Assembly: GCA_009773805.1 (NCBI GenBank)
Contig: WTXA01000001.1
Span: 372,001-436,000 of the forward strand
Length of the DNA: 64,000 nucleotides
From: Fusobacteriota bacterium
GTDB taxonomy: Bacteria; Bacillota; TC1
Direction of reading: 5' to 3'
Shown here: one piece after another, positions 1-64,000 of the stretch
Layout of the letters: each line of letters starts with the position of its first letter
Position numbering within the stretch: the first letter of the stretch is position 1
Position numbers and translations under genes: made by a program
Notes under the pieces: model-generated
Databases searched by the model: none
Seen by the model: only the letters and a program-made list of their open reading frames with translations
What the model was told of the DNA's origin: nothing

Positions 1-545
1 TGGGTGCAACCTAGTACCAAAGTATCACAATTATTTAAAAAAATGGTGTTTAAATATTTAACTAGTACTTTTTTTAAGTAATCTGAGTCTAAGTCACCAT
101 CTTCAATAAAGTTTACCAATTTAGGACATGAAACAGCTGTTACTTCCATTGTTGAATTCTTAGCTAAAATACTATCTTGATAACAATTACTATTTATAGT
201 TGCAGAAGTTGCTATAACCCCGATTTTTTTAACAGCTGCCGCGACTGCACTTCCAGCCCCTGGTTCTAAAACTCCAATTATCGGAATATCAAAAATTGTT
301 TTTAAATAGGGTAAAGCTAATGCTGATGTTGTATTACAAGCATCAACAATTACTTTAGCTCCTTGGCTAATGAGAAACTTAACAATTTGTTGTGACAAAT
401 TAATTAACTCTTCCTTAGATTTCTCACCATAGGGAACTCTCTTTGTATCTCCAAAGTATATTATTTTTTCATCAGGAAATCTTTTTCTAATTTCTCTGAC
501 AACTGTCATGCCACCTATTCCTGAATCAAAAACACCTACTGCCAT
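1..545 (-). CDS. murI: Glutamate racemase, 3' end cut by window edge
   Basis: Makes D-glutamate from L-glutamate for peptidoglycan. The 181 visible codons begin at an ATG (545) preceded by GGAGG. They carry the N-terminal DSGIGG motif, the first catalytic-Cys motif DACNT, and, right at the window edge, LGCTH with the second catalytic Cys. The C-terminal part of roughly 80 residues lies outside the window. It is the last visible gene of the xseA-to-murI operon, 11 nt after hisC. The family assignment is firm because both cysteine motifs of the racemase are present. Confidence 0.93.
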   Translation of the reverse strand, partial: MAVGVFDSGIGGMTVVREIRKRFPDEKIIYFGDTKRVPYGEKSKEELINLSQQIVKFLISQGAKVIVDACNTTSALALPYLKTIFDIPIIGVLEPGAGSAVAAAVKKIGVIATSATINSNCYQDSILAKNSTMEVTAVSCPKLVNFIEDGDLDSDYLKKVLVKYLNTIFLNNCDTLVLGCT

Positions 546-556
546 TTTGCCTCCAT

Positions 557-1660
557 TTATTTGTCATTCATTATTACATCATCAAGCATTTCAATGAAGT
601 ATCTATTTACCTCTGGTTTATCGATAGTTACTCTTATATGAGTAGCAGCACCAAAAACATAACCTGGTCTTATTACTATGCCTTTTTTTAGTAAGGCATC
701 AAAGATTTTCTTACTATCTTGTTTTATATCTACCCAAATAAAGTTGGCCCCACTAGGACTTGATATATAGCCTCTATTTGCAAACTCCTTATAGAGATAT
801 TCTTTACCGGCTTCGTTTAACTCAAGTGATTTCTTAACATGCTCTATATCACTTAATGCTGCCCTCGCCCCTACTTGAGCTAATACATTTACATTAAAAG
901 GTTCTTTTGCTCTTAATATCCAACTAATCAAAGATTCACTACCCATGCCATAGCCAACTCTTAAAGCCGCTAGTCCATAGATCTTGGAAAATGTATTCAA
1001 CACAAGGATGTTATTCTTGCCTTCCTTGATAAAATTCAAACCACTATATAAATCTTGACCTGCATATTCCTTATAGGCTTCATCTAGCACTACAATAATA
1101 TTTTGAGGAACTCTTTCGATAAAATCTATCAAAGCTTCTTTTTCTATAACAGTACCTGTTGGATTATTTGGATTACACAAAGCAATTATTTTAACTGATT
1201 CATCTAAATTATCCAGCACCAATTCTAGATCAAAAGCAAAATCAACTAAAGGCACTTTCTTAACTTTTGCTCCCATTAAATTACCTATATAGTCATACTC
1301 TGAAAATGAAGGATCACCCATAATAATGGTATCCCCATCCTCAAGAAAACTCTCACCTAAAAGTTTAATAATTTCATCTGAACCATTGCCTACAATTATT
1401 TGATCGATTCCAATATCATTTTTTTTAGCTAATGCTTCTTTTAAGAATAGTGAACTTCCATCAGGATATATATGAATATCCTCCATATTATTCCTTATAG
1501 CTTCTAGGGCTAGTGGTGAAGGTCCAAGTGGATTCTCATTTGAGGCCATCTTATAAACTTTATCCAAGCCTAGTTCTTTTTTCACTTCATTAATTGCCTT
1601 ACCAGGAGAGTATGGCTTAATATTGTTGATAGCCTCTCTACCTTTCCATTCTGTTTTCAT
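557..1660 (-). CDS. hisC: Histidinol-phosphate aminotransferase family, PLP-dependent
   Basis: A 367-residue fold-type I aminotransferase of the HisC family. Visible landmarks are SNENPLGPSP near residue 40, NPNNPTG near 163-169, DEAY at 193-196 and the Schiff-base lysine K226 in NTFSKIYGLA. HisC converts imidazole-acetol phosphate to histidinol phosphate, and relatives also act on aromatic amino acids. No other his gene is in the window, so the true substrate may be aromatic or broad. The start overlaps the end of the upstream ACT-domain gene by 23 nt, suggesting coupled translation. The family is certain; the substrate is not. Confidence 0.85.
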   Translation of the reverse strand: MKTEWKGREAINNIKPYSPGKAINEVKKELGLDKVYKMASNENPLGPSPLALEAIRNNMEDIHIYPDGSSLFLKEALAKKNDIGIDQIIVGNGSDEIIKLLGESFLEDGDTIIMGDPSFSEYDYIGNLMGAKVKKVPLVDFAFDLELVLDNLDESVKIIALCNPNNPTGTVIEKEALIDFIERVPQNIIVVLDEAYKEYAGQDLYSGLNFIKEGKNNILVLNTFSKIYGLAALRVGYGMGSESLISWILRAKEPFNVNVLAQVGARAALSDIEHVKKSLELNEAGKEYLYKEFANRGYISSPSGANFIWVDIKQDSKKIFDALLKKGIVIRPGYVFGAATHIRVTIDKPEVNRYFIEMLDDVIMNDK

Positions 1661-2045
1661 TATCTTCCTCCAACAACTTATATCCTAGTTTTTTCAAGAT
1701 ATTATAACCTTTCTCCAAGTCGTCAAACTTAATCACTAAGTTTTCCTTATCAAGACTATACATATATTCAACATTCAAATTATTACTATTCATTTCTAAA
1801 AATAGTTTTTTTAACTCTAGAATTTCAACAACCAAGACTCTACTTGTATGATTGTTCACATTAATCTTCTTCAAAGCTGATTCGGCTTTCCCTGGATTAT
1901 CAACTATAACTCTAAAAATACCATTTTCATTAGTATCTGTGATACACATAGCAAGTATATTAATATTTTCATCCTCAAAGGCTGACATGATTCTAGCTAG
2001 TTCACCAGGTTGATTTTTTAGAAACATAGATATTTGTTTAATCAT
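1638..2045 (-). CDS. Tandem ACT-domain amino-acid-binding protein
   Basis: About 135 residues. The first half is a clear ACT domain (KNQPGELARIM, then ENINILAMC), and the second half looks like a degenerate second ACT repeat, as in the small tandem-ACT proteins of COG4747. Such proteins bind amino acids and are presumed regulators. I chose the ATG at 2045, with GGAAGGA 12 nt upstream; an in-frame TTG at 2066 would overlap mtaD. It sits between mtaD and hisC, so it may sense an amino acid made or used by this cluster. The specific ligand is unknown. Confidence 0.75.
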   Translation of the reverse strand: MIKQISMFLKNQPGELARIMSAFEDENINILAMCITDTNENGIFRVIVDNPGKAESALKKINVNNHTSRVLVVEILELKKLFLEMNSNNLNVEYMYSLDKENLVIKFDDLEKGYNILKKLGYKLLEEDNENRMER

Positions 2046-2049
2046 ATTA

Positions 2050-3342
2050 CTAACATATCCTTCCAATTATTTCAGAAACTTCCTTATAGGTTTTTTCTAT
2101 ATCTATTGTCTTTAACTCTCTATTTACCATCAATGGCTTTCCTTTTACCATCGTCATAATAATATCTGATGACTTGGCACTATAGGCAATTTTAGATACT
2201 AAATTATTTTCTATAGGATAATAGTGTGGTTGATTTAGATCGAACATGATTAAATCTGCATCATAACCTTCTTTTAGCATTCCAACCCTATCACTAATAT
2301 TTAAAACTTTCGCTCCTTCTGTAGTTGCCATTTTAAGTGTATCATAAGCATTCAAGGCAGTAGCATCCAAGTTTAGACCTTTTTGTATCATTGTGGCATA
2401 TTGCATTTCACTTAACATATCTAAATTATTATTTGATGAAGCACCATCAGTACCTAATCCGACAGTAATTCCCTTCTTTAGATATTTTTGCACATTAGCC
2501 ATCCCAGAACCAAGTTTAAGATTACTCTTTGGATTATGGGCTATGCCTACACCTTTTTCTTTTACAATATCTTGATCCCCTTCATTTAGATAAATCATAT
2601 GTGCAGAAACAACATATGGTGCATCTAGGAGCCCTATATCATTTAAATATTCGACAGGAGTCATTCCATGTGTTTTAATAATATCTTCATTTTCTTTTTT
2701 AGTTTCAGAAACATGAATATGCAGTCCAATATTTCTTCTTTTTACTATTTCCAGTTGTGCTTCCAGGAATTCCTTGCTATTTGTATAGATAGCATGCGGT
2801 CCTGCTAGTACTTTAATTCTTTCATCATCATAGTTATGAAAATCATCTATAAGACTTTCAAGTTGGTCTAAGGCAGCCTTATCCATCTTTTCATTACCTG
2901 TATAAATAGTACCTCTACTAATATGACCTCTAATACCAGTTTCCACAATAGCTTTAGCTACCATTTCCATATCTTGGTACATATCTAGAAAGGTTGTTGT
3001 TCCTGATAATAGCATCTCAGCTATTCCAAGTTTAGCACCAACATATACATCATTCTTGGTTAATTTTGTTTCAACTGGCCATATCCTGTTATTAAGCCAT
3101 TCAAACAGTTCTAAATCGTCTCCATAGCCTCGTAAGAGTGACATTGAAACATGAGTATGGGTGTTGATAAAACCAGGCATCACAAGAAGATTTCTTCCTT
3201 CAATAACCTTATGGGCACTTTTGGGCAAATTACTTCCGATTGAGATTATTTTGGAACCTTCAATAAGTAGGTCACCCTTTACAACTTCAGGTCTTGATGG
3301 ATCCATAGTAATAAGGGATATGTTTTTAAATAAATAACCCAT
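2050..3342 (-). CDS. mtaD: 5-methylthioadenosine/S-adenosylhomocysteine deaminase (amidohydrolase)
   Basis: A 430-residue metal-dependent amidohydrolase of the TrzA/ATZ/MtaD group. PGFINTHTHVSMSLLRG (near 55-72) contains the metal-binding HxH. HIHVSET in the middle and GTDGASSNN toward the C-terminus supply the further metal and substrate residues. MtaD deaminates methylthioadenosine or S-adenosylhomocysteine to the inosyl forms and so recycles SAM by-products; related enzymes deaminate other purine or pterin compounds. It starts 5 nt after ftsY ends and leads into the ACT-hisC pair. Confidence 0.82.
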   Translation of the reverse strand: MGYLFKNISLITMDPSRPEVVKGDLLIEGSKIISIGSNLPKSAHKVIEGRNLLVMPGFINTHTHVSMSLLRGYGDDLELFEWLNNRIWPVETKLTKNDVYVGAKLGIAEMLLSGTTTFLDMYQDMEMVAKAIVETGIRGHISRGTIYTGNEKMDKAALDQLESLIDDFHNYDDERIKVLAGPHAIYTNSKEFLEAQLEIVKRRNIGLHIHVSETKKENEDIIKTHGMTPVEYLNDIGLLDAPYVVSAHMIYLNEGDQDIVKEKGVGIAHNPKSNLKLGSGMANVQKYLKKGITVGLGTDGASSNNNLDMLSEMQYATMIQKGLNLDATALNAYDTLKMATTEGAKVLNISDRVGMLKEGYDADLIMFDLNQPHYYPIENNLVSKIAYSAKSSDIIMTMVKGKPLMVNRELKTIDIEKTYKEVSEIIGRIC

Positions 3343-3347
3343 AAATT

Positions 3348-4262
3348 TTATTCCTCTCCCAATATACCAGCAATGAATTTTTCAGGTATAAATTCTTCAA
3401 TATCCTTGACACTTTCCCCTAAGCACACAAATTTTACCGGTACTTGTAATTCCTTAATTAAGGGAATTGTCATACCACCTTTTGCAGTTCCGTCTAGTTT
3501 AGTTAAAATCAATCCTGAAATATCAGGTACATTCTTAATAAACTCTTCTGCTGAAGATAAGGCATTTTGTCCTGTCCCACTATCAATCACTAGAAAAATC
3601 TCTTCTGGTTTTTTCCCATCTTCTCTTTGGATTACTTTATCAATCTTTTTCATTTCTTCCATTAAGTTCTTTTTATTATGCAGTCTTCCGGCAGTATCAA
3701 TTAATAAAACATCTATACCTCTAGCCTTGGCTGCCTCAATACTGTCATAAATTACAGCAGCAGGGTCACTACCTTCTTTTTGGGCAATAACTGGTATTTG
3801 AAGGTTTTCCCCCCATATTTTTAATTGCTCAATTGCTCCTGCTCTAAATGTATCCCCAGCAGCAAACATAACCTTTAGTCCTCTTTTCTTAAGGAGATTA
3901 CCTACTTTAGCAATGGTGGTAGTCTTACCTACACCATTTACTCCAATGAAAAGATATATTGATAATCCTTCTTTACTTATATTTAATTCTTGATTATTCA
4001 TTTTAACTATATCAAAGATCAATTCTCTTAAAATATTGATTGCTTCTTTTGAATCGTTTACTTTTCTTTTCTTAACTTCTTCTTTAACTTGTTCAACAAG
4101 TTCCATAGAGGTTTTTACTCCTAAATCTGAGGTTACTAAGATTTCCTCTAGATTCTCATAAAACAGCTCGCTTATTGTTGGTCCAAACTTAACTAGGGCA
4201 TTTAATCTACCTAGAATATTTTCATGTGTTTTTTTCAATCCATTCAACCACTTATTAAGCAT
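3348..4262 (-). CDS. ftsY: Signal recognition particle receptor FtsY
   Basis: A 304-residue SRP GTPase that docks SRP-ribosome complexes at the membrane. The N-terminal helical domain (1-95) is followed by the NG GTPase domain: P-loop GVNGVGKTT near 107-115, DTFRAGA, DTAGRLHNKK near 190, TKLDGTAKGG and GLGE-like GESVKDIEEF at the C-terminus. It lacks the long acidic A domain of E. coli FtsY, as is usual in Firmicutes. The ATG overlaps the end of smc by 8 nt, so the two are probably translationally coupled. Confidence 0.96.
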   Translation of the reverse strand: MLNKWLNGLKKTHENILGRLNALVKFGPTISELFYENLEEILVTSDLGVKTSMELVEQVKEEVKKRKVNDSKEAINILRELIFDIVKMNNQELNISKEGLSIYLFIGVNGVGKTTTIAKVGNLLKKRGLKVMFAAGDTFRAGAIEQLKIWGENLQIPVIAQKEGSDPAAVIYDSIEAAKARGIDVLLIDTAGRLHNKKNLMEEMKKIDKVIQREDGKKPEEIFLVIDSGTGQNALSSAEEFIKNVPDISGLILTKLDGTAKGGMTIPLIKELQVPVKFVCLGESVKDIEEFIPEKFIAGILGEE

Positions 4263-7200
4263 TTTTTTCCCTCCTATGTCTTTCTAAACTTACAGAAATA
4301 ATCTTGGAAATACCACTTTTATTCATGGTTACACCATATAGATTATCTGATTCTTCTATTGTTCCTTGTCTGTGTGAAATTACTACGAATTGTGTATTAT
4401 TTGAATAATTTTTCAAATAATTGGCAAAGTTCGCTACATTTCTTTCATCCAAGGAAGCATCAGCCTCGTCGATAATACATAATGGACTTGGTTTAATTTT
4501 TAATAATGAAAACAAAAGTGCTAATGCTGTTAATGCTCTTTCTCCACCTGATAACATCGACATGCTTTTTGGTGTTTTCCCTGGTGGTTTGGAATATATT
4601 TCAATACCAGAATTTAACACATCATCTTTATCAGTTAATTCTATGTAGGCTTCACCACCATTAAATAAGGCACTATATGTTTCACTAAAGGTAGTATTTA
4701 ATAATTCAAAGGACTCTGTAAATCTTATAGTCATTATCTTATCAATATCGTTAATAATTTCGATTAGACTATCTATCGTCTTTCTTAAGTCTCCTTCTTG
4801 ATCCTTCAAGAAGGTCAACCGCTCACATACTCTATCAAACTCTTCAATAGCCCCAAGGTTTACGAGACCTAGGCTATTAATTTTTTGCTGATAGCTTTTT
4901 AAATCCCTGATACAGATTTTTTTATCTTCAATTGGTTGTCTTTTGTCCATGGCTTCATAGGGCATCATTTGGAATTTTTCTTGAAGAATGGTAATTTTAT
5001 TACCCTTGTCAGTTTCAAGTTTAGCAATTTTTATATCAAGTTCATGAAGTCTTTCTTCAACGATTTTTAACGCTTTGCTATTATCCTTAATAATCTTATC
5101 TAACTCCATATTAGCTGCTACTAATTCATCTTTGGTTGAATCTCCTTGATTAAGGAGGTTTTGCAACTCTAAATATTCATCTTGTCTTAGTTCAGATGAA
5201 CTTAAAAATTCCTCTTTTCTAACTTTTAGGTTTTCAATTAAAGTCTTACATTCATTTAAAATTACAGTCTTCTTATCAGCAAGGGATTTTATATCCTTTT
5301 GCTCATTATAATAGGCTTCAAGTGATTCATTAAAGGCTTTTTCTTTCTCTATTAAGGTATTTAGCGCTAACTTTTCTTCCATGATCTCATCGTTTATGTT
5401 TTCAATTCCTTGATCTAGTTCCTTAACTTCATGTTCCTTGCCAGTTTTAGATTTTTCTTTACTTTCTTTTTCCAATTCTTTTTCTTCAAGTTTCTTATTT
5501 AGAAGTATTCTTTCCTTGTTAAGTCCAGCCATTTCATCAGTAATATTTTCAACATTATAGGCCATCAAATCTATTTTTTCAGTTATATTGTTAATCTCTT
5601 GACTACGCAAATCAATATCATGCTTAAGGCTTACAATATTGTCGTTAAGTTCCTTAGCTTTAATATTCTTAGCATTAATCTTACCTTCAAGAGGATACAA
5701 TTGTTGATTGATTGATTCAATATCAGCTATTACTTTTTCTAACTTTCTCTTTAAAGTCCCCACTTCAACATTTAATTCTTCAACTAGTCTATTTCTAGAT
5801 AAGACACTATTGGATTTACCTGCATGACCACCAGTCATGGCACCACCAGGCATAAACTGTTCACCAGTTAAAGTGACAATTTTTAAAGATTGATTAGAGG
5901 CTTTAGAGACCTTAATACCAACATCCATATTATCAACGATTAAAGTATTGCCTAAGAGATTTTGCAAGGCAACATCATATTTTTTATCAATTTTTACAAG
6001 ACTGCTACCAACACCATAAACTCCTGGTTCATTTAGCAATTTTTTAAATTCATTATTTAATTGTCTTGGTTTAACCACATCTAATGGAAGAAAAGTAGCT
6101 CTACCCTTTTCTTCTCTTTTTAAAAACTCTATTGCATTTTTAGCAGCACTTACATTATCAACAATTATATCTTGTAATGAACCCCCTAATGCTGTCTCGA
6201 TTGCTTTTTCAAACTTTTGATCAACTTTTATTAATTCACTTACAACTCCACAAACTCCCTTTAACCCACTATTATCACGATGTAGTAATATACTTTTCAC
6301 CCCTGCATAGTAGCCTTGGTAATCCCTTTGAATATCAGACAATGCTCTGAATTTTGAGTTTGATTGTTGAAATTTTTCGTTTATTTCATTTCGTTCCTTG
6401 TTCAGCATTTCCTTTTGATTGATAAAATCGATTTTCTTTTTTTCCAAGCCACTTATTTCTGCTAAAAATTCTAAATTATTCTTTTCTAAGTCTTTTAAAT
6501 TATTATTTCTAATATTTAAATTTTCATTGAGATCATTTTTATATAAATCTAATGCATTTCTTTCATTAATGCTATCTGTTTCTTTGTTCAACAATGACTT
6601 TTCTTCATCACTTACAGATTTTATTTCATTATGAAGTACTGCAATTTCTTGAAATATATCAATTAAGGCATATCTAATATCTTCACCTACTTCAAGTAAA
6701 TTGTTCTTTTCTTTGGTGATTTCTAGCATTTTCACTTCAAGTTCTTTTATGAATTGAGTTTTTTCAATCTTTAAATCAGTCCACTGGGCTTTCTTTTCAA
6801 TTTTTTCGCTATAAATTGCTTCAAGATTTAAACTTTTGTTTTCAATTTCTGAAATTTCTTCTTCAAGTTCTTTTATTCTATCCTCGTTATTTTGCACATT
6901 ATTATCAATTGTTATGATTTCTGTATTTAGGATATTTACAGAATCTTTTAATTCCAATAGCTTGTTACGATTAAATTTCAGGTTTTCTTCAATACTCATT
7001 AATGCCATATTGTTTTTTTCAAAACTGGCTTCCATACTTCTTAATTCAGTCTCTTCTTTAGATATTTTATCTTTGAGTGTAGTTAATTCAGTGTTCAACT
7101 CACTTAACTCTAAATCACCATCATAGATGTCATTTAAGATTAAATTTAATTCTAATTCATCAGCTTTTTCTTTTACATCAAGATAGTACTTTGCTTTTTT

Positions 7201-7827
7201 TGCTGAATCTGCCAAGGAGTCATAGTTTTTGTCCAACTCTTCTATAATATCTAAAATCCTTCTTAAATTTACTTCTGAATGCTCGATTTTTCTAAGTGAC
7301 TCTTCTTTACGATTACGATACTTAACAATTCCAGCCAATTCCTCAATTATGCCTCTTCTATCTTCTGGTTTAGCATTAAGTATTTTTTCAATTTCACCTT
7401 GACCTATAATAGAGAATGAATCCTTACCTAAGCCTGTATCATTGAAAAGTTCATGTATATCTTTCAATCTGCAACTATTACCGTTTATTGTATATTCACT
7501 TTCACCTGATCTATATATTTTTCTGCCAATCTTAACTTCTTCATAAGGAATATTTAGAAGTCCATCATGATTGTCTATATTCATATAAACTGAAGCAACA
7601 CCAAGTGCCTTATGCACCTTGGTTCCTCCAAATATTACGTCTTCCCCTTTTGTACCTCGAAGCGCTTTAATTTTTTGCTCACCTAATACCCAGCGAAAAG
7701 CATCTGCTATATTACTTTTACCACTACCATTAGGCCCGACTATAGTTGTTATACCATCACTGAATTCAAGCTTTGTTCTATCTTTAAAGGACTTGAAACC
7801 ATGTAAATCAAAACTTTTTAAAAACAC
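4255..7827 (-). CDS. smc: Chromosome segregation ATPase SMC
   Basis: A 1190-residue full-length SMC. Walker A GPNGSGKSN is at 31-39. Two long coiled coils flank a central hinge (about 510-680). The ABC signature LSGGERAL lies near 1092 and Walker B IIDEAD near 1117. SMC with ScpAB condenses and segregates the chromosome. The start codon is GTG (7827), preceded by TAGGAGAAT; no ATG fits the conserved N-terminus MFLKSFDLHGFKSF. The rnc-smc-ftsY order is classic for Firmicutes. Confidence 0.97.
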   Translation of the reverse strand: MFLKSFDLHGFKSFKDRTKLEFSDGITTIVGPNGSGKSNIADAFRWVLGEQKIKALRGTKGEDVIFGGTKVHKALGVASVYMNIDNHDGLLNIPYEEVKIGRKIYRSGESEYTINGNSCRLKDIHELFNDTGLGKDSFSIIGQGEIEKILNAKPEDRRGIIEELAGIVKYRNRKEESLRKIEHSEVNLRRILDIIEELDKNYDSLADSAKKAKYYLDVKEKADELELNLILNDIYDGDLELSELNTELTTLKDKISKEETELRSMEASFEKNNMALMSIEENLKFNRNKLLELKDSVNILNTEIITIDNNVQNNEDRIKELEEEISEIENKSLNLEAIYSEKIEKKAQWTDLKIEKTQFIKELEVKMLEITKEKNNLLEVGEDIRYALIDIFQEIAVLHNEIKSVSDEEKSLLNKETDSINERNALDLYKNDLNENLNIRNNNLKDLEKNNLEFLAEISGLEKKKIDFINQKEMLNKERNEINEKFQQSNSKFRALSDIQRDYQGYYAGVKSILLHRDNSGLKGVCGVVSELIKVDQKFEKAIETALGGSLQDIIVDNVSAAKNAIEFLKREEKGRATFLPLDVVKPRQLNNEFKKLLNEPGVYGVGSSLVKIDKKYDVALQNLLGNTLIVDNMDVGIKVSKASNQSLKIVTLTGEQFMPGGAMTGGHAGKSNSVLSRNRLVEELNVEVGTLKRKLEKVIADIESINQQLYPLEGKINAKNIKAKELNDNIVSLKHDIDLRSQEINNITEKIDLMAYNVENITDEMAGLNKERILLNKKLEEKELEKESKEKSKTGKEHEVKELDQGIENINDEIMEEKLALNTLIEKEKAFNESLEAYYNEQKDIKSLADKKTVILNECKTLIENLKVRKEEFLSSSELRQDEYLELQNLLNQGDSTKDELVAANMELDKIIKDNSKALKIVEERLHELDIKIAKLETDKGNKITILQEKFQMMPYEAMDKRQPIEDKKICIRDLKSYQQKINSLGLVNLGAIEEFDRVCERLTFLKDQEGDLRKTIDSLIEIINDIDKIMTIRFTESFELLNTTFSETYSALFNGGEAYIELTDKDDVLNSGIEIYSKPPGKTPKSMSMLSGGERALTALALLFSLLKIKPSPLCIIDEADASLDERNVANFANYLKNYSNNTQFVVISHRQGTIEESDNLYGVTMNKSGISKIISVSLERHRREKNA

Positions 7828-7836
7828 CCTATTCTC

Positions 7837-8532
7837 CTAACCCTTATTCAAAAAATATTCAATAGCTATTTTGGCACCTTGTCGTTCTGCCTCTTTTTTA
7901 CTCTTACCTAGTCCGATGGCAATAACTTGTTCTTCCCAAATTAAACCAACAGTAAATACCTTGTCATGATCTGGTCCTTTTTCTGCCAATACTTTGTACT
8001 CAACACTTTTTTTATAGTCCTTTTGAAGTAATTCCTGAAGTATTGTTTTATAGTCCCTAACACCTTTAGTAACTATCTCTTCAATTATATCGTCAAGTAT
8101 TTGGAATACGAATTCTTTAACTTTTTCGAAGCCTAAGTCAAGGTATATAGCTGCTATAAGTGCTTCAAAAGCATCAGCCAGGACAGAATCCCTATATCTT
8201 CCCCCAACCTTTTCTTCACCTTTGCCTATTAATAAGTAATCATAAAGTTTGAATTTTCTTGCACCTTCAGCTAGAGACTCTCCTGAAACTACGACGCTCT
8301 TTATCTTGGATAATTCACCCTCTTGTTTATTGGGATACATAGCATAGAGATATTCCACAATAATCAGTGATAAAACTGTATCTCCTAAAAATTCCAACCT
8401 CTGGTTATTTTCAGGTAAATTATTTTCATATGAATATGTAGGGTGAGTTAAAGCAGTCTTTAACATATTTAAATTTTTTATTTCAATACCAAAATCAACA
8501 AGTGATTTCTGACATTCTAAAGTTGTTTCCAA
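7837..8532 (-). CDS. rnc: Ribonuclease III
   Basis: A 231-residue double-strand-specific endoribonuclease that processes rRNA precursors and structured RNAs. The catalytic domain has NQRLEFLGD near 43-51 and DSVLADAFEALIAAIYLD near 110; a dsRNA-binding domain occupies the last 75 residues (SKKEAERQGAKIA). The first Glu of the usual NERLEFLGD signature is Gln here, while the central Glu and Asp that bind metal are kept. Translation appears to start at a TTG (8532) behind GGGAG. The gene follows plsX directly. Confidence 0.95.
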   Translation of the reverse strand: METTLECQKSLVDFGIEIKNLNMLKTALTHPTYSYENNLPENNQRLEFLGDTVLSLIIVEYLYAMYPNKQEGELSKIKSVVVSGESLAEGARKFKLYDYLLIGKGEEKVGGRYRDSVLADAFEALIAAIYLDLGFEKVKEFVFQILDDIIEEIVTKGVRDYKTILQELLQKDYKKSVEYKVLAEKGPDHDKVFTVGLIWEEQVIAIGLGKSKKEAERQGAKIAIEYFLNKG

Positions 8533-8537
8533 AGTTC

Positions 8538-9527
8538 TTATTCTCCCTCGAAATATTTAATCATTTCTTCATTAAACTTACTATCTACAGCTTTCTTTGC
8601 TGCAAAAATAGCATTCATCATAGTCTTGGCATCTGAACTACCGTGACTAATCATAGATATACCTTTTAGTCCTAATAGTGGTGCTCCACCATACTCAGTA
8701 TAGTCTAGCTGAGCCTTAATTTCCCTAAAGGCACCTTTTGATAAAAGCCCTCCTACAGTATAGATAAACTTTTTCTTAATATTTTCTCTTATTTGTTTTA
8801 AAAGCACAGATGACAAGCCCTCCATTAATTTTAAAACAATATTACCAACAAAGCCATCACAAACAACTATATCTACTTTACCCTTAGGTACGTCACGACC
8901 TTCAACATTACCATAGAAATTCAATGTGGCATCTTCCTTTAATAACTTGAATGTTTCCTTATATAGTATGCTCCCTTTTTTATCTTCTGACCCTATATTT
9001 AAAAGTCCAACAGTTGGATTTTTCATCTTCAAGAAGCTTTTCCCAAAGATTGAGGCCATCTGTGCAAATTGCAGTAGATTTTCCTTATCACAATCTGGAG
9101 TAGCCCCAGCATCAAGTAGTATCTTAATGCCATTAGCTGTTGGATAATAGGTTGCTATTGCTGGTCTTTTTATATTCTTGATTCTACCTAAAACAAAGAT
9201 TCCAGCAGTCATTTGAGCACCAGTACTGCCTGCAGATATAACTGCGTCAGCCAACCCATCCTTCACAAGTCTTGTGGCTACTGTTATTGAGGCATCGCGT
9301 TTTTCTTTGTAGGCATTAGCAGGTTCTTCATCCATTTCTATCAATTGGCTCGCATGAACTATTGAAATGTGATTTATATCATTATGCTTTATAATTTCGG
9401 CTTTTAGAAGGGATTCATCTCCAACTAATATAACTTCAAGATCATTTCCTCCGGCCATTACAGCCCCTTTTACCATTTCCTGATAACCTAAATCTCCACC
9501 CATAGCATCAAAAGCAATTTTAACCAT
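8538..9527 (-). CDS. plsX: Phosphate acyltransferase PlsX
   Basis: A 329-residue enzyme that makes acyl-phosphate from acyl-ACP, the first step of the PlsX/PlsY route to phosphatidic acid. It begins with the family signature AFDAMGGDLG and contains SAGSTGA and the C-terminal GGAPLLGLKG motif. In many Firmicutes it is followed by fabD-fabG-acpP and then rnc. Here it leads straight into rnc, with only 5 nt between them. Confidence 0.95.
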   Translation of the reverse strand: MVKIAFDAMGGDLGYQEMVKGAVMAGGNDLEVILVGDESLLKAEIIKHNDINHISIVHASQLIEMDEEPANAYKEKRDASITVATRLVKDGLADAVISAGSTGAQMTAGIFVLGRIKNIKRPAIATYYPTANGIKILLDAGATPDCDKENLLQFAQMASIFGKSFLKMKNPTVGLLNIGSEDKKGSILYKETFKLLKEDATLNFYGNVEGRDVPKGKVDIVVCDGFVGNIVLKLMEGLSSVLLKQIRENIKKKFIYTVGGLLSKGAFREIKAQLDYTEYGGAPLLGLKGISMISHGSSDAKTMMNAIFAAKKAVDSKFNEEMIKYFEGE

Positions 9528-9535
9528 GAAATTCC

Positions 9536-10429
9536 CTACTTTCTTCTTTCAATTAAATAATCAGCTAACTCAATTAGTTGTTGTCCATGTTCCCCATATT
9601 TCTTAACATTGGACTTACATTTTTCTATTTCATCTAAAGCCATCGACCTTGCTTTAGTAAGTCCAAATATTTTTGGGTAGGTCAATTTTTCATTCCTAAG
9701 ATCACTACCAATTGGTTTACCTAATTCCTCAACACTTGAGGTCAAATCCAAAATATCGTCAGTAATCTGAAAAGCCAGCCCGAAGCCCTTACTATAGTTC
9801 AATAAATCACTTTTTACAAAATCATTAGCATCAGCTAATATAGCCCCACTAATTAATGATCCTTCTAACAACTTACTAGTTTTGTGTTTATGGATATATT
9901 CTAAAGTCTCTAGATTACTAGGACCCTTTTTTTCTTGTTTGAGATCTGCTGCTTGTCCACCAATCATACCAAGTAAACCAATTGAATCCATCATGAACCT
10001 CACAGCTTTAAATTGATTTTCAATCTTCAATCCATCTATAGGTTGTAAGAGCAAAGAAATGCCATGAGTCAATAGTGAATCCCCTATAAGTATTGCTTCA
10101 CCCACACCATACTTAACATGACATGTAGGTTTTCCCCTTCGCAATTCATCATCATCCATACCAGGAAGATCATCGTGAACCAAAGAGTATGTATGAATAA
10201 ATTCAATGCCTGATGCAAAGTTTAATACTTCTTCTACCTTTAAACCACCAATCAGTGCACCTATAATACAAAAGGCAGGTCTTATCCTTTTACCTCCAGC
10301 TAAAAGGGCATATTCCATACCCTCTAGTATAACTGAATCACTTTTATCTGATAATCTGATTTCATCTAGATTACCCTTTATATTTTCATTTATTTTGTCT
10401 TCATATTCTTTTAAAAAATCTAATGACAT
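9536..10429 (-). CDS. ispA: Polyprenyl (geranyl/farnesyl) diphosphate synthase
   Basis: A 297-residue trans-isoprenyl diphosphate synthase. The first Asp-rich motif DDLPGMDDD is at 86-94, followed by LRRGKPTCH. The second Asp-rich motif appears as FQITDDILD. Short-chain (C15) activity is likely from its size and its position behind xseB, the usual place of ispA. The ATG overlaps the xseB stop in a TAATG, with GGAGG just upstream, so translation is coupled. No dxs follows, unlike many relatives. Confidence 0.9.
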   Translation of the reverse strand: MSLDFLKEYEDKINENIKGNLDEIRLSDKSDSVILEGMEYALLAGGKRIRPAFCIIGALIGGLKVEEVLNFASGIEFIHTYSLVHDDLPGMDDDELRRGKPTCHVKYGVGEAILIGDSLLTHGISLLLQPIDGLKIENQFKAVRFMMDSIGLLGMIGGQAADLKQEKKGPSNLETLEYIHKHKTSKLLEGSLISGAILADANDFVKSDLLNYSKGFGLAFQITDDILDLTSSVEELGKPIGSDLRNEKLTYPKIFGLTKARSMALDEIEKCKSNVKKYGEHGQQLIELADYLIERRK

Positions 10430-10650
10430 TAGTCCTCCAAGTCAGTTAAAAAGAATTCACCGTTTTCTTCTTTCAAGACCTTTGTTTTAGCTTCAATTTT
10501 ATTAAGTTTTTCCTGACATTGTCTAAAAAGTTTCAAGCCTTGTTCAAATTTAACTAGGCCATCTTCAATATCAAGATCATCTTTTTCTAGATCACCGACA
10601 ATTTTTTCTAATTCTGTCATCATATCTATAAATTTCTTATCTTTTTCCAT
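10429..10650 (-). CDS. xseB: Exodeoxyribonuclease VII small subunit
   Basis: A 73-residue XseB protein, the small subunit of exonuclease VII, which degrades single-stranded DNA from both ends in complex with XseA. The helical pattern FIDMMTELEKIVGDLE and LVKFEQGLKLFRQCQEKL matches the family over its whole length. It overlaps the end of xseA by 14 nt and shares its stop with the ispA start. Confidence 0.93.
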   Translation of the reverse strand: MEKDKKFIDMMTELEKIVGDLEKDDLDIEDGLVKFEQGLKLFRQCQEKLNKIEAKTKVLKEENGEFFLTDLED

Positions 10651-11854
10651 CGATATTTTCCTTCCCTTCCACTAAGCAATTTATTCTGCCGTTTGTCAGT
10701 CTAATATTTACCCTGTCACCAATATTGACTTTATCAATATCTGTGACAATATTTTTCTTTTCATCATAAACTATTGAGAAGCCTTTAGTCAGTAGAGCTA
10801 AGGGACTAAGCAGATGAAGCTTTTCTCCTTGATGCCTAAGATTTCTTTGATTAATTTCCATCAATCTCCAAAAGTTTCTTTCTAAACCAATGATATTAAC
10901 TCTAAGCTTATCCTTTAAAATATCTTTCTTCCCAGAAAAAGCTTTAAACTTTTCTAACTTCAAATCCAAGTTCAAATAGTATTCATTAATAATCCTTGAT
11001 AATCTAACGTAGTTGCCTTTAAGTCTATTTTTTAACCAAATAAAATTATCTGATAGGCTAATTGTAGCAATTTCAGCTGCTTGTGATGGTGTTGCGCCTC
11101 TAACGTCTGCAACATAGTCACAAAGTGTAGTATCTGTTTCATGCCCTATTGCAGATATTACTGGTATAGAAGAATTAAATATTGCTCTAATAACTCTTTC
11201 ATCGTTGAAGGCCATTAAGTCTTCCAAACTTCCTCCTCCACGACCGACAATTAAAACGTCAACTGCACCATATTTGTTTAAAATTTCTATGCCTCTCTTT
11301 ATTTCTTCAGGAGCTGTTTCACCTTGTACAGTTACTGGATAAATAATGAGTTCCACAAAGGGATTCCTCTTGTTAACAACTTTCCTAATATCATGAATTA
11401 CAGCACCTTTACTAGAAGTTACAATTCCAATTCTTTCCACTCTTACAGGTATACATTTTTTATGTTTTGAATCAAAGATACCTTCTTTTTGAAGTTTTTG
11501 TTTTAATTTTTCAATTTGTAAATAAATATTACCAAGACCTATATCCTCAATAGCTTGAGCATATAGCTGGTAACTCCCAGTTTTTTGATATATAGATACT
11601 TTTCCTTTAATTAATACTTCTTGTCCATCTTTTAATTTCATATTAAGATTATTGGCATAAGTTTTAAAAAGAGCAACAGAAATACTAGCATCATCATCTT
11701 TTAAGGTGAAATAGTAATGACCTGACATTGCATGTTTTAGGTTGGATATTTCCCCTCTAATCCATACATTGTTTATTATTTGATCATTTTCTAGAATGCT
11801 TTTAACATAGTCATTTAATTCCTTGACGGTTATAGTTCTAATGTCTTTATCCAA
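10637..11854 (-). CDS. xseA: Exodeoxyribonuclease VII large subunit
   Basis: A 405-residue catalytic subunit of exonuclease VII. An N-terminal OB-fold (about 10-105; WIRGEISNLKHAMSGHYYFT) binds single-stranded DNA. The catalytic domain follows, with the conserved segment GRGGGSLEDLMAFND near 215 and HETDTTLCDYVAD near 245, then a coiled-coil arm. The likely start is TTG (11854); AAGGA lies close upstream and GGATGG a little further. It is the first gene of the operon that runs to murI. Confidence 0.95.
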   Translation of the reverse strand: MDKDIRTITVKELNDYVKSILENDQIINNVWIRGEISNLKHAMSGHYYFTLKDDDASISVALFKTYANNLNMKLKDGQEVLIKGKVSIYQKTGSYQLYAQAIEDIGLGNIYLQIEKLKQKLQKEGIFDSKHKKCIPVRVERIGIVTSSKGAVIHDIRKVVNKRNPFVELIIYPVTVQGETAPEEIKRGIEILNKYGAVDVLIVGRGGGSLEDLMAFNDERVIRAIFNSSIPVISAIGHETDTTLCDYVADVRGATPSQAAEIATISLSDNFIWLKNRLKGNYVRLSRIINEYYLNLDLKLEKFKAFSGKKDILKDKLRVNIIGLERNFWRLMEINQRNLRHQGEKLHLLSPLALLTKGFSIVYDEKKNIVTDIDKVNIGDRVNIRLTNGRINCLVEGKENIDGKR

Positions 11855-11897
11855 TTATCCTTACCATCCTATATCACTAATATCTCATATCCATATA

Positions 11898-11905
11898 ATT
11901 ATACC
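11898..11905 (-). promoter_or_regulatory. Extended -10 promoter of the xseA operon
   Basis: On the - strand a TGG-TATAAT sequence (-10 hexamer at 11898-11903) lies 44 nt upstream of the xseA start and downstream of the fchA terminator. The -35 region is poor, so the extended TG element probably carries recognition. Called from sequence match alone. Confidence 0.55.
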
Positions 11906-11933
11906 AAAAAACACTTTTTAAATACATAAATAT

Positions 11934-11962
11934 AAAAAAAGAGTAGTAAATAATTACTACTC
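11934..11962 (-). terminator. Intrinsic terminator after fchA
   Basis: The - strand has a perfect 9-bp stem (GAGTAGTAA with TTACTACTC, loop of 4) followed by seven T residues. It starts 16 nt past the fchA stop and ends the nfnA-nfnB-folD-fchA operon. Confidence 0.92.
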
Positions 11963-11977
11963 TTTCATTAAACCTAA

Positions 11978-12607
11978 TTACATTCTTTCTCTAACTATTG
12001 CAACTGCTTTTTCTCTTGCTTTTGTAGCAGTTTCGATCAGCTTATCTCTTTTTTCTTTGGCTTGTTTTACATAAGCTTCGTTTTTTATTCCACCTAGATT
12101 AATATCAGCACTTAGAATTGCACCATACATTGAAGCTTCAGCAACGTATGCCCCAACTCCAACATCACTAATAGCACCTTTATTACCATAAGAACAAATC
12201 TCTGCAGCTAGGACAATAATTTCAACACAGGTTTCTGCAATCATCAAAGGAACATCAGTTGCAACAATACTTGCTGCTTCCATAGCTTGTACTCTTGCTG
12301 CTTTTTCTTCGTCCGTAGCCTTTGGTAATTTAATAGCAGCCATGAATTTATCGAATACTTTCATGTCTTGGTCTACTAAATCTTCAAGTCTTAGCATAAT
12401 ATCTTCAGTTTTAACCAATAGTGCATCTACTTTTTCTTGATGCTCAGCATATTTTTCTTTACCTGAAGTTAAATTTGCTACCATAGAAACCATAGCATTC
12501 CCCATGCAGGCAACTATAGCTGATGCACTGCCTCCACCAGGAGTAGGATTTGATGATTTAGCTTCCGCTAGTATCTCTGTATATGATTTATCAAAATATT
12601 TACTCAT
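11978..12607 (-). CDS. fchA: Methenyltetrahydrofolate cyclohydrolase, FTCD cyclodeaminase family
   Basis: A 209-residue all-helical protein of the formiminotransferase-cyclodeaminase C-terminal family. It carries the diagnostic NPTPGGGSASAIVACMGNAM near 19-38. Stand-alone members are FchA cyclohydrolases (methenyl-THF to 10-formyl-THF) in acetogens and purine fermenters, or formimino-THF cyclodeaminases. The placement directly after folD favours the cyclohydrolase role. The ATG at 12607 follows AAGGAGA. It is the last gene of the nfn-folD operon and is closed by a terminator. Confidence 0.86.
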   Translation of the reverse strand: MSKYFDKSYTEILAEAKSSNPTPGGGSASAIVACMGNAMVSMVANLTSGKEKYAEHQEKVDALLVKTEDIMLRLEDLVDQDMKVFDKFMAAIKLPKATDEEKAARVQAMEAASIVATDVPLMIAETCVEIIVLAAEICSYGNKGAISDVGVGAYVAEASMYGAILSADINLGGIKNEAYVKQAKEKRDKLIETATKAREKAVAIVRERM

Positions 12608-12617
12608 TCTTTTCTCC

Positions 12618-13469
12618 TTATAGGCCTTTTTGCATTTTCAAACCTTTTAATAGGTTCTTAAATATAATAGCTGTTGTTAGTGAACCAACTCCACCTGGAA
12701 CAGGAGAAATCAAGCTAGCAACTTCTTTAACGTTTTCAAAATCAACATCACCACAGTATCCGCCTTCAATTTCATTAATTCCAGCATCAACTACGATAGC
12801 ACCTGGTTTGATCATGTCTTTTGTAATCATGTTAGGTCTACCTACAGCAGCAATTACAATATCTCCTTGTCTTACAAATGAAGCCAAGTCAACAGTTCTT
12901 GAATGACAGACAGTAATTGTTGGGTTGTGTTTTAGTAAAAGGAATACTAATGGTTTACCAACAGTCTCTCCACGTCCTACAATTACAGCGTGCTTGCCTT
13001 TAATTTCAACACCACTTCTCAACATTAATTCAATACAACTTTGAGGTGTTGCCGGGAATAATCCAGGACCATCACTTAAGATATAACCTCTGTTTTTTGG
13101 GTGTATTCCATCTACGTCTTTTTCAGGTAACACTGACTCCATTACCTTTTCCTTATTAATGTGTCCAGGTAGTGGTAATTCAATCATTACACCATGAATA
13201 GTTTTATCATTATTTAATTTTTCCACTAAAGCTAAAAGCTCGTCCTCTGGAGTTGTACCAGGTAGGTTATGGAATTCAAAACCAATACCAACATTAGCAG
13301 CAGCCTTTTCCTTACTTTGTGCATAAAATACACTAGCTGGGTCATCTCCACAAAGTATAACAGCCATTTTAGGTTCGATACCTTGTTTTTTTAAGGCAGC
13401 TACCTCAGCTTTAACTTCTTCTCTAATTTCTTTAGCAATTGCTTTTCCATCTAATAAATTTGCTGACAT
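12618..13469 (-). CDS. folD: Methylenetetrahydrofolate dehydrogenase FolD, with altered cyclohydrolase-site residue
   Basis: A 283-residue FolD that oxidises methylene-THF with NADP+. YAQSK (49-53) holds the catalytic Lys K53, DVDG holds D120, and GRGETVGKP and PVPGGVG form the nucleotide-binding core. The usual VQLPLP motif reads IELPLP, so the Gln equivalent to E. coli Q98 is Glu97 (codon 13179-13181). That Gln is implicated in substrate positioning and cyclohydrolase chemistry. The next gene encodes a separate cyclohydrolase (FchA), which fits a FolD working mainly as dehydrogenase. Strong AGGAGG upstream. Confidence 0.94.
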   Translation of the reverse strand: MSANLLDGKAIAKEIREEVKAEVAALKKQGIEPKMAVILCGDDPASVFYAQSKEKAAANVGIGFEFHNLPGTTPEDELLALVEKLNNDKTIHGVMIELPLPGHINKEKVMESVLPEKDVDGIHPKNRGYILSDGPGLFPATPQSCIELMLRSGVEIKGKHAVIVGRGETVGKPLVFLLLKHNPTITVCHSRTVDLASFVRQGDIVIAAVGRPNMITKDMIKPGAIVVDAGINEIEGGYCGDVDFENVKEVASLISPVPGGVGSLTTAIIFKNLLKGLKMQKGL

Positions 13470-13507
13470 AAGTTTTCCTCCTCGAATATATAGTATTTAA
13501 TTATTAC

Positions 13508-14899
13508 CTATTTTTTCATTAAGTATTCGTGAATACTTTTGGCAGTCTTTTTACCAGCTCCCATAGCTAATATAACTGTAGCTGCCCCTGTAACAATATC
13601 TCCTCCAGCAAAAACTCCCTCAATAGAAGTTCTACCTTCATCATCAGCTACTATGTTACCTCTTTTATTTAATTCTAATCCCTTAGTTGTTTCTAATAGT
13701 AGAGGATTTGGTCCTTGGCCAATTGCCATAACAACCATATCCATTGGTATGTCAAACGCTGAATTTGGCACTTCCACAGGTTTTCTTCTGCCACCTTCAT
13801 CTGGTTCACCTAATTCGTATTTCACACAACGAAGAGCAGTAACATGACCATTATCATCACCAATAACCTCAATCGGGCTAGTTAACAATTGTAGTATAAC
13901 ACCTTCTTCTTCTGCATGTTCAAGTTCTTCAAGTCTAGCAGGAACCTCATCTTTAGATCTTCTATAGACGATATATACTTCTTTGGCTCCAAGTCTTTTT
14001 GCAGTTCTAGCTGCGTCCATGGCAACATTTCCCGCTCCAACAACAGCTACTTTTTCTCCTACGTATACAGGAGTGTCATATTCAGGGAATTTATAGGCTT
14101 TCATTAAGTTTACTCTTGTTAAAAACTCATTAGCCGAATATACTTCATTTAAATTCTCACCTGGTATGTTTAAGAAGTATGGTAAGCCAGCTCCTGTGCC
14201 AATAAATACTGCATCAAATCCATCTTCCTTCATAAGTTTCTCAACAGTATTAACTCTTCCGGCAACACTATTTAATTCAATTTTCACTCCAAGTTTTTGA
14301 ATATTTTCTATTTCTTTATTTACTATGCTTTTTGGCAACCTGAATTCTGGAATACCATACATAAGCACTCCACCTAAGGTATGTAATGCTTCATAAATAG
14401 TTACTTCATGACCTAATTTAGCAAGGTCATAAGCACAAGATAGTCCAGCAGGTCCTCCACCAAGAACAGCTACTTTTTTACCAGTTGGAGCTTCTTTTAT
14501 AAGTTCTTCTTCTTTACCGTTTTCTCTAAACTTATCCGCTACATATCTTTCCAAGCGACCAATGCCTATAGCTCCACCTTTAGGATTTAAGATACATACA
14601 CCTTCACATTGATGTTCTTGAGGACATACACGTCCACAAACCGCAGGTAATAGGCTAAATTCTTTTAGTGTATAGTAAGCTGCATCATAATCTTTTTTAG
14701 TAACTTGATTGATAAACCTAGGAATATCAATGTTTACTGGACAACCAGGTCTACATAAGGGTTTCTTGCAATTTAAACATCTACTTGCCTCTTCAAGGGC
14801 CATTTCTACGTCATACCCTTCGGCGACTTCAACAAAATCCTTGTTTCTTACATCTGGTTCTCTATTAGGCATATCTACTCTATTAAAATTTAATGGCAT
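13508..14899 (-). CDS. nfnB: NADPH-side large subunit of NADH-dependent ferredoxin:NADP+ oxidoreductase (GltD-like flavoprotein)
   Basis: A 463-residue GltD/GltA-family flavoprotein. Two N-terminal cysteine clusters (CLNCKKPLCRPGC near 42-54, CGRVCPQEHQCEGVC near 88-102) bind [4Fe-4S] centres. GGGPAGLSCA and GAGNVAMDAART are FAD- and NADPH-binding sites, and GGDIVTGAATVILAMGAG is the C-terminal FAD motif. Alone it could be annotated as glutamate synthase small chain. No large glutamate synthase subunit is present and the partner next door is an FNR-type [2Fe-2S] flavoprotein, so NfnB is the better reading. Start after GGGAGG. Confidence 0.85.
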   Translation of the reverse strand: MPLNFNRVDMPNREPDVRNKDFVEVAEGYDVEMALEEASRCLNCKKPLCRPGCPVNIDIPRFINQVTKKDYDAAYYTLKEFSLLPAVCGRVCPQEHQCEGVCILNPKGGAIGIGRLERYVADKFRENGKEEELIKEAPTGKKVAVLGGGPAGLSCAYDLAKLGHEVTIYEALHTLGGVLMYGIPEFRLPKSIVNKEIENIQKLGVKIELNSVAGRVNTVEKLMKEDGFDAVFIGTGAGLPYFLNIPGENLNEVYSANEFLTRVNLMKAYKFPEYDTPVYVGEKVAVVGAGNVAMDAARTAKRLGAKEVYIVYRRSKDEVPARLEELEHAEEEGVILQLLTSPIEVIGDDNGHVTALRCVKYELGEPDEGGRRKPVEVPNSAFDIPMDMVVMAIGQGPNPLLLETTKGLELNKRGNIVADDEGRTSIEGVFAGGDIVTGAATVILAMGAGKKTAKSIHEYLMKK

Positions 14900-14900
14900 C

Positions 14901-15728
14901 TTAAAATCCTCCCTTTAAAGCTTTTTCTAGGGCAATTTCTTCCTTAGCCTTGTATATATTCATTCTTCTCATTGAAAGATCCCAATTAACTTGATGTCCA
15001 TCAAATTCAGGTCCATCAACACATGCAAATACTGTCTTGCCATCCACTTCAAGTCGACAAGCACCACACATACCTGTTCCATCTACCATGATTGGATTCA
15101 TACTTACAATTGTAGGAACATTATATTCCTTTGTTAATAAGGCAGAATACTTCATCATTATTACAGGTCCTATAGCCCATGCATGGTCAATTTTTTCTCT
15201 TTCAAGTATTTCTTTAGAAACATCAGTAACTAATCCTTTTCTGCCGTATGATCCATCATCGGTAGTAATATGAACTTCATCGCTAACTTCTCTTAAAACA
15301 TCTTCCCAAATCAATAGGTCTTTACTTCTAGCACCTATAACAGTAATAACTTTATTACCAGCTTTTTTTAGTTCTCTAGCAATTGGGAACATTGGTGCTA
15401 TACCTAACCCACCACAGATACATAATACTGTGCCATAGTTCTCAACTTCACTTTCTTTGCCTAAAGGACCTATGAAATCAAGAAAACTATCTCCTTCATT
15501 CATATTCATAAGCTTTCTGCTAGTATAGCCAACTGCTTGAGTTACAATTCTAACTAAACCTTCTTCTGGAAAAAAATCTGCAATTGTTAAAGGTATTCTT
15601 TCACCTATCTCATCAATACGCAGCACTATGAATTGTCCAGCTTTACATGTTTTTGCTATATCAGGTGCATAAACATCCATTAGGACAATACTTGGATTTA
15701 ACATCTCTTTTTTTACAATTTTGTACAT
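14901..15728 (-). CDS. nfnA: NADH-side small subunit of NADH-dependent ferredoxin:NADP+ oxidoreductase
   Basis: A 275-residue ferredoxin-reductase-like flavoprotein: FAD domain with RIPLTIAD, NAD-binding domain with CGGLGIAPMFPIARELKK, and a C-terminal [2Fe-2S] site MCGACR plus FACVDGPEF. This matches NfnA and PyrK-type proteins. Pairing with the GltD-like NfnB supports the electron-bifurcating NfnAB complex, which couples NADH and reduced ferredoxin to NADPH formation. No pyrD is nearby, arguing against PyrK. First gene of the nfnA-nfnB-folD-fchA operon, with AAGGAGG upstream. Confidence 0.85.
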   Translation of the reverse strand: MYKIVKKEMLNPSIVLMDVYAPDIAKTCKAGQFIVLRIDEIGERIPLTIADFFPEEGLVRIVTQAVGYTSRKLMNMNEGDSFLDFIGPLGKESEVENYGTVLCICGGLGIAPMFPIARELKKAGNKVITVIGARSKDLLIWEDVLREVSDEVHITTDDGSYGRKGLVTDVSKEILEREKIDHAWAIGPVIMMKYSALLTKEYNVPTIVSMNPIMVDGTGMCGACRLEVDGKTVFACVDGPEFDGHQVNWDLSMRRMNIYKAKEEIALEKALKGGF

Positions 15729-15872
15729 TTAAGTAAGACCTCCTTAAGATTCAAGATTTCTTGAAAATTTTTATGATTCTTATATTGGATGCCACACAAC
15801 AAAGGATTAAGATTTTCACACGGCCATTTGCTACTCAATTATTTTTGTCGAATCTCTAACCCACTACCAGAT

Positions 15873-15901
15873 AGATTAACATTTTTCGAGGAAATTGACA
15901 A
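15873..15901 (-). promoter_or_regulatory. Promoter of the nfnA-nfnB-folD-fchA operon
   Basis: On the - strand TTGTCA (15896-15901), 17 nt, then TAATCT (15873-15878) preceded by an extended TGT. Transcription should start near 15866, leaving an untranslated leader of about 138 nt before nfnA. The leader (15729-15866) shows no riboswitch class I recognise and no coding sequence. Confidence 0.75.
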
Positions 15902-15944
15902 GAGAATTGGGGCATTATTAGCAATAATTTAAGCCTGCTTAAAT

Positions 15945-15979
15945 AAAAAAGGACTATAACAATGTGTTACAGTCCTTTT
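15945..15979 (-). terminator. Intrinsic terminator after nusB
   Basis: On the - strand AAAAGGACT...AGTCCTTTTTT forms a stem of about ten pairs with one mismatch and a T6 tail, 8 nt past the nusB stop. It closes the long alaS-to-nusB gene series. The A-rich 5' side makes it potentially bidirectional. Confidence 0.88.
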
Positions 15980-15986
15980 AAAATGA

Positions 15987-16394
15987 TTATTCAATTCTAA
16001 CTTTTTCTTTTATTAAAATATTCTTATAATTATTTAAAACACCATTTATTAACTTTTTAGCTTCTTCTCCACAATAATCCTTAGCAATGTCTACCCATTC
16101 ATCTAAAGAAACATTTAATGGAATTTCTTGAAATTTTGACATTTCTGTAAATCCTAATAAAAGAATACTTCTTTCAAGATATCCAAGTCTAGCAAAACTC
16201 CAGTCCATTAAGCAACTATTTATTTTTTCTACAATGCTATCTTTATCTGTCTCCATACTTTCAATCAATGTATTTCCAAATATTTCATCATTGATTTTCA
16301 GTTTAAGTTCGGCCTGGACAATATTATCATAGGTTTCAAGCTCTTTTTGATAGATAATTTCCATAGCATATATTCTAGAGTCTCTTCTGCTCAC
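15987..16394 (-). CDS. nusB: Transcription antitermination factor NusB
   Basis: A 135-residue all-helical protein that with NusE binds boxA RNA in rRNA antitermination. Family landmarks are the N-terminal SRRDSRIYAMEIIYQKE and the C-terminal PLNVSLDEWVDIAKDYCGEEAKKLINGVL. The start is GTG (16394) behind GAGGTG. It is the last gene of its operon, after the asp23-amaP pair, a common clostridial arrangement. Confidence 0.94.
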   Translation of the reverse strand: MSRRDSRIYAMEIIYQKELETYDNIVQAELKLKINDEIFGNTLIESMETDKDSIVEKINSCLMDWSFARLGYLERSILLLGFTEMSKFQEIPLNVSLDEWVDIAKDYCGEEAKKLINGVLNNYKNILIKEKVRIE

Positions 16395-16414
16395 TTAACA
16401 CCTCGATTTTCAAT

Positions 16415-16915
16415 TTACTTTATTCCTGATGACACGTCTCTGAAGCCTTTAATAACAACTTCAACATTTTCAAATTTTTCTTCTAATATACCTGAAAATA
16501 CTTGGCGTACATTTTCCTCTACAGAAGTTGTAACTTTAGGTATACTACTACCAAGAGCCAATATTACTGATACTTTTAACTTTATTTTTTGTTCTTTAGT
16601 ATAGCCTATCTTAATATCGCTAGACTGCACTTCATCTACATTACTAATGGCATTTTTCACCATTTGACTCACAGCATTTTCAGTTATTATTACACTATCC
16701 TTATCCTGCTTGATATAGATTTTTTTTTGTGAATCATTTTTACTTCTACCCCCAGATAATATTATTAAGGCCACTAATGACAATCCAAATACTCCTAGAG
16801 TTAGATAGTCATTTGAAATTCCTAAATCTGTGCCTAATAACCAGACCATTGTTTCTGCAAATGACAACACAACAATAATAAAAAGGATTAGTATAGACAA
16901 AATACGTCTAATCAT
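16415..16915 (-). CDS. amaP: Alkaline shock response membrane anchor protein AmaP
   Basis: A 166-residue protein with two N-terminal membrane helices (about 4-25 and 38-57) followed by a cytoplasmic domain resembling Asp23 (ITENAVSQMVKNAISN, KVSVILALG, VEENVRQVFSG). In Staphylococcus AmaP anchors Asp23 to the membrane. The adjacent asp23 gene, 3 nt upstream, fits a membrane-anchor and partner pair. Confidence 0.85.
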   Translation of the reverse strand: MIRRILSILILFIIVVLSFAETMVWLLGTDLGISNDYLTLGVFGLSLVALIILSGGRSKNDSQKKIYIKQDKDSVIITENAVSQMVKNAISNVDEVQSSDIKIGYTKEQKIKLKVSVILALGSSIPKVTTSVEENVRQVFSGILEEKFENVEVVIKGFRDVSSGIK

Positions 16916-16918
16916 AAT

Positions 16919-17296
16919 TTACTCCTTTACTTCTTCCTTTTTCTCTTCAAAAACAATATCACTAATTGTAATATCAACATTTTTAACACTAATACCAGTC
17001 ATTGACTCAACTGCTTCTTTAACATTTCTTTGTACTTCTTCTGCAATCTTGACAATATTAACACCATGTAGAATTACTAGAGCTAATTCAATATTAGTAC
17101 CCTCTTCGTCCATGTTGATTTTAACGCCCTTTGCTAGATTTTTTTTACCAAATATTTCTGAAATTTGTGAAGTAGAACTTCCAATAACTTTAACAACACC
17201 TTCTACTTCTTGGGCAGCAATATTGGCAATAGCCGCAGCCACGTTATCTGCAATTTTAATTTTACCTACTAATGTACTTTTTTCTGCTTCATTCAT
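16919..17296 (-). CDS. Asp23/Gls24 family envelope stress protein
   Basis: A 125-residue Asp23/DUF322 protein (GKIKIADNVAAAIANIAAQEVEGV at the N-terminus, then VEESM-like EAVESMTGISVKNVDI). I set the start at ATG 17296, preceded by AAGGAGGAA. The frame remains open upstream to 17380, inside efp, but has no ribosome site there. These proteins form a membrane-associated network linked to envelope stress. Partner of the following amaP. Confidence 0.9.
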   Translation of the reverse strand: MNEAEKSTLVGKIKIADNVAAAIANIAAQEVEGVVKVIGSSTSQISEIFGKKNLAKGVKINMDEEGTNIELALVILHGVNIVKIAEEVQRNVKEAVESMTGISVKNVDITISDIVFEEKKEEVKE

Positions 17297-17315
17297 AATT
17301 AATTCCTCCTTGTTT

Positions 17316-17876
17316 CTAATTTCTAGATATATACTCGCCATTACGAGTATCAATAACCAATTCATCACCTTCATTAACAAATAAAGGTACTTTTATTACT
17401 GCACCAGTTTCTACTATAGCAGCTTTAGTAACATTGGAAGCCGTGTCCCCTTTAACCCCAGGTTCGGTTTCAATAACCTTTAGAATTACAGTAATTGGAA
17501 GATCAACTCCAATTGTTTCTTCCTTATAGAACATTACTTGAATCATCATATCAGGTTTTAAGAATTTTATGTTTTCTTCTCCTAATTGAACTGCATTTAA
17601 TGAAATTTGATCATATGTTTCGGTATCCATAAAGTGATAGTCATTACCCTCATTGTATAAATACTGCATTTCTTTCTTTTCTAAATGAGCTTTTTCAACT
17701 TTTTCTCCTGATCTGAACGTTTTTTCTACTATAGAACCAGATCTTCTGTTTTTCAGCTTGGTTCGTACAAACGCCGCACCCTTTCCTGGTTTTACATGTT
17801 GGAACTCTACAATTGTAAAAAGTTCATTATCGAATTCTATTGTCATACCTGTTTTAAAATCACTTGTTGATATCAC
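17316..17876 (-). CDS. efp: Translation elongation factor P
   Basis: A 186-residue EF-P with its three beta-barrel domains. It relieves ribosome stalling at polyproline. The tip motif [17 protein letters not shown] places the modifiable Lys at about residue 32 in the Bacillus-type KPGKGA context, which in Firmicutes receives 5-aminopentanol rather than beta-lysine. The start is GTG (17876), immediately after the preceding stop; [13 protein letters not shown] aligns with the family N-terminus. Ribosome site GAGGGGAG. Confidence 0.96.
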
Positions 17877-18947
17877 TTAATATTCTCCCCTCGCTATAAT
17901 TATTAATTTCTTATCTATATTTGATAATATTTCATAACCGTCTTTAGTAACCAAAACCAAATCTTCAATTCTTATTCCATACTTATTTGGCATATATATA
18001 CCTGGTTCAATAGTTATAACCATATTTTCTTCAAGAATATCATCGTTATTTACATTGATAAAAGGTGCTTCATGAATATCTAAACCTACACCGTGACCAG
18101 TACTATGACCCAAATTAAACCCTTTTAAAGCTAGAAAATCCTTAACCCTTTGGTCAATATCTTTTACCCTTGCTCCCGGTCTCACCATTTCTAAAGCTTG
18201 CTTTTGCACATCTTTAACTAACTCATATATTTCTAGAAATTCTTTTTCAGGTGTTCCAAAAAATATTGTTCTAGTCATATCAGAAGCGTAACCTTTGTAG
18301 TTTACTCCAATATCTATAAGTATTGGGACATTATTTTTTAATGGTTCATCTCCAGAAACGCCATGAGGCATACTAGATTTCTTATCAAAAATAACAATTA
18401 AATCAAAGCTACTTCCTTCGCCACCAAGTTCTCTGATTCTATTTTCAAGGAAATATTTTAATTCCTTTTCAGTAACACCAAGTTTAATTTCAGCAAGAAC
18501 ATTTTCAAATATTGTGTTATTAATATCAGCACTTTTTCTTATAAGCTCGATTTCTTTATCATTTTTCACTTCTCTTAATTTTTCAATCAAATTTGAAGCC
18601 ATTTCATATTCTATACCCTTAGCTTCAAAGAATTTCTTGTTTAATATAGCTTGAATATATGTGATGTCTTTTTCAAAATAAACTTTCTTAATACACAGTT
18701 TTTTTAAATATCTGTTTATACATTCAAGTTTTTTACCGACAAAATCAACAACATCTATAGCTAATTCATTACATGCTTCTTCAAAATATCTGAAATCTGT
18801 AAAGAATATAACATCTTTTTTGGTTATTAATAAATTGCCTTCTAAGTTATCTACCTCTGTTAAATAATGGATGTTTTTCTTATTTGTGAATATGTAGGCA
18901 TCATCCGTTAAGTTTGCCTGTATTTTTAATATACTATTTTTCTTCAT
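17877..18947 (-). CDS. Xaa-Pro aminopeptidase, M24 family
   Basis: A 356-residue proline-specific metallopeptidase of the PepP/PepQ/YqhT type. A creatinase-like N-terminal domain (1-130) precedes the pita-bread catalytic domain. Metal ligands are visible in LIDIGVNYKGYASDMTRT, HSTGHGVGLDIHE and TIEPGIY. It overlaps aroQ by 14 nt and abuts efp. The aroQ-pepP-efp order is conserved in Firmicutes. It recycles proline-containing peptides in the cytoplasm; aminopeptidase versus dipeptidase specificity is not decidable here. Confidence 0.9.
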   Translation of the reverse strand: MKKNSILKIQANLTDDAYIFTNKKNIHYLTEVDNLEGNLLITKKDVIFFTDFRYFEEACNELAIDVVDFVGKKLECINRYLKKLCIKKVYFEKDITYIQAILNKKFFEAKGIEYEMASNLIEKLREVKNDKEIELIRKSADINNTIFENVLAEIKLGVTEKELKYFLENRIRELGGEGSSFDLIVIFDKKSSMPHGVSGDEPLKNNVPILIDIGVNYKGYASDMTRTIFFGTPEKEFLEIYELVKDVQKQALEMVRPGARVKDIDQRVKDFLALKGFNLGHSTGHGVGLDIHEAPFINVNNDDILEENMVITIEPGIYMPNKYGIRIEDLVLVTKDGYEILSNIDKKLIIIARGEY

Positions 18948-19371
18948 TTTTTAAAATGAAAAAGTTTATTGCTAAAATATATCCTTCTTTACCTAAACCA
19001 GATATTTTCCCGCAGGCTACTGGAGTAATAACAGATATTTTTCTAAACTCTTCTCTATTGTCAACATTAGATAAATGAACTTCAAGAACATCTTTTTCTA
19101 TGGCTGAGATACAATCTCTAAGTGCATAACTATAATGTGTCAAAGCACCTGGATTCATTATTATACCATCTACACTATTTTTTGTTTTATATAAGTAATC
19201 GATAATTTCGCCCTCGATATTTGATTGAAAAACCTCAATTTCTACACCACAATTATTACCATAAGCGACCCATTGTTTCTCAAGGTCTTCTAATGTCTCT
19301 GACCCATAAATATTCACTTCTCTTTGTCCTAATGCATTTAAATTAGGCCCATTCACTATTAATACTTTCAT
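18934..19371 (-). CDS. aroQ: 3-dehydroquinate dehydratase, type II
   Basis: A 145-residue type II dehydroquinase (shikimate pathway step 3). NGPNLNALGQREVNIYG contains the catalytic Tyr, NPGALTHYSYALRD the substrate-binding Asn and His, and EVHLSN the catalytic His. The usual NIHAREEFR segment reads NVDNREEFR, a tolerated position. It joins aroE and aroK in the same gene series. Confidence 0.95.
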   Translation of the reverse strand: MKVLIVNGPNLNALGQREVNIYGSETLEDLEKQWVAYGNNCGVEIEVFQSNIEGEIIDYLYKTKNSVDGIIMNPGALTHYSYALRDCISAIEKDVLEVHLSNVDNREEFRKISVITPVACGKISGLGKEGYILAINFFILKNEEK

Positions 19372-19411
19372 ATTGTACCTCTTTTCCAGATTATATCATA
19401 AATAATGGCTT

Positions 19412-20728
19412 TTAACTACCGCTGACTATAACATCTTGGATTAAAAGAGACGGCGCACCAACAGTGGTTCTTCTTTGAAAATCGTTGCCAACAGCAATAA
19501 TATTAGAAAAAATATCAAGGATATTACCAGAAATAGTTACCCCTCTAAACCCGCCATTTATTTTACCATTTTCGATTATCATACCAGATGCACCTAAGGA
19601 AAATTCTCCTGTTATTGGATTAGCCATATGTAAGCCCATGAGCTCTTTTAGAATTATACCCTGGTTTAATTCTATCATCATATCTTTTACATCTACATCC
19701 CCATTTAAAATACATAAGTTATGATAACCAATGTTTGGTAATGAACTATGGGATCTTGTAGCGTTGCCTGTAGTTGTTGACCCAGCTTTTTTAGCCATTG
19801 AAAGGTTGTAAAGACCACCTAGAAAAACTCCATCTTTAATTATTGGAGTTCTTTTTGCCATAACACCATCTCCATCAAAATATGTGAATCCTAAAGCTTT
19901 CACATCATTACCATCATCTATTATATTTAGCTTATCTGATATAACTTTTAATCCTATCTTATCTTTAAATAATGACTTGCCTTTATAAATATTCTCTCCA
20001 TTAAAGGAGTAAGAAAGTAATCTAAGTAAATCAACAACTACCTCTGCTGAGAAAATAGCAGTATATTTTTTTGAATTTACAAGCCCCGCCCCTAACATTT
20101 CACGTGCTTTTTCATTCGCTTCATTTCCAAGATCTTGCTTAAACAATTCATTTATATCTCTTGTGTAATAATATGCATAACCGGTTTCATTAACACCATC
20201 TTGATTAATGGCTAATGAAATAGAACTCCCGCAATATGCACCTGTTTCAGTTTTATTTAAACCCTTGGAGTTTATAATTTGCTTTGAATATTTATTTTCT
20301 TCATACGCTGTACTTTCTACCAAAGCTTTTGTTACTGCATTACCTATACCATTTTTTTCTTGTTCTATTATATAATCTAGCTTTGTGTTATAAGAAGCTT
20401 GAAATATTTGTTCACTTTCAATATTGCCTTTAAATTCCTCATCTCCATGAATTTCAATATCATCTTCATCCATAAACTCTAGAATTTCAATTGCTTCGTC
20501 TATACTTTTTTGCAAATCCTTCGTATCATCACTAGTACCGTAAACTAAACTTTGTTTATGGTCTTTTATAACTCTTACTCCAATACCTTGAGCTTTAGAT
20601 TCTTGGTACTTGTCTAATTTTCCAGCTCTTATTTCCAGTTCAAGATTACTACTAGTTTCAATATATAATTCTATGTCATTACAACCTCTACTTAAACCAT
20701 AATCAATTGCATCTGTTAGATTTTTCAT
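19412..20728 (-). CDS. tldE: Metalloprotease TldE/PmbA family
   Basis: A 438-residue U62-family protein, the non-catalytic or partner subunit of the TldD/TldE protease. It has the family C-terminal features MANPITGEFSLGASG and GGFRGVTISGN and lacks the HExxxH zinc motif. The complex processes unfolded or modified peptides. The start overlaps the tldD stop by 1 nt, so expression is coupled. Confidence 0.9.
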   Translation of the reverse strand: MKNLTDAIDYGLSRGCNDIELYIETSSNLELEIRAGKLDKYQESKAQGIGVRVIKDHKQSLVYGTSDDTKDLQKSIDEAIEILEFMDEDDIEIHGDEEFKGNIESEQIFQASYNTKLDYIIEQEKNGIGNAVTKALVESTAYEENKYSKQIINSKGLNKTETGAYCGSSISLAINQDGVNETGYAYYYTRDINELFKQDLGNEANEKAREMLGAGLVNSKKYTAIFSAEVVVDLLRLLSYSFNGENIYKGKSLFKDKIGLKVISDKLNIIDDGNDVKALGFTYFDGDGVMAKRTPIIKDGVFLGGLYNLSMAKKAGSTTTGNATRSHSSLPNIGYHNLCILNGDVDVKDMMIELNQGIILKELMGLHMANPITGEFSLGASGMIIENGKINGGFRGVTISGNILDIFSNIIAVGNDFQRRTTVGAPSLLIQDVIVSGS

Positions 20729-22110
20729 TAATTAGTACCTCCAACAACTAGGCTAGGAATCCTTAATGTAGGTTGACCATCTGCTACTGGAGCGCCTTGT
20801 CCATCCTTGCCACATGTTCCTAGTGAATAACCAAAATCATTAGCCACCATGTCAATCTTATTTAAGACATCTGGCCCATTTCCAATCAAAGTAGCACCTC
20901 TAACCTGCTCTCCAATTTTTCCATTTTTAATTAAGTATCCTTCAGAAACTTCAAAGACAAAATCACCTGTTGCTGTATTTACTTGTCCTCCACCCATATG
21001 TTTGACAAATAAGCCGTTATCAATTGAAGCTATAATATCTTCTTCACTATCTTTACCTTTACTAATATAGGTATTTGTCATCCTGGTTATAGGCATTGCA
21101 TGATAACCTTCTCTTCGGCCATTTCCAGTCGCTTCAATACCTAATTCGATTGCAGACTGCAAATCACTCATATATCCTTTTAAAATACCATTTTCTATTA
21201 GGATATTTTCTTTGGTCTTAGTACCTTCATCGTCATAATAGCTTGTTCCATATCTTCCTTTAATTGTACCATCATCAACAACTGAAATTAACTCCGAAGC
21301 TACCTTTTCACCTATTTTTTCACCATATACAGACATCCCTTTTTTTACTATATCCGCTTCAAGACCATGTCCACATGCTTCATGAACCATTGTACCCCCA
21401 GCTTGACCTGATACAATAACTGGCATCGTACCACTAGGTGCTTCTTTAGCTGTTAATAAATTTTCACCTTTTAATTTTACTCCTTCTAGCAAGGATTCCA
21501 TGTTTCTGGTTTTTATAAATCCATAATCACCAACAGCTCCAACTACATCATAGGCACTTTGAATCTGCTTTTCTTTTTGAAAAACACCTTGAATTATAGA
21601 TTTCACTCTTGGTCTCTTGTCATGTACATAAACTCCATTGGAGTTCATTATATATACTTCTTGATCAACATCGCCATAGGTTAAAGTTAGTTGTATTAAA
21701 GAGCCTTTGTCTCTCCAAGCTAATTCATTTAGATGAATTAATAAATCAGCTTTCTCTTTTAACGAACCCTTTTCCTTATTTGTGTTATAAAGATAATCAT
21801 CTGTTCCTTCTAAGAGTTCATATTTGTTTTTAACTAAAATATTTTCCCCACTTTCCTTATTTGCAAGATCTCCGGCTATTTTAAATAATGCCTTCTCACT
21901 TAAGTCTTCGGTGAAGGCAAAATATGTTCTACCATCATATATAACTCTAAGCCCAGCACCAACTCTACTGCCTCTGGTTATTCTTTCTATTTTCTTGTTA
22001 TCTAAGACCACACCTAGTGTACTTTTTGACTCTAAATATATATCAGCAAATTCACAGCCTTTGGATGTTAGTTTTTCTAAGGTCTTTTCTAGTAAAATTT
22101 TTTCAATCAT
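20728..22110 (-). CDS. tldD: Metalloprotease TldD
   Basis: A 460-residue U62-family metalloprotease. The zinc motif is HEACGH in GGTMVHEACGHGLEAD near 235-250. The C-terminal segment GGGQVNTATGDFVFEV and RGATLIGNGPDVLNKI are family hallmarks. TldD with TldE degrades or matures small peptides, including RiPP precursors in some bacteria, but I see no precursor peptide here. The pair is inserted between aroK and aroQ. Confidence 0.92.
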   Translation of the reverse strand: MIEKILLEKTLEKLTSKGCEFADIYLESKSTLGVVLDNKKIERITRGSRVGAGLRVIYDGRTYFAFTEDLSEKALFKIAGDLANKESGENILVKNKYELLEGTDDYLYNTNKEKGSLKEKADLLIHLNELAWRDKGSLIQLTLTYGDVDQEVYIMNSNGVYVHDKRPRVKSIIQGVFQKEKQIQSAYDVVGAVGDYGFIKTRNMESLLEGVKLKGENLLTAKEAPSGTMPVIVSGQAGGTMVHEACGHGLEADIVKKGMSVYGEKIGEKVASELISVVDDGTIKGRYGTSYYDDEGTKTKENILIENGILKGYMSDLQSAIELGIEATGNGRREGYHAMPITRMTNTYISKGKDSEEDIIASIDNGLFVKHMGGGQVNTATGDFVFEVSEGYLIKNGKIGEQVRGATLIGNGPDVLNKIDMVANDFGYSLGTCGKDGQGAPVADGQPTLRIPSLVVGGTN

Positions 22111-22111
22111 T

Positions 22112-22630
22112 TTATAGCTCCTTGTTCAACCATTTATAATAATATTCTTTTATTTCTTCTGCTATTTGTTTTGGTGTTTTTTTATTTGTATCTATTCTCA
22201 CATTAGCTTCTAGATAATACTGTAATCTTGAGTCATAAAGTGCTTTTAAATCTTCTAAACCTTTGCCTTTAGCTAAAGGTCTTAAATTGTTTCTATTGAC
22301 TCGATTATAAACTTCATTGATATCTAAATCTAAAAAAACAACAAAATTATTCTTTAAGGCCATTTTCCTTACTTCTTCATTTAGAAAAAGTCCTCCACCT
22401 GTACTAATAATATTGTTGTTCCGTGATAAAAGTTTTTTAGCGACTTCCACTTCCTTAGTTCTAAAGTAGGTTTCACCTTTTTGACTAAATATTTCTGAAA
22501 TAGGAATTTTTTCTACCTTTTCTATCAAGCTATCAACATCGAATAGTGAATATCCAAAAATTCCTTTTAAAGACTTTCCAATTGTAGTTTTCCCTACAGC
22601 CATAAAGCCAACTAAAACTATATTATTCAC
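22112..22630 (-). CDS. aroK: Shikimate kinase
   Basis: A 172-residue P-loop kinase that phosphorylates shikimate with ATP. GFMAVGKTTIGK (8-19) is Walker A, FDVDSLIE carries the shikimate-binding Asp, FRTKEVEV the substrate Arg, and STGGGLF the glycine-rich substrate loop. LRPLAKG is the lid Arg region. Two nt after aroE ends. Confidence 0.95.
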   Translation of the reverse strand: MNNIVLVGFMAVGKTTIGKSLKGIFGYSLFDVDSLIEKVEKIPISEIFSQKGETYFRTKEVEVAKKLLSRNNNIISTGGGLFLNEEVRKMALKNNFVVFLDLDINEVYNRVNRNNLRPLAKGKGLEDLKALYDSRLQYYLEANVRIDTNKKTPKQIAEEIKEYYYKWLNKEL

Positions 22631-22631
22631 T

Positions 22632-23474
22632 TTAACCCTCCAATAGAGAATATGCAGTCCTTAGCATTAATTCAGTATCCTCTTCCAGTCCAGTCCAAAT
22701 TTTGAAGCTATGGTAGCCTTGATAAACTAGCATTTCTAAACCATTAATACATTTTGCACCATAAGCTTTGGATTTCTTTAAAAAATCTGTTTCTAATGGA
22801 TTATAAACAATATCTATAACTGTATGTGCTGATGTTAACTTTTCATATGGGAATTCTATTTCGCCTACCTGATTTTCCATACCAAGTGGTGTTGTTTGAA
22901 TAATTATATTATAATCATCAATTGCTAAGTTTCTTAGATCAGACCAATCAATAAAACTGCTGCCTATCCCAGTACTTTTTATCCTAGATGATAAATCTTC
23001 AACTTTTTGTTTGTTTCTTGCTAACAAATCAATTCTAGCTACCTTATTTTCAGTTAAAAACATGGCGATACCTTTACACGCACCACCACTTCCTAAAATT
23101 AATATGTTTTTATTTTCATATTGAACATTGTTTCTTATTAGCGTTTCAAATAAGCCTAAGCCGTCAGTATTATAACCTTTTAATTTACCATCTTCATATT
23201 TAACTGTATTAACAGCATTCAATTTAGCTGCTAGAGTATCTAGTTCATCAAGATATGGAATAATTTTTTCTTTATAAGGAATAGTAACGTTAAATCCAAC
23301 TATTGAACTATCTTCATTTTTAGCTTTTTCCATGAATGATTCCAATTCATTTTCAGCTAGTTCCCACTTTTCATAGATGTAATTTACTGATAGTTTTTCA
23401 ATAGCTGTTTTGTGAAGAATAGGTGACAAACTGTGTCCTAGTGGATTTCCAATAATACCCAGTAATCTTCTCAT
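22632..23474 (-). CDS. aroE: Shikimate dehydrogenase (NADP+)
   Basis: A 280-residue shikimate dehydrogenase. Substrate-binding GNPLGHSLSPILH is at 11-23, the catalytic Lys lies in NVTIPYKEKI, and the NADP domain has LGSGGACKG. NGLEMLVYQG near the C-terminus is also conserved. It reduces 3-dehydroshikimate. The start shares a base with the yqeG stop. Confidence 0.96.
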   Translation of the reverse strand: MRRLLGIIGNPLGHSLSPILHKTAIEKLSVNYIYEKWELAENELESFMEKAKNEDSSIVGFNVTIPYKEKIIPYLDELDTLAAKLNAVNTVKYEDGKLKGYNTDGLGLFETLIRNNVQYENKNILILGSGGACKGIAMFLTENKVARIDLLARNKQKVEDLSSRIKSTGIGSSFIDWSDLRNLAIDDYNIIIQTTPLGMENQVGEIEFPYEKLTSAHTVIDIVYNPLETDFLKKSKAYGAKCINGLEMLVYQGYHSFKIWTGLEEDTELMLRTAYSLLEG

Positions 23475-23974
23475 TACTTCATTTTCTCCTTTTTTAAATT
23501 CCTTTTTACAAAATATTCTAATATTCTATATATTTTAGTCATAAAGAAATCACTTTTTGTCATCGGTTCAACTAATATGCTTTTAACACCAGCAAGTCTT
23601 GCTGCAAAAACATCGGTAAAAATCTGATCACCAACCATTATGGCTTCAGTATTTTTACTATTTACTAATTTTAGACTATCAATAACACCTTTTTTAAATG
23701 GTTTCTTTGCCATATAAATTACCGGCACATCAAACTTACCTGCTATAATTTGAGCTCTTCTAGGATAGGCATTTGAAACAAGACAAATCTTGAAACCTTC
23801 AGTTTTAACTAATTTTATCCATTCCATTGTACTTTTTTCAGGAATCATTGTTTTAAATGGTACAAGTGTGTTGTCTATATCAAGAAGCAAGGTGTTAATT
23901 CCATCTCTTCTTAAAATATTAAAATCTATATCATAAATTGTATCAACAAAATATTCTGGTATTAAATTAATCAT
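23474..23974 (-). CDS. yqeG: YqeG family HAD-IIIA phosphatase
   Basis: A 166-residue HAD-superfamily protein. The nucleophile motif LLDIDNTLVPF (about 29-39) and GDQIFTDVFAARLAGV (motif IV) are both intact, so it should be an active phosphatase. Relatives include mitochondrial phosphatidylglycerophosphate phosphatase; the substrate in Firmicutes is less certain. In Bacillus yqeG also precedes aroE within a cluster. Confidence 0.9.
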   Translation of the reverse strand: MINLIPEYFVDTIYDIDFNILRRDGINTLLLDIDNTLVPFKTMIPEKSTMEWIKLVKTEGFKICLVSNAYPRRAQIIAGKFDVPVIYMAKKPFKKGVIDSLKLVNSKNTEAIMVGDQIFTDVFAARLAGVKSILVEPMTKSDFFMTKIYRILEYFVKRNLKKEKMK

Positions 23975-23975
23975 T

Positions 23976-25187
23976 TCAGCTCCTTATTCTTAGTAGCGAA
24001 CCTGGTACAACACCAGGTATTTTATTTATTTTTAATATTTCCTTTGGATGAGGAGCGCTATCAACAGATTCCCCATTCACATTAGTTATCATTTCAATCT
24101 TAATATTAAGATTATTACCCGATGGTAATAAAAACTCCAAAGTATCACCTATAATAAATTTGTTCCTTTGTTCTATTAGAATACTATCTTCTAATATCTC
24201 TATTACCTTACCTACAAACTTTATATTCTTTTGTACATTGAAAGGTTCATACTGTTGCATATTAATATCAGTCTCATCTAAATAGAATCCTGTAGTATAA
24301 TCACGTTCTCCAATTCCATTTAATTCTGCCATAAGTCTTGGTAAGGCAACATTTAAATCACCACCAGCTTCAATTATATTAACTGCTTCACGATAAACTT
24401 TGGTTACTGTTGCTACATAATGAATGCTTTTCATTCTTCCTTCAATTTTTAAGCTAGTAACACCACTATCTATAAACCTTTCTATATATGGCAACATACA
24501 TAGGTCTTTCGAATTAAAAATATATGTGCCTCTTTCATCTTCTTCAATAGGCATGAACTGATCATCTCTTTGTTTTTCTACGACATAGTATTCCCATCTA
24601 CAGGGGTGTGTACAACACCCACTATTGGCACTTTTACCAGTCATATACATACTTAACATACATCTGCCTGAATAAGCCATACACATAGCTCCATGAACAA
24701 AAGCTTCAAGTTCTATATCAGTCTTTTCATGGATACCTGCTATTTCATTTAGTGATACCTCACGTCCAAGAACAACTCTCTCAAGGCCTTGTTCTTTCCA
24801 GAACTGACATCCGGCCCAGTTTAAAGTATTACTTTGCGTGCTTAGATGTATTGGTGTGTTGGGTGCATGTTTTTTAGCAAGATAGATAATACCAGGATCA
24901 GATATTATCATAGCATCAACTCTAATTTCATCAAGCTTTTCCAAGTATTCAGTAATATTTTCTAGATCAATGTTATGCGGAAATATATTTAAAGCTATAT
25001 AGAGTTTTTTACCTAATTCGACACTTATTCTTTTTGCTTCTTGTAATTGTTCAAGTGTGAAATTACCAGCTTTTGAACGCAGACTAAAATCTTTACCTCC
25101 AACGTAAACTGCATCAGCACCATATAAATAAGCTATCTTTAATTTTTCTAGATTTCCAGCTGGGGCTAATACTTCTATTTTATTCAT
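23976..25187 (-). CDS. U32 family peptidase / tRNA hydroxylase TrhP-like protein
   Basis: A 403-residue U32-family protein. The signature EAFVHGAMCMAYSGRCMLS is at about 160-178, and further cysteines follow in SGCCTHPCRW, a pattern consistent with an iron-sulfur or metal site. Family members act as collagenase-like peptidases. Others, such as TrhP, are prephenate-dependent tRNA U34 hydroxylation enzymes, and RlhA hydroxylates 23S rRNA. Bacillus carries two such genes after mltG; here there is one. The RNA-modification role is more likely than proteolysis, but this is inferred. Confidence 0.82.
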   Translation of the reverse strand: MNKIEVLAPAGNLEKLKIAYLYGADAVYVGGKDFSLRSKAGNFTLEQLQEAKRISVELGKKLYIALNIFPHNIDLENITEYLEKLDEIRVDAMIISDPGIIYLAKKHAPNTPIHLSTQSNTLNWAGCQFWKEQGLERVVLGREVSLNEIAGIHEKTDIELEAFVHGAMCMAYSGRCMLSMYMTGKSANSGCCTHPCRWEYYVVEKQRDDQFMPIEEDERGTYIFNSKDLCMLPYIERFIDSGVTSLKIEGRMKSIHYVATVTKVYREAVNIIEAGGDLNVALPRLMAELNGIGERDYTTGFYLDETDINMQQYEPFNVQKNIKFVGKVIEILEDSILIEQRNKFIIGDTLEFLLPSGNNLNIKIEMITNVNGESVDSAPHPKEILKINKIPGVVPGSLLRIRS

Positions 25188-25197
25188 TTTAATTCCT

Positions 25198-26280
25198 TTA
25201 TTTTTGATATTTTTGTATGGCTTCTAAATGTTCATCATAAGTCAGGCTAAACTGGTGGGAACCATCACCTTTGGCTACAAAAAACAAGTATTTATTTGTA
25301 TCTGGTTTTATAACTGCTTCAATAGACTTTATCCCTGGGTTTGAAATTGGTCCCGGAGGTAGCCCTGGGTATTTATATGTGTTATAAGGCGATTCAAGCC
25401 TCGTTTCTTCAAAAGTTACAGTTTTTGAAAACTTTTCTCTGTTCAATGCATATTGTACTGTTGCACAAGATTGTAGACTCATATCTATGTCTATTCTATT
25501 AAGAAAGACACCTGCTATTTTTGCTCTTTCATCATCTTTTACAGCTTCTTTTTCGACTATTGATGCAAGAGTTAATAATTGATTGTAATCAAGACCATTT
25601 TCATTTGATGCTGTTTTTAATTTTTCCCATACCTTATTCTTGAATGTATCTAGCAAAATTTTAATAATTTCTTCACTAGTTGCATTTTCATGGAAAAAAT
25701 ATGTATCAGGATACATAAAGCCTTCTAATTTAAATTTTACCGATGGATCTAAATCGAATTTCAAGAATTCATAATCAAAATCCCCTGTTTTTGCTAACTC
25801 TAAAAATTCAGCTTTGTTTCCAAGTTCCTTGCTTTCCATCAAAGTAGCAACTTGAGTTATAACAAAGCCTTCAGGAATTGTTACTTTGACTCCATTAGTA
25901 CGATTTTGACCTTTACTTAAGAGTTCTGTTATATCTTTAAAGTCAATTGGTCTATTAACGCTATATTGTCCTGCTTTAAATTTACTACTGTCAGCAAAAA
26001 GCTTGCAGTAAATTCTAAAGGAATTAGCTGATTTTATAATTTTACTTTCTTCTAGCACCTCAGCTATTTTGGCCACACTTGAACCTGGTTCAATATTGAA
26101 ACTCACTTCACCTGTTTTACGTGGTGAGGCAAAGGAATTAGCAACATTGATTCCTGCTACAACTATGACAAATAGCAATATAAAAATAAATGCTATTTTT
26201 ATATTGCTATTTTTTCTATTCTTATTTCTTTTAGTTCTATTTAATCGTGATCTTTGAACGATATTATTATTGTTTCTCAA
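25198..26280 (-). CDS. mltG: Endolytic murein transglycosylase MltG
   Basis: A 360-residue YceG/MltG protein. A basic cytoplasmic tail (1-27) is followed by one membrane helix (about 28-50), a LysM-like region (VSFNIEPGSSVAKIAEVL) and the catalytic domain. The catalytic Glu lies in LASIVEKEA and the C-terminal PYNTYKYPGLPPGPISNPG is diagnostic. It cleaves nascent glycan strands and sets their length. Translation likely begins at TTG (26280) behind GAGGTG. Confidence 0.94.
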   Translation of the reverse strand: MRNNNNIVQRSRLNRTKRNKNRKNSNIKIAFIFILLFVIVVAGINVANSFASPRKTGEVSFNIEPGSSVAKIAEVLEESKIIKSANSFRIYCKLFADSSKFKAGQYSVNRPIDFKDITELLSKGQNRTNGVKVTIPEGFVITQVATLMESKELGNKAEFLELAKTGDFDYEFLKFDLDPSVKFKLEGFMYPDTYFFHENATSEEIIKILLDTFKNKVWEKLKTASNENGLDYNQLLTLASIVEKEAVKDDERAKIAGVFLNRIDIDMSLQSCATVQYALNREKFSKTVTFEETRLESPYNTYKYPGLPPGPISNPGIKSIEAVIKPDTNKYLFFVAKGDGSHQFSLTYDEHLEAIQKYQK

Positions 26281-26299
26281 TTATACACCTCTATGACTA

Positions 26300-26617
26300 T
26301 TATTTACTAATTGAGTCAATAATCTCCTGATCATCTTCATCTTCATCTTCTTCAGAATATAGCTCTTCTATTGCTGCTGCAACTGCTTGATACTCATCAT
26401 CATCCTCAATTGTCATTAGTACTTCTTCATCATCTTCTTTGACTACTTTCATAATTACGTAATAGTCATCTTCTTCGCCTTCGCCTTCAATTTCCATAGG
26501 CATCAACATAGCATAAACTCCAGTTTCAACCTCTATCATGTCTACAATAATAAACTGATGTTCTAAACCTTCCTCATCAGTTAAAATCACTATATCTTTT
26601 TCGTCAATATTTTCCAT
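26300..26617 (-). CDS. DUF1292 family acidic protein (YrzB-like)
   Basis: A 105-residue strongly acidic protein of the DUF1292 family (IVILTDEEGLEHQF, then YYVIMKV). The C-terminal tail is nearly all Asp and Glu. It lies between ruvX and mltG exactly as yrzB does in Bacillus. The function is unknown; the conserved neighbourhood is the only clue. Gap to ruvX is 57 nt. Confidence 0.85.
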   Translation of the reverse strand: MENIDEKDIVILTDEEGLEHQFIIVDMIEVETGVYAMLMPMEIEGEGEEDDYYVIMKVVKEDDEEVLMTIEDDDEYQAVAAAIEELYSEEDEDEDDQEIIDSISK

Positions 26618-26674
26618 TTTTTTATTCCTTCCTCTTTGTAATTTAGTTAATTATAGCATAAATTATGTCTTATG

Positions 26675-27079
26675 TCATTTTTGCTTATCAAGATATTTCT
26701 GGAGAAAAAACGTTGCGGCCAGGGCATCAATTTTGGTTTTCCTTTTTTCTCTTCTCACATCCCCTGCAATTAGTATCCTTTGTGCTGAAACTGTTGTAAG
26801 TCTCTCGTCTTCATAAACAATCTCAACATCAATAAAACTTTTAATGGATTCACCTAAAGATTCAGCCATTAAAGCCTTATCACCTTTTTCTCCACTCATA
26901 TGAAGTGGTAAGCCAATTACAATATGAGTTATTTTTTCAGCAATAACAATATTTTTGATATTTTCCATAAGACCTTTATTGTTTATTAAAACACTATAGG
27001 TTGTTGCAATCGTATTAGATAAATCACTAATTGCAACACCTATTCTCTTTTGACCAAAATCCAAGGCTAAACATCTCAT
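26675..27079 (-). CDS. ruvX: Holliday junction resolvase-like YqgF/RuvX
   Basis: A 134-residue RNase H-fold protein. LALDFGQKRIGVAISD holds the first catalytic Asp, VIGLPLHMSGEKG and YEDERLTT supply further acidic residues, and DALAATFFLQKYL the last. In E. coli YqgF acts on pre-16S rRNA 5' ends; the Holliday junction role is historical. The start overlaps the ireB stop by 1 nt. Confidence 0.93.
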   Translation of the reverse strand: MRCLALDFGQKRIGVAISDLSNTIATTYSVLINNKGLMENIKNIVIAEKITHIVIGLPLHMSGEKGDKALMAESLGESIKSFIDVEIVYEDERLTTVSAQRILIAGDVRREKRKTKIDALAATFFLQKYLDKQK

Positions 27080-27327
27080 TATTTTAAATATGTCCTTACT
27101 AAATGCCTGATTATATCATCGCGGTCAATCTGATGAATCAAAGCCCGAGCATTATTAAAACTTGTTATATATGCAGGATCACCAGATAACAAATAACCTG
27201 CAATTTGATTAATAGGATTATATCCTTTTTCTTCTAAAGCCTGATAAACTTTTGTCAAGACTTCTTTTATAGTTTGTTCAGCCATTTCATCACCAGTAAA
27301 TCTTACGGTGTTTTCCATTGAATCCAT
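27079..27327 (-). CDS. ireB: IreB family regulatory phosphoprotein (DUF965)
   Basis: An 82-residue protein of the IreB/YrzL family (TVRFTGDEM, LTKVYQALEEKGYNPINQIAGYLLSGDPAYI). In Enterococcus IreB is phosphorylated on N-terminal threonines by the kinase IreK and affects cephalosporin resistance. A threonine lies in the equivalent TVRF segment here. GGAGG lies 6 nt before the ATG at 27327. Conserved alaS-ireB-ruvX order. Confidence 0.92.
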   Translation of the reverse strand: MDSMENTVRFTGDEMAEQTIKEVLTKVYQALEEKGYNPINQIAGYLLSGDPAYITSFNNARALIHQIDRDDIIRHLVRTYLK

Positions 27328-27339
27328 TTCTAACCTCCG

Positions 27340-29970
27340 TTACAATATATTTTTAACTTCCATTAATGCTTGAGACAATTTTTCTGGTATCTTGCCCCCA
27401 GCTTGTGCCATATCCGGTCTACCACCACCGCCACCGCCAACAATTGGCGCTATTGCCTTTATTATACTACCTGCACTCACATTTTTGCTAATTAAATCTT
27501 TAGTTGCTGAAACTAACAGATTAACTTTGCCATTTTCCTTAGAGCCAAGTACCACTAGTACTGAACCTAGCTTATCTCTGTACATATCTGATATTTGTCT
27601 TAACTCCTCCATAGTCTTGCCATTAAACTCTTCTATTAACAAAGGTATACCGTTTATTTCTTCCACTTTATCAATAGATTTATTAACTGCAGTCTTAGCT
27701 AGTTCAGTATTTAATTTTTGCTTTTCTAGGTTAAGTTCTTTTATTTCCTTTTGTAAATTCTGTATTTTTTGTTGGATTTCCTTAGTTGGAACTTTTAACT
27801 GACCACTTAAAGCCTGTAACACCTGATCTAACTCTCTCGCTCTATTTATAGTTTCAAATCCTGTACAAGCTTCGATTCTACGCAAGCCTGCTCCAACACT
27901 GCTTTCACTTTGTATATTGAAACTTCCAATATGGCTAGTATTCTTAACATGTGTACCGCCACAAAATTCCATGGAAATATCACCCATAGTCACTACTCTT
28001 ACTTCATCACCATATTTTTCACCAAAAATGGCCATTGCACCAATCTTTTTAGCCTCTTCTACAGGTAATATGGAAGTTTCAACATCACCGTGAGCTAAAA
28101 TGTATTCATTGACTTTATCTTCAATCTTCTCTATTTCCATTTTAGTTAAATTTTCAAAGTGAGAAAAATCAAATCTTAAATATTTTTCATCAACAAAAGA
28201 ACCTTTTTGTGTTGCATGTTTACCCAATACTTCATTTAAAGCTCTGTGCAACAAGTGAGTTGCAGAATGATTTCTCATAATTGCTTCTCTTCTAAGTATA
28301 TTTAACTTTAATACTATTGTCTTCTTTATATCAAATTCATTAGTAAATTTAACTATGTGATATATTCTGCCATCTGTTGATTTCTTGGCGTCTAGAATCT
28401 CACCAATACATTGATCATCAAGATAAACTTTGCCAATATCTCCAATCTGACCACCACTTTCACCATAAAATGGTGTTTTTTGTGTAATTAGAATAAGATT
28501 CTGGTTAATATTTACCTTCTCAATTTTTTCACCATTAAGTGTGTAAACCCCAAGTATTACAGTTTCTTCTTCCATACTATCATAGCCAGTGAATACTGTA
28601 TCATCTAATTTAATAAATTCGTTAGCTAAAACCATATTTTGTTTGAAATCATTTTTACTGCTACTTGCTCTGGTTATTTCTTTTTGTTTTTCCATAGCTT
28701 TAATAAAGCCTTCTTTATCAAGTTTAAGATTGTTTTCTTTTAAAACATCCTCTGTTAGTTCTACAGGGAATCCATAAGTATCATAAAGTTGAAATGCTTC
28801 TTCACCAGACATAACTTTTCTGTTTTCCTGTTTCATTTCTCTTAGAATGTTTTCAGTCAGAGTTAAACCTTCTGTTAAGGTTTCAAGAAACCTTTCTTCT
28901 TCTACTTTCAAAACTTTTATTATGAAGTCTCTTTTTTCCACAAGTTCAGGAAATGCATTTTCCATTACTTCAATCAAGGTATCAACCAAAATATAAAGAA
29001 ATGGTTTATTTAAACCTAAGGTTTTACCATACCGAACAGCTCTTCTTAGGATTCGTCTTAAAATATATCCTCTACCTTCGTTACTAGGAAGTACTCCATC
29101 TGCTATTAAAAATGAACTTGATCTAATATGATCTGCTATAACTCTAAAAGGAAAACCACCATTACCACTAGAATATTTTAAGTTTACAAGTTCCTCTATT
29201 TTTTTTATTATTTGTTGAAATAAATCTGTTTCATAATTGCTATCAACCCCTTGCATTACTGCAGCAATTCTTTCTAGCCCCATTCCAGTATCTACACTTG
29301 GTTTAGGAAGTGGTGTTAGCATACCTTTTTCGTCTCTATTGAACTCCATAAAAACCAGGTTCCAAATTTCAGTTATTCTATCACATTCGCACTTTCCTAG
29401 ACCACATTCAGCTCCACAAGTATAACTATCCCCACGATCATAATGGATTTCAGTACATGGTCCACACGGTCCAACATCTCCCATTGACCAAAAATTATCC
29501 TTTTTTCCTAGTTTTACAATTCGATCAGGAGATATATCTGTATATTGCTTCCATAAATTTCCTGCTTCATCATCTTTTTCATATATTGTCACCCAAAGTT
29601 TTTCTTTTGGCAGTTTTAATTCTACTGTTAAGAATTCCCAAGCATATTCTATTGCTTCCTTTTTGAAATAGTCCCCAAAAGAGAAATTTCCTAGCATTTC
29701 AAAAAAAGTATGGTGTCTGGGAGTTCTACCTACTGCTTCAAAATCATTGTGTTTACCACTAATTCTCAAACACTTTTGTGATGAAGTTGCTCTTTTATAT
29801 GATCTTTCTTCCAAACCTAAAAAAACATTCTTAAATTGGACCATTCCAGCATTAACAAACATCAATGTAGGGTCCTCTGCTGGAATTAAGGATGAACTTG
29901 CAACTCTTTGATGTTGCTTTTGTTCAAAATATTTAAGAAATTTTTCTCTGATTTGTGCTGTACTATACAT
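27340..29970 (-). CDS. alaS: Alanyl-tRNA synthetase
   Basis: An 876-residue full-length AlaRS: class II catalytic core (FFEMLGNFSFGDYF near 86), tRNA-recognition domain, editing domain with the zinc ligands HSATHLLHRAL and CGGTH, and a C-terminal Ala domain ending in GGGGGGRPDMAQAGG. AAAGGAG precedes the ATG. No T-box precedes it: the gap to the spoVS terminator is only about 57 nt. First gene of the operon that ends with nusB. Confidence 0.97.
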   Translation of the reverse strand: MYSTAQIREKFLKYFEQKQHQRVASSSLIPAEDPTLMFVNAGMVQFKNVFLGLEERSYKRATSSQKCLRISGKHNDFEAVGRTPRHHTFFEMLGNFSFGDYFKKEAIEYAWEFLTVELKLPKEKLWVTIYEKDDEAGNLWKQYTDISPDRIVKLGKKDNFWSMGDVGPCGPCTEIHYDRGDSYTCGAECGLGKCECDRITEIWNLVFMEFNRDEKGMLTPLPKPSVDTGMGLERIAAVMQGVDSNYETDLFQQIIKKIEELVNLKYSSGNGGFPFRVIADHIRSSSFLIADGVLPSNEGRGYILRRILRRAVRYGKTLGLNKPFLYILVDTLIEVMENAFPELVEKRDFIIKVLKVEEERFLETLTEGLTLTENILREMKQENRKVMSGEEAFQLYDTYGFPVELTEDVLKENNLKLDKEGFIKAMEKQKEITRASSSKNDFKQNMVLANEFIKLDDTVFTGYDSMEEETVILGVYTLNGEKIEKVNINQNLILITQKTPFYGESGGQIGDIGKVYLDDQCIGEILDAKKSTDGRIYHIVKFTNEFDIKKTIVLKLNILRREAIMRNHSATHLLHRALNEVLGKHATQKGSFVDEKYLRFDFSHFENLTKMEIEKIEDKVNEYILAHGDVETSILPVEEAKKIGAMAIFGEKYGDEVRVVTMGDISMEFCGGTHVKNTSHIGSFNIQSESSVGAGLRRIEACTGFETINRARELDQVLQALSGQLKVPTKEIQQKIQNLQKEIKELNLEKQKLNTELAKTAVNKSIDKVEEINGIPLLIEEFNGKTMEELRQISDMYRDKLGSVLVVLGSKENGKVNLLVSATKDLISKNVSAGSIIKAIAPIVGGGGGGRPDMAQAGGKIPEKLSQALMEVKNIL

Positions 29971-29997
29971 TAATAATCTCCTTTGAAATATGTATTC

Positions 29998-30006
29998 ATT
30001 GTATCA
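29998..30006 (-). promoter_or_regulatory. Extended -10 promoter of alaS
   Basis: TGA-TACAAT on the - strand (-10 at 29998-30003), 27 nt upstream of the alaS ATG and just past the spoVS terminator. There is no good -35. Supported mainly by its location between a terminator and the first gene. Confidence 0.5.
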
Positions 30007-30027
30007 AAAATTATGTCCATAATCATT

Positions 30028-30051
30028 AAAAAACCACAGGAAATCCTGTAG
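30028..30051 (-). terminator. Intrinsic terminator after spoVS
   Basis: Stem CTACAGGA with TCCTGTGG (one G-U pair, loop of 2) followed by TTTTTT on the - strand, 23 nt past the spoVS stop. It ends the rny-ymdB-spoVS unit. Confidence 0.9.
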
Positions 30052-30074
30052 TTTTAATAACAATCTACTTTTTA

Positions 30075-30338
30075 CTATTTTCTAGCTTCAACTATTAGTT
30101 TTATAGCTGTTCTTTTTTCACCATCTATTTCTATATCAGTAAAAGCTGGCGTGCAGACTATATCTATACCACCTGGTGCAACAAAGCCTCTTGCAATAGC
30201 TATAGCCTTAATTGCTTGATTTAAAGCTCCAGCGCCTATAGTTTGTATTTCAACTGAACCACTTTCTCTAATCATTGCTGCTAATGCTCCAGCTACCAAA
30301 TTAGGTTTTGATGAAGTTGATACTTTTAAAACTTCCAT
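30075..30338 (-). CDS. spoVS: Stage V sporulation protein S
   Basis: An 87-residue Alba-like protein matching SpoVS over its full length (MEVLKVSTSSKPNLVAGALA). I chose ATG 30338, preceded by AAGGAGG; the frame is open a little further upstream without a ribosome site. SpoVS affects sporulation and septation in Bacillus, but homologues also occur in non-sporulating bacteria, so it does not prove that this organism forms spores. Typical partner of ymdB and rny. Confidence 0.95.
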   Translation of the reverse strand: MEVLKVSTSSKPNLVAGALAAMIRESGSVEIQTIGAGALNQAIKAIAIARGFVAPGGIDIVCTPAFTDIEIDGEKRTAIKLIVEARK

Positions 30339-30369
30339 TGTGACTGCCTCCTTATACATAAGTTCTTAA

Positions 30370-31149
30370 TCATATATCTTGGTTAATGATTTTATAACTT
30401 TTAACTTTATTGTCTGAATCTATTTCCAATTCAATACCATTTACATTGGCCAAGCCTTCTTCTGCAATTTCTAAGGCAAAAGGCATGCCTGTCAAGAAAT
30501 GGTTAATGATAACTTCCTTTTTAACACCTAGAATACTGGTTTTTGCTCCAACCATTCCTAAATCACTCATATAGAAAGTTTTATTGGGTAATAATTGACA
30601 ATCGTTAGTTTGTGTATGTGTATGCGTCCCTAAAACTGCTGAAACTTTTCCATCAAGAAAATATCCTAATGCTTTTTTTTCACTTGTAGCTTCTCCGTGA
30701 ATGTCAACAATTATCGTCTCACATTCACTTCTTAAGCCATTAAGTATTTCTTCTATTCGTCTAAATGGGCAGTCTAATGTTTTCATGAAAACTCTTCCAC
30801 AGACGTTTATAATTGCTATTTTTAAATTATTTTTTGTAAATATATGGAAACCTTTTCCTGGTGTACCCACTGGATAGTTGAGAGGCCGTATTATTTCTGG
30901 ATACTCTTTCAACTGCCCATATATTTCTCTTTTGTCAAATACATGGTTTCCGGTTGAAACACCGTCCACACCTATTTTTTTCACCTCTAAAAATTGTTTT
31001 TTGGTGATACCTTTTCCACCAGCAAGATTTTCTCCATTGGCGAAAATAAAGTCAACTTTATTGTCCTTTAAATAGCCTTCAAGAAAAGACTCTAAGGCAC
31101 GAACACCTTTTCTGCCTATTATATCACCAAAGTATAATATTTTCATCAT
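30370..31149 (-). CDS. YmdB family metallophosphoesterase
   Basis: A 259-residue calcineurin-like phosphoesterase of the YmdB family. All metal motifs are visible: GDIIGRKG, NGENLAGG, GNHVFDKRE and GTHTHTQTND. YmdB hydrolyses cyclic nucleotides in vitro and affects biofilm and motility decisions in Bacillus. It interacts genetically with RNase Y, whose gene lies 21 nt upstream. Two adjacent ATG codons (31149 and 31146) are possible starts. Confidence 0.93.
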   Translation of the reverse strand: MMKILYFGDIIGRKGVRALESFLEGYLKDNKVDFIFANGENLAGGKGITKKQFLEVKKIGVDGVSTGNHVFDKREIYGQLKEYPEIIRPLNYPVGTPGKGFHIFTKNNLKIAIINVCGRVFMKTLDCPFRRIEEILNGLRSECETIIVDIHGEATSEKKALGYFLDGKVSAVLGTHTHTQTNDCQLLPNKTFYMSDLGMVGAKTSILGVKKEVIINHFLTGMPFALEIAEEGLANVNGIELEIDSDNKVKSYKIINQDI

Positions 31150-31170
31150 TCAAACCAAATTTCTATTAAT

Positions 31171-32727
31171 TTACTTCGCATATTCTATTGATCTTGTTTC
31201 TCTGATTACCATTACTTTAATTTGTCCTGGATAATCCATTTCTGATTCAATTTCTTTAACAATAGCTCTTGTTAAATTGATGGCTTCTAAATCATCAATA
31301 GCTTCTGGCTTAACCATGATTCTTACTTCACGTCCTGCTTGAATAGCAAATGATTTTTCTACTCCTTCAAATCCATCAGCAATTTCTTCAAGTTTTTGTA
31401 ATCTCTTAATATAGGATTCCAATGTCTCTCTTCTTGCACCTGGTCTTGCAGCAGACAATGAATCGGCAATTTGGACAATAACTGCTTCCATAGTTTGGGC
31501 TTCAACATCTTCATGATGAGCTTCAACAGCATGAATTACAGCTGGATTTTCCTTATATTTTTGCAGAAGATTTACACCTATTTCTACATGTGTACCTTCT
31601 ATTTCATGATCTACACCTTTACCTATATCATGTAAAAGTCCTGCTCTTCTGGCTATGTCAGGATCTGCGCCCAGGTCATAAGCGAGATTCGCAGACAAAT
31701 GTGCTACTTCAAGTGAATGTTTAAGAATATTTTGTCCATAACTAGTTCTGTATTTCAATCTTCCGATTAATTTTACTAATTCAGGATGTATTCTACTGAT
31801 ACCAACTTCGAGCAATGCTTGCTCGCCGGCTTCCTTGATTTCCTTTTCAACTTCTAATTTTGCTTTTTCATATGTTTCTTCAATTCTACCAGGGTGTATA
31901 CGACCATCAGTTATTAGTTTCTCCAAGGTAATTCTTGCTATTTCTCTTCTAACAGGATCAAACCCAGAAAGAACAACTGCTTCAGGAGTATCATCAATAA
32001 TTAAATCTACACCAGTTAAAGTTTCTATTGTTCTGATGTTTCTACCTTCACGACCAATAATTCTACCCTTCATTTCATCATTTGGTAGTGATACTACATA
32101 AACAGTAGCTTCAGCAACATGGTCTGTAGCACATCTTTGTATTGCCCTTACAACTATTTCTTTCGCTTCTTTATCAGCTTCTTCTTTTGCTTTCTCTTTA
32201 ATTTCTTTAATTAAGACAGCAGTTTCTTGTCTAATTTCTTGTTCAACGTTGTTTAACAAGTATTCTTTGGCTTTTTCAACTGTAACACCAGAGATTTCTT
32301 GCAACTTTGTTAACTGTTCATCATGTAATTTTTTCGTTTTATCTGATAATTCTTCTACTATTTCTTCCTGTTTATGAATTGTTTCTTCTCTAGTATCTAA
32401 AGTGCTTTGCTTTTTGTCTAGCATATCTTCTTTATCATGCAATCTTTTTTCTACTTGACCCCACTCGCTTTTTCTATCTCTTTGCTCCTTGGTGATTTCT
32501 TCATGCATCTTTTCTTTCATTTTTTGTATTTGCTCTTTAGCTTCAATAATAGCTTCCTTTTGTTTGGTTATTGCTTCTTTTTGAGCTAATTCAACTATTT
32601 CATTCGCTTTTAAAGTAGCATTGTTCAATTTTCCTTCTGATAATGTTCTTCTGAAAAAATAACCTATTATAAATCCTATTATTATTGTAATTGCAGCTAT
32701 ACCTATTGGGATTAAAACTCCATTCAT
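31171..32727 (-). CDS. rny: Ribonuclease Y
   Basis: A 518-residue membrane-anchored endoribonuclease that starts mRNA decay in Firmicutes. It has an N-terminal membrane helix (about 5-27), a long coiled coil (30-200), a KH RNA-binding domain ([19 protein letters not shown] near 222-240) and an HD catalytic domain ([12 protein letters not shown] near 365). Start ATG 32727 is 7 nt after AAGGAGG. The gene is preceded by a long leader with its own terminator, described separately. Confidence 0.97.
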
Positions 32728-32907
32728 CCTCTTTCCTCCTTAAAATAAAAAACATGTTAGATGAATATACCTAACATGTTAAAACGTAAAAAAGTTGTAT
32801 GCTCTCAGCATTGCTTTGATTTACCTCTTATTAACTTACAAATCATATATGTCATACTATACAATTATATAGTCAAGTTCTTTTTTACAAATATATATAT
32901 TCATCTA
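32728..32907 (-). promoter_or_regulatory. Long rny leader, candidate transcription attenuator
   Basis: About 180 nt of predicted untranslated RNA. It contains a small hairpin (ATGCT GAG AGCAT, 32799-32811) and ends in an intrinsic terminator directly before the rny ribosome site. The predicted 5' end (32896-32907) is perfectly complementary over 12 nt to the terminator loop and the first bases of its 3' arm (32758-32769). That allows a mutually exclusive antiterminator. No known riboswitch class is recognised. The sequence shows complementarity only; regulation is inferred. Confidence 0.6.
32742..32780 (-). terminator. Intrinsic terminator inside the rny leader
   Basis: A perfect 10-bp stem (AACATGTTAG with CTAACATGTT, 10-nt loop) followed by TTTTATTTT on the - strand. 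It ends only about 7 nt before AAGGAGG of rny. It would also stop any readthrough from recX. Confidence 0.85.
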
Positions 32908-32913
32908 TGATAT

Positions 32914-32942
32914 ATTTTAGAAAAAATACGCGTTATTGTCAA
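32914..32942 (-). promoter_or_regulatory. Promoter of rny
   Basis: TTGACA (32937-32942), exactly 17 nt, then TAAAAT (32914-32919) on the - strand. This is among the best sigma-A matches in the window. The predicted start near 32907 gives the 180-nt leader. Confidence 0.85.
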
Positions 32943-32953
32943 GAGTATATGCC

Positions 32954-33406
32954 TTATTCAAAATACTTATCTATTAGTTTTTTTATACTCTGATAAGTAA
33001 AACCCTTGTTTTGTAGTCTACTTATGATTTTTTCCTTCTGAATTGGTTTACTAGAGTTTAAATATCTTCTCATATGTTTATCTAGCATATCTTTTTCAAG
33101 CTCATCAAATTCTACTGTATTGAGCAGGGCTTTGATCTCATGATTATCAAAACCCTTACCCAGTAGATAGACTTCAATTTGTTTTTTACTTTTATTATTA
33201 GATATTTGAAAAGATATTAGTCTTTCAATTAGATTTTTATCATTTAGATAACCAATACCGAGATAATATTCTAATAATCCCTTTATTTCATCTAATTCAT
33301 AACCCTTTAGCAATAATTTTCTTTCTAGTTCCTTGACTCCATAATCTCTTTTTCCAAGAAGATACAAGGAATAATCTTTTATGCTACGCATTTTCCTTTT
33401 TATCAT
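32954..33406 (-). CDS. recX: Regulatory protein RecX
   Basis: A 150-residue RecX (three tandem three-helix repeats). Landmarks are [20 protein letters not shown], then [23 protein letters not shown] and a third repeat. RecX modulates RecA filaments. The frame starts at ATG 33406, overlapping recA by 23 nt. A second in-frame ATG at 33391 has AAGGA only about 3 nt upstream, so the start is uncertain. Cotranscription with recA is expected. Confidence 0.88.
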
Positions 33407-34403
33407 CAGTGTTGAAGTTCAAGGCTTTCGCCATAACTTTAGCTTCAATTTCTTCAAGTAGCTCAGGATGTTGTCGCAAATAAACTCTCGAATTATCTCT
33501 CCCTTGACCTAGTTTTTCATCACCATAATTATACCAAGAGCCAGCTTTTTGAATTATATCTAAATCAGAAGCCATATCAAGAACACAGCCATCTTTAGTA
33601 ACTCCTTCACCGTACAAGATATCAAACTCAGCAACTTTAAATGGTGGTGCAACCTTATTTTTGACTATTTTCGCCCTAGTTCTTACGCCAATAATATCTA
33701 CACCTTTTTTAATATTCTCTATTTTCCTTACATCTATTCTGACTGAAGCATAAAATTTAAGAGCACGGCCACCTGTAGTTGTTTCAGGGCTTCCAAACAT
33801 GACTCCAATTTTTTCTCTTAATTGGTTAATAAATATAATAATGGTATTTGACTTGTTAACCACACCTGCAAGTTTTCTTAAGGCTTGAGACATCAGTCTC
33901 GCTTGTAACCCCATATGTGAGTCTCCCATTTCACCTTCAATTTCCGCTCTAGGAACAAGAGCTGCCACTGAATCAACTACTATAATATCTACTGCACCAC
34001 TTCTGACTAGAGCTTCAGCAATTTCTAATCCTTGTTCTCCCGTATCAGGTTGAGATACTAATAATTCATCAGTGTTAACTCCAAGATTCTTAGCGTAACT
34101 TGGATCCAATGAATGTTCAGCATCAATAAAAGCAGCGGTTCCACCATTTTTTTGAACTGAAGCAACAGCATGTAAAGAAACTGTAGTTTTACCTGAAGAT
34201 TCAGGTCCATAAATTTCTATGATTCTGCCTTTTGGATAGCCACCAATACCAATAGCTACATCTAATGGCAATATTCCAGAAGATACAGCTTCAACATTTC
34301 TATAGTTACCACCATCTCCAAGTTTCATTATACTTCCCTTGCCAAATTGTTTTTCTATTTGACTTAAGGTGATTTCCAGAACTTTTTCTTTGTCTTTTTC
34401 CAT
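33384..34403 (-). CDS. recA: Recombinase RecA
   Basis: A 339-residue RecA: Walker [10 protein letters not shown] near 68-76, the DNA-binding loops ([20 protein letters not shown] and GSPETTTGG), and the C-terminal domain. I chose ATG 34403, preceded by AGAGGAG, giving [24 protein letters not shown]. The frame stays open for 29 low-complexity Asn/Lys/Ile-rich codons to an ATG at 34490, which has no ribosome site. I see no GAAC-N4-GTTC type LexA box upstream. Confidence 0.96.
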
Positions 34404-34497
34404 CTCATACTCCTCTTTCTTATTGCTAGTTTCATTTTTATTATTTGATTTTAATTTAATTTTATTAATGTTTATTTTATTTAAACACATTATAGTA

Positions 34498-34506
34498 ATT
34501 ATAACA
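34498..34506 (-). promoter_or_regulatory. Extended -10 promoter of recA
   Basis: TGT-TATAAT on the - strand (-10 at 34498-34503) with a weak TTAGAT-like -35 at 17-nt spacing. The start near 34491 gives an AT-rich leader of about 88 nt before the chosen ATG. Confidence 0.6.
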
Positions 34507-34600
34507 TAAAATCAAATACTATCTAACTAGTAATTTGTACTAATATGCTCAATAATCATTAAAAAAACTGATTTTAAACTTGTTTTTAACTTATTTATAT

Positions 34601-34629
34601 TTACAAATTTCTTTATTATAGTATATAAT
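34601..34629 (+). promoter_or_regulatory. Promoter of metA
   Basis: TTACAA (34601-34606), 17 nt, TATAAT (34624-34629). The predicted start near 34636 coincides with the 5' edge of the SAM-I aptamer. It is divergent from the recA promoter. Confidence 0.8.
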
Positions 34630-34635
34630 TAAAAT

Positions 34636-34735
34636 AATCATCAAGAGAGGTGAAGGGATAGGCCCTATGATACCTCAGCAACCTGCAATTGCAAGGTGCT
34701 AAATCCTACAGTTTGACTGCAAGATGGGATGTATA
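34636..34735 (+). promoter_or_regulatory. SAM-I (S-box) riboswitch aptamer
   Basis: Carries the S-box core in order: ATCAAGAGAGGTGAAGGGAT, AGGCCCTATGA, CAGCAACC and AAGGTGCTAAATCC, then GATGGGAT closing P1. S-adenosylmethionine binding to this class turns off methionine biosynthesis genes by favouring a terminator. AAGATG at 34721-34726 can instead pair with CATCTT at 34749-34754, around an ATAATT/AATTAT stem, as antiterminator. It therefore controls metA. Confidence 0.95.
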
Positions 34736-34749
34736 ATTTTTGAATTATC

Positions 34750-34775
34750 ATCTTCCTGTGGGAAGATTTTTTTTT
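34750..34775 (+). terminator. SAM-controlled terminator of the metA leader
   Basis: ATCTTCC and GGAAGAT (loop TGTG) form a 7-bp stem followed by a run of nine T residues. Its 5' arm overlaps the antiterminator partner of the riboswitch, giving the standard on/off switch. Confidence 0.93.
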
Positions 34776-34806
34776 GAGATTAAAGCTATAACCTAAGGAG
34801 GTAATT

Positions 34807-35724
34807 ATGAGCCCAGTTATTATACCAGAACATTTACCCGCTACCGAGAAATTAAATAATGAAAATATATTTGTTATGAATAAAAAAAGAGCTACAACAC
34901 AAGACATAAGACCTTTACAAGTTCTTATACTTAATCTAATGCCTACAAAAATCGTAACAGAAACTCAAATACTTAGACTTTTAAGTAACAATCTAATACA
35001 AATTGAATTAACTTTCATGCAAATGGCTTCATATGAGTCCAAGAACACACCTAAGAGCCACTTAGATTCATTTTATTCCACTTTTCATGATGTCTATGAT
35101 AAACGTTTTGATGCTATGATAGTTACAGGTGCTCCAATTGAGCTTATGGAATTTGAAGATGTTGATTATTGGAGAGAATTTACAGATATTCTTGATTGGG
35201 CACACGAAAAAATCTATTCATGTATGTTTATCTGTTGGTCTGCTCAAGCTGCCTTGTATCACTATTATGGAATTAACAAAAGAACTTTAAACGAAAAGGT
35301 TTCGGGAATATATAACCATAAAGTAATTAACAAGACTGCTAAGTTAACTAGAGGTTTTGATGATTATTTTGATGCTCCACATTCAAGAAATACAGAAATT
35401 ATAAGAGAACAACTACTAGAAAATGAAGATATCGAAATTATCGCTGAATCAGAACTAGTTGGCCCTCACATAATAGCATCAAAAGATCGCCGAAGATTAT
35501 TCATTACTGGTCACCCAGAATATGATAAAGATACTCTTAATACTGAATATATTAGAGATGTTAACAAGGGCCTTGATATTAAAGTGCCACACTCTTACTA
35601 TATAGAAGATAAGCCTGAAAATGGCATCAACGTAACTTGGAGAAGTCATGCTAATCTACTATACGCAAATTGGATTAACTATTACGTATATCAAGAAACT
35701 GATTTTGATTTAAACAAAAAATAA
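34807..35724 (+). CDS. metA: Homoserine O-acyltransferase MetA, predicted acetyl-CoA specific
   Basis: A 305-residue MetA that activates homoserine for methionine synthesis. The catalytic Cys is C143 in FICWSAQAAL, with H236 and E238 in TGHPEYD. At the position of E. coli Gly111 (TGAPLG) this protein has Glu112 (TGAPIE). In characterised MetA enzymes that Glu selects acetyl-CoA over succinyl-CoA, so the product is probably O-acetylhomoserine despite the common succinyltransferase name. Start ATG 34807 follows AAGGAGG. Controlled by the upstream SAM-I riboswitch. Confidence 0.95.
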   Translation: MSPVIIPEHLPATEKLNNENIFVMNKKRATTQDIRPLQVLILNLMPTKIVTETQILRLLSNNLIQIELTFMQMASYESKNTPKSHLDSFYSTFHDVYDKRFDAMIVTGAPIELMEFEDVDYWREFTDILDWAHEKIYSCMFICWSAQAALYHYYGINKRTLNEKVSGIYNHKVINKTAKLTRGFDDYFDAPHSRNTEIIREQLLENEDIEIIAESELVGPHIIASKDRRRLFITGHPEYDKDTLNTEYIRDVNKGLDIKVPHSYYIEDKPENGINVTWRSHANLLYANWINYYVYQETDFDLNKK

Positions 35725-35731
35725 AATATTA

Positions 35732-35760
35732 TTGCTTTTAGTATATTTCAATGCTATAAT
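35732..35760 (+). promoter_or_regulatory. Promoter of rpsT
   Basis: TTGCTT (35732-35737), 17 nt, TATAAT (35755-35760) with an extended TGC. No terminator separates it from metA, so some readthrough from metA is possible. Confidence 0.75.
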
Positions 35761-35797
35761 TACTGTTGTAGTTTAAGTATTTTAGGGAGGTGAAGGA

Positions 35798-36052
35798 ATG
35801 GCAAATATAAAGTCATCAAAAAAACGTGCTTTGTTAGCTGAACAAAGAAATATTGTAAATTCTCAAATGAGATCAGCTATGAGAAATCAAGTTAAGAAGT
35901 GTAACACTGCTATTGCAGCAAGTGATGAAAATAAAGAGACAATTTTAAACAAAACCATTAGCGTTATTGATAAAATGGCTCAAAAAGGCATCATTCATAC
36001 AAAGACAGCTGGTAGAAAAATCTCCCGTTTACAAAAAAAATTCAACGTATAA
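35798..36052 (+). CDS. rpsT: 30S ribosomal protein S20
   Basis: An 84-residue S20, Lys/Arg/Ala rich and helical (MANIKSSKKRALLAEQRN at the start; HTKTAGRKISRLQKKFN at the end). It binds 16S rRNA early in 30S assembly. GGGAGGTGA lies upstream of the ATG. It is convergent with holA, the usual Firmicutes arrangement. Confidence 0.97.
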   Translation: MANIKSSKKRALLAEQRNIVNSQMRSAMRNQVKKCNTAIAASDENKETILNKTISVIDKMAQKGIIHTKTAGRKISRLQKKFNV

Positions 36053-36070
36053 TAATAAATAAAAAATTTA

Positions 36071-36097
36071 AGCCTTCTTTTATAGAAGGCTTTTTTT
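36071..36097 (+). terminator. Terminator between rpsT and holA, probably bidirectional
   Basis: AGCCTTC and GAAGGCT with a 7-nt loop form the stem. T7 follows on the + strand for rpsT; on the - strand the stem is followed by a TAAATTTTTT tail that can serve holA. The + strand tail runs up to the holA stop. Confidence 0.92.
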
Positions 36098-37028
36098 ATT
36101 TCATAGATAATAGGGTGCTCCTCAAAAGCATCTTCCCTTCTCCACTACCACTCTTAATTTTTTCTTCAACTTCATAAAATAATTTTAAATATTTAAAAAC
36201 TTCTTCAAAAGTCAGTTTTTTTGATAATTCAATTTTTTTCTCTGCAACATATGGATGAATTTGTAAAAGTGATGCAATTTTATCATCCCTATACTTCTCT
36301 TTTAGAAACCACTTGATTCTTAAAATTATTCTTAAATCTCTAATAATCATAAATATAATTTTAATCTCAGGTTCTTTAAGTTTATAAAGATTTTCCAAAG
36401 CCTTCAACATCTTACCATGATCGCTAAACATATTGTCAAGTAAATTAAAAATATTACTTTGAACATTATTAGTAATTAGTATATCTAAATCCTTAATAGT
36501 AATGTTCTTATGATCAGGTTCATATATAAATATCTTCTTTAACTCATTTTCTATCATTATTTGATTTTCACCAACAACTTCCAACAAATAAGCAACTGTA
36601 TCATCAGATATATTATAACCATGATTCCAAAAATGCTCTTTAACCCATTTCCTAAGATTTGCTCCTTTTCTTAATGGAAATTCTAATAATAGATTGTTTT
36701 CTTTAAAGAACTTCGAAGTTTTTTTTCTCAAATCAATTTTTTTTGTTATTATTAGACCTTTAGAAAAAGGAGATGGGTTATTAATATATTCTTTTAAAAC
36801 TTCAAGATTACTATCATCATTTAAAATTGTATCATTGGTAATTTTATATATTAAATTACCTTCAAATAACGATGGAGTATTTAAAATATTTATTAAATCA
36901 AGAAAGTCTAATCCATCATTAATTTCTTTTATGGAATAGCCAGTTTCAAGTGCTAAATCACCTATACTTTTATTTAATTCATATTCATTTTCACCATAAT
37001 ATACTACTATGGGTAAGTCTTTTTTCAT
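36096..37028 (-). CDS. holA: DNA polymerase III delta subunit
   Basis: A 310-residue HolA/YqeN clamp-loader subunit that opens the sliding clamp. Recognisable by IVVYYGENEYELNKSI at the N-terminus, the AAA-like body and LLEVVGENQIMIENELKKI near 160. It is slightly short for the family but complete at both ends. It follows comEC as in Bacillus (comEC-holA-rpsT) and is not itself a competence gene. Confidence 0.9.
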   Translation of the reverse strand: MKKDLPIVVYYGENEYELNKSIGDLALETGYSIKEINDGLDFLDLINILNTPSLFEGNLIYKITNDTILNDDSNLEVLKEYINNPSPFSKGLIITKKIDLRKKTSKFFKENNLLLEFPLRKGANLRKWVKEHFWNHGYNISDDTVAYLLEVVGENQIMIENELKKIFIYEPDHKNITIKDLDILITNNVQSNIFNLLDNMFSDHGKMLKALENLYKLKEPEIKIIFMIIRDLRIILRIKWFLKEKYRDDKIASLLQIHPYVAEKKIELSKKLTFEEVFKYLKLFYEVEEKIKSGSGEGKMLLRSTLLSMK

Positions 37029-37061
37029 CTAACACCTCACTCATCTTGCTTTATTATATCA

Positions 37062-39296
37062 TCAATCAACTAATTTCCTACCATTAATATCAATCAGATA
37101 CTTCTTTAAAGTTACTACCACATCAAGATCCCTGTCATTTCTATAATATTTGATATCATTCTTTTCAAGTTCAGCAACAATATCCTTAGAAGGGTGACCA
37201 TATTTATTTTCACCAACAGAAAATATAACACTTTTAGCTTTTAAATCACTATATATTCCTGTTCTATATGAATTTTTACTACCGTGATGAGGAGCTTTTA
37301 TAATATCATAATCTAATCTATCCATAGCTAGACTATCTAGAATTTCCAAATCACAATCTCCTGTAAGTAAAATACTTGATTCTCCATATTCTAAACTTAG
37401 CACTATAGAGGAAGCATTAGAATCCTCGTTATTGTCCCTATTGTCAGGATTTATTATATCAATCACTATATCACCTAAATATATCTTTATTTCATCATGA
37501 ACTATTTCTATTTTCTTTTCATATAATTTCAACCAATCTTTGTAATCTTCTTCTCTATTATTTGGAATCCATATTTTTGATACTGGAATTTTTTTTAATA
37601 TAGTTTCCAGTCCACCTCTATAATCGTTATCCCCATGGGTACTGATCATTATATCTATTTTCTTAATACCTTTTCTTTTCAGATAAGGTATTACTTCCCT
37701 TTTACCCATATCCTGGTAGTCATTTTTAGCCCCTCCATCAATTAAAATAACTTTACCCATCTCTTTACACTCTATAAGGATACAATCCCCTTGGCCTACA
37801 TTTATAAAGGTTACTATCACTTTCTTGCTATCAAAAAATTCTAACAAAGTATTATAGAATAATAAAACTATAAAAACCCCTAATAACACCTTCCTATAAT
37901 ACTTCTTGAATATTTGATTGTTCCAAAAAATATATAAAAGATAAAATAATATAATGTTGGCTAATCCCCAGGGCTTTCCAATATATACTGGTAAATTGAT
38001 ATTACTAAAAACTAATGTTATTTGTTCTAACAAAATTAGTATTAACTTCAAGAAATATGTTAAAAGACCTATTAAATCTATAAAAAATGGAAAAAACATA
38101 AAGATACCACTAATAAATATTATAAGTTGAATTAAGGGAGAAATTAAAGGAGTGAAGAATATACTCATCAAAGAAACTTCTTGGAAATAAAAAATAAGTA
38201 TTGGCCAACTCAAGATTACACTTATAATTCCACTTAGCAATATCTTGACTATGGGTTTCTTTATCTCTTTTATTTTTTCACTATATAATAATAACCCGAT
38301 TGAGATGACATATGATAATTGAAAAGAAATATAGAATATAATTCCAGGATTTATAATTATTAGAACCACTGATGATAACATCAATGCTAACATTTCATAT
38401 TTCTCTATTTTAAACACTTGGAATATTTTAATAATAATAAGAAATAAAATAACCCTCCAAACCGATGGAGTATCAGTCATCAATCCATATAAAATAAGAG
38501 GAGTTAAAAAAAAGATGTACTTTATTAGTCCTTTTTTAGGAGTAATTACAAATAAGAAAAGCAAAATATCCAAGGCAGCACCAACTTGTGATCCTGATAC
38601 GGCTTGTAAATGTAAAATGCCCATTTTTCGCCATGTATCAACTTCAGTCTCTTCTAAACTACTCACATTCCCAAGAAAAATACTTTCGATGAATCTTGTT
38701 TGATTTCCAAGTTTCTTTTGGAGTTTAGCAATATAATATTCCTGATATTCAAAAAGATAATATCTTAGATTTTTAATCTGCTCAAGAATTATAATATTAT
38801 TAGATTTTGTAGTGAATTTGATCCCTTTATACTTTAGATAGTCCTTATATGAAAAACCTCCCTTGTTCGCCTCACTTTTAGGTAATTCTAAATAACCTTT
38901 GAGGCTTATAATCATTCCCGGTTTTAATTCTTCCTTAGTTGTCAGCATTACTAGGCAATGGGGTTTATTATTTAATCTCACAATATGTTTTTTATTTTTC
39001 TCAACAGTCAAAATTTGAGCATTTCCAGAATATAGACCATCAAATTTAAGAACACTAATATAGTCTTTAGAAAATATATAACCACGTAATATACCCAATA
39101 AAACTATAATTAATAGAAATATATAGGTGTATCTAAACTTTTCATCAAAAATCAACAATAATCTACATTTATATACTAAAAATAATATAAACAGTAGGAA
39201 CATCAACAAATAATGCACATTAATTAAATCCATCGGAATTAGCAACCCAATTATGAACACAATCGTGATAATTATCGAATTCAGCTTTTCTTCCAT
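37062..39296 (-). CDS. comEC: DNA internalization protein ComEC/Rec2
   Basis: A 744-residue competence channel. The N-terminus has membrane helices and an OB-like DUF4131 region; a multi-helix Competence domain spans about 200-470. The C-terminal metallo-beta-lactamase-like domain has FINVGQGDCILIE, LIDGG, STHGDND and APHHGSK. The metal motif HxDxDH reads HxDxDY here (H554, D556, D558, Y559), so one ligand is replaced. It moves single-stranded DNA across the membrane. The ATG overlaps the comEA stop (TGATG). Confidence 0.92.
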   Translation of the reverse strand: MEEKLNSIIITIVFIIGLLIPMDLINVHYLLMFLLFILFLVYKCRLLLIFDEKFRYTYIFLLIIVLLGILRGYIFSKDYISVLKFDGLYSGNAQILTVEKNKKHIVRLNNKPHCLVMLTTKEELKPGMIISLKGYLELPKSEANKGGFSYKDYLKYKGIKFTTKSNNIIILEQIKNLRYYLFEYQEYYIAKLQKKLGNQTRFIESIFLGNVSSLEETEVDTWRKMGILHLQAVSGSQVGAALDILLFLFVITPKKGLIKYIFFLTPLILYGLMTDTPSVWRVILFLIIIKIFQVFKIEKYEMLALMLSSVVLIIINPGIIFYISFQLSYVISIGLLLYSEKIKEIKKPIVKILLSGIISVILSWPILIFYFQEVSLMSIFFTPLISPLIQLIIFISGIFMFFPFFIDLIGLLTYFLKLILILLEQITLVFSNINLPVYIGKPWGLANIILFYLLYIFWNNQIFKKYYRKVLLGVFIVLLFYNTLLEFFDSKKVIVTFINVGQGDCILIECKEMGKVILIDGGAKNDYQDMGKREVIPYLKRKGIKKIDIMISTHGDNDYRGGLETILKKIPVSKIWIPNNREEDYKDWLKLYEKKIEIVHDEIKIYLGDIVIDIINPDNRDNNEDSNASSIVLSLEYGESSILLTGDCDLEILDSLAMDRLDYDIIKAPHHGSKNSYRTGIYSDLKAKSVIFSVGENKYGHPSKDIVAELEKNDIKYYRNDRDLDVVVTLKKYLIDINGRKLVD

Positions 39297-39889
39297 CAGA
39301 GTTTTATATATGGACGCATTTTTTCTAATGTTTTTTCGCCTATACCTGATACATTCAATAACTCTTCCAAAGTTTGATAACGGACTATACTTTTTCGATA
39401 TTCTAAAATATTGCTTGCCATTACTGGTCCAATCCCTGGTACTAATTCTAGATCCTTGGCTGAAGCTTTATTAATACTAATTAATTCGTCATTATTGCCT
39501 TCACCATTAACCTCACCTTCATTCACTGCATCTATGAATGGAACATAAATATCTTGTTCATCTTTTAAGAACATCGCTAAATTCAATGGCAATAGGTCGG
39601 CATTTTCTAAGGGTTCAGCCTTCTCCAGAGCATCGTTCACTCTAGAGTTTAATGGAAATTCATATATTCCAGGATTCTTAACCGCTCCTTTGATATTGAC
39701 TACCAACTTTTCATCATCAACAGAATTGTTATTTTTATCTTCTACTATTATGTTTGAAGGTTTTTCATTAGCAAATACACTATATTTTGTTGTTCTACCT
39801 AGGTAATATCCAAGCGTAACTATTAAAAATATTAGAATAAATAAACTAGTCATTTGATATTTCTTATCTAGCGCCATAAATCGATTCAT
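39296..39889 (-). CDS. comEA: Competence protein ComEA
   Basis: A 197-residue DNA receptor for transformation. One N-terminal membrane helix (about 13-33), then an SLBB-like domain (VVNIKGAVKNPGIYEF) and two C-terminal helix-hairpin-helix motifs (INKASAKDLELVPGIGPVMA and LLNVSGIGEKTLEKMRPYI) that bind DNA. Followed without gap by comEC. Its ribosome site lies inside a strong hairpin, described separately. comEB is absent, which is common because it is not needed for uptake. Confidence 0.93.
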   Translation of the reverse strand: MNRFMALDKKYQMTSLFILIFLIVTLGYYLGRTTKYSVFANEKPSNIIVEDKNNNSVDDEKLVVNIKGAVKNPGIYEFPLNSRVNDALEKAEPLENADLLPLNLAMFLKDEQDIYVPFIDAVNEGEVNGEGNNDELISINKASAKDLELVPGIGPVMASNILEYRKSIVRYQTLEELLNVSGIGEKTLEKMRPYIKL

Positions 39890-39895
39890 AAGAAA

Positions 39896-39927
39896 ACCTC
39901 CTTTGCTAATATTTAAGCAAAGGAGGT
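39896..39927 (-). promoter_or_regulatory. Hairpin embedding the comEA ribosome binding site
   Basis: A perfect 12-bp inverted repeat (39896-39907 and 39916-39927; 8-nt loop). On the - strand the 5' arm begins ACCUCCUUUGCU, like the 16S rRNA 3' tail. The 3' arm ends in AGGAGGU, which is the only good Shine-Dalgarno of comEA, 7 nt from its ATG. U-rich UUUUCUUAU follows, so the hairpin may also terminate rsfS readthrough. Pairing is seen in the sequence; function is inferred. Confidence 0.8.
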
Positions 39928-39956
39928 AAAACTTCTTAGTATTAATTGTTTTTTTA

Positions 39957-40280
39957 CTACTTTAATTTTCCAGACCAAAGATCTTCTAGACTATATTTTG
40001 TTCTAGCTTCTTGGTCAAATATATGGATAATTAAATCACCAAAATCTATTAGCACCCATTCATTGGATTTTTCTCTTCTGAGCTTTTTTTCACCCTTTTC
40101 TTCTAAGGCTTCTTCACAATAATCAGCTAAAGTTTCAATATGCTTTTTATTCATACCAGTAGCAACTACAAAGCAATCAGCTATAATACTAATTCCATCA
40201 AGGTCTACTATTTTCACATCAATTGCCTTCTTCTCGTTCAATAGATTTTCAATTATTATACTTTTTTCGTAACCTGTCAT
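39957..40280 (-). CDS. rsfS: Ribosomal silencing factor RsfS
   Basis: A 107-residue RsfS that binds L14 on the 50S subunit and blocks subunit joining when nutrients are scarce. Matches the family along its whole length (DIKIVDLDGISIIADCFVVATG, EWVLIDFGDLIIHIF). The start overlaps yqeK by 4 nt. Last gene of the nadD-yqeK-rsfS cluster, conserved in Firmicutes. Confidence 0.95.
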   Translation of the reverse strand: MTGYEKSIIIENLLNEKKAIDVKIVDLDGISIIADCFVVATGMNKKHIETLADYCEEALEEKGEKKLRREKSNEWVLIDFGDLIIHIFDQEARTKYSLEDLWSGKLK

Positions 40281-40876
40281 AAACCAACCTCCATCATATA
40301 GTTATATGCCCCTATCGTTGCAGGAGCTAATATTTTATTTTTTCTTATCATATCTATAATTGTTCTTTTTAAAACCAATATATATGCTTCATCTAAACTT
40401 TTTCCCTCAATTTCAGTTCTTAGGGCTTCCACCCCATCATAAATTCTGAATTTTTCTATGGCATCAACAATAAAAAGTAACTTAGATAAATTTCCTACCC
40501 CGGCTTCTCCTAATGTATGATGTTCTATAGCTTCTAATATTTCAGAATCTTCAATGTAACCATTAGCAGAAAAATATGTTGCTGCTACCTTACCGTGTAG
40601 TACACGAGGAAATCTTAATTCAAAATCGCTTATAGTAACATTTAAGTTCTTAGCCAGTTCTATAATTTCTGAAATATCTACTTCCCTAAAATAATCATGA
40701 AACTTAGCAGCAAGTACAGCCTTATATGGATCGAGATCATATCTTTGTGCTAAAGCAAAGGACATTTCTACACAACCTACGATATGACTTTTCCTTTTAT
40801 CAGAAATCTTCATCTCACTAAGTAGCTTCTCATATTCTTTATCTATTCTAATTAGAATCTTTGTTAGTTGCATCAT
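40277..40876 (-). CDS. yqeK: HD-domain diadenosine tetraphosphatase YqeK
   Basis: A 199-residue HD-domain protein; YqeK enzymes split diadenosine tetraphosphate symmetrically. Metal ligands are HIVGCVEMS and AAKFHDYFRE, with EAIEHHTLGE further on. I chose the first ATG of an ATGATG pair at 40876, behind AAAGGA with a 7-nt spacer. The frame is open to 40906 but without a ribosome site. It overlaps nadD by 29 nt, suggesting coupling. Confidence 0.9.
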   Translation of the reverse strand: MMQLTKILIRIDKEYEKLLSEMKISDKRKSHIVGCVEMSFALAQRYDLDPYKAVLAAKFHDYFREVDISEIIELAKNLNVTISDFELRFPRVLHGKVAATYFSANGYIEDSEILEAIEHHTLGEAGVGNLSKLLFIVDAIEKFRIYDGVEALRTEIEGKSLDEAYILVLKRTIIDMIRKNKILAPATIGAYNYMMEVGL

Positions 40877-41462
40877 TGTACAATCCTTTAAGCTTAATAT
40901 ATTCATAAACTTTTTTAGGTAGATATTTTTTGTTAATCATATTCTTTTTTATTTGATTAGAACTAATATTTTGTATTGGCCATTCAAACAATAAAACTTT
41001 TCCTTCAAGGAAACTTGGCAAAGTATCTCTAAATATTTCAACTCTAAGTTTACTATCACCGTGTCTTAAAGCTACTAAAAATGTTGTTCTTCTAGCAATC
41101 TTTTCTATATCATTCCAATTAAGAATATCTAATAGAGCGTCGGATCCCATAACCCAAAAAAACCTTGCATCTGTTTCAATCTTTTTCATATCAGCTATAG
41201 TGTCTACTGTATATGTTGGACCATCTCTTTTTATATCACAATCAGAAATAAGGAATTTATCATTATTATCTATAGCTAATTCTAGGATTTTTAACCTATC
41301 TTCAGTTTCAGGCATATAGGTAACTTCCTTATGATATGACTTGCCAGTAGGTATAAAGTATAGGTTGTCCAGTTTAAAAAGCTTTAAAGCACCTTCTGCA
41401 AGCTGTAAATGCCCATTATGTATTGGATTGAATGTCCCTCCAAATAAGCCAATTCTTTTCAT
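40848..41462 (-). CDS. nadD: Nicotinate-nucleotide adenylyltransferase
   Basis: A 204-residue NadD that adenylates nicotinate mononucleotide in NAD synthesis. GLFGGTFNPIHNGHL (5-19) contains the nucleotidyltransferase HxGH site, and SSNQIKKNM-like ISSNQIKKNMINKKYLP is the C-terminal ISSTxIR motif. Works downstream of nadB and nadC, which lie at the right end of the window. Four nt after proA. Confidence 0.95.
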   Translation of the reverse strand: MKRIGLFGGTFNPIHNGHLQLAEGALKLFKLDNLYFIPTGKSYHKEVTYMPETEDRLKILELAIDNNDKFLISDCDIKRDGPTYTVDTIADMKKIETDARFFWVMGSDALLDILNWNDIEKIARRTTFLVALRHGDSKLRVEIFRDTLPSFLEGKVLLFEWPIQNISSNQIKKNMINKKYLPKKVYEYIKLKGLYNDATNKDSN

Positions 41463-41465
41463 AAC

Positions 41466-42716
41466 TTACCTAACCTGACCATCACCATTAATGATATATT
41501 TAATACTTGTTAAGGCTTCAAGTCCCATAGGTCCTCTTACATGCATTTTTTGAGTACTTATACCAATTTCAGCTCCGAATCCGAACATTTCTCCATCAGA
41601 AAATCTTGTTGAAGCATTATGATAAATACATGCTGAATCTATCAGTCTTTGAAAGATATTACCATTTTTGTAACTATCAGTAATTATCACTTCAGAATGT
41701 TTAGAACCATATTGATTTATATGCTTTACAGCACCAAGTACATCATCAACAATTATAATCCCAATAGTATAATCTAAATACTCTGTATATAACTCTTCTT
41801 CAGTTATTAACCAACCACTTTTTAGAATCTTTAGACTTCTTTCACATGCCCTTATTTCTACAGTATGCTCAATTAGTTTTAACTCCAATAAAGGTAGGAA
41901 CTCTTCAGCTATATCCTTATGTACTAATACTTTTTCCAAGGCATTACAAACGCTTGGTCTTTGTGTTTTTCCATTAATTATAATATTTATAGCCATATCA
42001 AACTGTGCCTTATCATCTACATAAGCATGACAATTACCTACACCAGTTTCAATTACTGGAACAGTTGAGTTGTTGACTACATTGGCAATTAATCCGGCAC
42101 CGCCTCTTGGTATGATAACATCTACATATTTATTTAATTTCATCAAAATATTTACAGATTCTCTTTCCTTGGAATCTATAATTTGTATAGAATTCTTTGG
42201 TAACCCAGCTATCTCAGCAGCTTCATTTAATAAACCAGTCAGCACCTTATTTGAATAATAAGCTGTAGAACTACCTTTTAAGATTACTGCATTTCCCGTT
42301 TTGACACACAACCCTGCAGCTTCAACAGTTACATTTGGTCTGGCTTCATAAATCATAGCAACCAAACCTAAAGGGACAGACATAGCACCTATTTCAAGAC
42401 CATTAGGTCTTTGCCACATTTTTTTAACTTGTCCAATAGGATCTTCAAGTTTTATTAGTGATTCAAGTCCCTTAGCCATGCCTTCTATTCTATCTTCATT
42501 AAGCATTAATCTATCTAATAATGCATGTGTCAAACCATCTGATTTTCCGTTATCCATATCAACTTTGTTTTGTTCAAGAATCAAGCTAATATTTTTCCTT
42601 AAATTATCTGCCATTTCTTGTAAAGCTATATTTCTTAAATTTATTGAAAATGATGATAATTCATAAGAAGCATTCTTTCCATTTTTACATTGTTCTTCAA
42701 TTATCTTTCCTAACAT
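41466..42716 (-). CDS. proA: Gamma-glutamyl phosphate reductase
   Basis: A 416-residue aldehyde-dehydrogenase-fold enzyme of proline synthesis. Family landmarks are MIYEARPNVTVEAAGLC, the IIPRGGAGLI region, and the catalytic-Cys segment KTQRPSVCNALEKVLVH. GTEISTQKMHARGPMGL appears as GAEIGISTQKMHVRGPMG. It takes glutamyl phosphate from ProB, encoded just upstream. Proline production in one short operon. Confidence 0.96.
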   Translation of the reverse strand: MLGKIIEEQCKNGKNASYELSSFSINLRNIALQEMADNLRKNISLILEQNKVDMDNGKSDGLTHALLDRLMLNEDRIEGMAKGLESLIKLEDPIGQVKKMWQRPNGLEIGAMSVPLGLVAMIYEARPNVTVEAAGLCVKTGNAVILKGSSTAYYSNKVLTGLLNEAAEIAGLPKNSIQIIDSKERESVNILMKLNKYVDVIIPRGGAGLIANVVNNSTVPVIETGVGNCHAYVDDKAQFDMAINIIINGKTQRPSVCNALEKVLVHKDIAEEFLPLLELKLIEHTVEIRACERSLKILKSGWLITEEELYTEYLDYTIGIIIVDDVLGAVKHINQYGSKHSEVIITDSYKNGNIFQRLIDSACIYHNASTRFSDGEMFGFGAEIGISTQKMHVRGPMGLEALTSIKYIINGDGQVR

Positions 42717-42726
42717 AATGCTCTCC

Positions 42727-43857
42727 TTACATGTTTAATACTGACATATTATCTCTATGAATAACTGTATCAAATTCATATTCATCATCAAGTATCTTTG
42801 TCATTTCTTTAGTTTTCTTACCTTTAATTTTTTCGATATTCACACTGTTATAATAGGTTATTCCTCTACCTATTTCTTTACCAAGTGCATTTTTAATACT
42901 AACTACAGCATCTGCTTCAAAATTACCCTCAACTGCAGTAATACCAATAGCCAGCAAACTTTTCCCTTCTTTTAACAAGGCATCTTGGGCTCCTTCGTCA
43001 ATTATTATCGTACCTTTAGGTTTAGATGATAAAAGCAGCCACTTTTTCTTAGTATGGATTTTTTTATTATGAGGAATAAAAATAGTTCCTCTAAAATCAC
43101 CTTTAACAACATCTGCTATAAGATTTTTTTCATTTCCATTTCCAATAACTACAAATACTCCTGCGGCAGTACCTATCTTGGCGGCTTTGATTTTTGTCAT
43201 CATACCACCCGTACCAAAGCAAGAACCTTCACAACCAGCATAGGCTTCTATTTCAGCGGTAATTTTCTCAACTTTTTCTACTAGAACCCCATCCTTGCAT
43301 GTAGCAGGATTTTTGGTATATAGTCCATCTATATCTGAAAGTATGATTAGCAAATCACCATCAATTAAGGATGCTACATAAGCAGCCAGATGATCATTGT
43401 CTCCAACCTTTATTTCATCCACAGCAACTGTGTCATTTTCATTGATTATGGGAATAGCACCAAATTGCAACAATGCTAAGAGTGTATTTTTTGCATTAAG
43501 ATTTCTTTTTCTATTGGCTAAATCATCTCTTGTTAACAAGATTTGACCTACAACCTTATTATATTCACCAAAGAATTTCTCGTATAGATGCATCAATGTT
43601 ACTTGACCTATAGCTGCAACCGCTTGCTTTTCAGGTAGAGTGGTTGGTTTTTTCTTTTTGTGTAGTTTTCCAACTCCAGCTCCAACAGCACCAGAGGATA
43701 CTAGAATAACTTCATATCCTTTATTGCTTATATCAACCAATCCTCTAACTAATTGTTCCATTCGTTCAATATTGATAGTTCCATTTTCATGTGTCAAGGT
43801 GCTTGTACCAACCTTGACGATTACTCTCTTTATCTCTCGTCCATAATCAATCTTCAT
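42727..43857 (-). CDS. proB: Glutamate 5-kinase with PUA domain
   Basis: A 376-residue ProB. The amino-acid-kinase domain (VKVGTSTLTHENG, VSSGAVGAGVG, NENDTVAVDEIKVGDND, FGTGGMMTKIKAA) is followed by a C-terminal PUA domain from about residue 275. I chose ATG 43857, 8 nt after AGGA; an ATG three codons earlier sits directly on that site. The kinase is normally feedback-inhibited by proline. Precedes proA. Confidence 0.95.
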   Translation of the reverse strand: MKIDYGREIKRVIVKVGTSTLTHENGTINIERMEQLVRGLVDISNKGYEVILVSSGAVGAGVGKLHKKKKPTTLPEKQAVAAIGQVTLMHLYEKFFGEYNKVVGQILLTRDDLANRKRNLNAKNTLLALLQFGAIPIINENDTVAVDEIKVGDNDHLAAYVASLIDGDLLIILSDIDGLYTKNPATCKDGVLVEKVEKITAEIEAYAGCEGSCFGTGGMMTKIKAAKIGTAAGVFVVIGNGNEKNLIADVVKGDFRGTIFIPHNKKIHTKKKWLLLSSKPKGTIIIDEGAQDALLKEGKSLLAIGITAVEGNFEADAVVSIKNALGKEIGRGITYYNSVNIEKIKGKKTKEMTKILDDEYEFDTVIHRDNMSVLNM

Positions 43858-43867
43858 TTTACACATC

Positions 43868-44158
43868 CTATGGTAATTTAAATTTCGTCTCTTTACCTTT
43901 ACTTTTGAATAAAACTATATTCCTACCTATAATTTGCACTATTTCAGCAGTAAAATTTTCTTCAATTAATTCTTTCACTTCTAATTTATCATTAGGTGAG
44001 TTTTTCCCAATTTTTATTTTTATTAATTCATTGGCTTTTAGTCCAGTTCTTATTTCTTTGATAATTTCCGGAGTAAATCCTTCTTTACCTATTATCGCAA
44101 CAGGATTTAAAAGACTAGCCATTCCTCTTAAGTATCTTTTTTGTTTTCCGCTTAACAT
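43868..44158 (-). CDS. yhbY: YhbY family CRM-domain RNA-binding protein
   Basis: A 96-residue CRM-domain protein, associated with pre-50S ribosomal particles. LSGKQKRYLRGMASLLNPVAIIGKEG is the family N-terminus and the GxxG-like loop follows. AAGGAGG precedes the ATG. The obgE-yhbY-proB order occurs in other Clostridia and fits a ribosome-assembly theme with the upstream genes. Confidence 0.93.
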   Translation of the reverse strand: MLSGKQKRYLRGMASLLNPVAIIGKEGFTPEIIKEIRTGLKANELIKIKIGKNSPNDKLEVKELIEENFTAEIVQIIGRNIVLFKSKGKETKFKLP

Positions 44159-44195
44159 AAATCCTCCTTGTTCCTCGCCTCTAATTATATAATCT

Positions 44196-45458
44196 TTAAT
44201 CTACATAATCAAACTCTGTATCGTAAATTCTAACAGTGTCGCCTTCTTTAATACCATTTCCCTTTAATAATGCATCAACACCTATACTAACCAAGGCTCT
44301 ATGAAATCTCATAACCCCTTCATCACTATCTAAATATGCCATTTTAAAGACTCTAAAAACATCATCTCCTGTTACTTCAAAGATTCCATCTATAATTTCA
44401 ACTTTCAAAGGTTTTTCCTTAAGTGATACTATTCTATGTTCTTCTTTAAATATGATTGGCGTTTTTATAGATTTTACCATATCAAGTGTTTTATACATAA
44501 GTGGTTCTAATCCAATTCTTGCTGCTGCCGATATCTTATATATTTCTTCTTCATAGCCTTCAGCTCTCATCATGGCTATAAATTCATCAGCTTTTTCTTC
44601 CACTCCTGGGATATCTATTTTATTTATTGCTATTATTTGGTGTTTATCCCTTAGCTCATCATTGAAAAGAGTTAATTCCATATTAATATTCTTATATTCT
44701 TCATATACAGATCTTTCGAAACTATCACCATCAATTAGATGAATAATTAACTTAGTTCTTTCCAAATGTTTTAAGAAATCGTGTCCAAGTCCTATGCCTT
44801 GACTTGCCCCATCTATTAGACCTGGTATATCTGCTAATACAAAGCTATCATCACCAACTTCAACAACACCTAAATGTGGTTCAAGTGTTGTAAATGGATA
44901 ATCAGCAATCTTCGGTCTAGCCTTTGAAACACTGCTAATCAGTGTCGATTTGCCAGCATTTGGATAGCCAGCAATACCTACATCTGCAATTAACTTCAGT
45001 TCAAGATTTAAAAACAGTTCTTCTCCAGGTTCACCGTTTTCAGCAAACTTTGGTTCTTTGTTTCTATTAGTCATAAATCTTGCGTTGCCTCTACCACCAC
45101 GTCCACCTTTGGCAACCAAGAGTTTTTGTCCATCTTCAATTATATCTGCAATTACTGCACCAGTTTCGTCTTTAACCATAGTACCTAATGGGACTTTCAG
45201 TATAGTAATAGGTGCATTCTTGCCATGCATATTGCTTCTACTTCCATTTTCTCCTTTGTCAGCCTTGTAGTGCTTTTTGTATTTAAAATCTATCATGGTA
45301 GTTATATTATTGTCACCAATGATGTAGATATCACCACCATTACCGCCATCACCACCACTGGGTCCACCTTCTGGAACGTACTTTTCTCTTCTAAAAGATA
45401 CCATTCCATTACCGCCATCACCAGCTTTTATTAAAATTTTCGTTCTATCGTAAAACAT
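44196..45458 (-). CDS. obgE: Ribosome-associated GTPase Obg
   Basis: A 420-residue Obg/CgtA. The glycine-rich Obg fold (1-158; GGPSGGDGGNGGDIY) is followed by the G domain (GYPNAGKST near 165, DIPGLIDGASQGIGLG near 212, NKID, SAA) and the Obg-specific OCT domain (about 340-420). It acts in 50S assembly and stringent/stress control. It follows rpmA but is separated from it by a terminator-like hairpin. Confidence 0.96.
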   Translation of the reverse strand: MFYDRTKILIKAGDGGNGMVSFRREKYVPEGGPSGGDGGNGGDIYIIGDNNITTMIDFKYKKHYKADKGENGSRSNMHGKNAPITILKVPLGTMVKDETGAVIADIIEDGQKLLVAKGGRGGRGNARFMTNRNKEPKFAENGEPGEELFLNLELKLIADVGIAGYPNAGKSTLISSVSKARPKIADYPFTTLEPHLGVVEVGDDSFVLADIPGLIDGASQGIGLGHDFLKHLERTKLIIHLIDGDSFERSVYEEYKNINMELTLFNDELRDKHQIIAINKIDIPGVEEKADEFIAMMRAEGYEEEIYKISAAARIGLEPLMYKTLDMVKSIKTPIIFKEEHRIVSLKEKPLKVEIIDGIFEVTGDDVFRVFKMAYLDSDEGVMRFHRALVSIGVDALLKGNGIKEGDTVRIYDTEFDYVD

Positions 45459-45475
45459 TATTTCTCCTTAAAGAT

Positions 45476-45500
45476 AAAACACTCCCTTTTAGGGAGTGTT
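45476..45500 (-). terminator. Terminator-like hairpin between rpmA and obgE
   Basis: A perfect 10-bp stem (AACACTCCCT with AGGGAGTGTT, 3-nt loop) followed by TTTTATCTTT on the - strand, 10 nt past the rpmA stop and 17 nt before obgE. I see no promoter between it and obgE, so it probably allows partial readthrough and lowers obgE expression relative to the ribosomal proteins. Confidence 0.8.
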
Positions 45501-45510
45501 AATTTATAAA

Positions 45511-45792
45511 CTATTGAGCTGCGTAAATGCTTGCTTGTTTTTTATCTCTGCCTTTTCTTTCGAAGCGTACAACGCCATCGATCAAAGCAAACAAAGTATC
45601 GTCTTTACCTATGCCAACATTTATGCCAGGATGAATTTTAGTGCCTCTTTGTCTAACTAAAATATTTCCTGCTTTAACTACAGTACCGTCGCCTCTTTTA
45701 ACACCCAGTCTTTGTGCATTACTGTCACGACCGTTCCTTGAACTACCTTGTCCCTTTTTGTGGGCAAATAGTTGAAGTTCTAACTTAAACAT
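45511..45792 (-). CDS. rpmA: 50S ribosomal protein L27 with cleavable N-terminal extension
   Basis: A 93-residue L27. It starts [16 protein letters not shown]: the first nine residues (ending in F9) are the Firmicutes-specific extension removed by the protease Prp, exposing AHKKG. The protease gene lies immediately upstream, overlapping by 8 nt. L27 reaches the peptidyl transferase centre, so the extension must be removed for function. Confidence 0.96.
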
Positions 45793-46117
45793 GAAACTCC
45801 ACCTCCTTATTGTGGACCTTTATCGAATTCTTATAATTGTCATGAAGAATTTCTATGCCGTTTAGGAAAATATATTCTATTCCCCCGAGTCTTACATCTT
45901 CATTACTTTTAAAAATCAATTCTAAATAGCCATCATTTTTTTCAACATTAATATTTTTTATAAATTTTGACAAACTATATTCGATAGTTTGTAAATGCAT
46001 TGACATTGCAGCACAAACTAAATCATACTTACTATTACCATTATGCATAGCATGTCCTTCAGACTTAAAACCAGTCCAGTTTCCAAGCTTATCCCTGTAA
46101 ACAGTAACTTTTATCAT
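45785..46117 (-). CDS. prp: Ribosomal-processing cysteine protease Prp
   Basis: A 110-residue Prp (YsxB). Catalytic His22 lies in GHAMHNG and Cys35 in YDLVCAAMS. It removes the L27 N-terminal extension encoded by the next gene. The rplU-prp-rpmA order is typical of Firmicutes and matches the cleavable L27 seen here. Confidence 0.94.
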
Positions 46118-46119
46118 TA

Positions 46120-46452
46120 CTATTCAGCTGATTTATCAGCATTAAGAGCAATACTCTCAACCATAACTTCTGTATAAGGTTGTCTGTGACCTTGCTTTCT
46201 TCTATAATTCTTTTTAGCTTTATACTTATAGACTAAAACTTTTTCGCCTTTACCATGAGAAACTACTTTCAAAACTACTTCAGCATTTAATACTTCTGGA
46301 GTTCCTACTTCTAAGCTTTCACTGTTAGCTACTAAAAGAACTTTATTGTCTTTTATTAAGCTTCCAACTTCTGCATTTATTTTCTCTAGTTGAAGTGTGT
46401 CTCCTTCAACAACTTTATATTGTTTACCACCATTTTTAATTATTGCGTACAT
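46120..46452 (-). CDS. rplU: 50S ribosomal protein L21
   Basis: A 110-residue L21 ([19 protein letters not shown]-terminal [20 protein letters not shown]). I chose ATG 46452, preceded by GAAGGAGGTG; the frame is open to 46485 without a ribosome site. First gene of the operon with prp and rpmA. The leader is probably autoregulatory. Confidence 0.97.
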
Positions 46453-46536
46453 ATGGCACCTCCTTCGCTTAAGACTCCCTATCAAGGTAGACTTTTGTCT
46501 TTAAAAACCTTTTTTACGGGGTTTACAAACGACACT
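46453..46536 (-). promoter_or_regulatory. Probable L21 leader (autoregulatory RNA)
   Basis: The 84-nt leader between the promoter and rplU contains AGAC-AAAA-GTCT followed by CTACC and GGGAGTCTTAAG. The two GTCT copies can pair alternately with the same AGAC. Size, position and these motifs resemble the Firmicutes L21 leader family, but I cannot run a covariance model. Feedback by L21 is inferred. Confidence 0.55.
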
Positions 46537-46542
46537 ATTGTT

Positions 46543-46571
46543 ATTATATATTTTTTCAGTGTCATATGCAA
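46543..46571 (-). promoter_or_regulatory. Promoter of rplU-prp-rpmA
   Basis: TTGCAT (46566-46571), 17 nt, TATAAT (46543-46548) on the - strand, 16 nt past the end of the LiaF-like gene. Confidence 0.8.
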
Positions 46572-46586
46572 TAGATTACCCTATAT

Positions 46587-47252
46587 TTACTTAACTTCAA
46601 TACCACCTAAAACAGCTGTGCCCCTTAGGATTAAAATATATTCGCCTGTTGGTTCTACTGATCTATGCTTAATTTCCACACCACCTAAAAAACCATTAAC
46701 ATCACTTCTAATTCTAATATTAGATGGAAGCTTAATTTCTACGCCGCCCATAAATGCATTAACATCAATAACTGCGTCTGATGTTAATTTGATTTCAGTC
46801 AAGTCAAGAACAACACCACCTAAAAAAGCATCAGCTTTTCCACCTTTGAAGTTTTGACTTACTACTTTTTTTTCTACTCCCCCAAGAACTGCTATAGCAT
46901 TAAGCTCATCTTTACTATCAATAGAAAGATTATTCCTAGGTTGTGCTATTCTTTTGAAAATACCACCTAATAGAATTTCAATACCGATGATTACTAATAA
47001 GCCAGGGAAAATTATTTTATTTAGTTGTGGATACCAATCGTTTAGCAAATTAACTAAACCAAGAAAAGTTACTATACCCCCAAAAATAATATTATGATTA
47101 TTAAATAGTATAATCAAACCTATAATAATCATAATAGATGGGAAAATTACATTAGCTGTCAATCCAATATCAGTTATCATGCCAAGTTCTTGTAATCCGT
47201 AAATAACCCCAACCGCTACAAAAAGTAGACCAAATAAAATTTTAGATTTCAT
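46587..47252 (-). CDS. LiaF-like membrane protein with GGV repeats
   Basis: A 221-residue protein. Four hydrophobic segments (about 5-20, 32-50, 55-70, 80-98) form a DUF5668-type membrane part. The rest is a repetitive beta domain with GG(V/I)E(I/V)K-like motifs at 124, 145, 169, 190 and 216, similar to the C-terminal domain of LiaF and other envelope-stress sensors. Start ATG 47252 follows TAAGGAGGA. No LiaRS genes are near. It sits where RNase G is usually found in this cluster. The exact role is unknown. Confidence 0.75.
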   Translation of the reverse strand: MKSKILFGLLFVAVGVIYGLQELGMITDIGLTANVIFPSIMIIIGLIILFNNHNIIFGGIVTFLGLVNLLNDWYPQLNKIIFPGLLVIIGIEILLGGIFKRIAQPRNNLSIDSKDELNAIAVLGGVEKKVVSQNFKGGKADAFLGGVVLDLTEIKLTSDAVIDVNAFMGGVEIKLPSNIRIRSDVNGFLGGVEIKHRSVEPTGEYILILRGTAVLGGIEVK

Positions 47253-47253
47253 C

Positions 47254-47907
47254 TTATTCCTCCTTAGACATTTTATCAATAATAGGTGCATCATCACCAA
47301 TTAGTTTTAACCTGATTGTTTTAAGATCCAATTCAAGATACTTAAGCAGATTATCAATTCTTAAATTCTTGTCACTTCCTGCATATACTTCTATAATAAC
47401 CCCAGTATCAGTAAAATTCCAGTCTAAAATGTATTCTTTAATATCCTTAATTCCGATACTCTTCTTAGTTTTAACTTCCATTAATATTTCAGATTTGTCC
47501 AACTTGTCTGCAATTATGACTCTATATTCATCTCTATTAACCCCATCACCATAAACTAAAAGATACTTTGCTTTTCTGAGCATTGAGCTCAAAGATTTAG
47601 TTGATATGGTTTTTTCTTTTAAGGTCTTTACTTTTAGTCCATCTGGAATAACTTTATTTATTTTTTCTAAAAAATCACCTACATCTATTTCCTGATCAGT
47701 TTCAATTTCTAAAAGTTCACCTTCACTTTCTAAACCAACTCCTTTGGCAATAGCAAAAGATAACTTCATATGAGGATTAAAACCTTCACTAAAACTTATC
47801 GGTAAGGTGCTTCTTCTAAAGGATTGTCTAAACACCTTCATTAACTCAAGATGAGATAAATATGCCAACGGACCTCTTACAGAAAATTCCATTACATAAC
47901 TAGCCAT
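47254..47907 (-). CDS. TIGR03936 family radical-SAM-associated protein (DUF2344)
   Basis: A 217-residue protein (MEFSVRGPLAYLSHLELMKVFRQ; SFSEGFNPHMKLSFA) of the family always found beside or fused to the TIGR03960 radical SAM protein. I chose ATG 47907, 5 nt after AAAGGTGAG, within the end of the upstream gene. The biochemical function is not established; neighbourhood with ribosomal genes suggests rRNA or ribosomal protein modification. Confidence 0.85.
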   Translation of the reverse strand: MASYVMEFSVRGPLAYLSHLELMKVFRQSFRRSTLPISFSEGFNPHMKLSFAIAKGVGLESEGELLEIETDQEIDVGDFLEKINKVIPDGLKVKTLKEKTISTKSLSSMLRKAKYLLVYGDGVNRDEYRVIIADKLDKSEILMEVKTKKSIGIKDIKEYILDWNFTDTGVIIEVYAGSDKNLRIDNLLKYLELDLKTIRLKLIGDDAPIIDKMSKEE

Positions 47908-49765
47908 GATACTCACCTTTTATATCCATTCTTATTTCATCATTACACACACCACATGCAGTGCAACCAAGTCTACAATCTCTGGTTATTTCGAGACTTT
48001 TAGATTTTTGATACTCATTCCATAAATATAGTTTTTTAACACCTATATCTATGTGATCCCAATACATTGGTTCAGTTTCAGCAAAGAAATGCTCACTATA
48101 AGCTTCTTTACTAATAGCATTTTCTTCTAAAGCCTCATTCCACATTTCAAGCTTGAACCAATCGTCCCAACTATCAAACATAGCCCCTTTATTATATAGG
48201 CTTTGTAATACATTTCCCAATCTACGGTCACCCCTAGCAAACATTCCTTCAAGTACACTTAAGGCTGAATAATGATAACTAAGTTTTAATCCTTTACCAA
48301 TTTCTCTAACTGCTTCTTTTAAAAGGTATTGCTTCCTGATCAATTCATCTTTAGTATTTTGACCAAACCACTGAAATGCAGTAAAGGGTTTTGGTACAAA
48401 TGATGCTACACTGACAGTTACAATAATATTCTTTCCTCCAGAAATTTTCCTTCCCAAGTCGAGAACTTTTTTACCTAACTCAATAATACCTATAACATCT
48501 TCATCAGTTTCTTCAGGCAAACCAATCATGAAATAAAGTTTTAATCTTTGCCATCCTGCTTGAAAGGCACCTTCAACAGATGCCATAAGATCTTCTTCTG
48601 AAACTCCCTTATTAATAATATCTCTCATTCTTTGGGTTCCTGCTTCAGGAGCAAAAGTAAAACCTGTTTTTCTTACTTTTTGTATTTCTTTAGCTAACTC
48701 AACTGAAAAAGTATCTACTCTTAAAGAAGGTAATGATATACTGATTTTACCTTTCTCATATTTTGCTAATAATTTACTAACTAATTCCTTAACACCTGTA
48801 TAGTCTGCTGTGCTTAAGGATGTTAGGGAAATATCGTCATACCCACTGCCCACTACCAGCTTATCCGCTGTTTCAAGTAGTTTTGATACTGATTTTTCTC
48901 TAACCGGCCTATAGTAGTTACCAGCTTGGCAAAATCTGCAGCCATGAGTACACCCTCTTAAAACTTCAAGCATCATACGATCATGAATTGCATCAACAAA
49001 TGGTATTACTAGTTTGGTAGGAAAGTAAGCATTATCTAAATCAGCTACAAAGGTTTTTTTTACCTTTATGTTCCTATCATGGATGTTAAACGTACCCAAG
49101 TACTTTCCTTCCGAATCATATTCTTCTTTATAGAAAGCAGGAATATAGACACCATTTAATTCACTTAATTTCAATAGTAATTCTTTTCTATTTTCAATCT
49201 TGCCTTTAACAAGATAATTGGTTGTTATTTTTAAAATTTCAGGTAAAGCTTGCTCACCGTCACCTATTAAAAACAGGTCGATAAAGCTACTTATTGGTTC
49301 AGGATTAACACTACACGGTCCACCAGCAATGACTAATGGGTGAGCACCATTCATCCTTTCATTACTGGTTAAAGGAACGTTAGCCAATCCAAGCATAGCT
49401 AATATGTTTGTATAACTCATTTCATACTGAAGTGTAAAACCTACAATAGGAAAATCACTTAATGACTTAAAAGATTCTAATGAATAAAGAGGTATACCTC
49501 TTTCCTGCATTTTTTTATACATATCAGGCCAAGGCATAAATGATCTTTCCATTAAGTATGGGGTGGTCTCATTAACTAGACCATAAAGAATTTGCAAGCC
49601 TAAATGTGACATACCTACTTCATAAACATCAGGAAAGCAAAATGCTATTTGACATGCTGTATCTTCAAATGTCTTTTTAGTACTGTTCCATTCACCACCA
49701 ATATATCTTCCTGGCTTTTCTACTTCTGTCAATAATCCATCAAATACTATTTTTCTTATATCCAT
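47900..49765 (-). CDS. TIGR03960 family radical SAM protein with B12-binding-like domain
   Basis: A 621-residue protein. The N-terminus resembles a B12-binding domain (about 40-190) and is followed by a radical SAM core with the CxxxCxxC cluster RGCTHGCRFCQAG and a C-terminal Cys group DCRLGCTACGVC. I chose ATG 49765 behind TAGGAG; the open frame to 49825 overlaps rodA. The reaction is unknown. It pairs with the next gene (TIGR03936). Confidence 0.87.
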   Translation of the reverse strand: MDIRKIVFDGLLTEVEKPGRYIGGEWNSTKKTFEDTACQIAFCFPDVYEVGMSHLGLQILYGLVNETTPYLMERSFMPWPDMYKKMQERGIPLYSLESFKSLSDFPIVGFTLQYEMSYTNILAMLGLANVPLTSNERMNGAHPLVIAGGPCSVNPEPISSFIDLFLIGDGEQALPEILKITTNYLVKGKIENRKELLLKLSELNGVYIPAFYKEEYDSEGKYLGTFNIHDRNIKVKKTFVADLDNAYFPTKLVIPFVDAIHDRMMLEVLRGCTHGCRFCQAGNYYRPVREKSVSKLLETADKLVVGSGYDDISLTSLSTADYTGVKELVSKLLAKYEKGKISISLPSLRVDTFSVELAKEIQKVRKTGFTFAPEAGTQRMRDIINKGVSEEDLMASVEGAFQAGWQRLKLYFMIGLPEETDEDVIGIIELGKKVLDLGRKISGGKNIIVTVSVASFVPKPFTAFQWFGQNTKDELIRKQYLLKEAVREIGKGLKLSYHYSALSVLEGMFARGDRRLGNVLQSLYNKGAMFDSWDDWFKLEMWNEALEENAISKEAYSEHFFAETEPMYWDHIDIGVKKLYLWNEYQKSKSLEITRDCRLGCTACGVCNDEIRMDIKGEYHG

Positions 49766-49773
49766 TAATTCTC

Positions 49774-50892
49774 CTAAAATATTACTTTCGTTCGTTGCAT
49801 ACTGATATTTAATATTATTCCACAAGCAAGGAAATTTACAATTAAATTACTTCCTGCAGCACTTAAGAATGGTAATGGTATTCCAGTAATTGGCATTAAA
49901 CTTAAGTTCATCCCTATATTCTCAACAATGTGAAACAAGAACATGCTAATGAAACCCATAACTACAACATAACCATAATGATCCAAGCATTCATGGGCAA
50001 TTATTAAAGCTTTTACTAAAAAAATAAAATATATTATAAGAACTGCTATTGTCCCAATAAATCCGAATTCTTCACCAATAACTGAGAAAATAAAGTCTGA
50101 TTCCTTAACTGGCAGGAAATTTACCTGTGTTCCATTTAAGAAACCTTTTCCGCCTAATCCACCTGAACCTATTGCTATCAAGGCTTGAATAATATTATAC
50201 CCAGCCCCAAGCCCATTTCTCCCATCTTCATAAGGGTTTAAGAATACAGTAAACCTTTGTATTTGATATTCAGCTAAAGGAATCGGTAAACCTATAGACA
50301 GGTGTAAAGCAATCCAGGTAACTACTATTGCTAACCCTCCGACTAGTATAATCGTTATATACTTCTTATTTAATGTTGATGCATATAGCATACCAAATAC
50401 CATAGCAATAAATACTAGTGCTGTACCCATGTCTGGCTCCATTAAGATTAGTATAAATGGAGGCACAGCATAAGCAAGGGCCTTTAAGATACTTTTCCAA
50501 CTGCCATCATTTTCATAATGTCTATTTAAAAAATTACCAAAGGCTAAAATAAAAAGAATTTTACTGAATTCTGATGGTTGCACACTAAAAGGACCAATAT
50601 AAATCCAGTTTCTGGCTCCATATATCTCAACCCCAAATATTAAAACTAATACTAAAATAAATATCATCCCAATATATAAAGGTTTTTCTATTTCACTAAA
50701 CTTGTTGTAGTCAATTGAGGCTATTAATATAAGTGCAACCAAACCGATTGCCACAAATATGCTTGTTTTAACAACTAAGTTTCCTACTAATCCTTGAGAT
50801 GTGGAAATAGTTAATCCCAAACCAATTGCTGCCAATAAAATTGTTAATATCAAAAATGACCAATCGGCCTTTTTCCATAAATCCTTGTTCAT
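49774..50892 (-). CDS. rodA: Rod-shape determining SEDS glycosyltransferase RodA
   Basis: A 372-residue SEDS polymerase with about ten membrane helices. Conserved segments are IYIGPFSVQPSEFSKI, EPDMGTALVF and the C-terminal GMNLSLMPITGIPLPFLSAAGS. It polymerises lipid II with its partner PBP2 (mrdA), encoded 1 nt upstream. The mre-mrdA-rodA setting assigns it to elongation rather than division or sporulation (FtsW/SpoVE). Confidence 0.94.
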   Translation of the reverse strand: MNKDLWKKADWSFLILTILLAAIGLGLTISTSQGLVGNLVVKTSIFVAIGLVALILIASIDYNKFSEIEKPLYIGMIFILVLVLIFGVEIYGARNWIYIGPFSVQPSEFSKILFILAFGNFLNRHYENDGSWKSILKALAYAVPPFILILMEPDMGTALVFIAMVFGMLYASTLNKKYITIILVGGLAIVVTWIALHLSIGLPIPLAEYQIQRFTVFLNPYEDGRNGLGAGYNIIQALIAIGSGGLGGKGFLNGTQVNFLPVKESDFIFSVIGEEFGFIGTIAVLIIYFIFLVKALIIAHECLDHYGYVVVMGFISMFLFHIVENIGMNLSLMPITGIPLPFLSAAGSNLIVNFLACGIILNISMQRTKVIF

Positions 50893-50893
50893 T

Positions 50894-52915
50894 CTAATTT
50901 CCTTTCAAATTAACGTATGCTTCAAATACTGCTCTTGCAACAGCTGCTGCCGAATTCGAACTATTTACTGCATATTCAACTACTACCGCTACTGCTATTT
51001 CAGGCTTATCATAAGGTGCATATCCCACAAAAAGACCATGGTATTCTTTAATATCTCCCGATCTCCCTGTTTCTGCAGTACCAGTCTTACCAGCAGCTGC
51101 AACTCTGCTGCCACTAAATATTCTACTTGCCGTTCCAGAAGCAACAACTTGCCGCATACCTTCTTTAACGATATTCAATTCTTCCGCAGTCATTTCCACT
51201 TTATTCAATACTATAGGTTTAACATTAAAAACGCTTTTTTCATCTGCTGATGTAATGCTCTTAATTATAGTTGGCTTATATCTAGTTCCACCATTTGCTA
51301 ATGTTGAAGCAAACTCACCTAATTGTAAAATACTATAATTATTCAAACCTTGTCCAATGGAAACAAGATTAGTATCATGTATATACCAATCTTTGTTTTC
51401 TTGATAGTATCTTTCATATTTAGCTATTTCAATCTCTTTTTCCTGTTCTGCAATTTCTATTTGTTCTTTTTTAGAACTTGAGGTTAAGGAATTATCTTGA
51501 TTTATTTCTACAATTTTTTTAGAGGTTTGTTCAGTTAATTTTTTAATCATACCTTCTTTAAAATTCTTTTCGAAAATAGCCTTATTATCAGGTGTTGGTA
51601 AAAATCCTTTAATAACACCATTTACATCTGTAAATCCTGTATCTACTCCCAAACCAAATTGTCTAGCTGTCTTTGATATATTTTCAATACCTGCTTTTTC
51701 TGAAAATGATTGAAAATATGTATTACAAGAAACTCTCAAAGCTTCTGTTAGATTAATATTACCGTGAATTCCAGTACATTTAATATTATTTCTCCAAATT
51801 CCTGTGCAGGTTTCTCTGTATTCAACTGTTAGTCCACTGTAATGAAGTCCAGCTAATGCAGTAATCATTTTAAATGTTGAACCTGGCGGGTAGGCAACAT
51901 TAGTAACCTTATTTAACATTGGTGATTGATCATTTTCTAAATAATATTTTACTTCTTCATCAGATAGACCATCTAAAAAATCATTTGGATTTAAATCCGG
52001 TTTAGATGACATGGCAAGAATTTCACCTGTATTAACATTGAAGGCTATTGCTGCTCCAGCACCAGCTTTAGTACTTGCCGCCTTTGATAAATTTATTTGG
52101 GCATCCAAGGTTTCTTCAAGTACTTTTTGAAGTCTAACATCAATAGTCAAACTAACATTATCTCCAGGAATCGAAGAATTATCTAGTGATTTAACATTGA
52201 CAGTTCTACCACGATTATCAATTTCAACCTCTTGTGTGCCTTTTGTTCCTAATAGGCCTTTAAGTGTAGTACCTTCTTTATTAAAAGTTTCTAAGGATCT
52301 TTCAATCCCAAGTTTACCAACTATATCAGTTAGCGAATATTTATCTTCATTACCTTTATATTCTTCTTGACTTATTGAGCCAACATATCCTAAAGTATTT
52401 CCTAATATTGGCCCTAAAGGGTAATTTCTTGTAGGTATAATATTTACTGTTGCCGCAGGTAAATATTTTGCTCTTTCATAAAACTTTCCAATTATTTCGA
52501 GTCCTTGATTTTGGGCATAATCTATTTTGATAATATCAACGTTTCCATATATTCCTTTTTTATTAGCTGCATCAATTACTTCTAATATTTTATTCTTATC
52601 ATAGTTCAACGGTTCTAATAAGATTGCTAAATTATGAATCGTCGTTTCTTTTTCAGCTGTCTTAGCATTAGTATCAAAAGTAATAGCAGCAATTGGTATG
52701 CTAGTTGCGAGTAAATTACCATTAGCATCTAAAATATCACCTCTTTTAGTAGGCAAATTAATTAGACGCAAACTATTGCTTGCTGATTGAGTTTGATATT
52801 TATCACCATTAATTATTTGTAGAAAAAACAATCTACTAGCTAACACAGAAAAAATAGCTAGAAATAAAAGCAAATATAAATATATATTAGCATGAGCACT
52901 TTTCTTTTGAGCCAT
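50894..52915 (-). CDS. mrdA: Penicillin-binding protein 2 (class B transpeptidase)
   Basis: A 673-residue class B PBP. One membrane helix (about 10-30), a dimerisation/pedestal region, and the transpeptidase with SxxK in YPPGSTFKM, SxN in RVSCNTYF and KTG in AAGKTGTAE. Between SxN and KTG lies a Lys/Glu-rich insertion of roughly 55 residues (about 440-500), absent from E. coli PBP2. It crosslinks side-wall peptidoglycan with RodA. Shares a base with the mreD stop. Confidence 0.93.
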   Translation of the reverse strand: MAQKKSAHANIYLYLLLFLAIFSVLASRLFFLQIINGDKYQTQSASNSLRLINLPTKRGDILDANGNLLATSIPIAAITFDTNAKTAEKETTIHNLAILLEPLNYDKNKILEVIDAANKKGIYGNVDIIKIDYAQNQGLEIIGKFYERAKYLPAATVNIIPTRNYPLGPILGNTLGYVGSISQEEYKGNEDKYSLTDIVGKLGIERSLETFNKEGTTLKGLLGTKGTQEVEIDNRGRTVNVKSLDNSSIPGDNVSLTIDVRLQKVLEETLDAQINLSKAASTKAGAGAAIAFNVNTGEILAMSSKPDLNPNDFLDGLSDEEVKYYLENDQSPMLNKVTNVAYPPGSTFKMITALAGLHYSGLTVEYRETCTGIWRNNIKCTGIHGNINLTEALRVSCNTYFQSFSEKAGIENISKTARQFGLGVDTGFTDVNGVIKGFLPTPDNKAIFEKNFKEGMIKKLTEQTSKKIVEINQDNSLTSSSKKEQIEIAEQEKEIEIAKYERYYQENKDWYIHDTNLVSIGQGLNNYSILQLGEFASTLANGGTRYKPTIIKSITSADEKSVFNVKPIVLNKVEMTAEELNIVKEGMRQVVASGTASRIFSGSRVAAAGKTGTAETGRSGDIKEYHGLFVGYAPYDKPEIAVAVVVEYAVNSSNSAAAVARAVFEAYVNLKGN

Positions 52916-53424
52916 TAATATTCTCCCTTGTATTTATGTAAAACTAAATAGCACATTGGATAGATAATCAGTGCTATTATCAAATTATATATACTTCCAT
53001 TCAAAATATTATGCATATACATTAAATTTAAATAATATCCTTTTCCTGCAATAAATAATATTGCTCCCATTAAAAAGTAATAAGTTATTGAGCTTGTAAA
53101 AACTATAATCAAGGGTGTTATAATATTCTCTCTAATAACTCTACTTGAATAAGTTCTTACTAGATAAACTACAATTATTAAAAGTAAAAAATTACTTCCA
53201 ATCATAGCACCAATAAATATATCTTCCAACAATCCTGCCACACCTGCATAAATTAGCGCAGTTCTACTGCTGATAAAAAATGACATTGATACGATTATTA
53301 TTAATATTATATTGAGATTAGCTCCAAAAAATTTCAAGCTAGAAAAAAAAGTAGCCTCGATTATTAAAGCGAGGCATATCACTATAAAAAATATGAAATG
53401 TCTAAAAATCTTCATTAATTTCAT
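52915..53424 (-). CDS. mreD: Rod-shape determining protein MreD
   Basis: A 169-residue membrane protein with five predicted helices (FFIVICLALIIEATFF at the start, GLLEDIFIGAMIGSNFLLLIIVVYLV in the middle). MreD is poorly conserved, and the call rests on topology and its place between mreC and mrdA. It is part of the elongasome with MreC, RodA and PBP2. Confidence 0.9.
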   Translation of the reverse strand: MKLMKIFRHFIFFIVICLALIIEATFFSSLKFFGANLNIILIIIVSMSFFISSRTALIYAGVAGLLEDIFIGAMIGSNFLLLIIVVYLVRTYSSRVIRENIITPLIIVFTSSITYYFLMGAILFIAGKGYYLNLMYMHNILNGSIYNLIIALIIYPMCYLVLHKYKGEY

Positions 53425-53425
53425 C

Positions 53426-54295
53426 CTACTTTATTTCGTTTTCTGTTGGTGTGAGTATTATTTCTTCTTTAATAATAACACCTACAAAATGTAAATCATC
53501 AAAGTCGGCGTATGCTTCAATAATTGCTCTTTTCATTAATCCATCCGAACTATTTACAATTTTTTTAATTTTGCCTATTTTTATATTCTTATAACCTAAG
53601 TCACCTAGTCCAGATGTAACAACTTCGTATCCTTCCATAATATTAGCTGTTGAAGGAATTTGAATCATCTGTAACCCGCCTAGACCTTTTTCATCGCCTA
53701 TTACTATTCCTGGATAACCTGTCTCTGTTGTAACTACAGTTATTGCCCCATACTTAGGATCTGTCAAGAGTGTTACTTCAGCAGTTGAGTTTGTTACACC
53801 TGTTACTTTGCCGATTAAACCACTGTAATTAATTACCGGCATGTTTTCACGTATACCACTACTAAAGCCTTTATTTATGGTGACAGTCTTATACCAGTCT
53901 TTAATGCTTCTACCAATTACCTCAGAATTAACAATTACTAAATCAGTATTTGATTCTTGGATTCCTAATAATAATCTTAAATTTTCATTTTCAACTCTAT
54001 ACTGGATTAATTCACTATTTGTTGATTGTAATTCTCCAATTTCAGCTTTTAGTTTATCATTTTCGTCCTTAACACTCTTATAGTCTACTAATCCCTTAAA
54101 GAAGCTTACAAAACCATTACTAGCTGTACTAGTAACACTTTGCGCGGGGTAGAGCATTTCTTTAAAAAATGATTCTACAGGTGCTAAACCAATTGAATTT
54201 GTGTTGGTTATTCTAATTATAATAGTTATGACTATAAGTCCAATTATTATAAATGTTCTACCTCTTTTTGCATTACTTATTTTCTTGCTCTTCAT
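53426..54295 (-). CDS. mreC: Rod-shape determining protein MreC
   Basis: A 289-residue bitopic protein. One membrane helix (about 13-30), a short coiled coil (about 70-105, KDENDKLKAEIGELQSTNSE) and a C-terminal beta domain (GLIGKVTGVTNSTAEVTLLTD). MreC links MreB to PBP2 and RodA outside the membrane. Two nt after mreB. Confidence 0.94.
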   Translation of the reverse strand: MKSKKISNAKRGRTFIIIGLIVITIIIRITNTNSIGLAPVESFFKEMLYPAQSVTSTASNGFVSFFKGLVDYKSVKDENDKLKAEIGELQSTNSELIQYRVENENLRLLLGIQESNTDLVIVNSEVIGRSIKDWYKTVTINKGFSSGIRENMPVINYSGLIGKVTGVTNSTAEVTLLTDPKYGAITVVTTETGYPGIVIGDEKGLGGLQMIQIPSTANIMEGYEVVTSGLGDLGYKNIKIGKIKKIVNSSDGLMKRAIIEAYADFDDLHFVGVIIKEEIILTPTENEIK

Positions 54296-54297
54296 TT

Positions 54298-55341
54298 CTA
54301 CCTATCACTACCTAATACTTTTCTCCACATAGCTAAATTTTCTACAACGATCCCTGTTCCTTTAGCTACTGCTAATAGTGGATCTTCTGCAACATAAACA
54401 GGCATCCCCGTTTCATCTCTTATATATCTATCTAACCCATATAACTTTGAACCACCACCTGCAAGCACTATACCTCTATCAATTAAATCAGAAGATAGTT
54501 CTGGAGGTGTATGCTCCAAACAATATCTTACACATTCAATTATTCTTGCTAGAGGTTCCTCTAGTGCCTCACGCACTTCCTCACCAGTTATTTCTATTGT
54601 TTTTGGCAAACCCTCTAATAAGTCTCTTCCTCTTACACTGTACCTAGACATTTTTCTTTCAATGTCCTCAGGTGTATCAAGGAAATAAGCACTACCAAAA
54701 TTAATTTTTATTTCTTCAGCTGTTCTATCACCAATCAGTAAGTTATATTTTCTTTTTAGAAAATTGATTATAGCAACATCCATAGCATCCCCACCTACTC
54801 TAAGAGATTTATCTGTTACGATTCCTCCCAAAGATATTACTGCTACTTCAGTTGTACCACCACCAATATCAACAATCATATTACCAGTAGCTTCATCAAC
54901 AGGTAAACCTGCTCCAATTGCTGCTGCCATTGGCTCTTTAATTAATTGTACTTCCTTAGCTCCTGCTTGTAAGGCAGCTTCTTTAACCGCTCTTTCTTCA
55001 ACAGGTGTAACACCTGATGGTACCCCAATAACAACTACTGGTTTAAAAAAGCTGAATCTTCCTCTGGCTTTATCTATGAAATATCTCAACATAGCCTGAG
55101 CTACGTCAAAATCTGCAATCACTCCATCTTTTAGAGGTCTAATAGCTATGATCTTCTCAGGAGTTCTACCTATCATCTGCTTAGCTTCAAAACCAACAGC
55201 CAATATTTCCTTTGTAACAGTATCCACAGCAACTACAGAAGGTTCTTGCATTACTACACCTTCTTCTCTAACATAGACGAGAATGTTGGCCGTACCTAAG
55301 TCTATACCTAAGTCTTTTACTCCAAAATTAAATCCAAACAT
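54298..55341 (-). CDS. mreB: Rod-shape determining actin MreB
   Basis: A 347-residue bacterial actin. GIDLGTANILVYV is phosphate-1, DIGGGTTEVAVISLGG phosphate-2, and LAGGGSKLYGLDRYI the adenosine motif. It directs side-wall synthesis, implying a rod-shaped cell. GGGTGG lies before the ATG. First gene of the mre operon, with its own extended -10 promoter. Confidence 0.97.
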   Translation of the reverse strand: MFGFNFGVKDLGIDLGTANILVYVREEGVVMQEPSVVAVDTVTKEILAVGFEAKQMIGRTPEKIIAIRPLKDGVIADFDVAQAMLRYFIDKARGRFSFFKPVVVIGVPSGVTPVEERAVKEAALQAGAKEVQLIKEPMAAAIGAGLPVDEATGNMIVDIGGGTTEVAVISLGGIVTDKSLRVGGDAMDVAIINFLKRKYNLLIGDRTAEEIKINFGSAYFLDTPEDIERKMSRYSVRGRDLLEGLPKTIEITGEEVREALEEPLARIIECVRYCLEHTPPELSSDLIDRGIVLAGGGSKLYGLDRYIRDETGMPVYVAEDPLLAVAKGTGIVVENLAMWRKVLGSDR

Positions 55342-55379
55342 ATGCCCACCCTCTCAAATATTACAATATATCACCTTAG

Positions 55380-55388
55380 ATTATAGCA
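55380..55388 (-). promoter_or_regulatory. Extended -10 promoter of the mreB operon
   Basis: TGC-TATAAT on the - strand (-10 at 55380-55385), 39 nt before the mreB ATG and 24 nt after radC ends. The -35 (TTTTAA) is weak. Confidence 0.6.
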
Positions 55389-55411
55389 TAAAAATGGATT
55401 TGTTAAAAGTT

Positions 55412-56092
55412 TTAAATCATTTTCTCTTCTTTAAAGCTATAATAACTGTTATCACCAATAATAATGTGGTCTATTACATCTATTCCTAACAATTGACCAC
55501 CACTTTTTATTCTTTTTGTTACCTCAATATCTTCTCTACTTGGTGTTGCATCACCACTAGGATGATTGTGAGCCAATATAATTGCGGCAGCACTTTTATT
55601 TATTGCTGATTTGAATAATTCTCTAGGATGCACAATAGAAGAATTCAAACTTCCAATAGATACCGTTTCAACTCCCAATAAGAAGTTTTTTGTATTTAAC
55701 ATTAATATGATAAAATGTTCCTTGTTTAAACCTCTTAGATTATTTTCTAAAACGATAGAAGCATCTTTTGAGGATAGTATTTGTTTCTTTTCAATTTTCT
55801 CAAATTTACTTCTTTTTCCAATTTCAAATGCAGCTTTTAGCATGATACTTTTATCTTTTCCAATACCTTTGATCTTACAAAGTTCTTCAACAGTTAGTTG
55901 ACTAATATTCTTTATGGATCCAAAGCGATGTAATAAATTCATTGATACATCTATAGCAGTATGTTCCCTATAACCACTCCTAATTATAATTGCTAACACT
56001 TCTTGATCAGAAAGATTATTTATCCCAACTTCCATTGATCTTTCTCTAGGTCTTAAATGCTTTGGCATATCTTTAATTTTCTTTTTTTCCAT
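55412..56092 (-). CDS. radC: RadC family protein (JAMM domain)
   Basis: A 226-residue RadC. An N-terminal helix-hairpin-helix region (LCKIKGIGKDKSIMLKAAFEIG) precedes a JAMM metalloprotease-like domain with HNHPSGDATPSREDIEVT (H-x-H-x10-D). Despite the name, no repair role is proven; radC is induced with competence in several Firmicutes. I chose ATG 56092, 7 nt after AGGAGG. That ribosome site lies inside a strong hairpin, described separately. Confidence 0.93.
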   Translation of the reverse strand: MEKKKIKDMPKHLRPRERSMEVGINNLSDQEVLAIIIRSGYREHTAIDVSMNLLHRFGSIKNISQLTVEELCKIKGIGKDKSIMLKAAFEIGKRSKFEKIEKKQILSSKDASIVLENNLRGLNKEHFIILMLNTKNFLLGVETVSIGSLNSSIVHPRELFKSAINKSAAAIILAHNHPSGDATPSREDIEVTKRIKSGGQLLGIDVIDHIIIGDNSYYSFKEEKMI

Positions 56093-56098
56093 AAACAA

Positions 56099-56137
56099 AC
56101 CTCCTATGCTTTGAAATATTATTTCAACATAGGAGGT
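56099..56137 (-). promoter_or_regulatory. Hairpin embedding the radC ribosome binding site; also terminator-like for the BMP gene
   Basis: Arms ACCTCCTATG (56099-56108) and CATAGGAGGT (56128-56137) extend inward through TTGAAAT/ATTTCAA, giving 17 pairs with one 2-nt bulge and a 3-nt loop. On the - strand the 5' arm starts ACCUCC and the 3' arm contains AGGAGGU, the Shine-Dalgarno of radC, 7 nt from its ATG. UUUGUUUAU follows. The arrangement repeats that of comEA. Confidence 0.8.
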
Positions 56138-56181
56138 CTGGTATAGCTTATTTTATTTAATTTTTACATTAATTAAGAAAA

Positions 56182-57198
56182 CTATTTGCTTTTTTTGTAA
56201 AGATCAGTTACATCGATTTTACCAGATTTAATGTCAGCGATAATTTTTTCGATATCTGCTTTAACTTTTTGAACTTGAGGTTCTTTATCATTAAATACAA
56301 ATGTTACAACGCCTTCTTTAACTCCGTAGATATAGTTAGTTCCTTCGAAGTCACCTTTTGCAATTTTACCAACAACGTCGGCAATAGCTATAGTCAACTT
56401 AGCACTTGCTGAAGCTGATAGTGATTTTTCGTATGCAGCAAATAACTCAGGGCTTGCACTTGCACCAATAGCCAATTTACCTTTTTGTAATGCAGCTTCA
56501 TATCCGCCTCTTGATGCTTGGTTAGCATAAGACATTACAATTCCAGCGCCTTGGTCTATGAAAGTCAAAGCTTGCTCTTTAAGTTTGTTAACGTCATCGT
56601 TAGTTCCTGTGAAAGCAGTTACCACTTCAATGTTAGGCATAATGTACTTAGCTCCAAGAACATAACCTTCCATGATAGTTTTGAATGCAGGAATTTCAGC
56701 TCCGGCAACACCAGCTACTTTGTTGATTCCAAGGCTTTTAGCCAAAAGACCAGCTGTAACACCTTGTAGGAATCCTTGTTCAACACCGTCAGCTAATACT
56801 CCAGCAACGTTTGAACCGTTACCAAAGTTAGAGTTTCTGTCTGAACTTGTAATTAGAAACTTAGCATCTGGATACTCTTTAGCAACTTCGTTAACAGCAT
56901 CAGTAAACTGAGCACCGTTAGCAATAATTACGTTGTAGCCATCTTTAGCATAATTTCTGATAACTTGTAGGTATTGAGCTGCTTGAGTGTTTTCATTATA
57001 AGCTATTTCAGCATCATAATCTTTCTCAGTCAACTTCAAAGCTTCATAAGCTCCTTGGCTCCATCCACCATCGTTGATAGCTCCAGTTAAAGCTAAAGCA
57101 ACTTTAACTTCTTGACCTTTGTCTGCTTCTTTTTCCCCACAGCCTACAGCTAGTATACCAAATAATAGTACAGCTAAAACTAATAGAATTTTTTTCAT
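56182..57198 (-). CDS. BMP family substrate-binding lipoprotein (probable nucleoside binder)
   Basis: A 338-residue lipoprotein. The signal peptide ends in the lipobox LAVGC (Cys20). The periplasmic-binding fold of the BMP/PnrA family follows (VALALTGAINDGGWSQGAYE; ANGAQFTDAVNEVA; VAGVAGAEIPAFKTIMEGYVLGAKY). PnrA-type proteins bind purine nucleosides for an ABC importer. No ATPase or permease gene is adjacent: rex lies upstream and radC downstream. GGAGGG precedes the ATG. Codon use looks biased toward high expression. Confidence 0.9.
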   Translation of the reverse strand: MKKILLVLAVLLFGILAVGCGEKEADKGQEVKVALALTGAINDGGWSQGAYEALKLTEKDYDAEIAYNENTQAAQYLQVIRNYAKDGYNVIIANGAQFTDAVNEVAKEYPDAKFLITSSDRNSNFGNGSNVAGVLADGVEQGFLQGVTAGLLAKSLGINKVAGVAGAEIPAFKTIMEGYVLGAKYIMPNIEVVTAFTGTNDDVNKLKEQALTFIDQGAGIVMSYANQASRGGYEAALQKGKLAIGASASPELFAAYEKSLSASASAKLTIAIADVVGKIAKGDFEGTNYIYGVKEGVVTFVFNDKEPQVQKVKADIEKIIADIKSGKIDVTDLYKKSK

Positions 57199-57219
57199 TT
57201 TTTTCCCTCCAAAATATAA

Positions 57220-57340
57220 ATTTGTGTTTATGGTAATAATTTACCACTAACTTATATGCATATTAACACGTAAGCATGTATAATTACAATACCTTAATGT
57301 AAATTAAGTATGTTTTTTTTACAATTTATTTGTGTTTATG
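57220..57340. repeat. 13-bp direct repeat flanking the BMP promoter
   Basis: The + strand sequence ATTTGTGTTTATG occurs at 57220-57232 and again at 57328-57340, 108 bp apart, on either side of the predicted promoter (57260-57289). A palindrome TGGTAA-taat-TTACCA (57231-57246) lies in the early leader. These could be regulator sites. The rest of the 282-nt gap (57199-57480) is AT-rich and shows no gene or riboswitch I recognise. Confidence 0.55.
57260..57289 (-). promoter_or_regulatory. Promoter of the BMP lipoprotein gene
   Basis: TTGTAA (57284-57289), 18 nt, TAATAT (57260-57265) with an extended TGT on the - strand. It gives a leader of about 55 nt. Confidence 0.6.
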
Positions 57341-57480
57341 TTGTTTATTTCTGTAGTTTGATAAATATATAATGCATTTCAGTCATTTTCAGTCTAAATT
57401 AACGGTTTTTTATATATAATTGTTTTCAGAATAAATCTCTCATTTTTATTTAATCTTTACAAAACAAACAAACTTGACTT

Positions 57481-58104
57481 TTAATTATTTAGCGACATAT
57501 AGTAGGAAAGCATTTCTAAAAACATTGATAAATCAACATTTTTTAATTCAACCCCAACAGGAACATCAAGCATCACTGGAGCAAAATTCAAAATTGCCTT
57601 TACACCACTTTTCACCATCACATCTGCAACTCCTTGAGCTGCCTCTCTAGGTACTACAATAATTCCAAGGTCAAATTTTTCTCTTTTGGCAATTTCTTCA
57701 AAATCATCTATATGTTCTACATATAAATCTCCATACTTTTCCCCTATATCTTTAACATCAAATATCCCTACCATTTTAAATCCTCGAGTCAAAAATCCAG
57801 GATATGAAACTAAGGATCCACCTAAATGACCTAGGCCAACAATAGCCACTCTCCAGTTTCTATCTGTGCCTATAATTTTAGATATATTATATTTCAACTC
57901 AACAATATTATAACCAATACCCCGTACACCAAATTCTCCAAAATAAGCAAAGTCTTTTCTTACTTGGTCTGGACTAACTCCAGTTAAATTAGCTATACCC
58001 TTTGAGGATATGATTTTCTCACCTCTATCCAAGGCTTCGTTTAAAACTCTAGAATAGGCAGATAATCTCATTATTGTTACTTCTGGAATTTTAGAATACT
58101 TCAT
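57481..58104 (-). CDS. rex: Redox-sensing transcriptional repressor Rex
   Basis: A 207-residue Rex. The N-terminal winged helix (SKGIANLTGVSPDQVRKDFAYFGEFGVRG) binds DNA and the Rossmann domain (VAIVGLGHLGGSL) senses the NADH/NAD+ ratio, followed by the swapped C-terminal helix. It represses fermentation genes when NADH is low. It is the last gene of valS-folC-rex, 8 nt after folC. I do not see a full Rex operator in the window. Confidence 0.95.
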   Translation of the reverse strand: MKYSKIPEVTIMRLSAYSRVLNEALDRGEKIISSKGIANLTGVSPDQVRKDFAYFGEFGVRGIGYNIVELKYNISKIIGTDRNWRVAIVGLGHLGGSLVSYPGFLTRGFKMVGIFDVKDIGEKYGDLYVEHIDDFEEIAKREKFDLGIIVVPREAAQGVADVMVKSGVKAILNFAPVMLDVPVGVELKNVDLSMFLEMLSYYMSLNN

Positions 58105-58112
58105 TTTTCCTC

Positions 58113-59399
58113 CTAAAATAATTTCCTAATCTCTTGAAGCATATATATTGACCCGGTAATACATAAAATATCCCCATCTTCTAATAAACTAATGCCCATT
58201 TCCATAGCTTCTCTAACATCTTCTATTATATAAATATCTTTTGAATATTCTTTAAAATATTCTCCAACTTTTCTAAAATCATCTGCTCTAGGACTTTTTG
58301 GCTTAGTTACAATTACTTTATCCCCAAAAGGTCCAATATAGTCAATCATTTTTTGTCTTTCTTTATCAGCTAAAATACCAACCATCAAAACTATTTTTCT
58401 GTAATTGTAGATATCGGTTAAAGCAAGAGCAAGGTTCTTGGCACCTTCTAGGTTATGAGCAGCATCAAGTAAAACTCTTTTCCCCTTATAGTGTAACATT
58501 TCAAGTCTACCAGCCCAAATAACTTTAGATAAACTTTGTCTAGCTTTTGTTACATCAACCATGAAACCCAACCTATTTAAAACATAGACAGCTTCTAAAG
58601 ATACTGAACCATTTAATATTTGATGATGGCCAACCAATGAATAGGAAACTTCAAGTTCATAATCCTGGTTTTGGAAAATAAAATTAGAAAATCCCTCATC
58701 AAAACTCTTTTCTATACCATTAAATTCTATACCAAATCGATAGATTTGTGAATTCATAGCCAGAGCTTTTTCTTCAATTACTTTTAATACAGCTTTATCT
58801 GTACTACCAGTAATAACCGGTCTGTCCCTTTTTATAATGCCGCTTTTAACCTTTGCTATTTCAATCTCAGTATCACCTAAATAATCTTTATGGTCTATTG
58901 AAACATTAGTTATAACAGATATTAAAGGATCTATAACATTGGTTGAATCTATTTCACCGCCCAATCCAACTTCTATGACTCCAAAGTCGATTTTTTCTTC
59001 ACAAAAATACGTAAAACACATAGCGGTCCAAACTTCAAAATTGGTAGGTTCTTCAAAACCATTTGCTTTCATTTCTTCTATCAACATCTGAATTCTAGAT
59101 AAAATAGTAATAATTCTTTCTTCGGAAATCCAATTACTGTCAATTTGTATTCTCTCTCTAACATTATATATTTCTGGTGAGATGAACTTACCTACTTTAT
59201 ACCCTTGATCTTCTAAAATCTTGGATATTGTTACAGTAACAGAACCCTTCCCATTAGTACCACCAACATGAATACTCTTAAAAGTTTTCTCAGGATTTCC
59301 TAGTAGTTCAAGAAGTTTTTTTATTCTTGATAGTCCAGGTTTCCACCCGAATTTATTTAGTTCATCTAAATACTGGATTGCTGCTTCAAAGTTTTCCAT
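58113..59399 (-). CDS. folC: Folylpolyglutamate synthase / dihydrofolate synthase
   Basis: A 428-residue Mur-ligase-fold enzyme that adds glutamates to folates. P-loop HVGGTNGKGSV near 41-51, EVGLGGEIDSTNV near 145, and AAHNLEGAKNL in the C-terminal domain. Polyglutamylation retains folates used by FolD and FchA. It follows valS with no gap, as in many Firmicutes. Confidence 0.94.
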   Translation of the reverse strand: MENFEAAIQYLDELNKFGWKPGLSRIKKLLELLGNPEKTFKSIHVGGTNGKGSVTVTISKILEDQGYKVGKFISPEIYNVRERIQIDSNWISEERIITILSRIQMLIEEMKANGFEEPTNFEVWTAMCFTYFCEEKIDFGVIEVGLGGEIDSTNVIDPLISVITNVSIDHKDYLGDTEIEIAKVKSGIIKRDRPVITGSTDKAVLKVIEEKALAMNSQIYRFGIEFNGIEKSFDEGFSNFIFQNQDYELEVSYSLVGHHQILNGSVSLEAVYVLNRLGFMVDVTKARQSLSKVIWAGRLEMLHYKGKRVLLDAAHNLEGAKNLALALTDIYNYRKIVLMVGILADKERQKMIDYIGPFGDKVIVTKPKSPRADDFRKVGEYFKEYSKDIYIIEDVREAMEMGISLLEDGDILCITGSIYMLQEIRKLF

Positions 59400-62021
59400 T
59401 TAAATTTCTTCCAATCTAGTTTTTACTGTTTGGTACTTTTCTTCATACATAGCTAATTTTTCTTTTTCTTTATCAACTACAGCAATAGGTGCTTTCGCCA
59501 TAAAGCCAATATTACCAAGTTTATTATTTATCCTATCAATTTCACTTTGTAGTTCAACTAAATCCTTATTAAGTCTTCCTTTTTCCTCTTTAATATCCAC
59601 TAGTCCCTCTAGTGGAATAAATATTTCAAAGGCTTCATTAACTGCCATAGCTGATTTCTCGATTCTTTTAACATCTGCTTTCTCAACAATCACTTCAGAT
59701 CCCTTGGCTAGAGATATGAAATATTTTATTGCATCATTTGCTATTTGTTCAAAACCTGGTTTAGGATAAATAATAATTGGAATTTTTTTACCAATAGGCA
59801 CATTCATTTCAGCTCTAATATTTCTTATTTGTCTGATACTATCCATAACATGTTCCATACTACTGATGTCTTTCTTGTAGAAATCATCTTCAATAATAAC
59901 TGGCCACTTAGCATACATTATTGTATTCCCCTTATGAGGAAGGTTTTGCCAAATTTCCTCTGTTATAAAAGGCATGAATGGATGTAAAAGTGATAATGTA
60001 CCTGATAGAATTTCAACTAATATTTTTTGTACGTTCTGCTTTTCTTCCAATGTGCCTTTATATAGGGTATCCTTAATAGCCTCTATGTACCAGTCGCAGA
60101 AACTATTTCTAATGAACTCGTAGATTTCATCAGCAGCCAACCCTAATTCATATTTATCTAAATTATTAGTAACATTCTTTATCGTCTTATTATATTCCCC
60201 GATAATCCATTTATCAGCCAAAGTGAAAGAAGAAATCTCCCGCTTACCATCATAATCCTCTAAATTCATCATAACGAATCTAGATGCATTCCATATTTTA
60301 TTACAGAAATTCCTTATAGCTTCTAGTCTATCTGTATGGAAACGAATATCATTACCTGGAGTATTACCAGTCACTAACATATACCTTAATGTGTCAGCAC
60401 CATATTCATCAATTAAAACTAACGGATCAATACCATTACCTAGTGACTTACTCATTTTTCTGCCATGTTCATCAAGTATTAGTCCATGAATGAATATATC
60501 ATCAAATGGAACCTTATCCATAAACTCTATACCCATAAAGAGCATTCTTGCAACCCAAAAGAATATTATGTCCCTGCCGGTAACTAATACTGATGTTGGA
60601 TAAAAATGTTCTAATTCTAAAGTTTTTTCAGGCCAACCTAATGTAGAAAAAGGCCATAATGCCGAACTAAACCATGTATCAAGAACATCAGGGTCTTGTT
60701 CAATATTTATTGATTGACATTTAGGACACTTATCTACCTTCTCAAGATCACAAATCATTTCACCGCAATCTTTACAATAGTAAACAGGAATACGATGTCC
60801 CCACCACAATTGTCTTGAAATACACCAATCCCTAATATTTTCCATCCAACTTAAATATACCTTTGTAAATCTCTCAGGTATAAACTTTGCTTCTCCATCT
60901 AAAACTTTTTTAACTGCAGCTTCAGCAAGTGGTTTCATCCTTACAAACCATTGTTTTGAAACTAAAGGTTCAATAACTGTATCACACCTATAACAACAGC
61001 CAACTGAATTTTCATAAACCTCTACCTTAACTAAAGCACCTAGTTCTTCTAGTTCCTTAACAATTGCATCCCTACATTCATAGCGATCCATTCCTATGTA
61101 CTTACCAACATCGCCTGTCATCTTACCTTGTTTATCAATAACTATATAATGTTCAAGATCATGTCTTTGACTAATTTCAAAATCATTTGGGTCATGGCTT
61201 GGAGTTATTTTAACAGCACCAGTACCAAATTCCTTTTCTACATATTCATCTTCAATAATTGGTATTTTTCTACCTATTATTGGAAGTATCAAGTTTTTGC
61301 CTACATATTTGGTATATCTTTCATCATCTTTTGATACTGCTACTGCAGAATCTCCTAACATTGTTTCTGGTCTAGTAGTAGCTATTGTTATATAATCATT
61401 AGATCCTTCTACCAAATATCTAAAATACCAAAGGTTGCCTTTTCTATCTGAATGTTCCACTTCAATGTCAGATATTGTTGTATGGCATTTAGGACACCAA
61501 TTAACCATGTATTCTCCACGATATATTAAACCCTTGTCATATAGCTGTTTAAAAACTTCTTTTACTGCAATAGAACAACCTTCGTCCATGGTGAATCTTT
61601 CTCGATCCCAATCGCAACTACTACCTAATAACCGTAATTGACTGGCAATCCTTTCATGGTATTTTTCTTTCCAATCCCAGACTCTTTCTAAAAACTTCTC
61701 TCTACCTAAATCATATTTAGATAGTCCCTCTTGCTTTTTCAACTCTTCTTCTACTTTTGCTTGAGTTGCAATTCCTGCATGGTCAGTTCCCGGAATCCAA
61801 ACAGTATTGTATCCAGCCATTCTTTTATATCTAATTAGAATATCTTGCAAGGTGTTATCCATTGCATGTCCTAAATGTAGTTGTCCTGTAACATTTGGTG
61901 GTGGCATGACGATAGAAAAAGGTTTTTTGCTTTTATCTACCTCTTGATGAAAATATTTATTATCCTCCCAATATTTATACCATTTTTTTTCTACTGATCC
62001 TGGGTTGTATTTTGTTTCCAT
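59400..62021 (-). CDS. valS: Valyl-tRNA synthetase
   Basis: An 873-residue class I synthetase. HLGH in PNVTGQLHLGHAMD (near 42-55), KMSKSLGNG (near 530), the editing domain (TTRPETMLGDSAVAV), the anticodon-binding domain and a C-terminal coiled-coil arm (LNKDLVELQSEIDRINNKLG). TAGGAGG precedes the ATG. Controlled by a T-box leader immediately upstream. Confidence 0.97.
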   Translation of the reverse strand: METKYNPGSVEKKWYKYWEDNKYFHQEVDKSKKPFSIVMPPPNVTGQLHLGHAMDNTLQDILIRYKRMAGYNTVWIPGTDHAGIATQAKVEEELKKQEGLSKYDLGREKFLERVWDWKEKYHERIASQLRLLGSSCDWDRERFTMDEGCSIAVKEVFKQLYDKGLIYRGEYMVNWCPKCHTTISDIEVEHSDRKGNLWYFRYLVEGSNDYITIATTRPETMLGDSAVAVSKDDERYTKYVGKNLILPIIGRKIPIIEDEYVEKEFGTGAVKITPSHDPNDFEISQRHDLEHYIVIDKQGKMTGDVGKYIGMDRYECRDAIVKELEELGALVKVEVYENSVGCCYRCDTVIEPLVSKQWFVRMKPLAEAAVKKVLDGEAKFIPERFTKVYLSWMENIRDWCISRQLWWGHRIPVYYCKDCGEMICDLEKVDKCPKCQSINIEQDPDVLDTWFSSALWPFSTLGWPEKTLELEHFYPTSVLVTGRDIIFFWVARMLFMGIEFMDKVPFDDIFIHGLILDEHGRKMSKSLGNGIDPLVLIDEYGADTLRYMLVTGNTPGNDIRFHTDRLEAIRNFCNKIWNASRFVMMNLEDYDGKREISSFTLADKWIIGEYNKTIKNVTNNLDKYELGLAADEIYEFIRNSFCDWYIEAIKDTLYKGTLEEKQNVQKILVEILSGTLSLLHPFMPFITEEIWQNLPHKGNTIMYAKWPVIIEDDFYKKDISSMEHVMDSIRQIRNIRAEMNVPIGKKIPIIIYPKPGFEQIANDAIKYFISLAKGSEVIVEKADVKRIEKSAMAVNEAFEIFIPLEGLVDIKEEKGRLNKDLVELQSEIDRINNKLGNIGFMAKAPIAVVDKEKEKLAMYEEKYQTVKTRLEEI

Positions 62022-62040
62022 AGTTTTCCTCCTAAAATAT

Positions 62041-62252
62041 AAAAGGATCCACCTCCCCTAAGGGCGACGGATCGCGGTACCACCTTATTTTTAACTATTT
62101 GCTTTAACGGGCTAATCCGGTTCAAACTACTCTTAGTTCATTTGAACTGCTTCCAGGCTACCTTCTCCTATTACATATGAAAGGTTTCCACCATCCCCTT
62201 CTCTCTATGATATAAACATAGGTTACTCTTCCTGATCCTCACATTTACTCTA
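62041..62252 (-). promoter_or_regulatory. T-box riboswitch of valS (specifier GUA)
   Basis: The T-box sequence AAGGTGGTACCGCG lies at 62073-62086, inside an antiterminator that competes with a terminator stem (GGATCC arms, 62045-62073, then TTTTAT). In stem I, TCAGG/CCTGG and CCTAT/ATAGG flank an internal loop whose 3' strand is AGAAGGUAG. The codon in specifier position reads GUA (Val), matching valS. Uncharged tRNA-Val should prevent termination. Confidence 0.95.
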
Positions 62253-62258
62253 AGAACT

Positions 62259-62287
62259 ATTTTATTAAATCACAGCAATAATGTCAA
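62259..62287 (-). promoter_or_regulatory. Promoter of the valS-folC-rex operon
   Basis: TTGACA (62282-62287), 17 nt, TAAAAT (62259-62264) on the - strand, a near-perfect sigma-A promoter touching the end of nadC. The start near 62252 begins the T-box. Confidence 0.88.
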
Positions 62288-63118
62288 TCATTTGAATTTT
62301 AAACTTATATCCATATTTTTAACAGAATTGGTAATTGCACCAATAGAAATTATATTAACTCCAATTGCAGCAATTTCTCCAACATCCCTATCTCCCATAT
62401 TTCCTGAAGCTTCAATAATTGCTCTGCCATCGATTACCCTAACTGCTTGTGACATATCCTCTAAGGACATATTGTCCAACATTATAATATCTGAACCACA
62501 TGACAAAGCTTCTTCTACTTCATCAATATTACTAACTTCTACTTCTATCTTTAAAGTATGTGGAATACTGCTTCTAGCTAATTCACATGCTTTCTTAATA
62601 CCACCAGCCCCAATTATATGATTATCTTTTATCATAATGCCATCATAGAGGCCAAAACGATGATTATAACCTCCTCCAATAGTAACAGCATATTTTTCTA
62701 AAACCCGGAGTCCTGGTGTTGTCTTTCTAGTATCAACTATTTTAGTATTCGTATCTCCAACTATATCAACATACTTTCTTGTAGTTGTAGCAATCCCTGA
62801 TAAATGTTGAAGAAAATTAAGTGCTACCCTTTCACCACTTAGAATACTTTTAGTCTTACCCCAGATCATACCAATAATATCACCTTTAGCTAAAACATCT
62901 CCATCTTGATAGTTAAACTCTATATTGACTTCATTATCTAAAATATTGTAGACTTCTTCAACTAAGGCAGTACCACAAAGTATACCTGGTTCCTTGGCTA
63001 TTAATAATCCCTCTGATTCACTATCATCTGATATGCAAATATTAGTAGTTAGATCACCATTGCCTATGTCTTCTTTTATTGCTCTAATTAATATATCTCT
63101 GTATATGTATCTTTCCAT
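62288..63118 (-). CDS. nadC: Nicotinate-nucleotide pyrophosphorylase (carboxylating)
   Basis: A 276-residue quinolinate phosphoribosyltransferase. EDIGNGDLTTN near the start, KTKSILSGERVALNFLQHLSGIATTT in the middle, VDTRKTTPGLRVLEKYAV with the substrate-binding Arg and Lys residues, and the C-terminal barrel (EVEVSN, MLDNMS, EASGNM). It converts quinolinate from NadA/NadB to nicotinate mononucleotide. It directly follows nadB. Confidence 0.95.
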   Translation of the reverse strand: MERYIYRDILIRAIKEDIGNGDLTTNICISDDSESEGLLIAKEPGILCGTALVEEVYNILDNEVNIEFNYQDGDVLAKGDIIGMIWGKTKSILSGERVALNFLQHLSGIATTTRKYVDIVGDTNTKIVDTRKTTPGLRVLEKYAVTIGGGYNHRFGLYDGIMIKDNHIIGAGGIKKACELARSSIPHTLKIEVEVSNIDEVEEALSCGSDIIMLDNMSLEDMSQAVRVIDGRAIIEASGNMGDRDVGEIAAIGVNIISIGAITNSVKNMDISLKFK

Positions 63119-64000
63119 CTAATCCTCCCTGTAATGAGCACCTATGCTAATCTTGCGCATTATTGCACCTTTTAAGATTTCCATAGCTACTATACTCATA
63201 TTATAGACTTCCGCCTTTTCTTTAGTATCTAATACTACAGCATCAAGTGTATTGTGTATTTTTGTTATTGAAACTAAGGCAGATTCCATGTCCTTTTCAT
63301 GTCTAATTACACCTGCATTATATGTCATTAAATCTCTAATTATATCCTTTAATGATGATACATCTAAATCTAGATTTAATAAATTCTTTTCACTTTCTAT
63401 AGGAAGTTGCATACGGATATCTCTTTTTTTATACTTTGATGCATTTTTATTTATGATAGTAAGTGCCCTTCTTGAAAAAACTAGGCATTCTAGCATTGAA
63501 TTAGATGCCAATCTATTAGCTCCGTGTACACCAGTATTTGCTGCTTCACCACAAGAGAAAAGCCCTTCAATATCTGTACGTCCATACAAGTCTGTGGCAA
63601 TTCCTCCCATCATGTAGTGTTGAACAGGACATACTGGTATAAATTCCTTACTTATATCAATTCCTTGATTTAGACATTCTCCAAATATTGTTGGAAATCT
63701 TTTTGATAAAAACTCCTTAGATTTTGATGTTATATCTAAATATACATAAGGTGTTTTTGTGATTTCCATTTCATTTAATATGCATCTTGCAACAATATCT
63801 CTTGGTGCGAGATCCTTAAGCTCATGTTTATCCGCCATAAAGGCCTCGCCATTAATATTTCTTAGGATACCACCTTCTCCTCTAACTGCCTCTGATATTA
63901 GGAAAGATCTGCCTTTTTCACCTTCAATATATAATCCTGTTGGGTGAAATTGTACTAATTCCATATCCCTTACAACTGTCCCAGCTCTTAAAGCAGCAGC
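63119..64000 (-). CDS. nadB: L-aspartate oxidase, 5' end cut by window edge
   Basis: The C-terminal 293 codons of NadB; the frame runs unbroken off the right edge. Visible are the flavoprotein motif ALRAGTVVRDMELVQFHPTG, RGEGGILRN, LAPRDIVAR, PVQHYMMGGI with the active-site His, and SCGEAANTGVHGANRLASNSMLE for FAD. It oxidises aspartate to iminoaspartate, the first step of NAD synthesis. Succinate dehydrogenase/fumarate reductase flavoproteins are related, but the NadC partner settles the assignment. Confidence 0.93.
   Translation of the reverse strand, partial: AAALRAGTVVRDMELVQFHPTGLYIEGEKGRSFLISEAVRGEGGILRNINGEAFMADKHELKDLAPRDIVARCILNEMEITKTPYVYLDITSKSKEFLSKRFPTIFGECLNQGIDISKEFIPVCPVQHYMMGGIATDLYGRTDIEGLFSCGEAANTGVHGANRLASNSMLECLVFSRRALTIINKNASKYKKRDIRMQLPIESEKNLLNLDLDVSSLKDIIRDLMTYNAGVIRHEKDMESALVSITKIHNTLDAVVLDTKEKAEVYNMSIVAMEILKGAIMRKISIGAHYRED

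Follow-up and report, generated by a model that had tools for sequence, protein, structure and literature searches.

A Shine-Dalgarno hairpin and an upstream GTAAA box common to comEA and radC: a conserved element and a possible start-site lock

Within the stretch of DNA analyzed here (64,000 nucleotides, referred to as the window), two competence-type genes, comEA and radC, are each preceded by a hairpin that contains the Shine-Dalgarno (SD) sequence of the gene. This arrangement raises the question of whether both genes carry one and the same element and, if so, how such an element could act on their expression. The genes, their neighbors and the sequences discussed below are collected in Table 1. 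The match of the comEA product to TIGR01259 (E 1e-25) lies under the model's own cut-off. In the initial annotation the two genes had been termed unlinked, which is too strong, as 16 kb separate them; both are read in one direction from the same strand and belong to separate transcription units.

Table 1 Positions in the window of the genes and sequence features at comEA and radC.
Feature	Position	Strand	Remarks
comEC	37062-39296	-	directly after comEA; TIGR00361 above cut-off
comEA coding sequence	39296-39889	-	ATG 39889-39887; HHH_3, SLBB and TIGR01259
comEA hairpin	39896-39927	-	SD AGGAGG at 39897-39902 in the 3' arm; scored terminator-like
AGTAAA box	39953-39958	-	25 nt before the comEA hairpin
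rsfS	39957-40280	-	upstream neighbor of comEA
radC coding sequence	55412-56092	-	ATG 56092-56090; RadC PF04002 E 1e-46, NF000642 above cut-off
radC hairpin	56099-56137	-	17 pairs, 2-nt bulge; conserved with compensatory changes
TATACC, possible -10	56140-56145	-	17-nt spacing, 2 nt before the radC 5' arm; alone not significant
TGTAAA box	56163-56168	-	25 nt upstream of the radC hairpin; candidate -35 or activator element
BMP-family substrate-binding lipoprotein	56182-57198	-	upstream neighbor of radC

The radC hairpin (56137-56099 on the minus strand, ACCTCCTATGTTGAAATAATATTTCAAAGCATAGGAGGT) is built from 11 outer and 6 inner pairs separated by a 2-nt bulge. Its SD, AGGAGG at 56105-56100, lies within the 3' arm and is spaced 7 nt from the ATG. 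The structure drawn in the initial annotation, with its 17 pairs, bulge, SD position and spacing, was thus confirmed on the sequence. Folding of the region gave -27.9 kcal/mol with z = -7.1, and no shuffle folded equally well. The twin hairpin of comEA (39927-39896 on the minus strand, ACCTCCTTTGCTTAAATATTAGCAAAGGAGGT) likewise ends in a 7-nt spacing to the ATG. Downstream of every stem follows a U-rich tract. The inner sequence of stems and loops varies between genes and genomes, only the SD and its complement being common, and neither hairpin matched an Rfam family above the gathering score. The window also holds a SAM riboswitch (34635-34730, plus strand) and a T-box leader (62057-62248, minus strand), both of which score above the Rfam gathering score.

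The pattern ACCTCCT-N12-42-AGGAGGT occurs at two sites only in the whole genome (1,684,042 bases), namely those of comEA and radC. A looser search for CTCC...GGAG...ATG combined with folding returned one further strong SD hairpin at a real gene, amtB. The same three genes were the only ones with compact SD-burying hairpins among 688 SD-bearing open reading frames, counted in a census of 824 kb that comprised the window and 38 further stretches, together about half of the genome; matches of lower rank were mostly loose folds, several of them within upstream coding sequence. The amtB hairpin (G000:C1:613457-613512, minus strand; about -18 to -26 kcal/mol depending on the span folded) precedes an ammonium-transporter-like gene, whose name was assigned on sequence grounds.

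Nine sites served to build a covariance model, with which the ten genomes of the class were searched; in each of them, the 150 best first-look candidates were scored. The model recovered the sites of both genes, two of them outside the training set (comEA of the sister genus, genome G005, at 53 bits, and radC of genome G001 at 31 bits), and missed radC of G005, which has a long loop. The element was found before no gene other than comEA and radC among these best 150 candidates of each of the ten genomes, and the remaining matches were terminators, reverse-strand echoes and noise; because the search scored that number of candidates, a weak extra member could escape it. The wider distribution over competence genes raised in the initial annotation did not appear: in the same genome, the start regions of dprA, comF and recA (located by sequence motifs) and of the pilB operon are free of the hairpin, which is why we do not regard it as a general mark of competence genes. 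The need for it may be limited to genes whose start is reached by transcription from the gene upstream. The same genome holds two different DprA-type open reading frames with an SGLAKGID motif (L064:12189-13065 and L065:4649-5792), one of which has an extra N-terminal part. Its type IV pilus operon (G000:C2:348000-362000) encodes PilB and PilT ATPases with T2SSE matches, and PilC-, PilD- and PilM-like genes are likely present as well.

For comparison, 6 genomes were available at the level of the family, 10 at that of the order and 10 at that of the class, and conservation was followed within the class. Each of the six family genomes has the two hairpins. The sister family (G006-G009) shows no such hairpin, the radC upstream regions included, and none is seen ahead of radC in five distant Clostridia metagenome-assembled genomes either. 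The gene upstream of radC changes among the genomes between the BMP-family gene, FolC, Rex and an ArsD-like gene (FolC, the Rex of the relatives and the ArsD-like gene were named from sequence, without a profile search). As the element stays in place while this neighbor changes, it belongs to radC. Genome G002 retains the radC hairpin and has, upstream of it, a separate terminator-like stem with TTTTT behind it.

In order to assess the pairing itself, the 12 sites were aligned with trimmed arms entered by hand and the loop replaced by AAAA. In this alignment 97.5% of the cells pair, G-U wobbles among them, and five of the 12 stem pairs are altered on both sides, amounting to 13 compensatory cells. 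The covariation score was reached by none of 500 shuffles and was lost when the arms were slid by 1-3 nt. The initial annotation had proposed one common architecture for the two genes, and this stands, being specific to both in the genome and conserved in the relatives. Its own alternatives, that such hairpins might precede many unrelated genes or that the pair might lack conservation, fell away, as few genes carry one genome-wide and the relatives keep both. That comEA and radC share a real and selected element we regard as nearly certain.

In the sister genus (G005), comEA, radC, comEC and rex are broken by stops or frameshifts (G005:C1:938000-950000 and 956000-968000), mreB, holA and rsfS are intact, and the pilus-type ATPase is present as a fragment only. 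This genome may have lost DNA uptake, or the breaks may be errors of the assembly. The hairpins of this genome remain recognizable despite the broken genes, and the loop at radC bears a tandem duplication.

Upstream of every hairpin, at all 12 sites, we found a further feature that the earlier reading had overlooked, the hexamer (A/T)GTAAA. Its distance to the hairpin is 24-25 nt at 11 sites and 21 nt at the twelfth. Between lineages, the 24-nt spacer shows sequence identity at or near chance, with GTAAA still in place. No common word at a fixed place arose in 20,000 shuffles (six lineages within 1 nt, seven within 4 nt), and in the regions ahead of genes wGTAAA has a background frequency of 0.0016 per position. 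Since GTAAA is kept over a spacer that has drifted, the conserved unit comprises the box, about 25 nt, the hairpin and the start codon. The amtB hairpin is without a GTAAA box at the fixed distance. In two genomes (G004 and G003) the TGTAAA upstream of radC overlaps the end of rex, its last codon and stop (ATG TAA A), and the box thereby shares bases with that gene. A minimal AUG-UAA reading frame within the box was considered and dropped, as it is absent from comEA of four genomes.

The position of the box would suit a promoter. At most sites, a -10 placed at 17- or 18-nt spacing from GTAAA comes to lie no more than 1-2 nt from the hairpin. Several of these sequences are good (TATAAT, TATTAT and TATAAA), and examples directly at the arm are TATAAT in radC of G004 and TATTAA in comEA of G001. 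Taken as a set, the -10 matches do not exceed what base composition would give (p 0.07, and 0.35 for independent lineages), so the promoter and its -10 are a step that we infer. The comEA of the window genome has a poor -10 match, the predicted start position would be a pyrimidine, and a sigma-70 scan at radC found no promoter.

A start-site lock at each of the two genes could account for this arrangement, and we hold the chances that it is the mechanism of the element to be about even. Each gene would have a dedicated promoter with GTAAA as its -35 or activator element, and transcription from it would start within the 5' arm, some 5-7 nt in. Polymerase running in from the upstream gene would produce an RNA with both arms, in which the hairpin closes and the SD is buried, and no protein would be made; such a polymerase may also terminate at the U-rich tract just ahead of the start codon. 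RNA from the gene's own promoter, putatively a competence promoter, would lack the ACCUC part of the 5' arm, leaving the SD largely free for translation. In the folding model, the predicted probability of an unpaired SD is 0.00 at 12 of 12 sites for the run-in RNA, against a mean of 0.56 for RNA beginning at nucleotide 7 of the arm. As the own-promoter RNA keeps a shorter stem, the model frees the SD only in part. More tentatively, and with doubts prevailing, the box and the hairpin might form a dedicated competence module in which only RNA made by a competence-specific RNA polymerase can be translated, a cellular two-gene lock of the type known from phage T4.

The hairpin could instead serve the upstream gene as an intrinsic terminator that overlaps the next SD for the sake of compactness, with the burial of the SD as a by-product. 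The U-rich tract behind every stem would fit, the comEA hairpin passes a terminator scan, and the short gap before either window gene offers no other terminator-like site. However, the radC hairpin fails that scan, the element stays with radC across four different upstream genes, and it persists in G002, where a separate stem and TTTTT lie upstream. Moreover, overlap of this kind is seen in just three of the 688 SD-bearing open reading frames and leaves the fixed GTAAA box unexplained, and we consider the terminator reading unlikely. A switch present in all comEA and radC mRNA, which a small RNA, an RNA-binding protein or a helicase would open in competence, is suggested by the single architecture on two genes that are co-induced in competence elsewhere (PMC6560143) and by the predicted full burial of the SD. 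We judge it improbable, as inner stem and loop differ, leaving no common binding sequence beyond the SD and its complement, as an RNA beginning near the box would offer no space for an alternative pairing partner, and as there is no Rfam match.

Read as DNA, the near-perfect palindrome adjoining a putative promoter in both genes might be an operator for a dimeric repressor common to comEA and radC. Yet the inner stem bases vary freely while pairing, including G-U pairs that break the symmetry, and the loop length is highly variable, with the long duplicated loop of G005 as the extreme; a dimer would not accept such differences in arm spacing. We hold this to be very unlikely; the covariation of the stem pairs, with G-U wobbles, favors an RNA structure. 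It is hardly credible that two strong SDs gained their complements by coincidence: the SD does dictate about half of the stem, and at amtB this genome offers a third SD hairpin, different from the two, but the conservation at both genes in six genomes, the covariation and the fixed GTAAA box all contradict it. Among these readings, the fixed GTAAA box in the sequence points rather to a promoter combined with a lock, which would insulate the genes from run-in transcription, than to a regulated switch or a terminator.

Several further candidates were rejected. The stem is too stable for an RNA thermometer, and translational coupling fails because the upstream stop lies about 20-45 nt before the arm, beyond the reach of a terminating ribosome. 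Recent copying of one cassette to both genes was likewise discarded, since in most genomes the flanks and inner stems are alike only to the level of base composition.

Locks of this general kind are known from mobile elements. In IS10/Tn10, RNA coming in from outside folds over the transposase ribosome-binding site; here, by contrast, no transposon is involved and the genes are chromosomal, at conserved places. For gene e of phage T4, long run-in transcripts are locked, and a promoter within the 5' strand yields translatable RNA without that strand (PMC3014915). Translation-initiation hairpins that bury the SD, the start codon or both are also described for T4 soc, gene 49 and I-TevI (PMC3014915). 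The element at comEA and radC resembles that of gene e in its SD-burying stem, and RNA from the proposed own promoter would similarly lack the 5' part; it differs in lying on a bacterial chromosome, before two competence-type genes, with GTAAA instead of the T4 late promoter TATAAATA.

In pneumococcus, comEA and radC are late competence genes with near-zero basal RNA and about 2^9.8-fold induction (PMC6560143), and in view of this RNA pattern tight silence before induction is a known property of the pair. The late competence regulons of Firmicutes (ComX/SigH) carry a sigma-factor box on many genes, whereas the present element occurs on two only. In Legionella, RocC is described as a regulator of DNA uptake with the partner small RNA RocR (PMC9674577). 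Control of DNA-uptake genes after transcription would be the common point; a trans-acting small RNA and a ProQ/FinO chaperone act there, whereas the proposed lock lies in cis. In the literature searched, which covered few subscription papers, we found no earlier description of a hairpin over the SD of comEA. Such a mechanism has precedents in phage and transposons, and within that same literature a conserved two-gene chromosomal module with a promoter-like box was not found.

The element provides a simple sequence signature. If the proposed lock is true, the choice of start site would be a second, translational lock by which chromosomal genes for DNA uptake are guarded against leaky expression, and RadC, a competence-induced protein of unclear function, would be linked specifically to ComEA.
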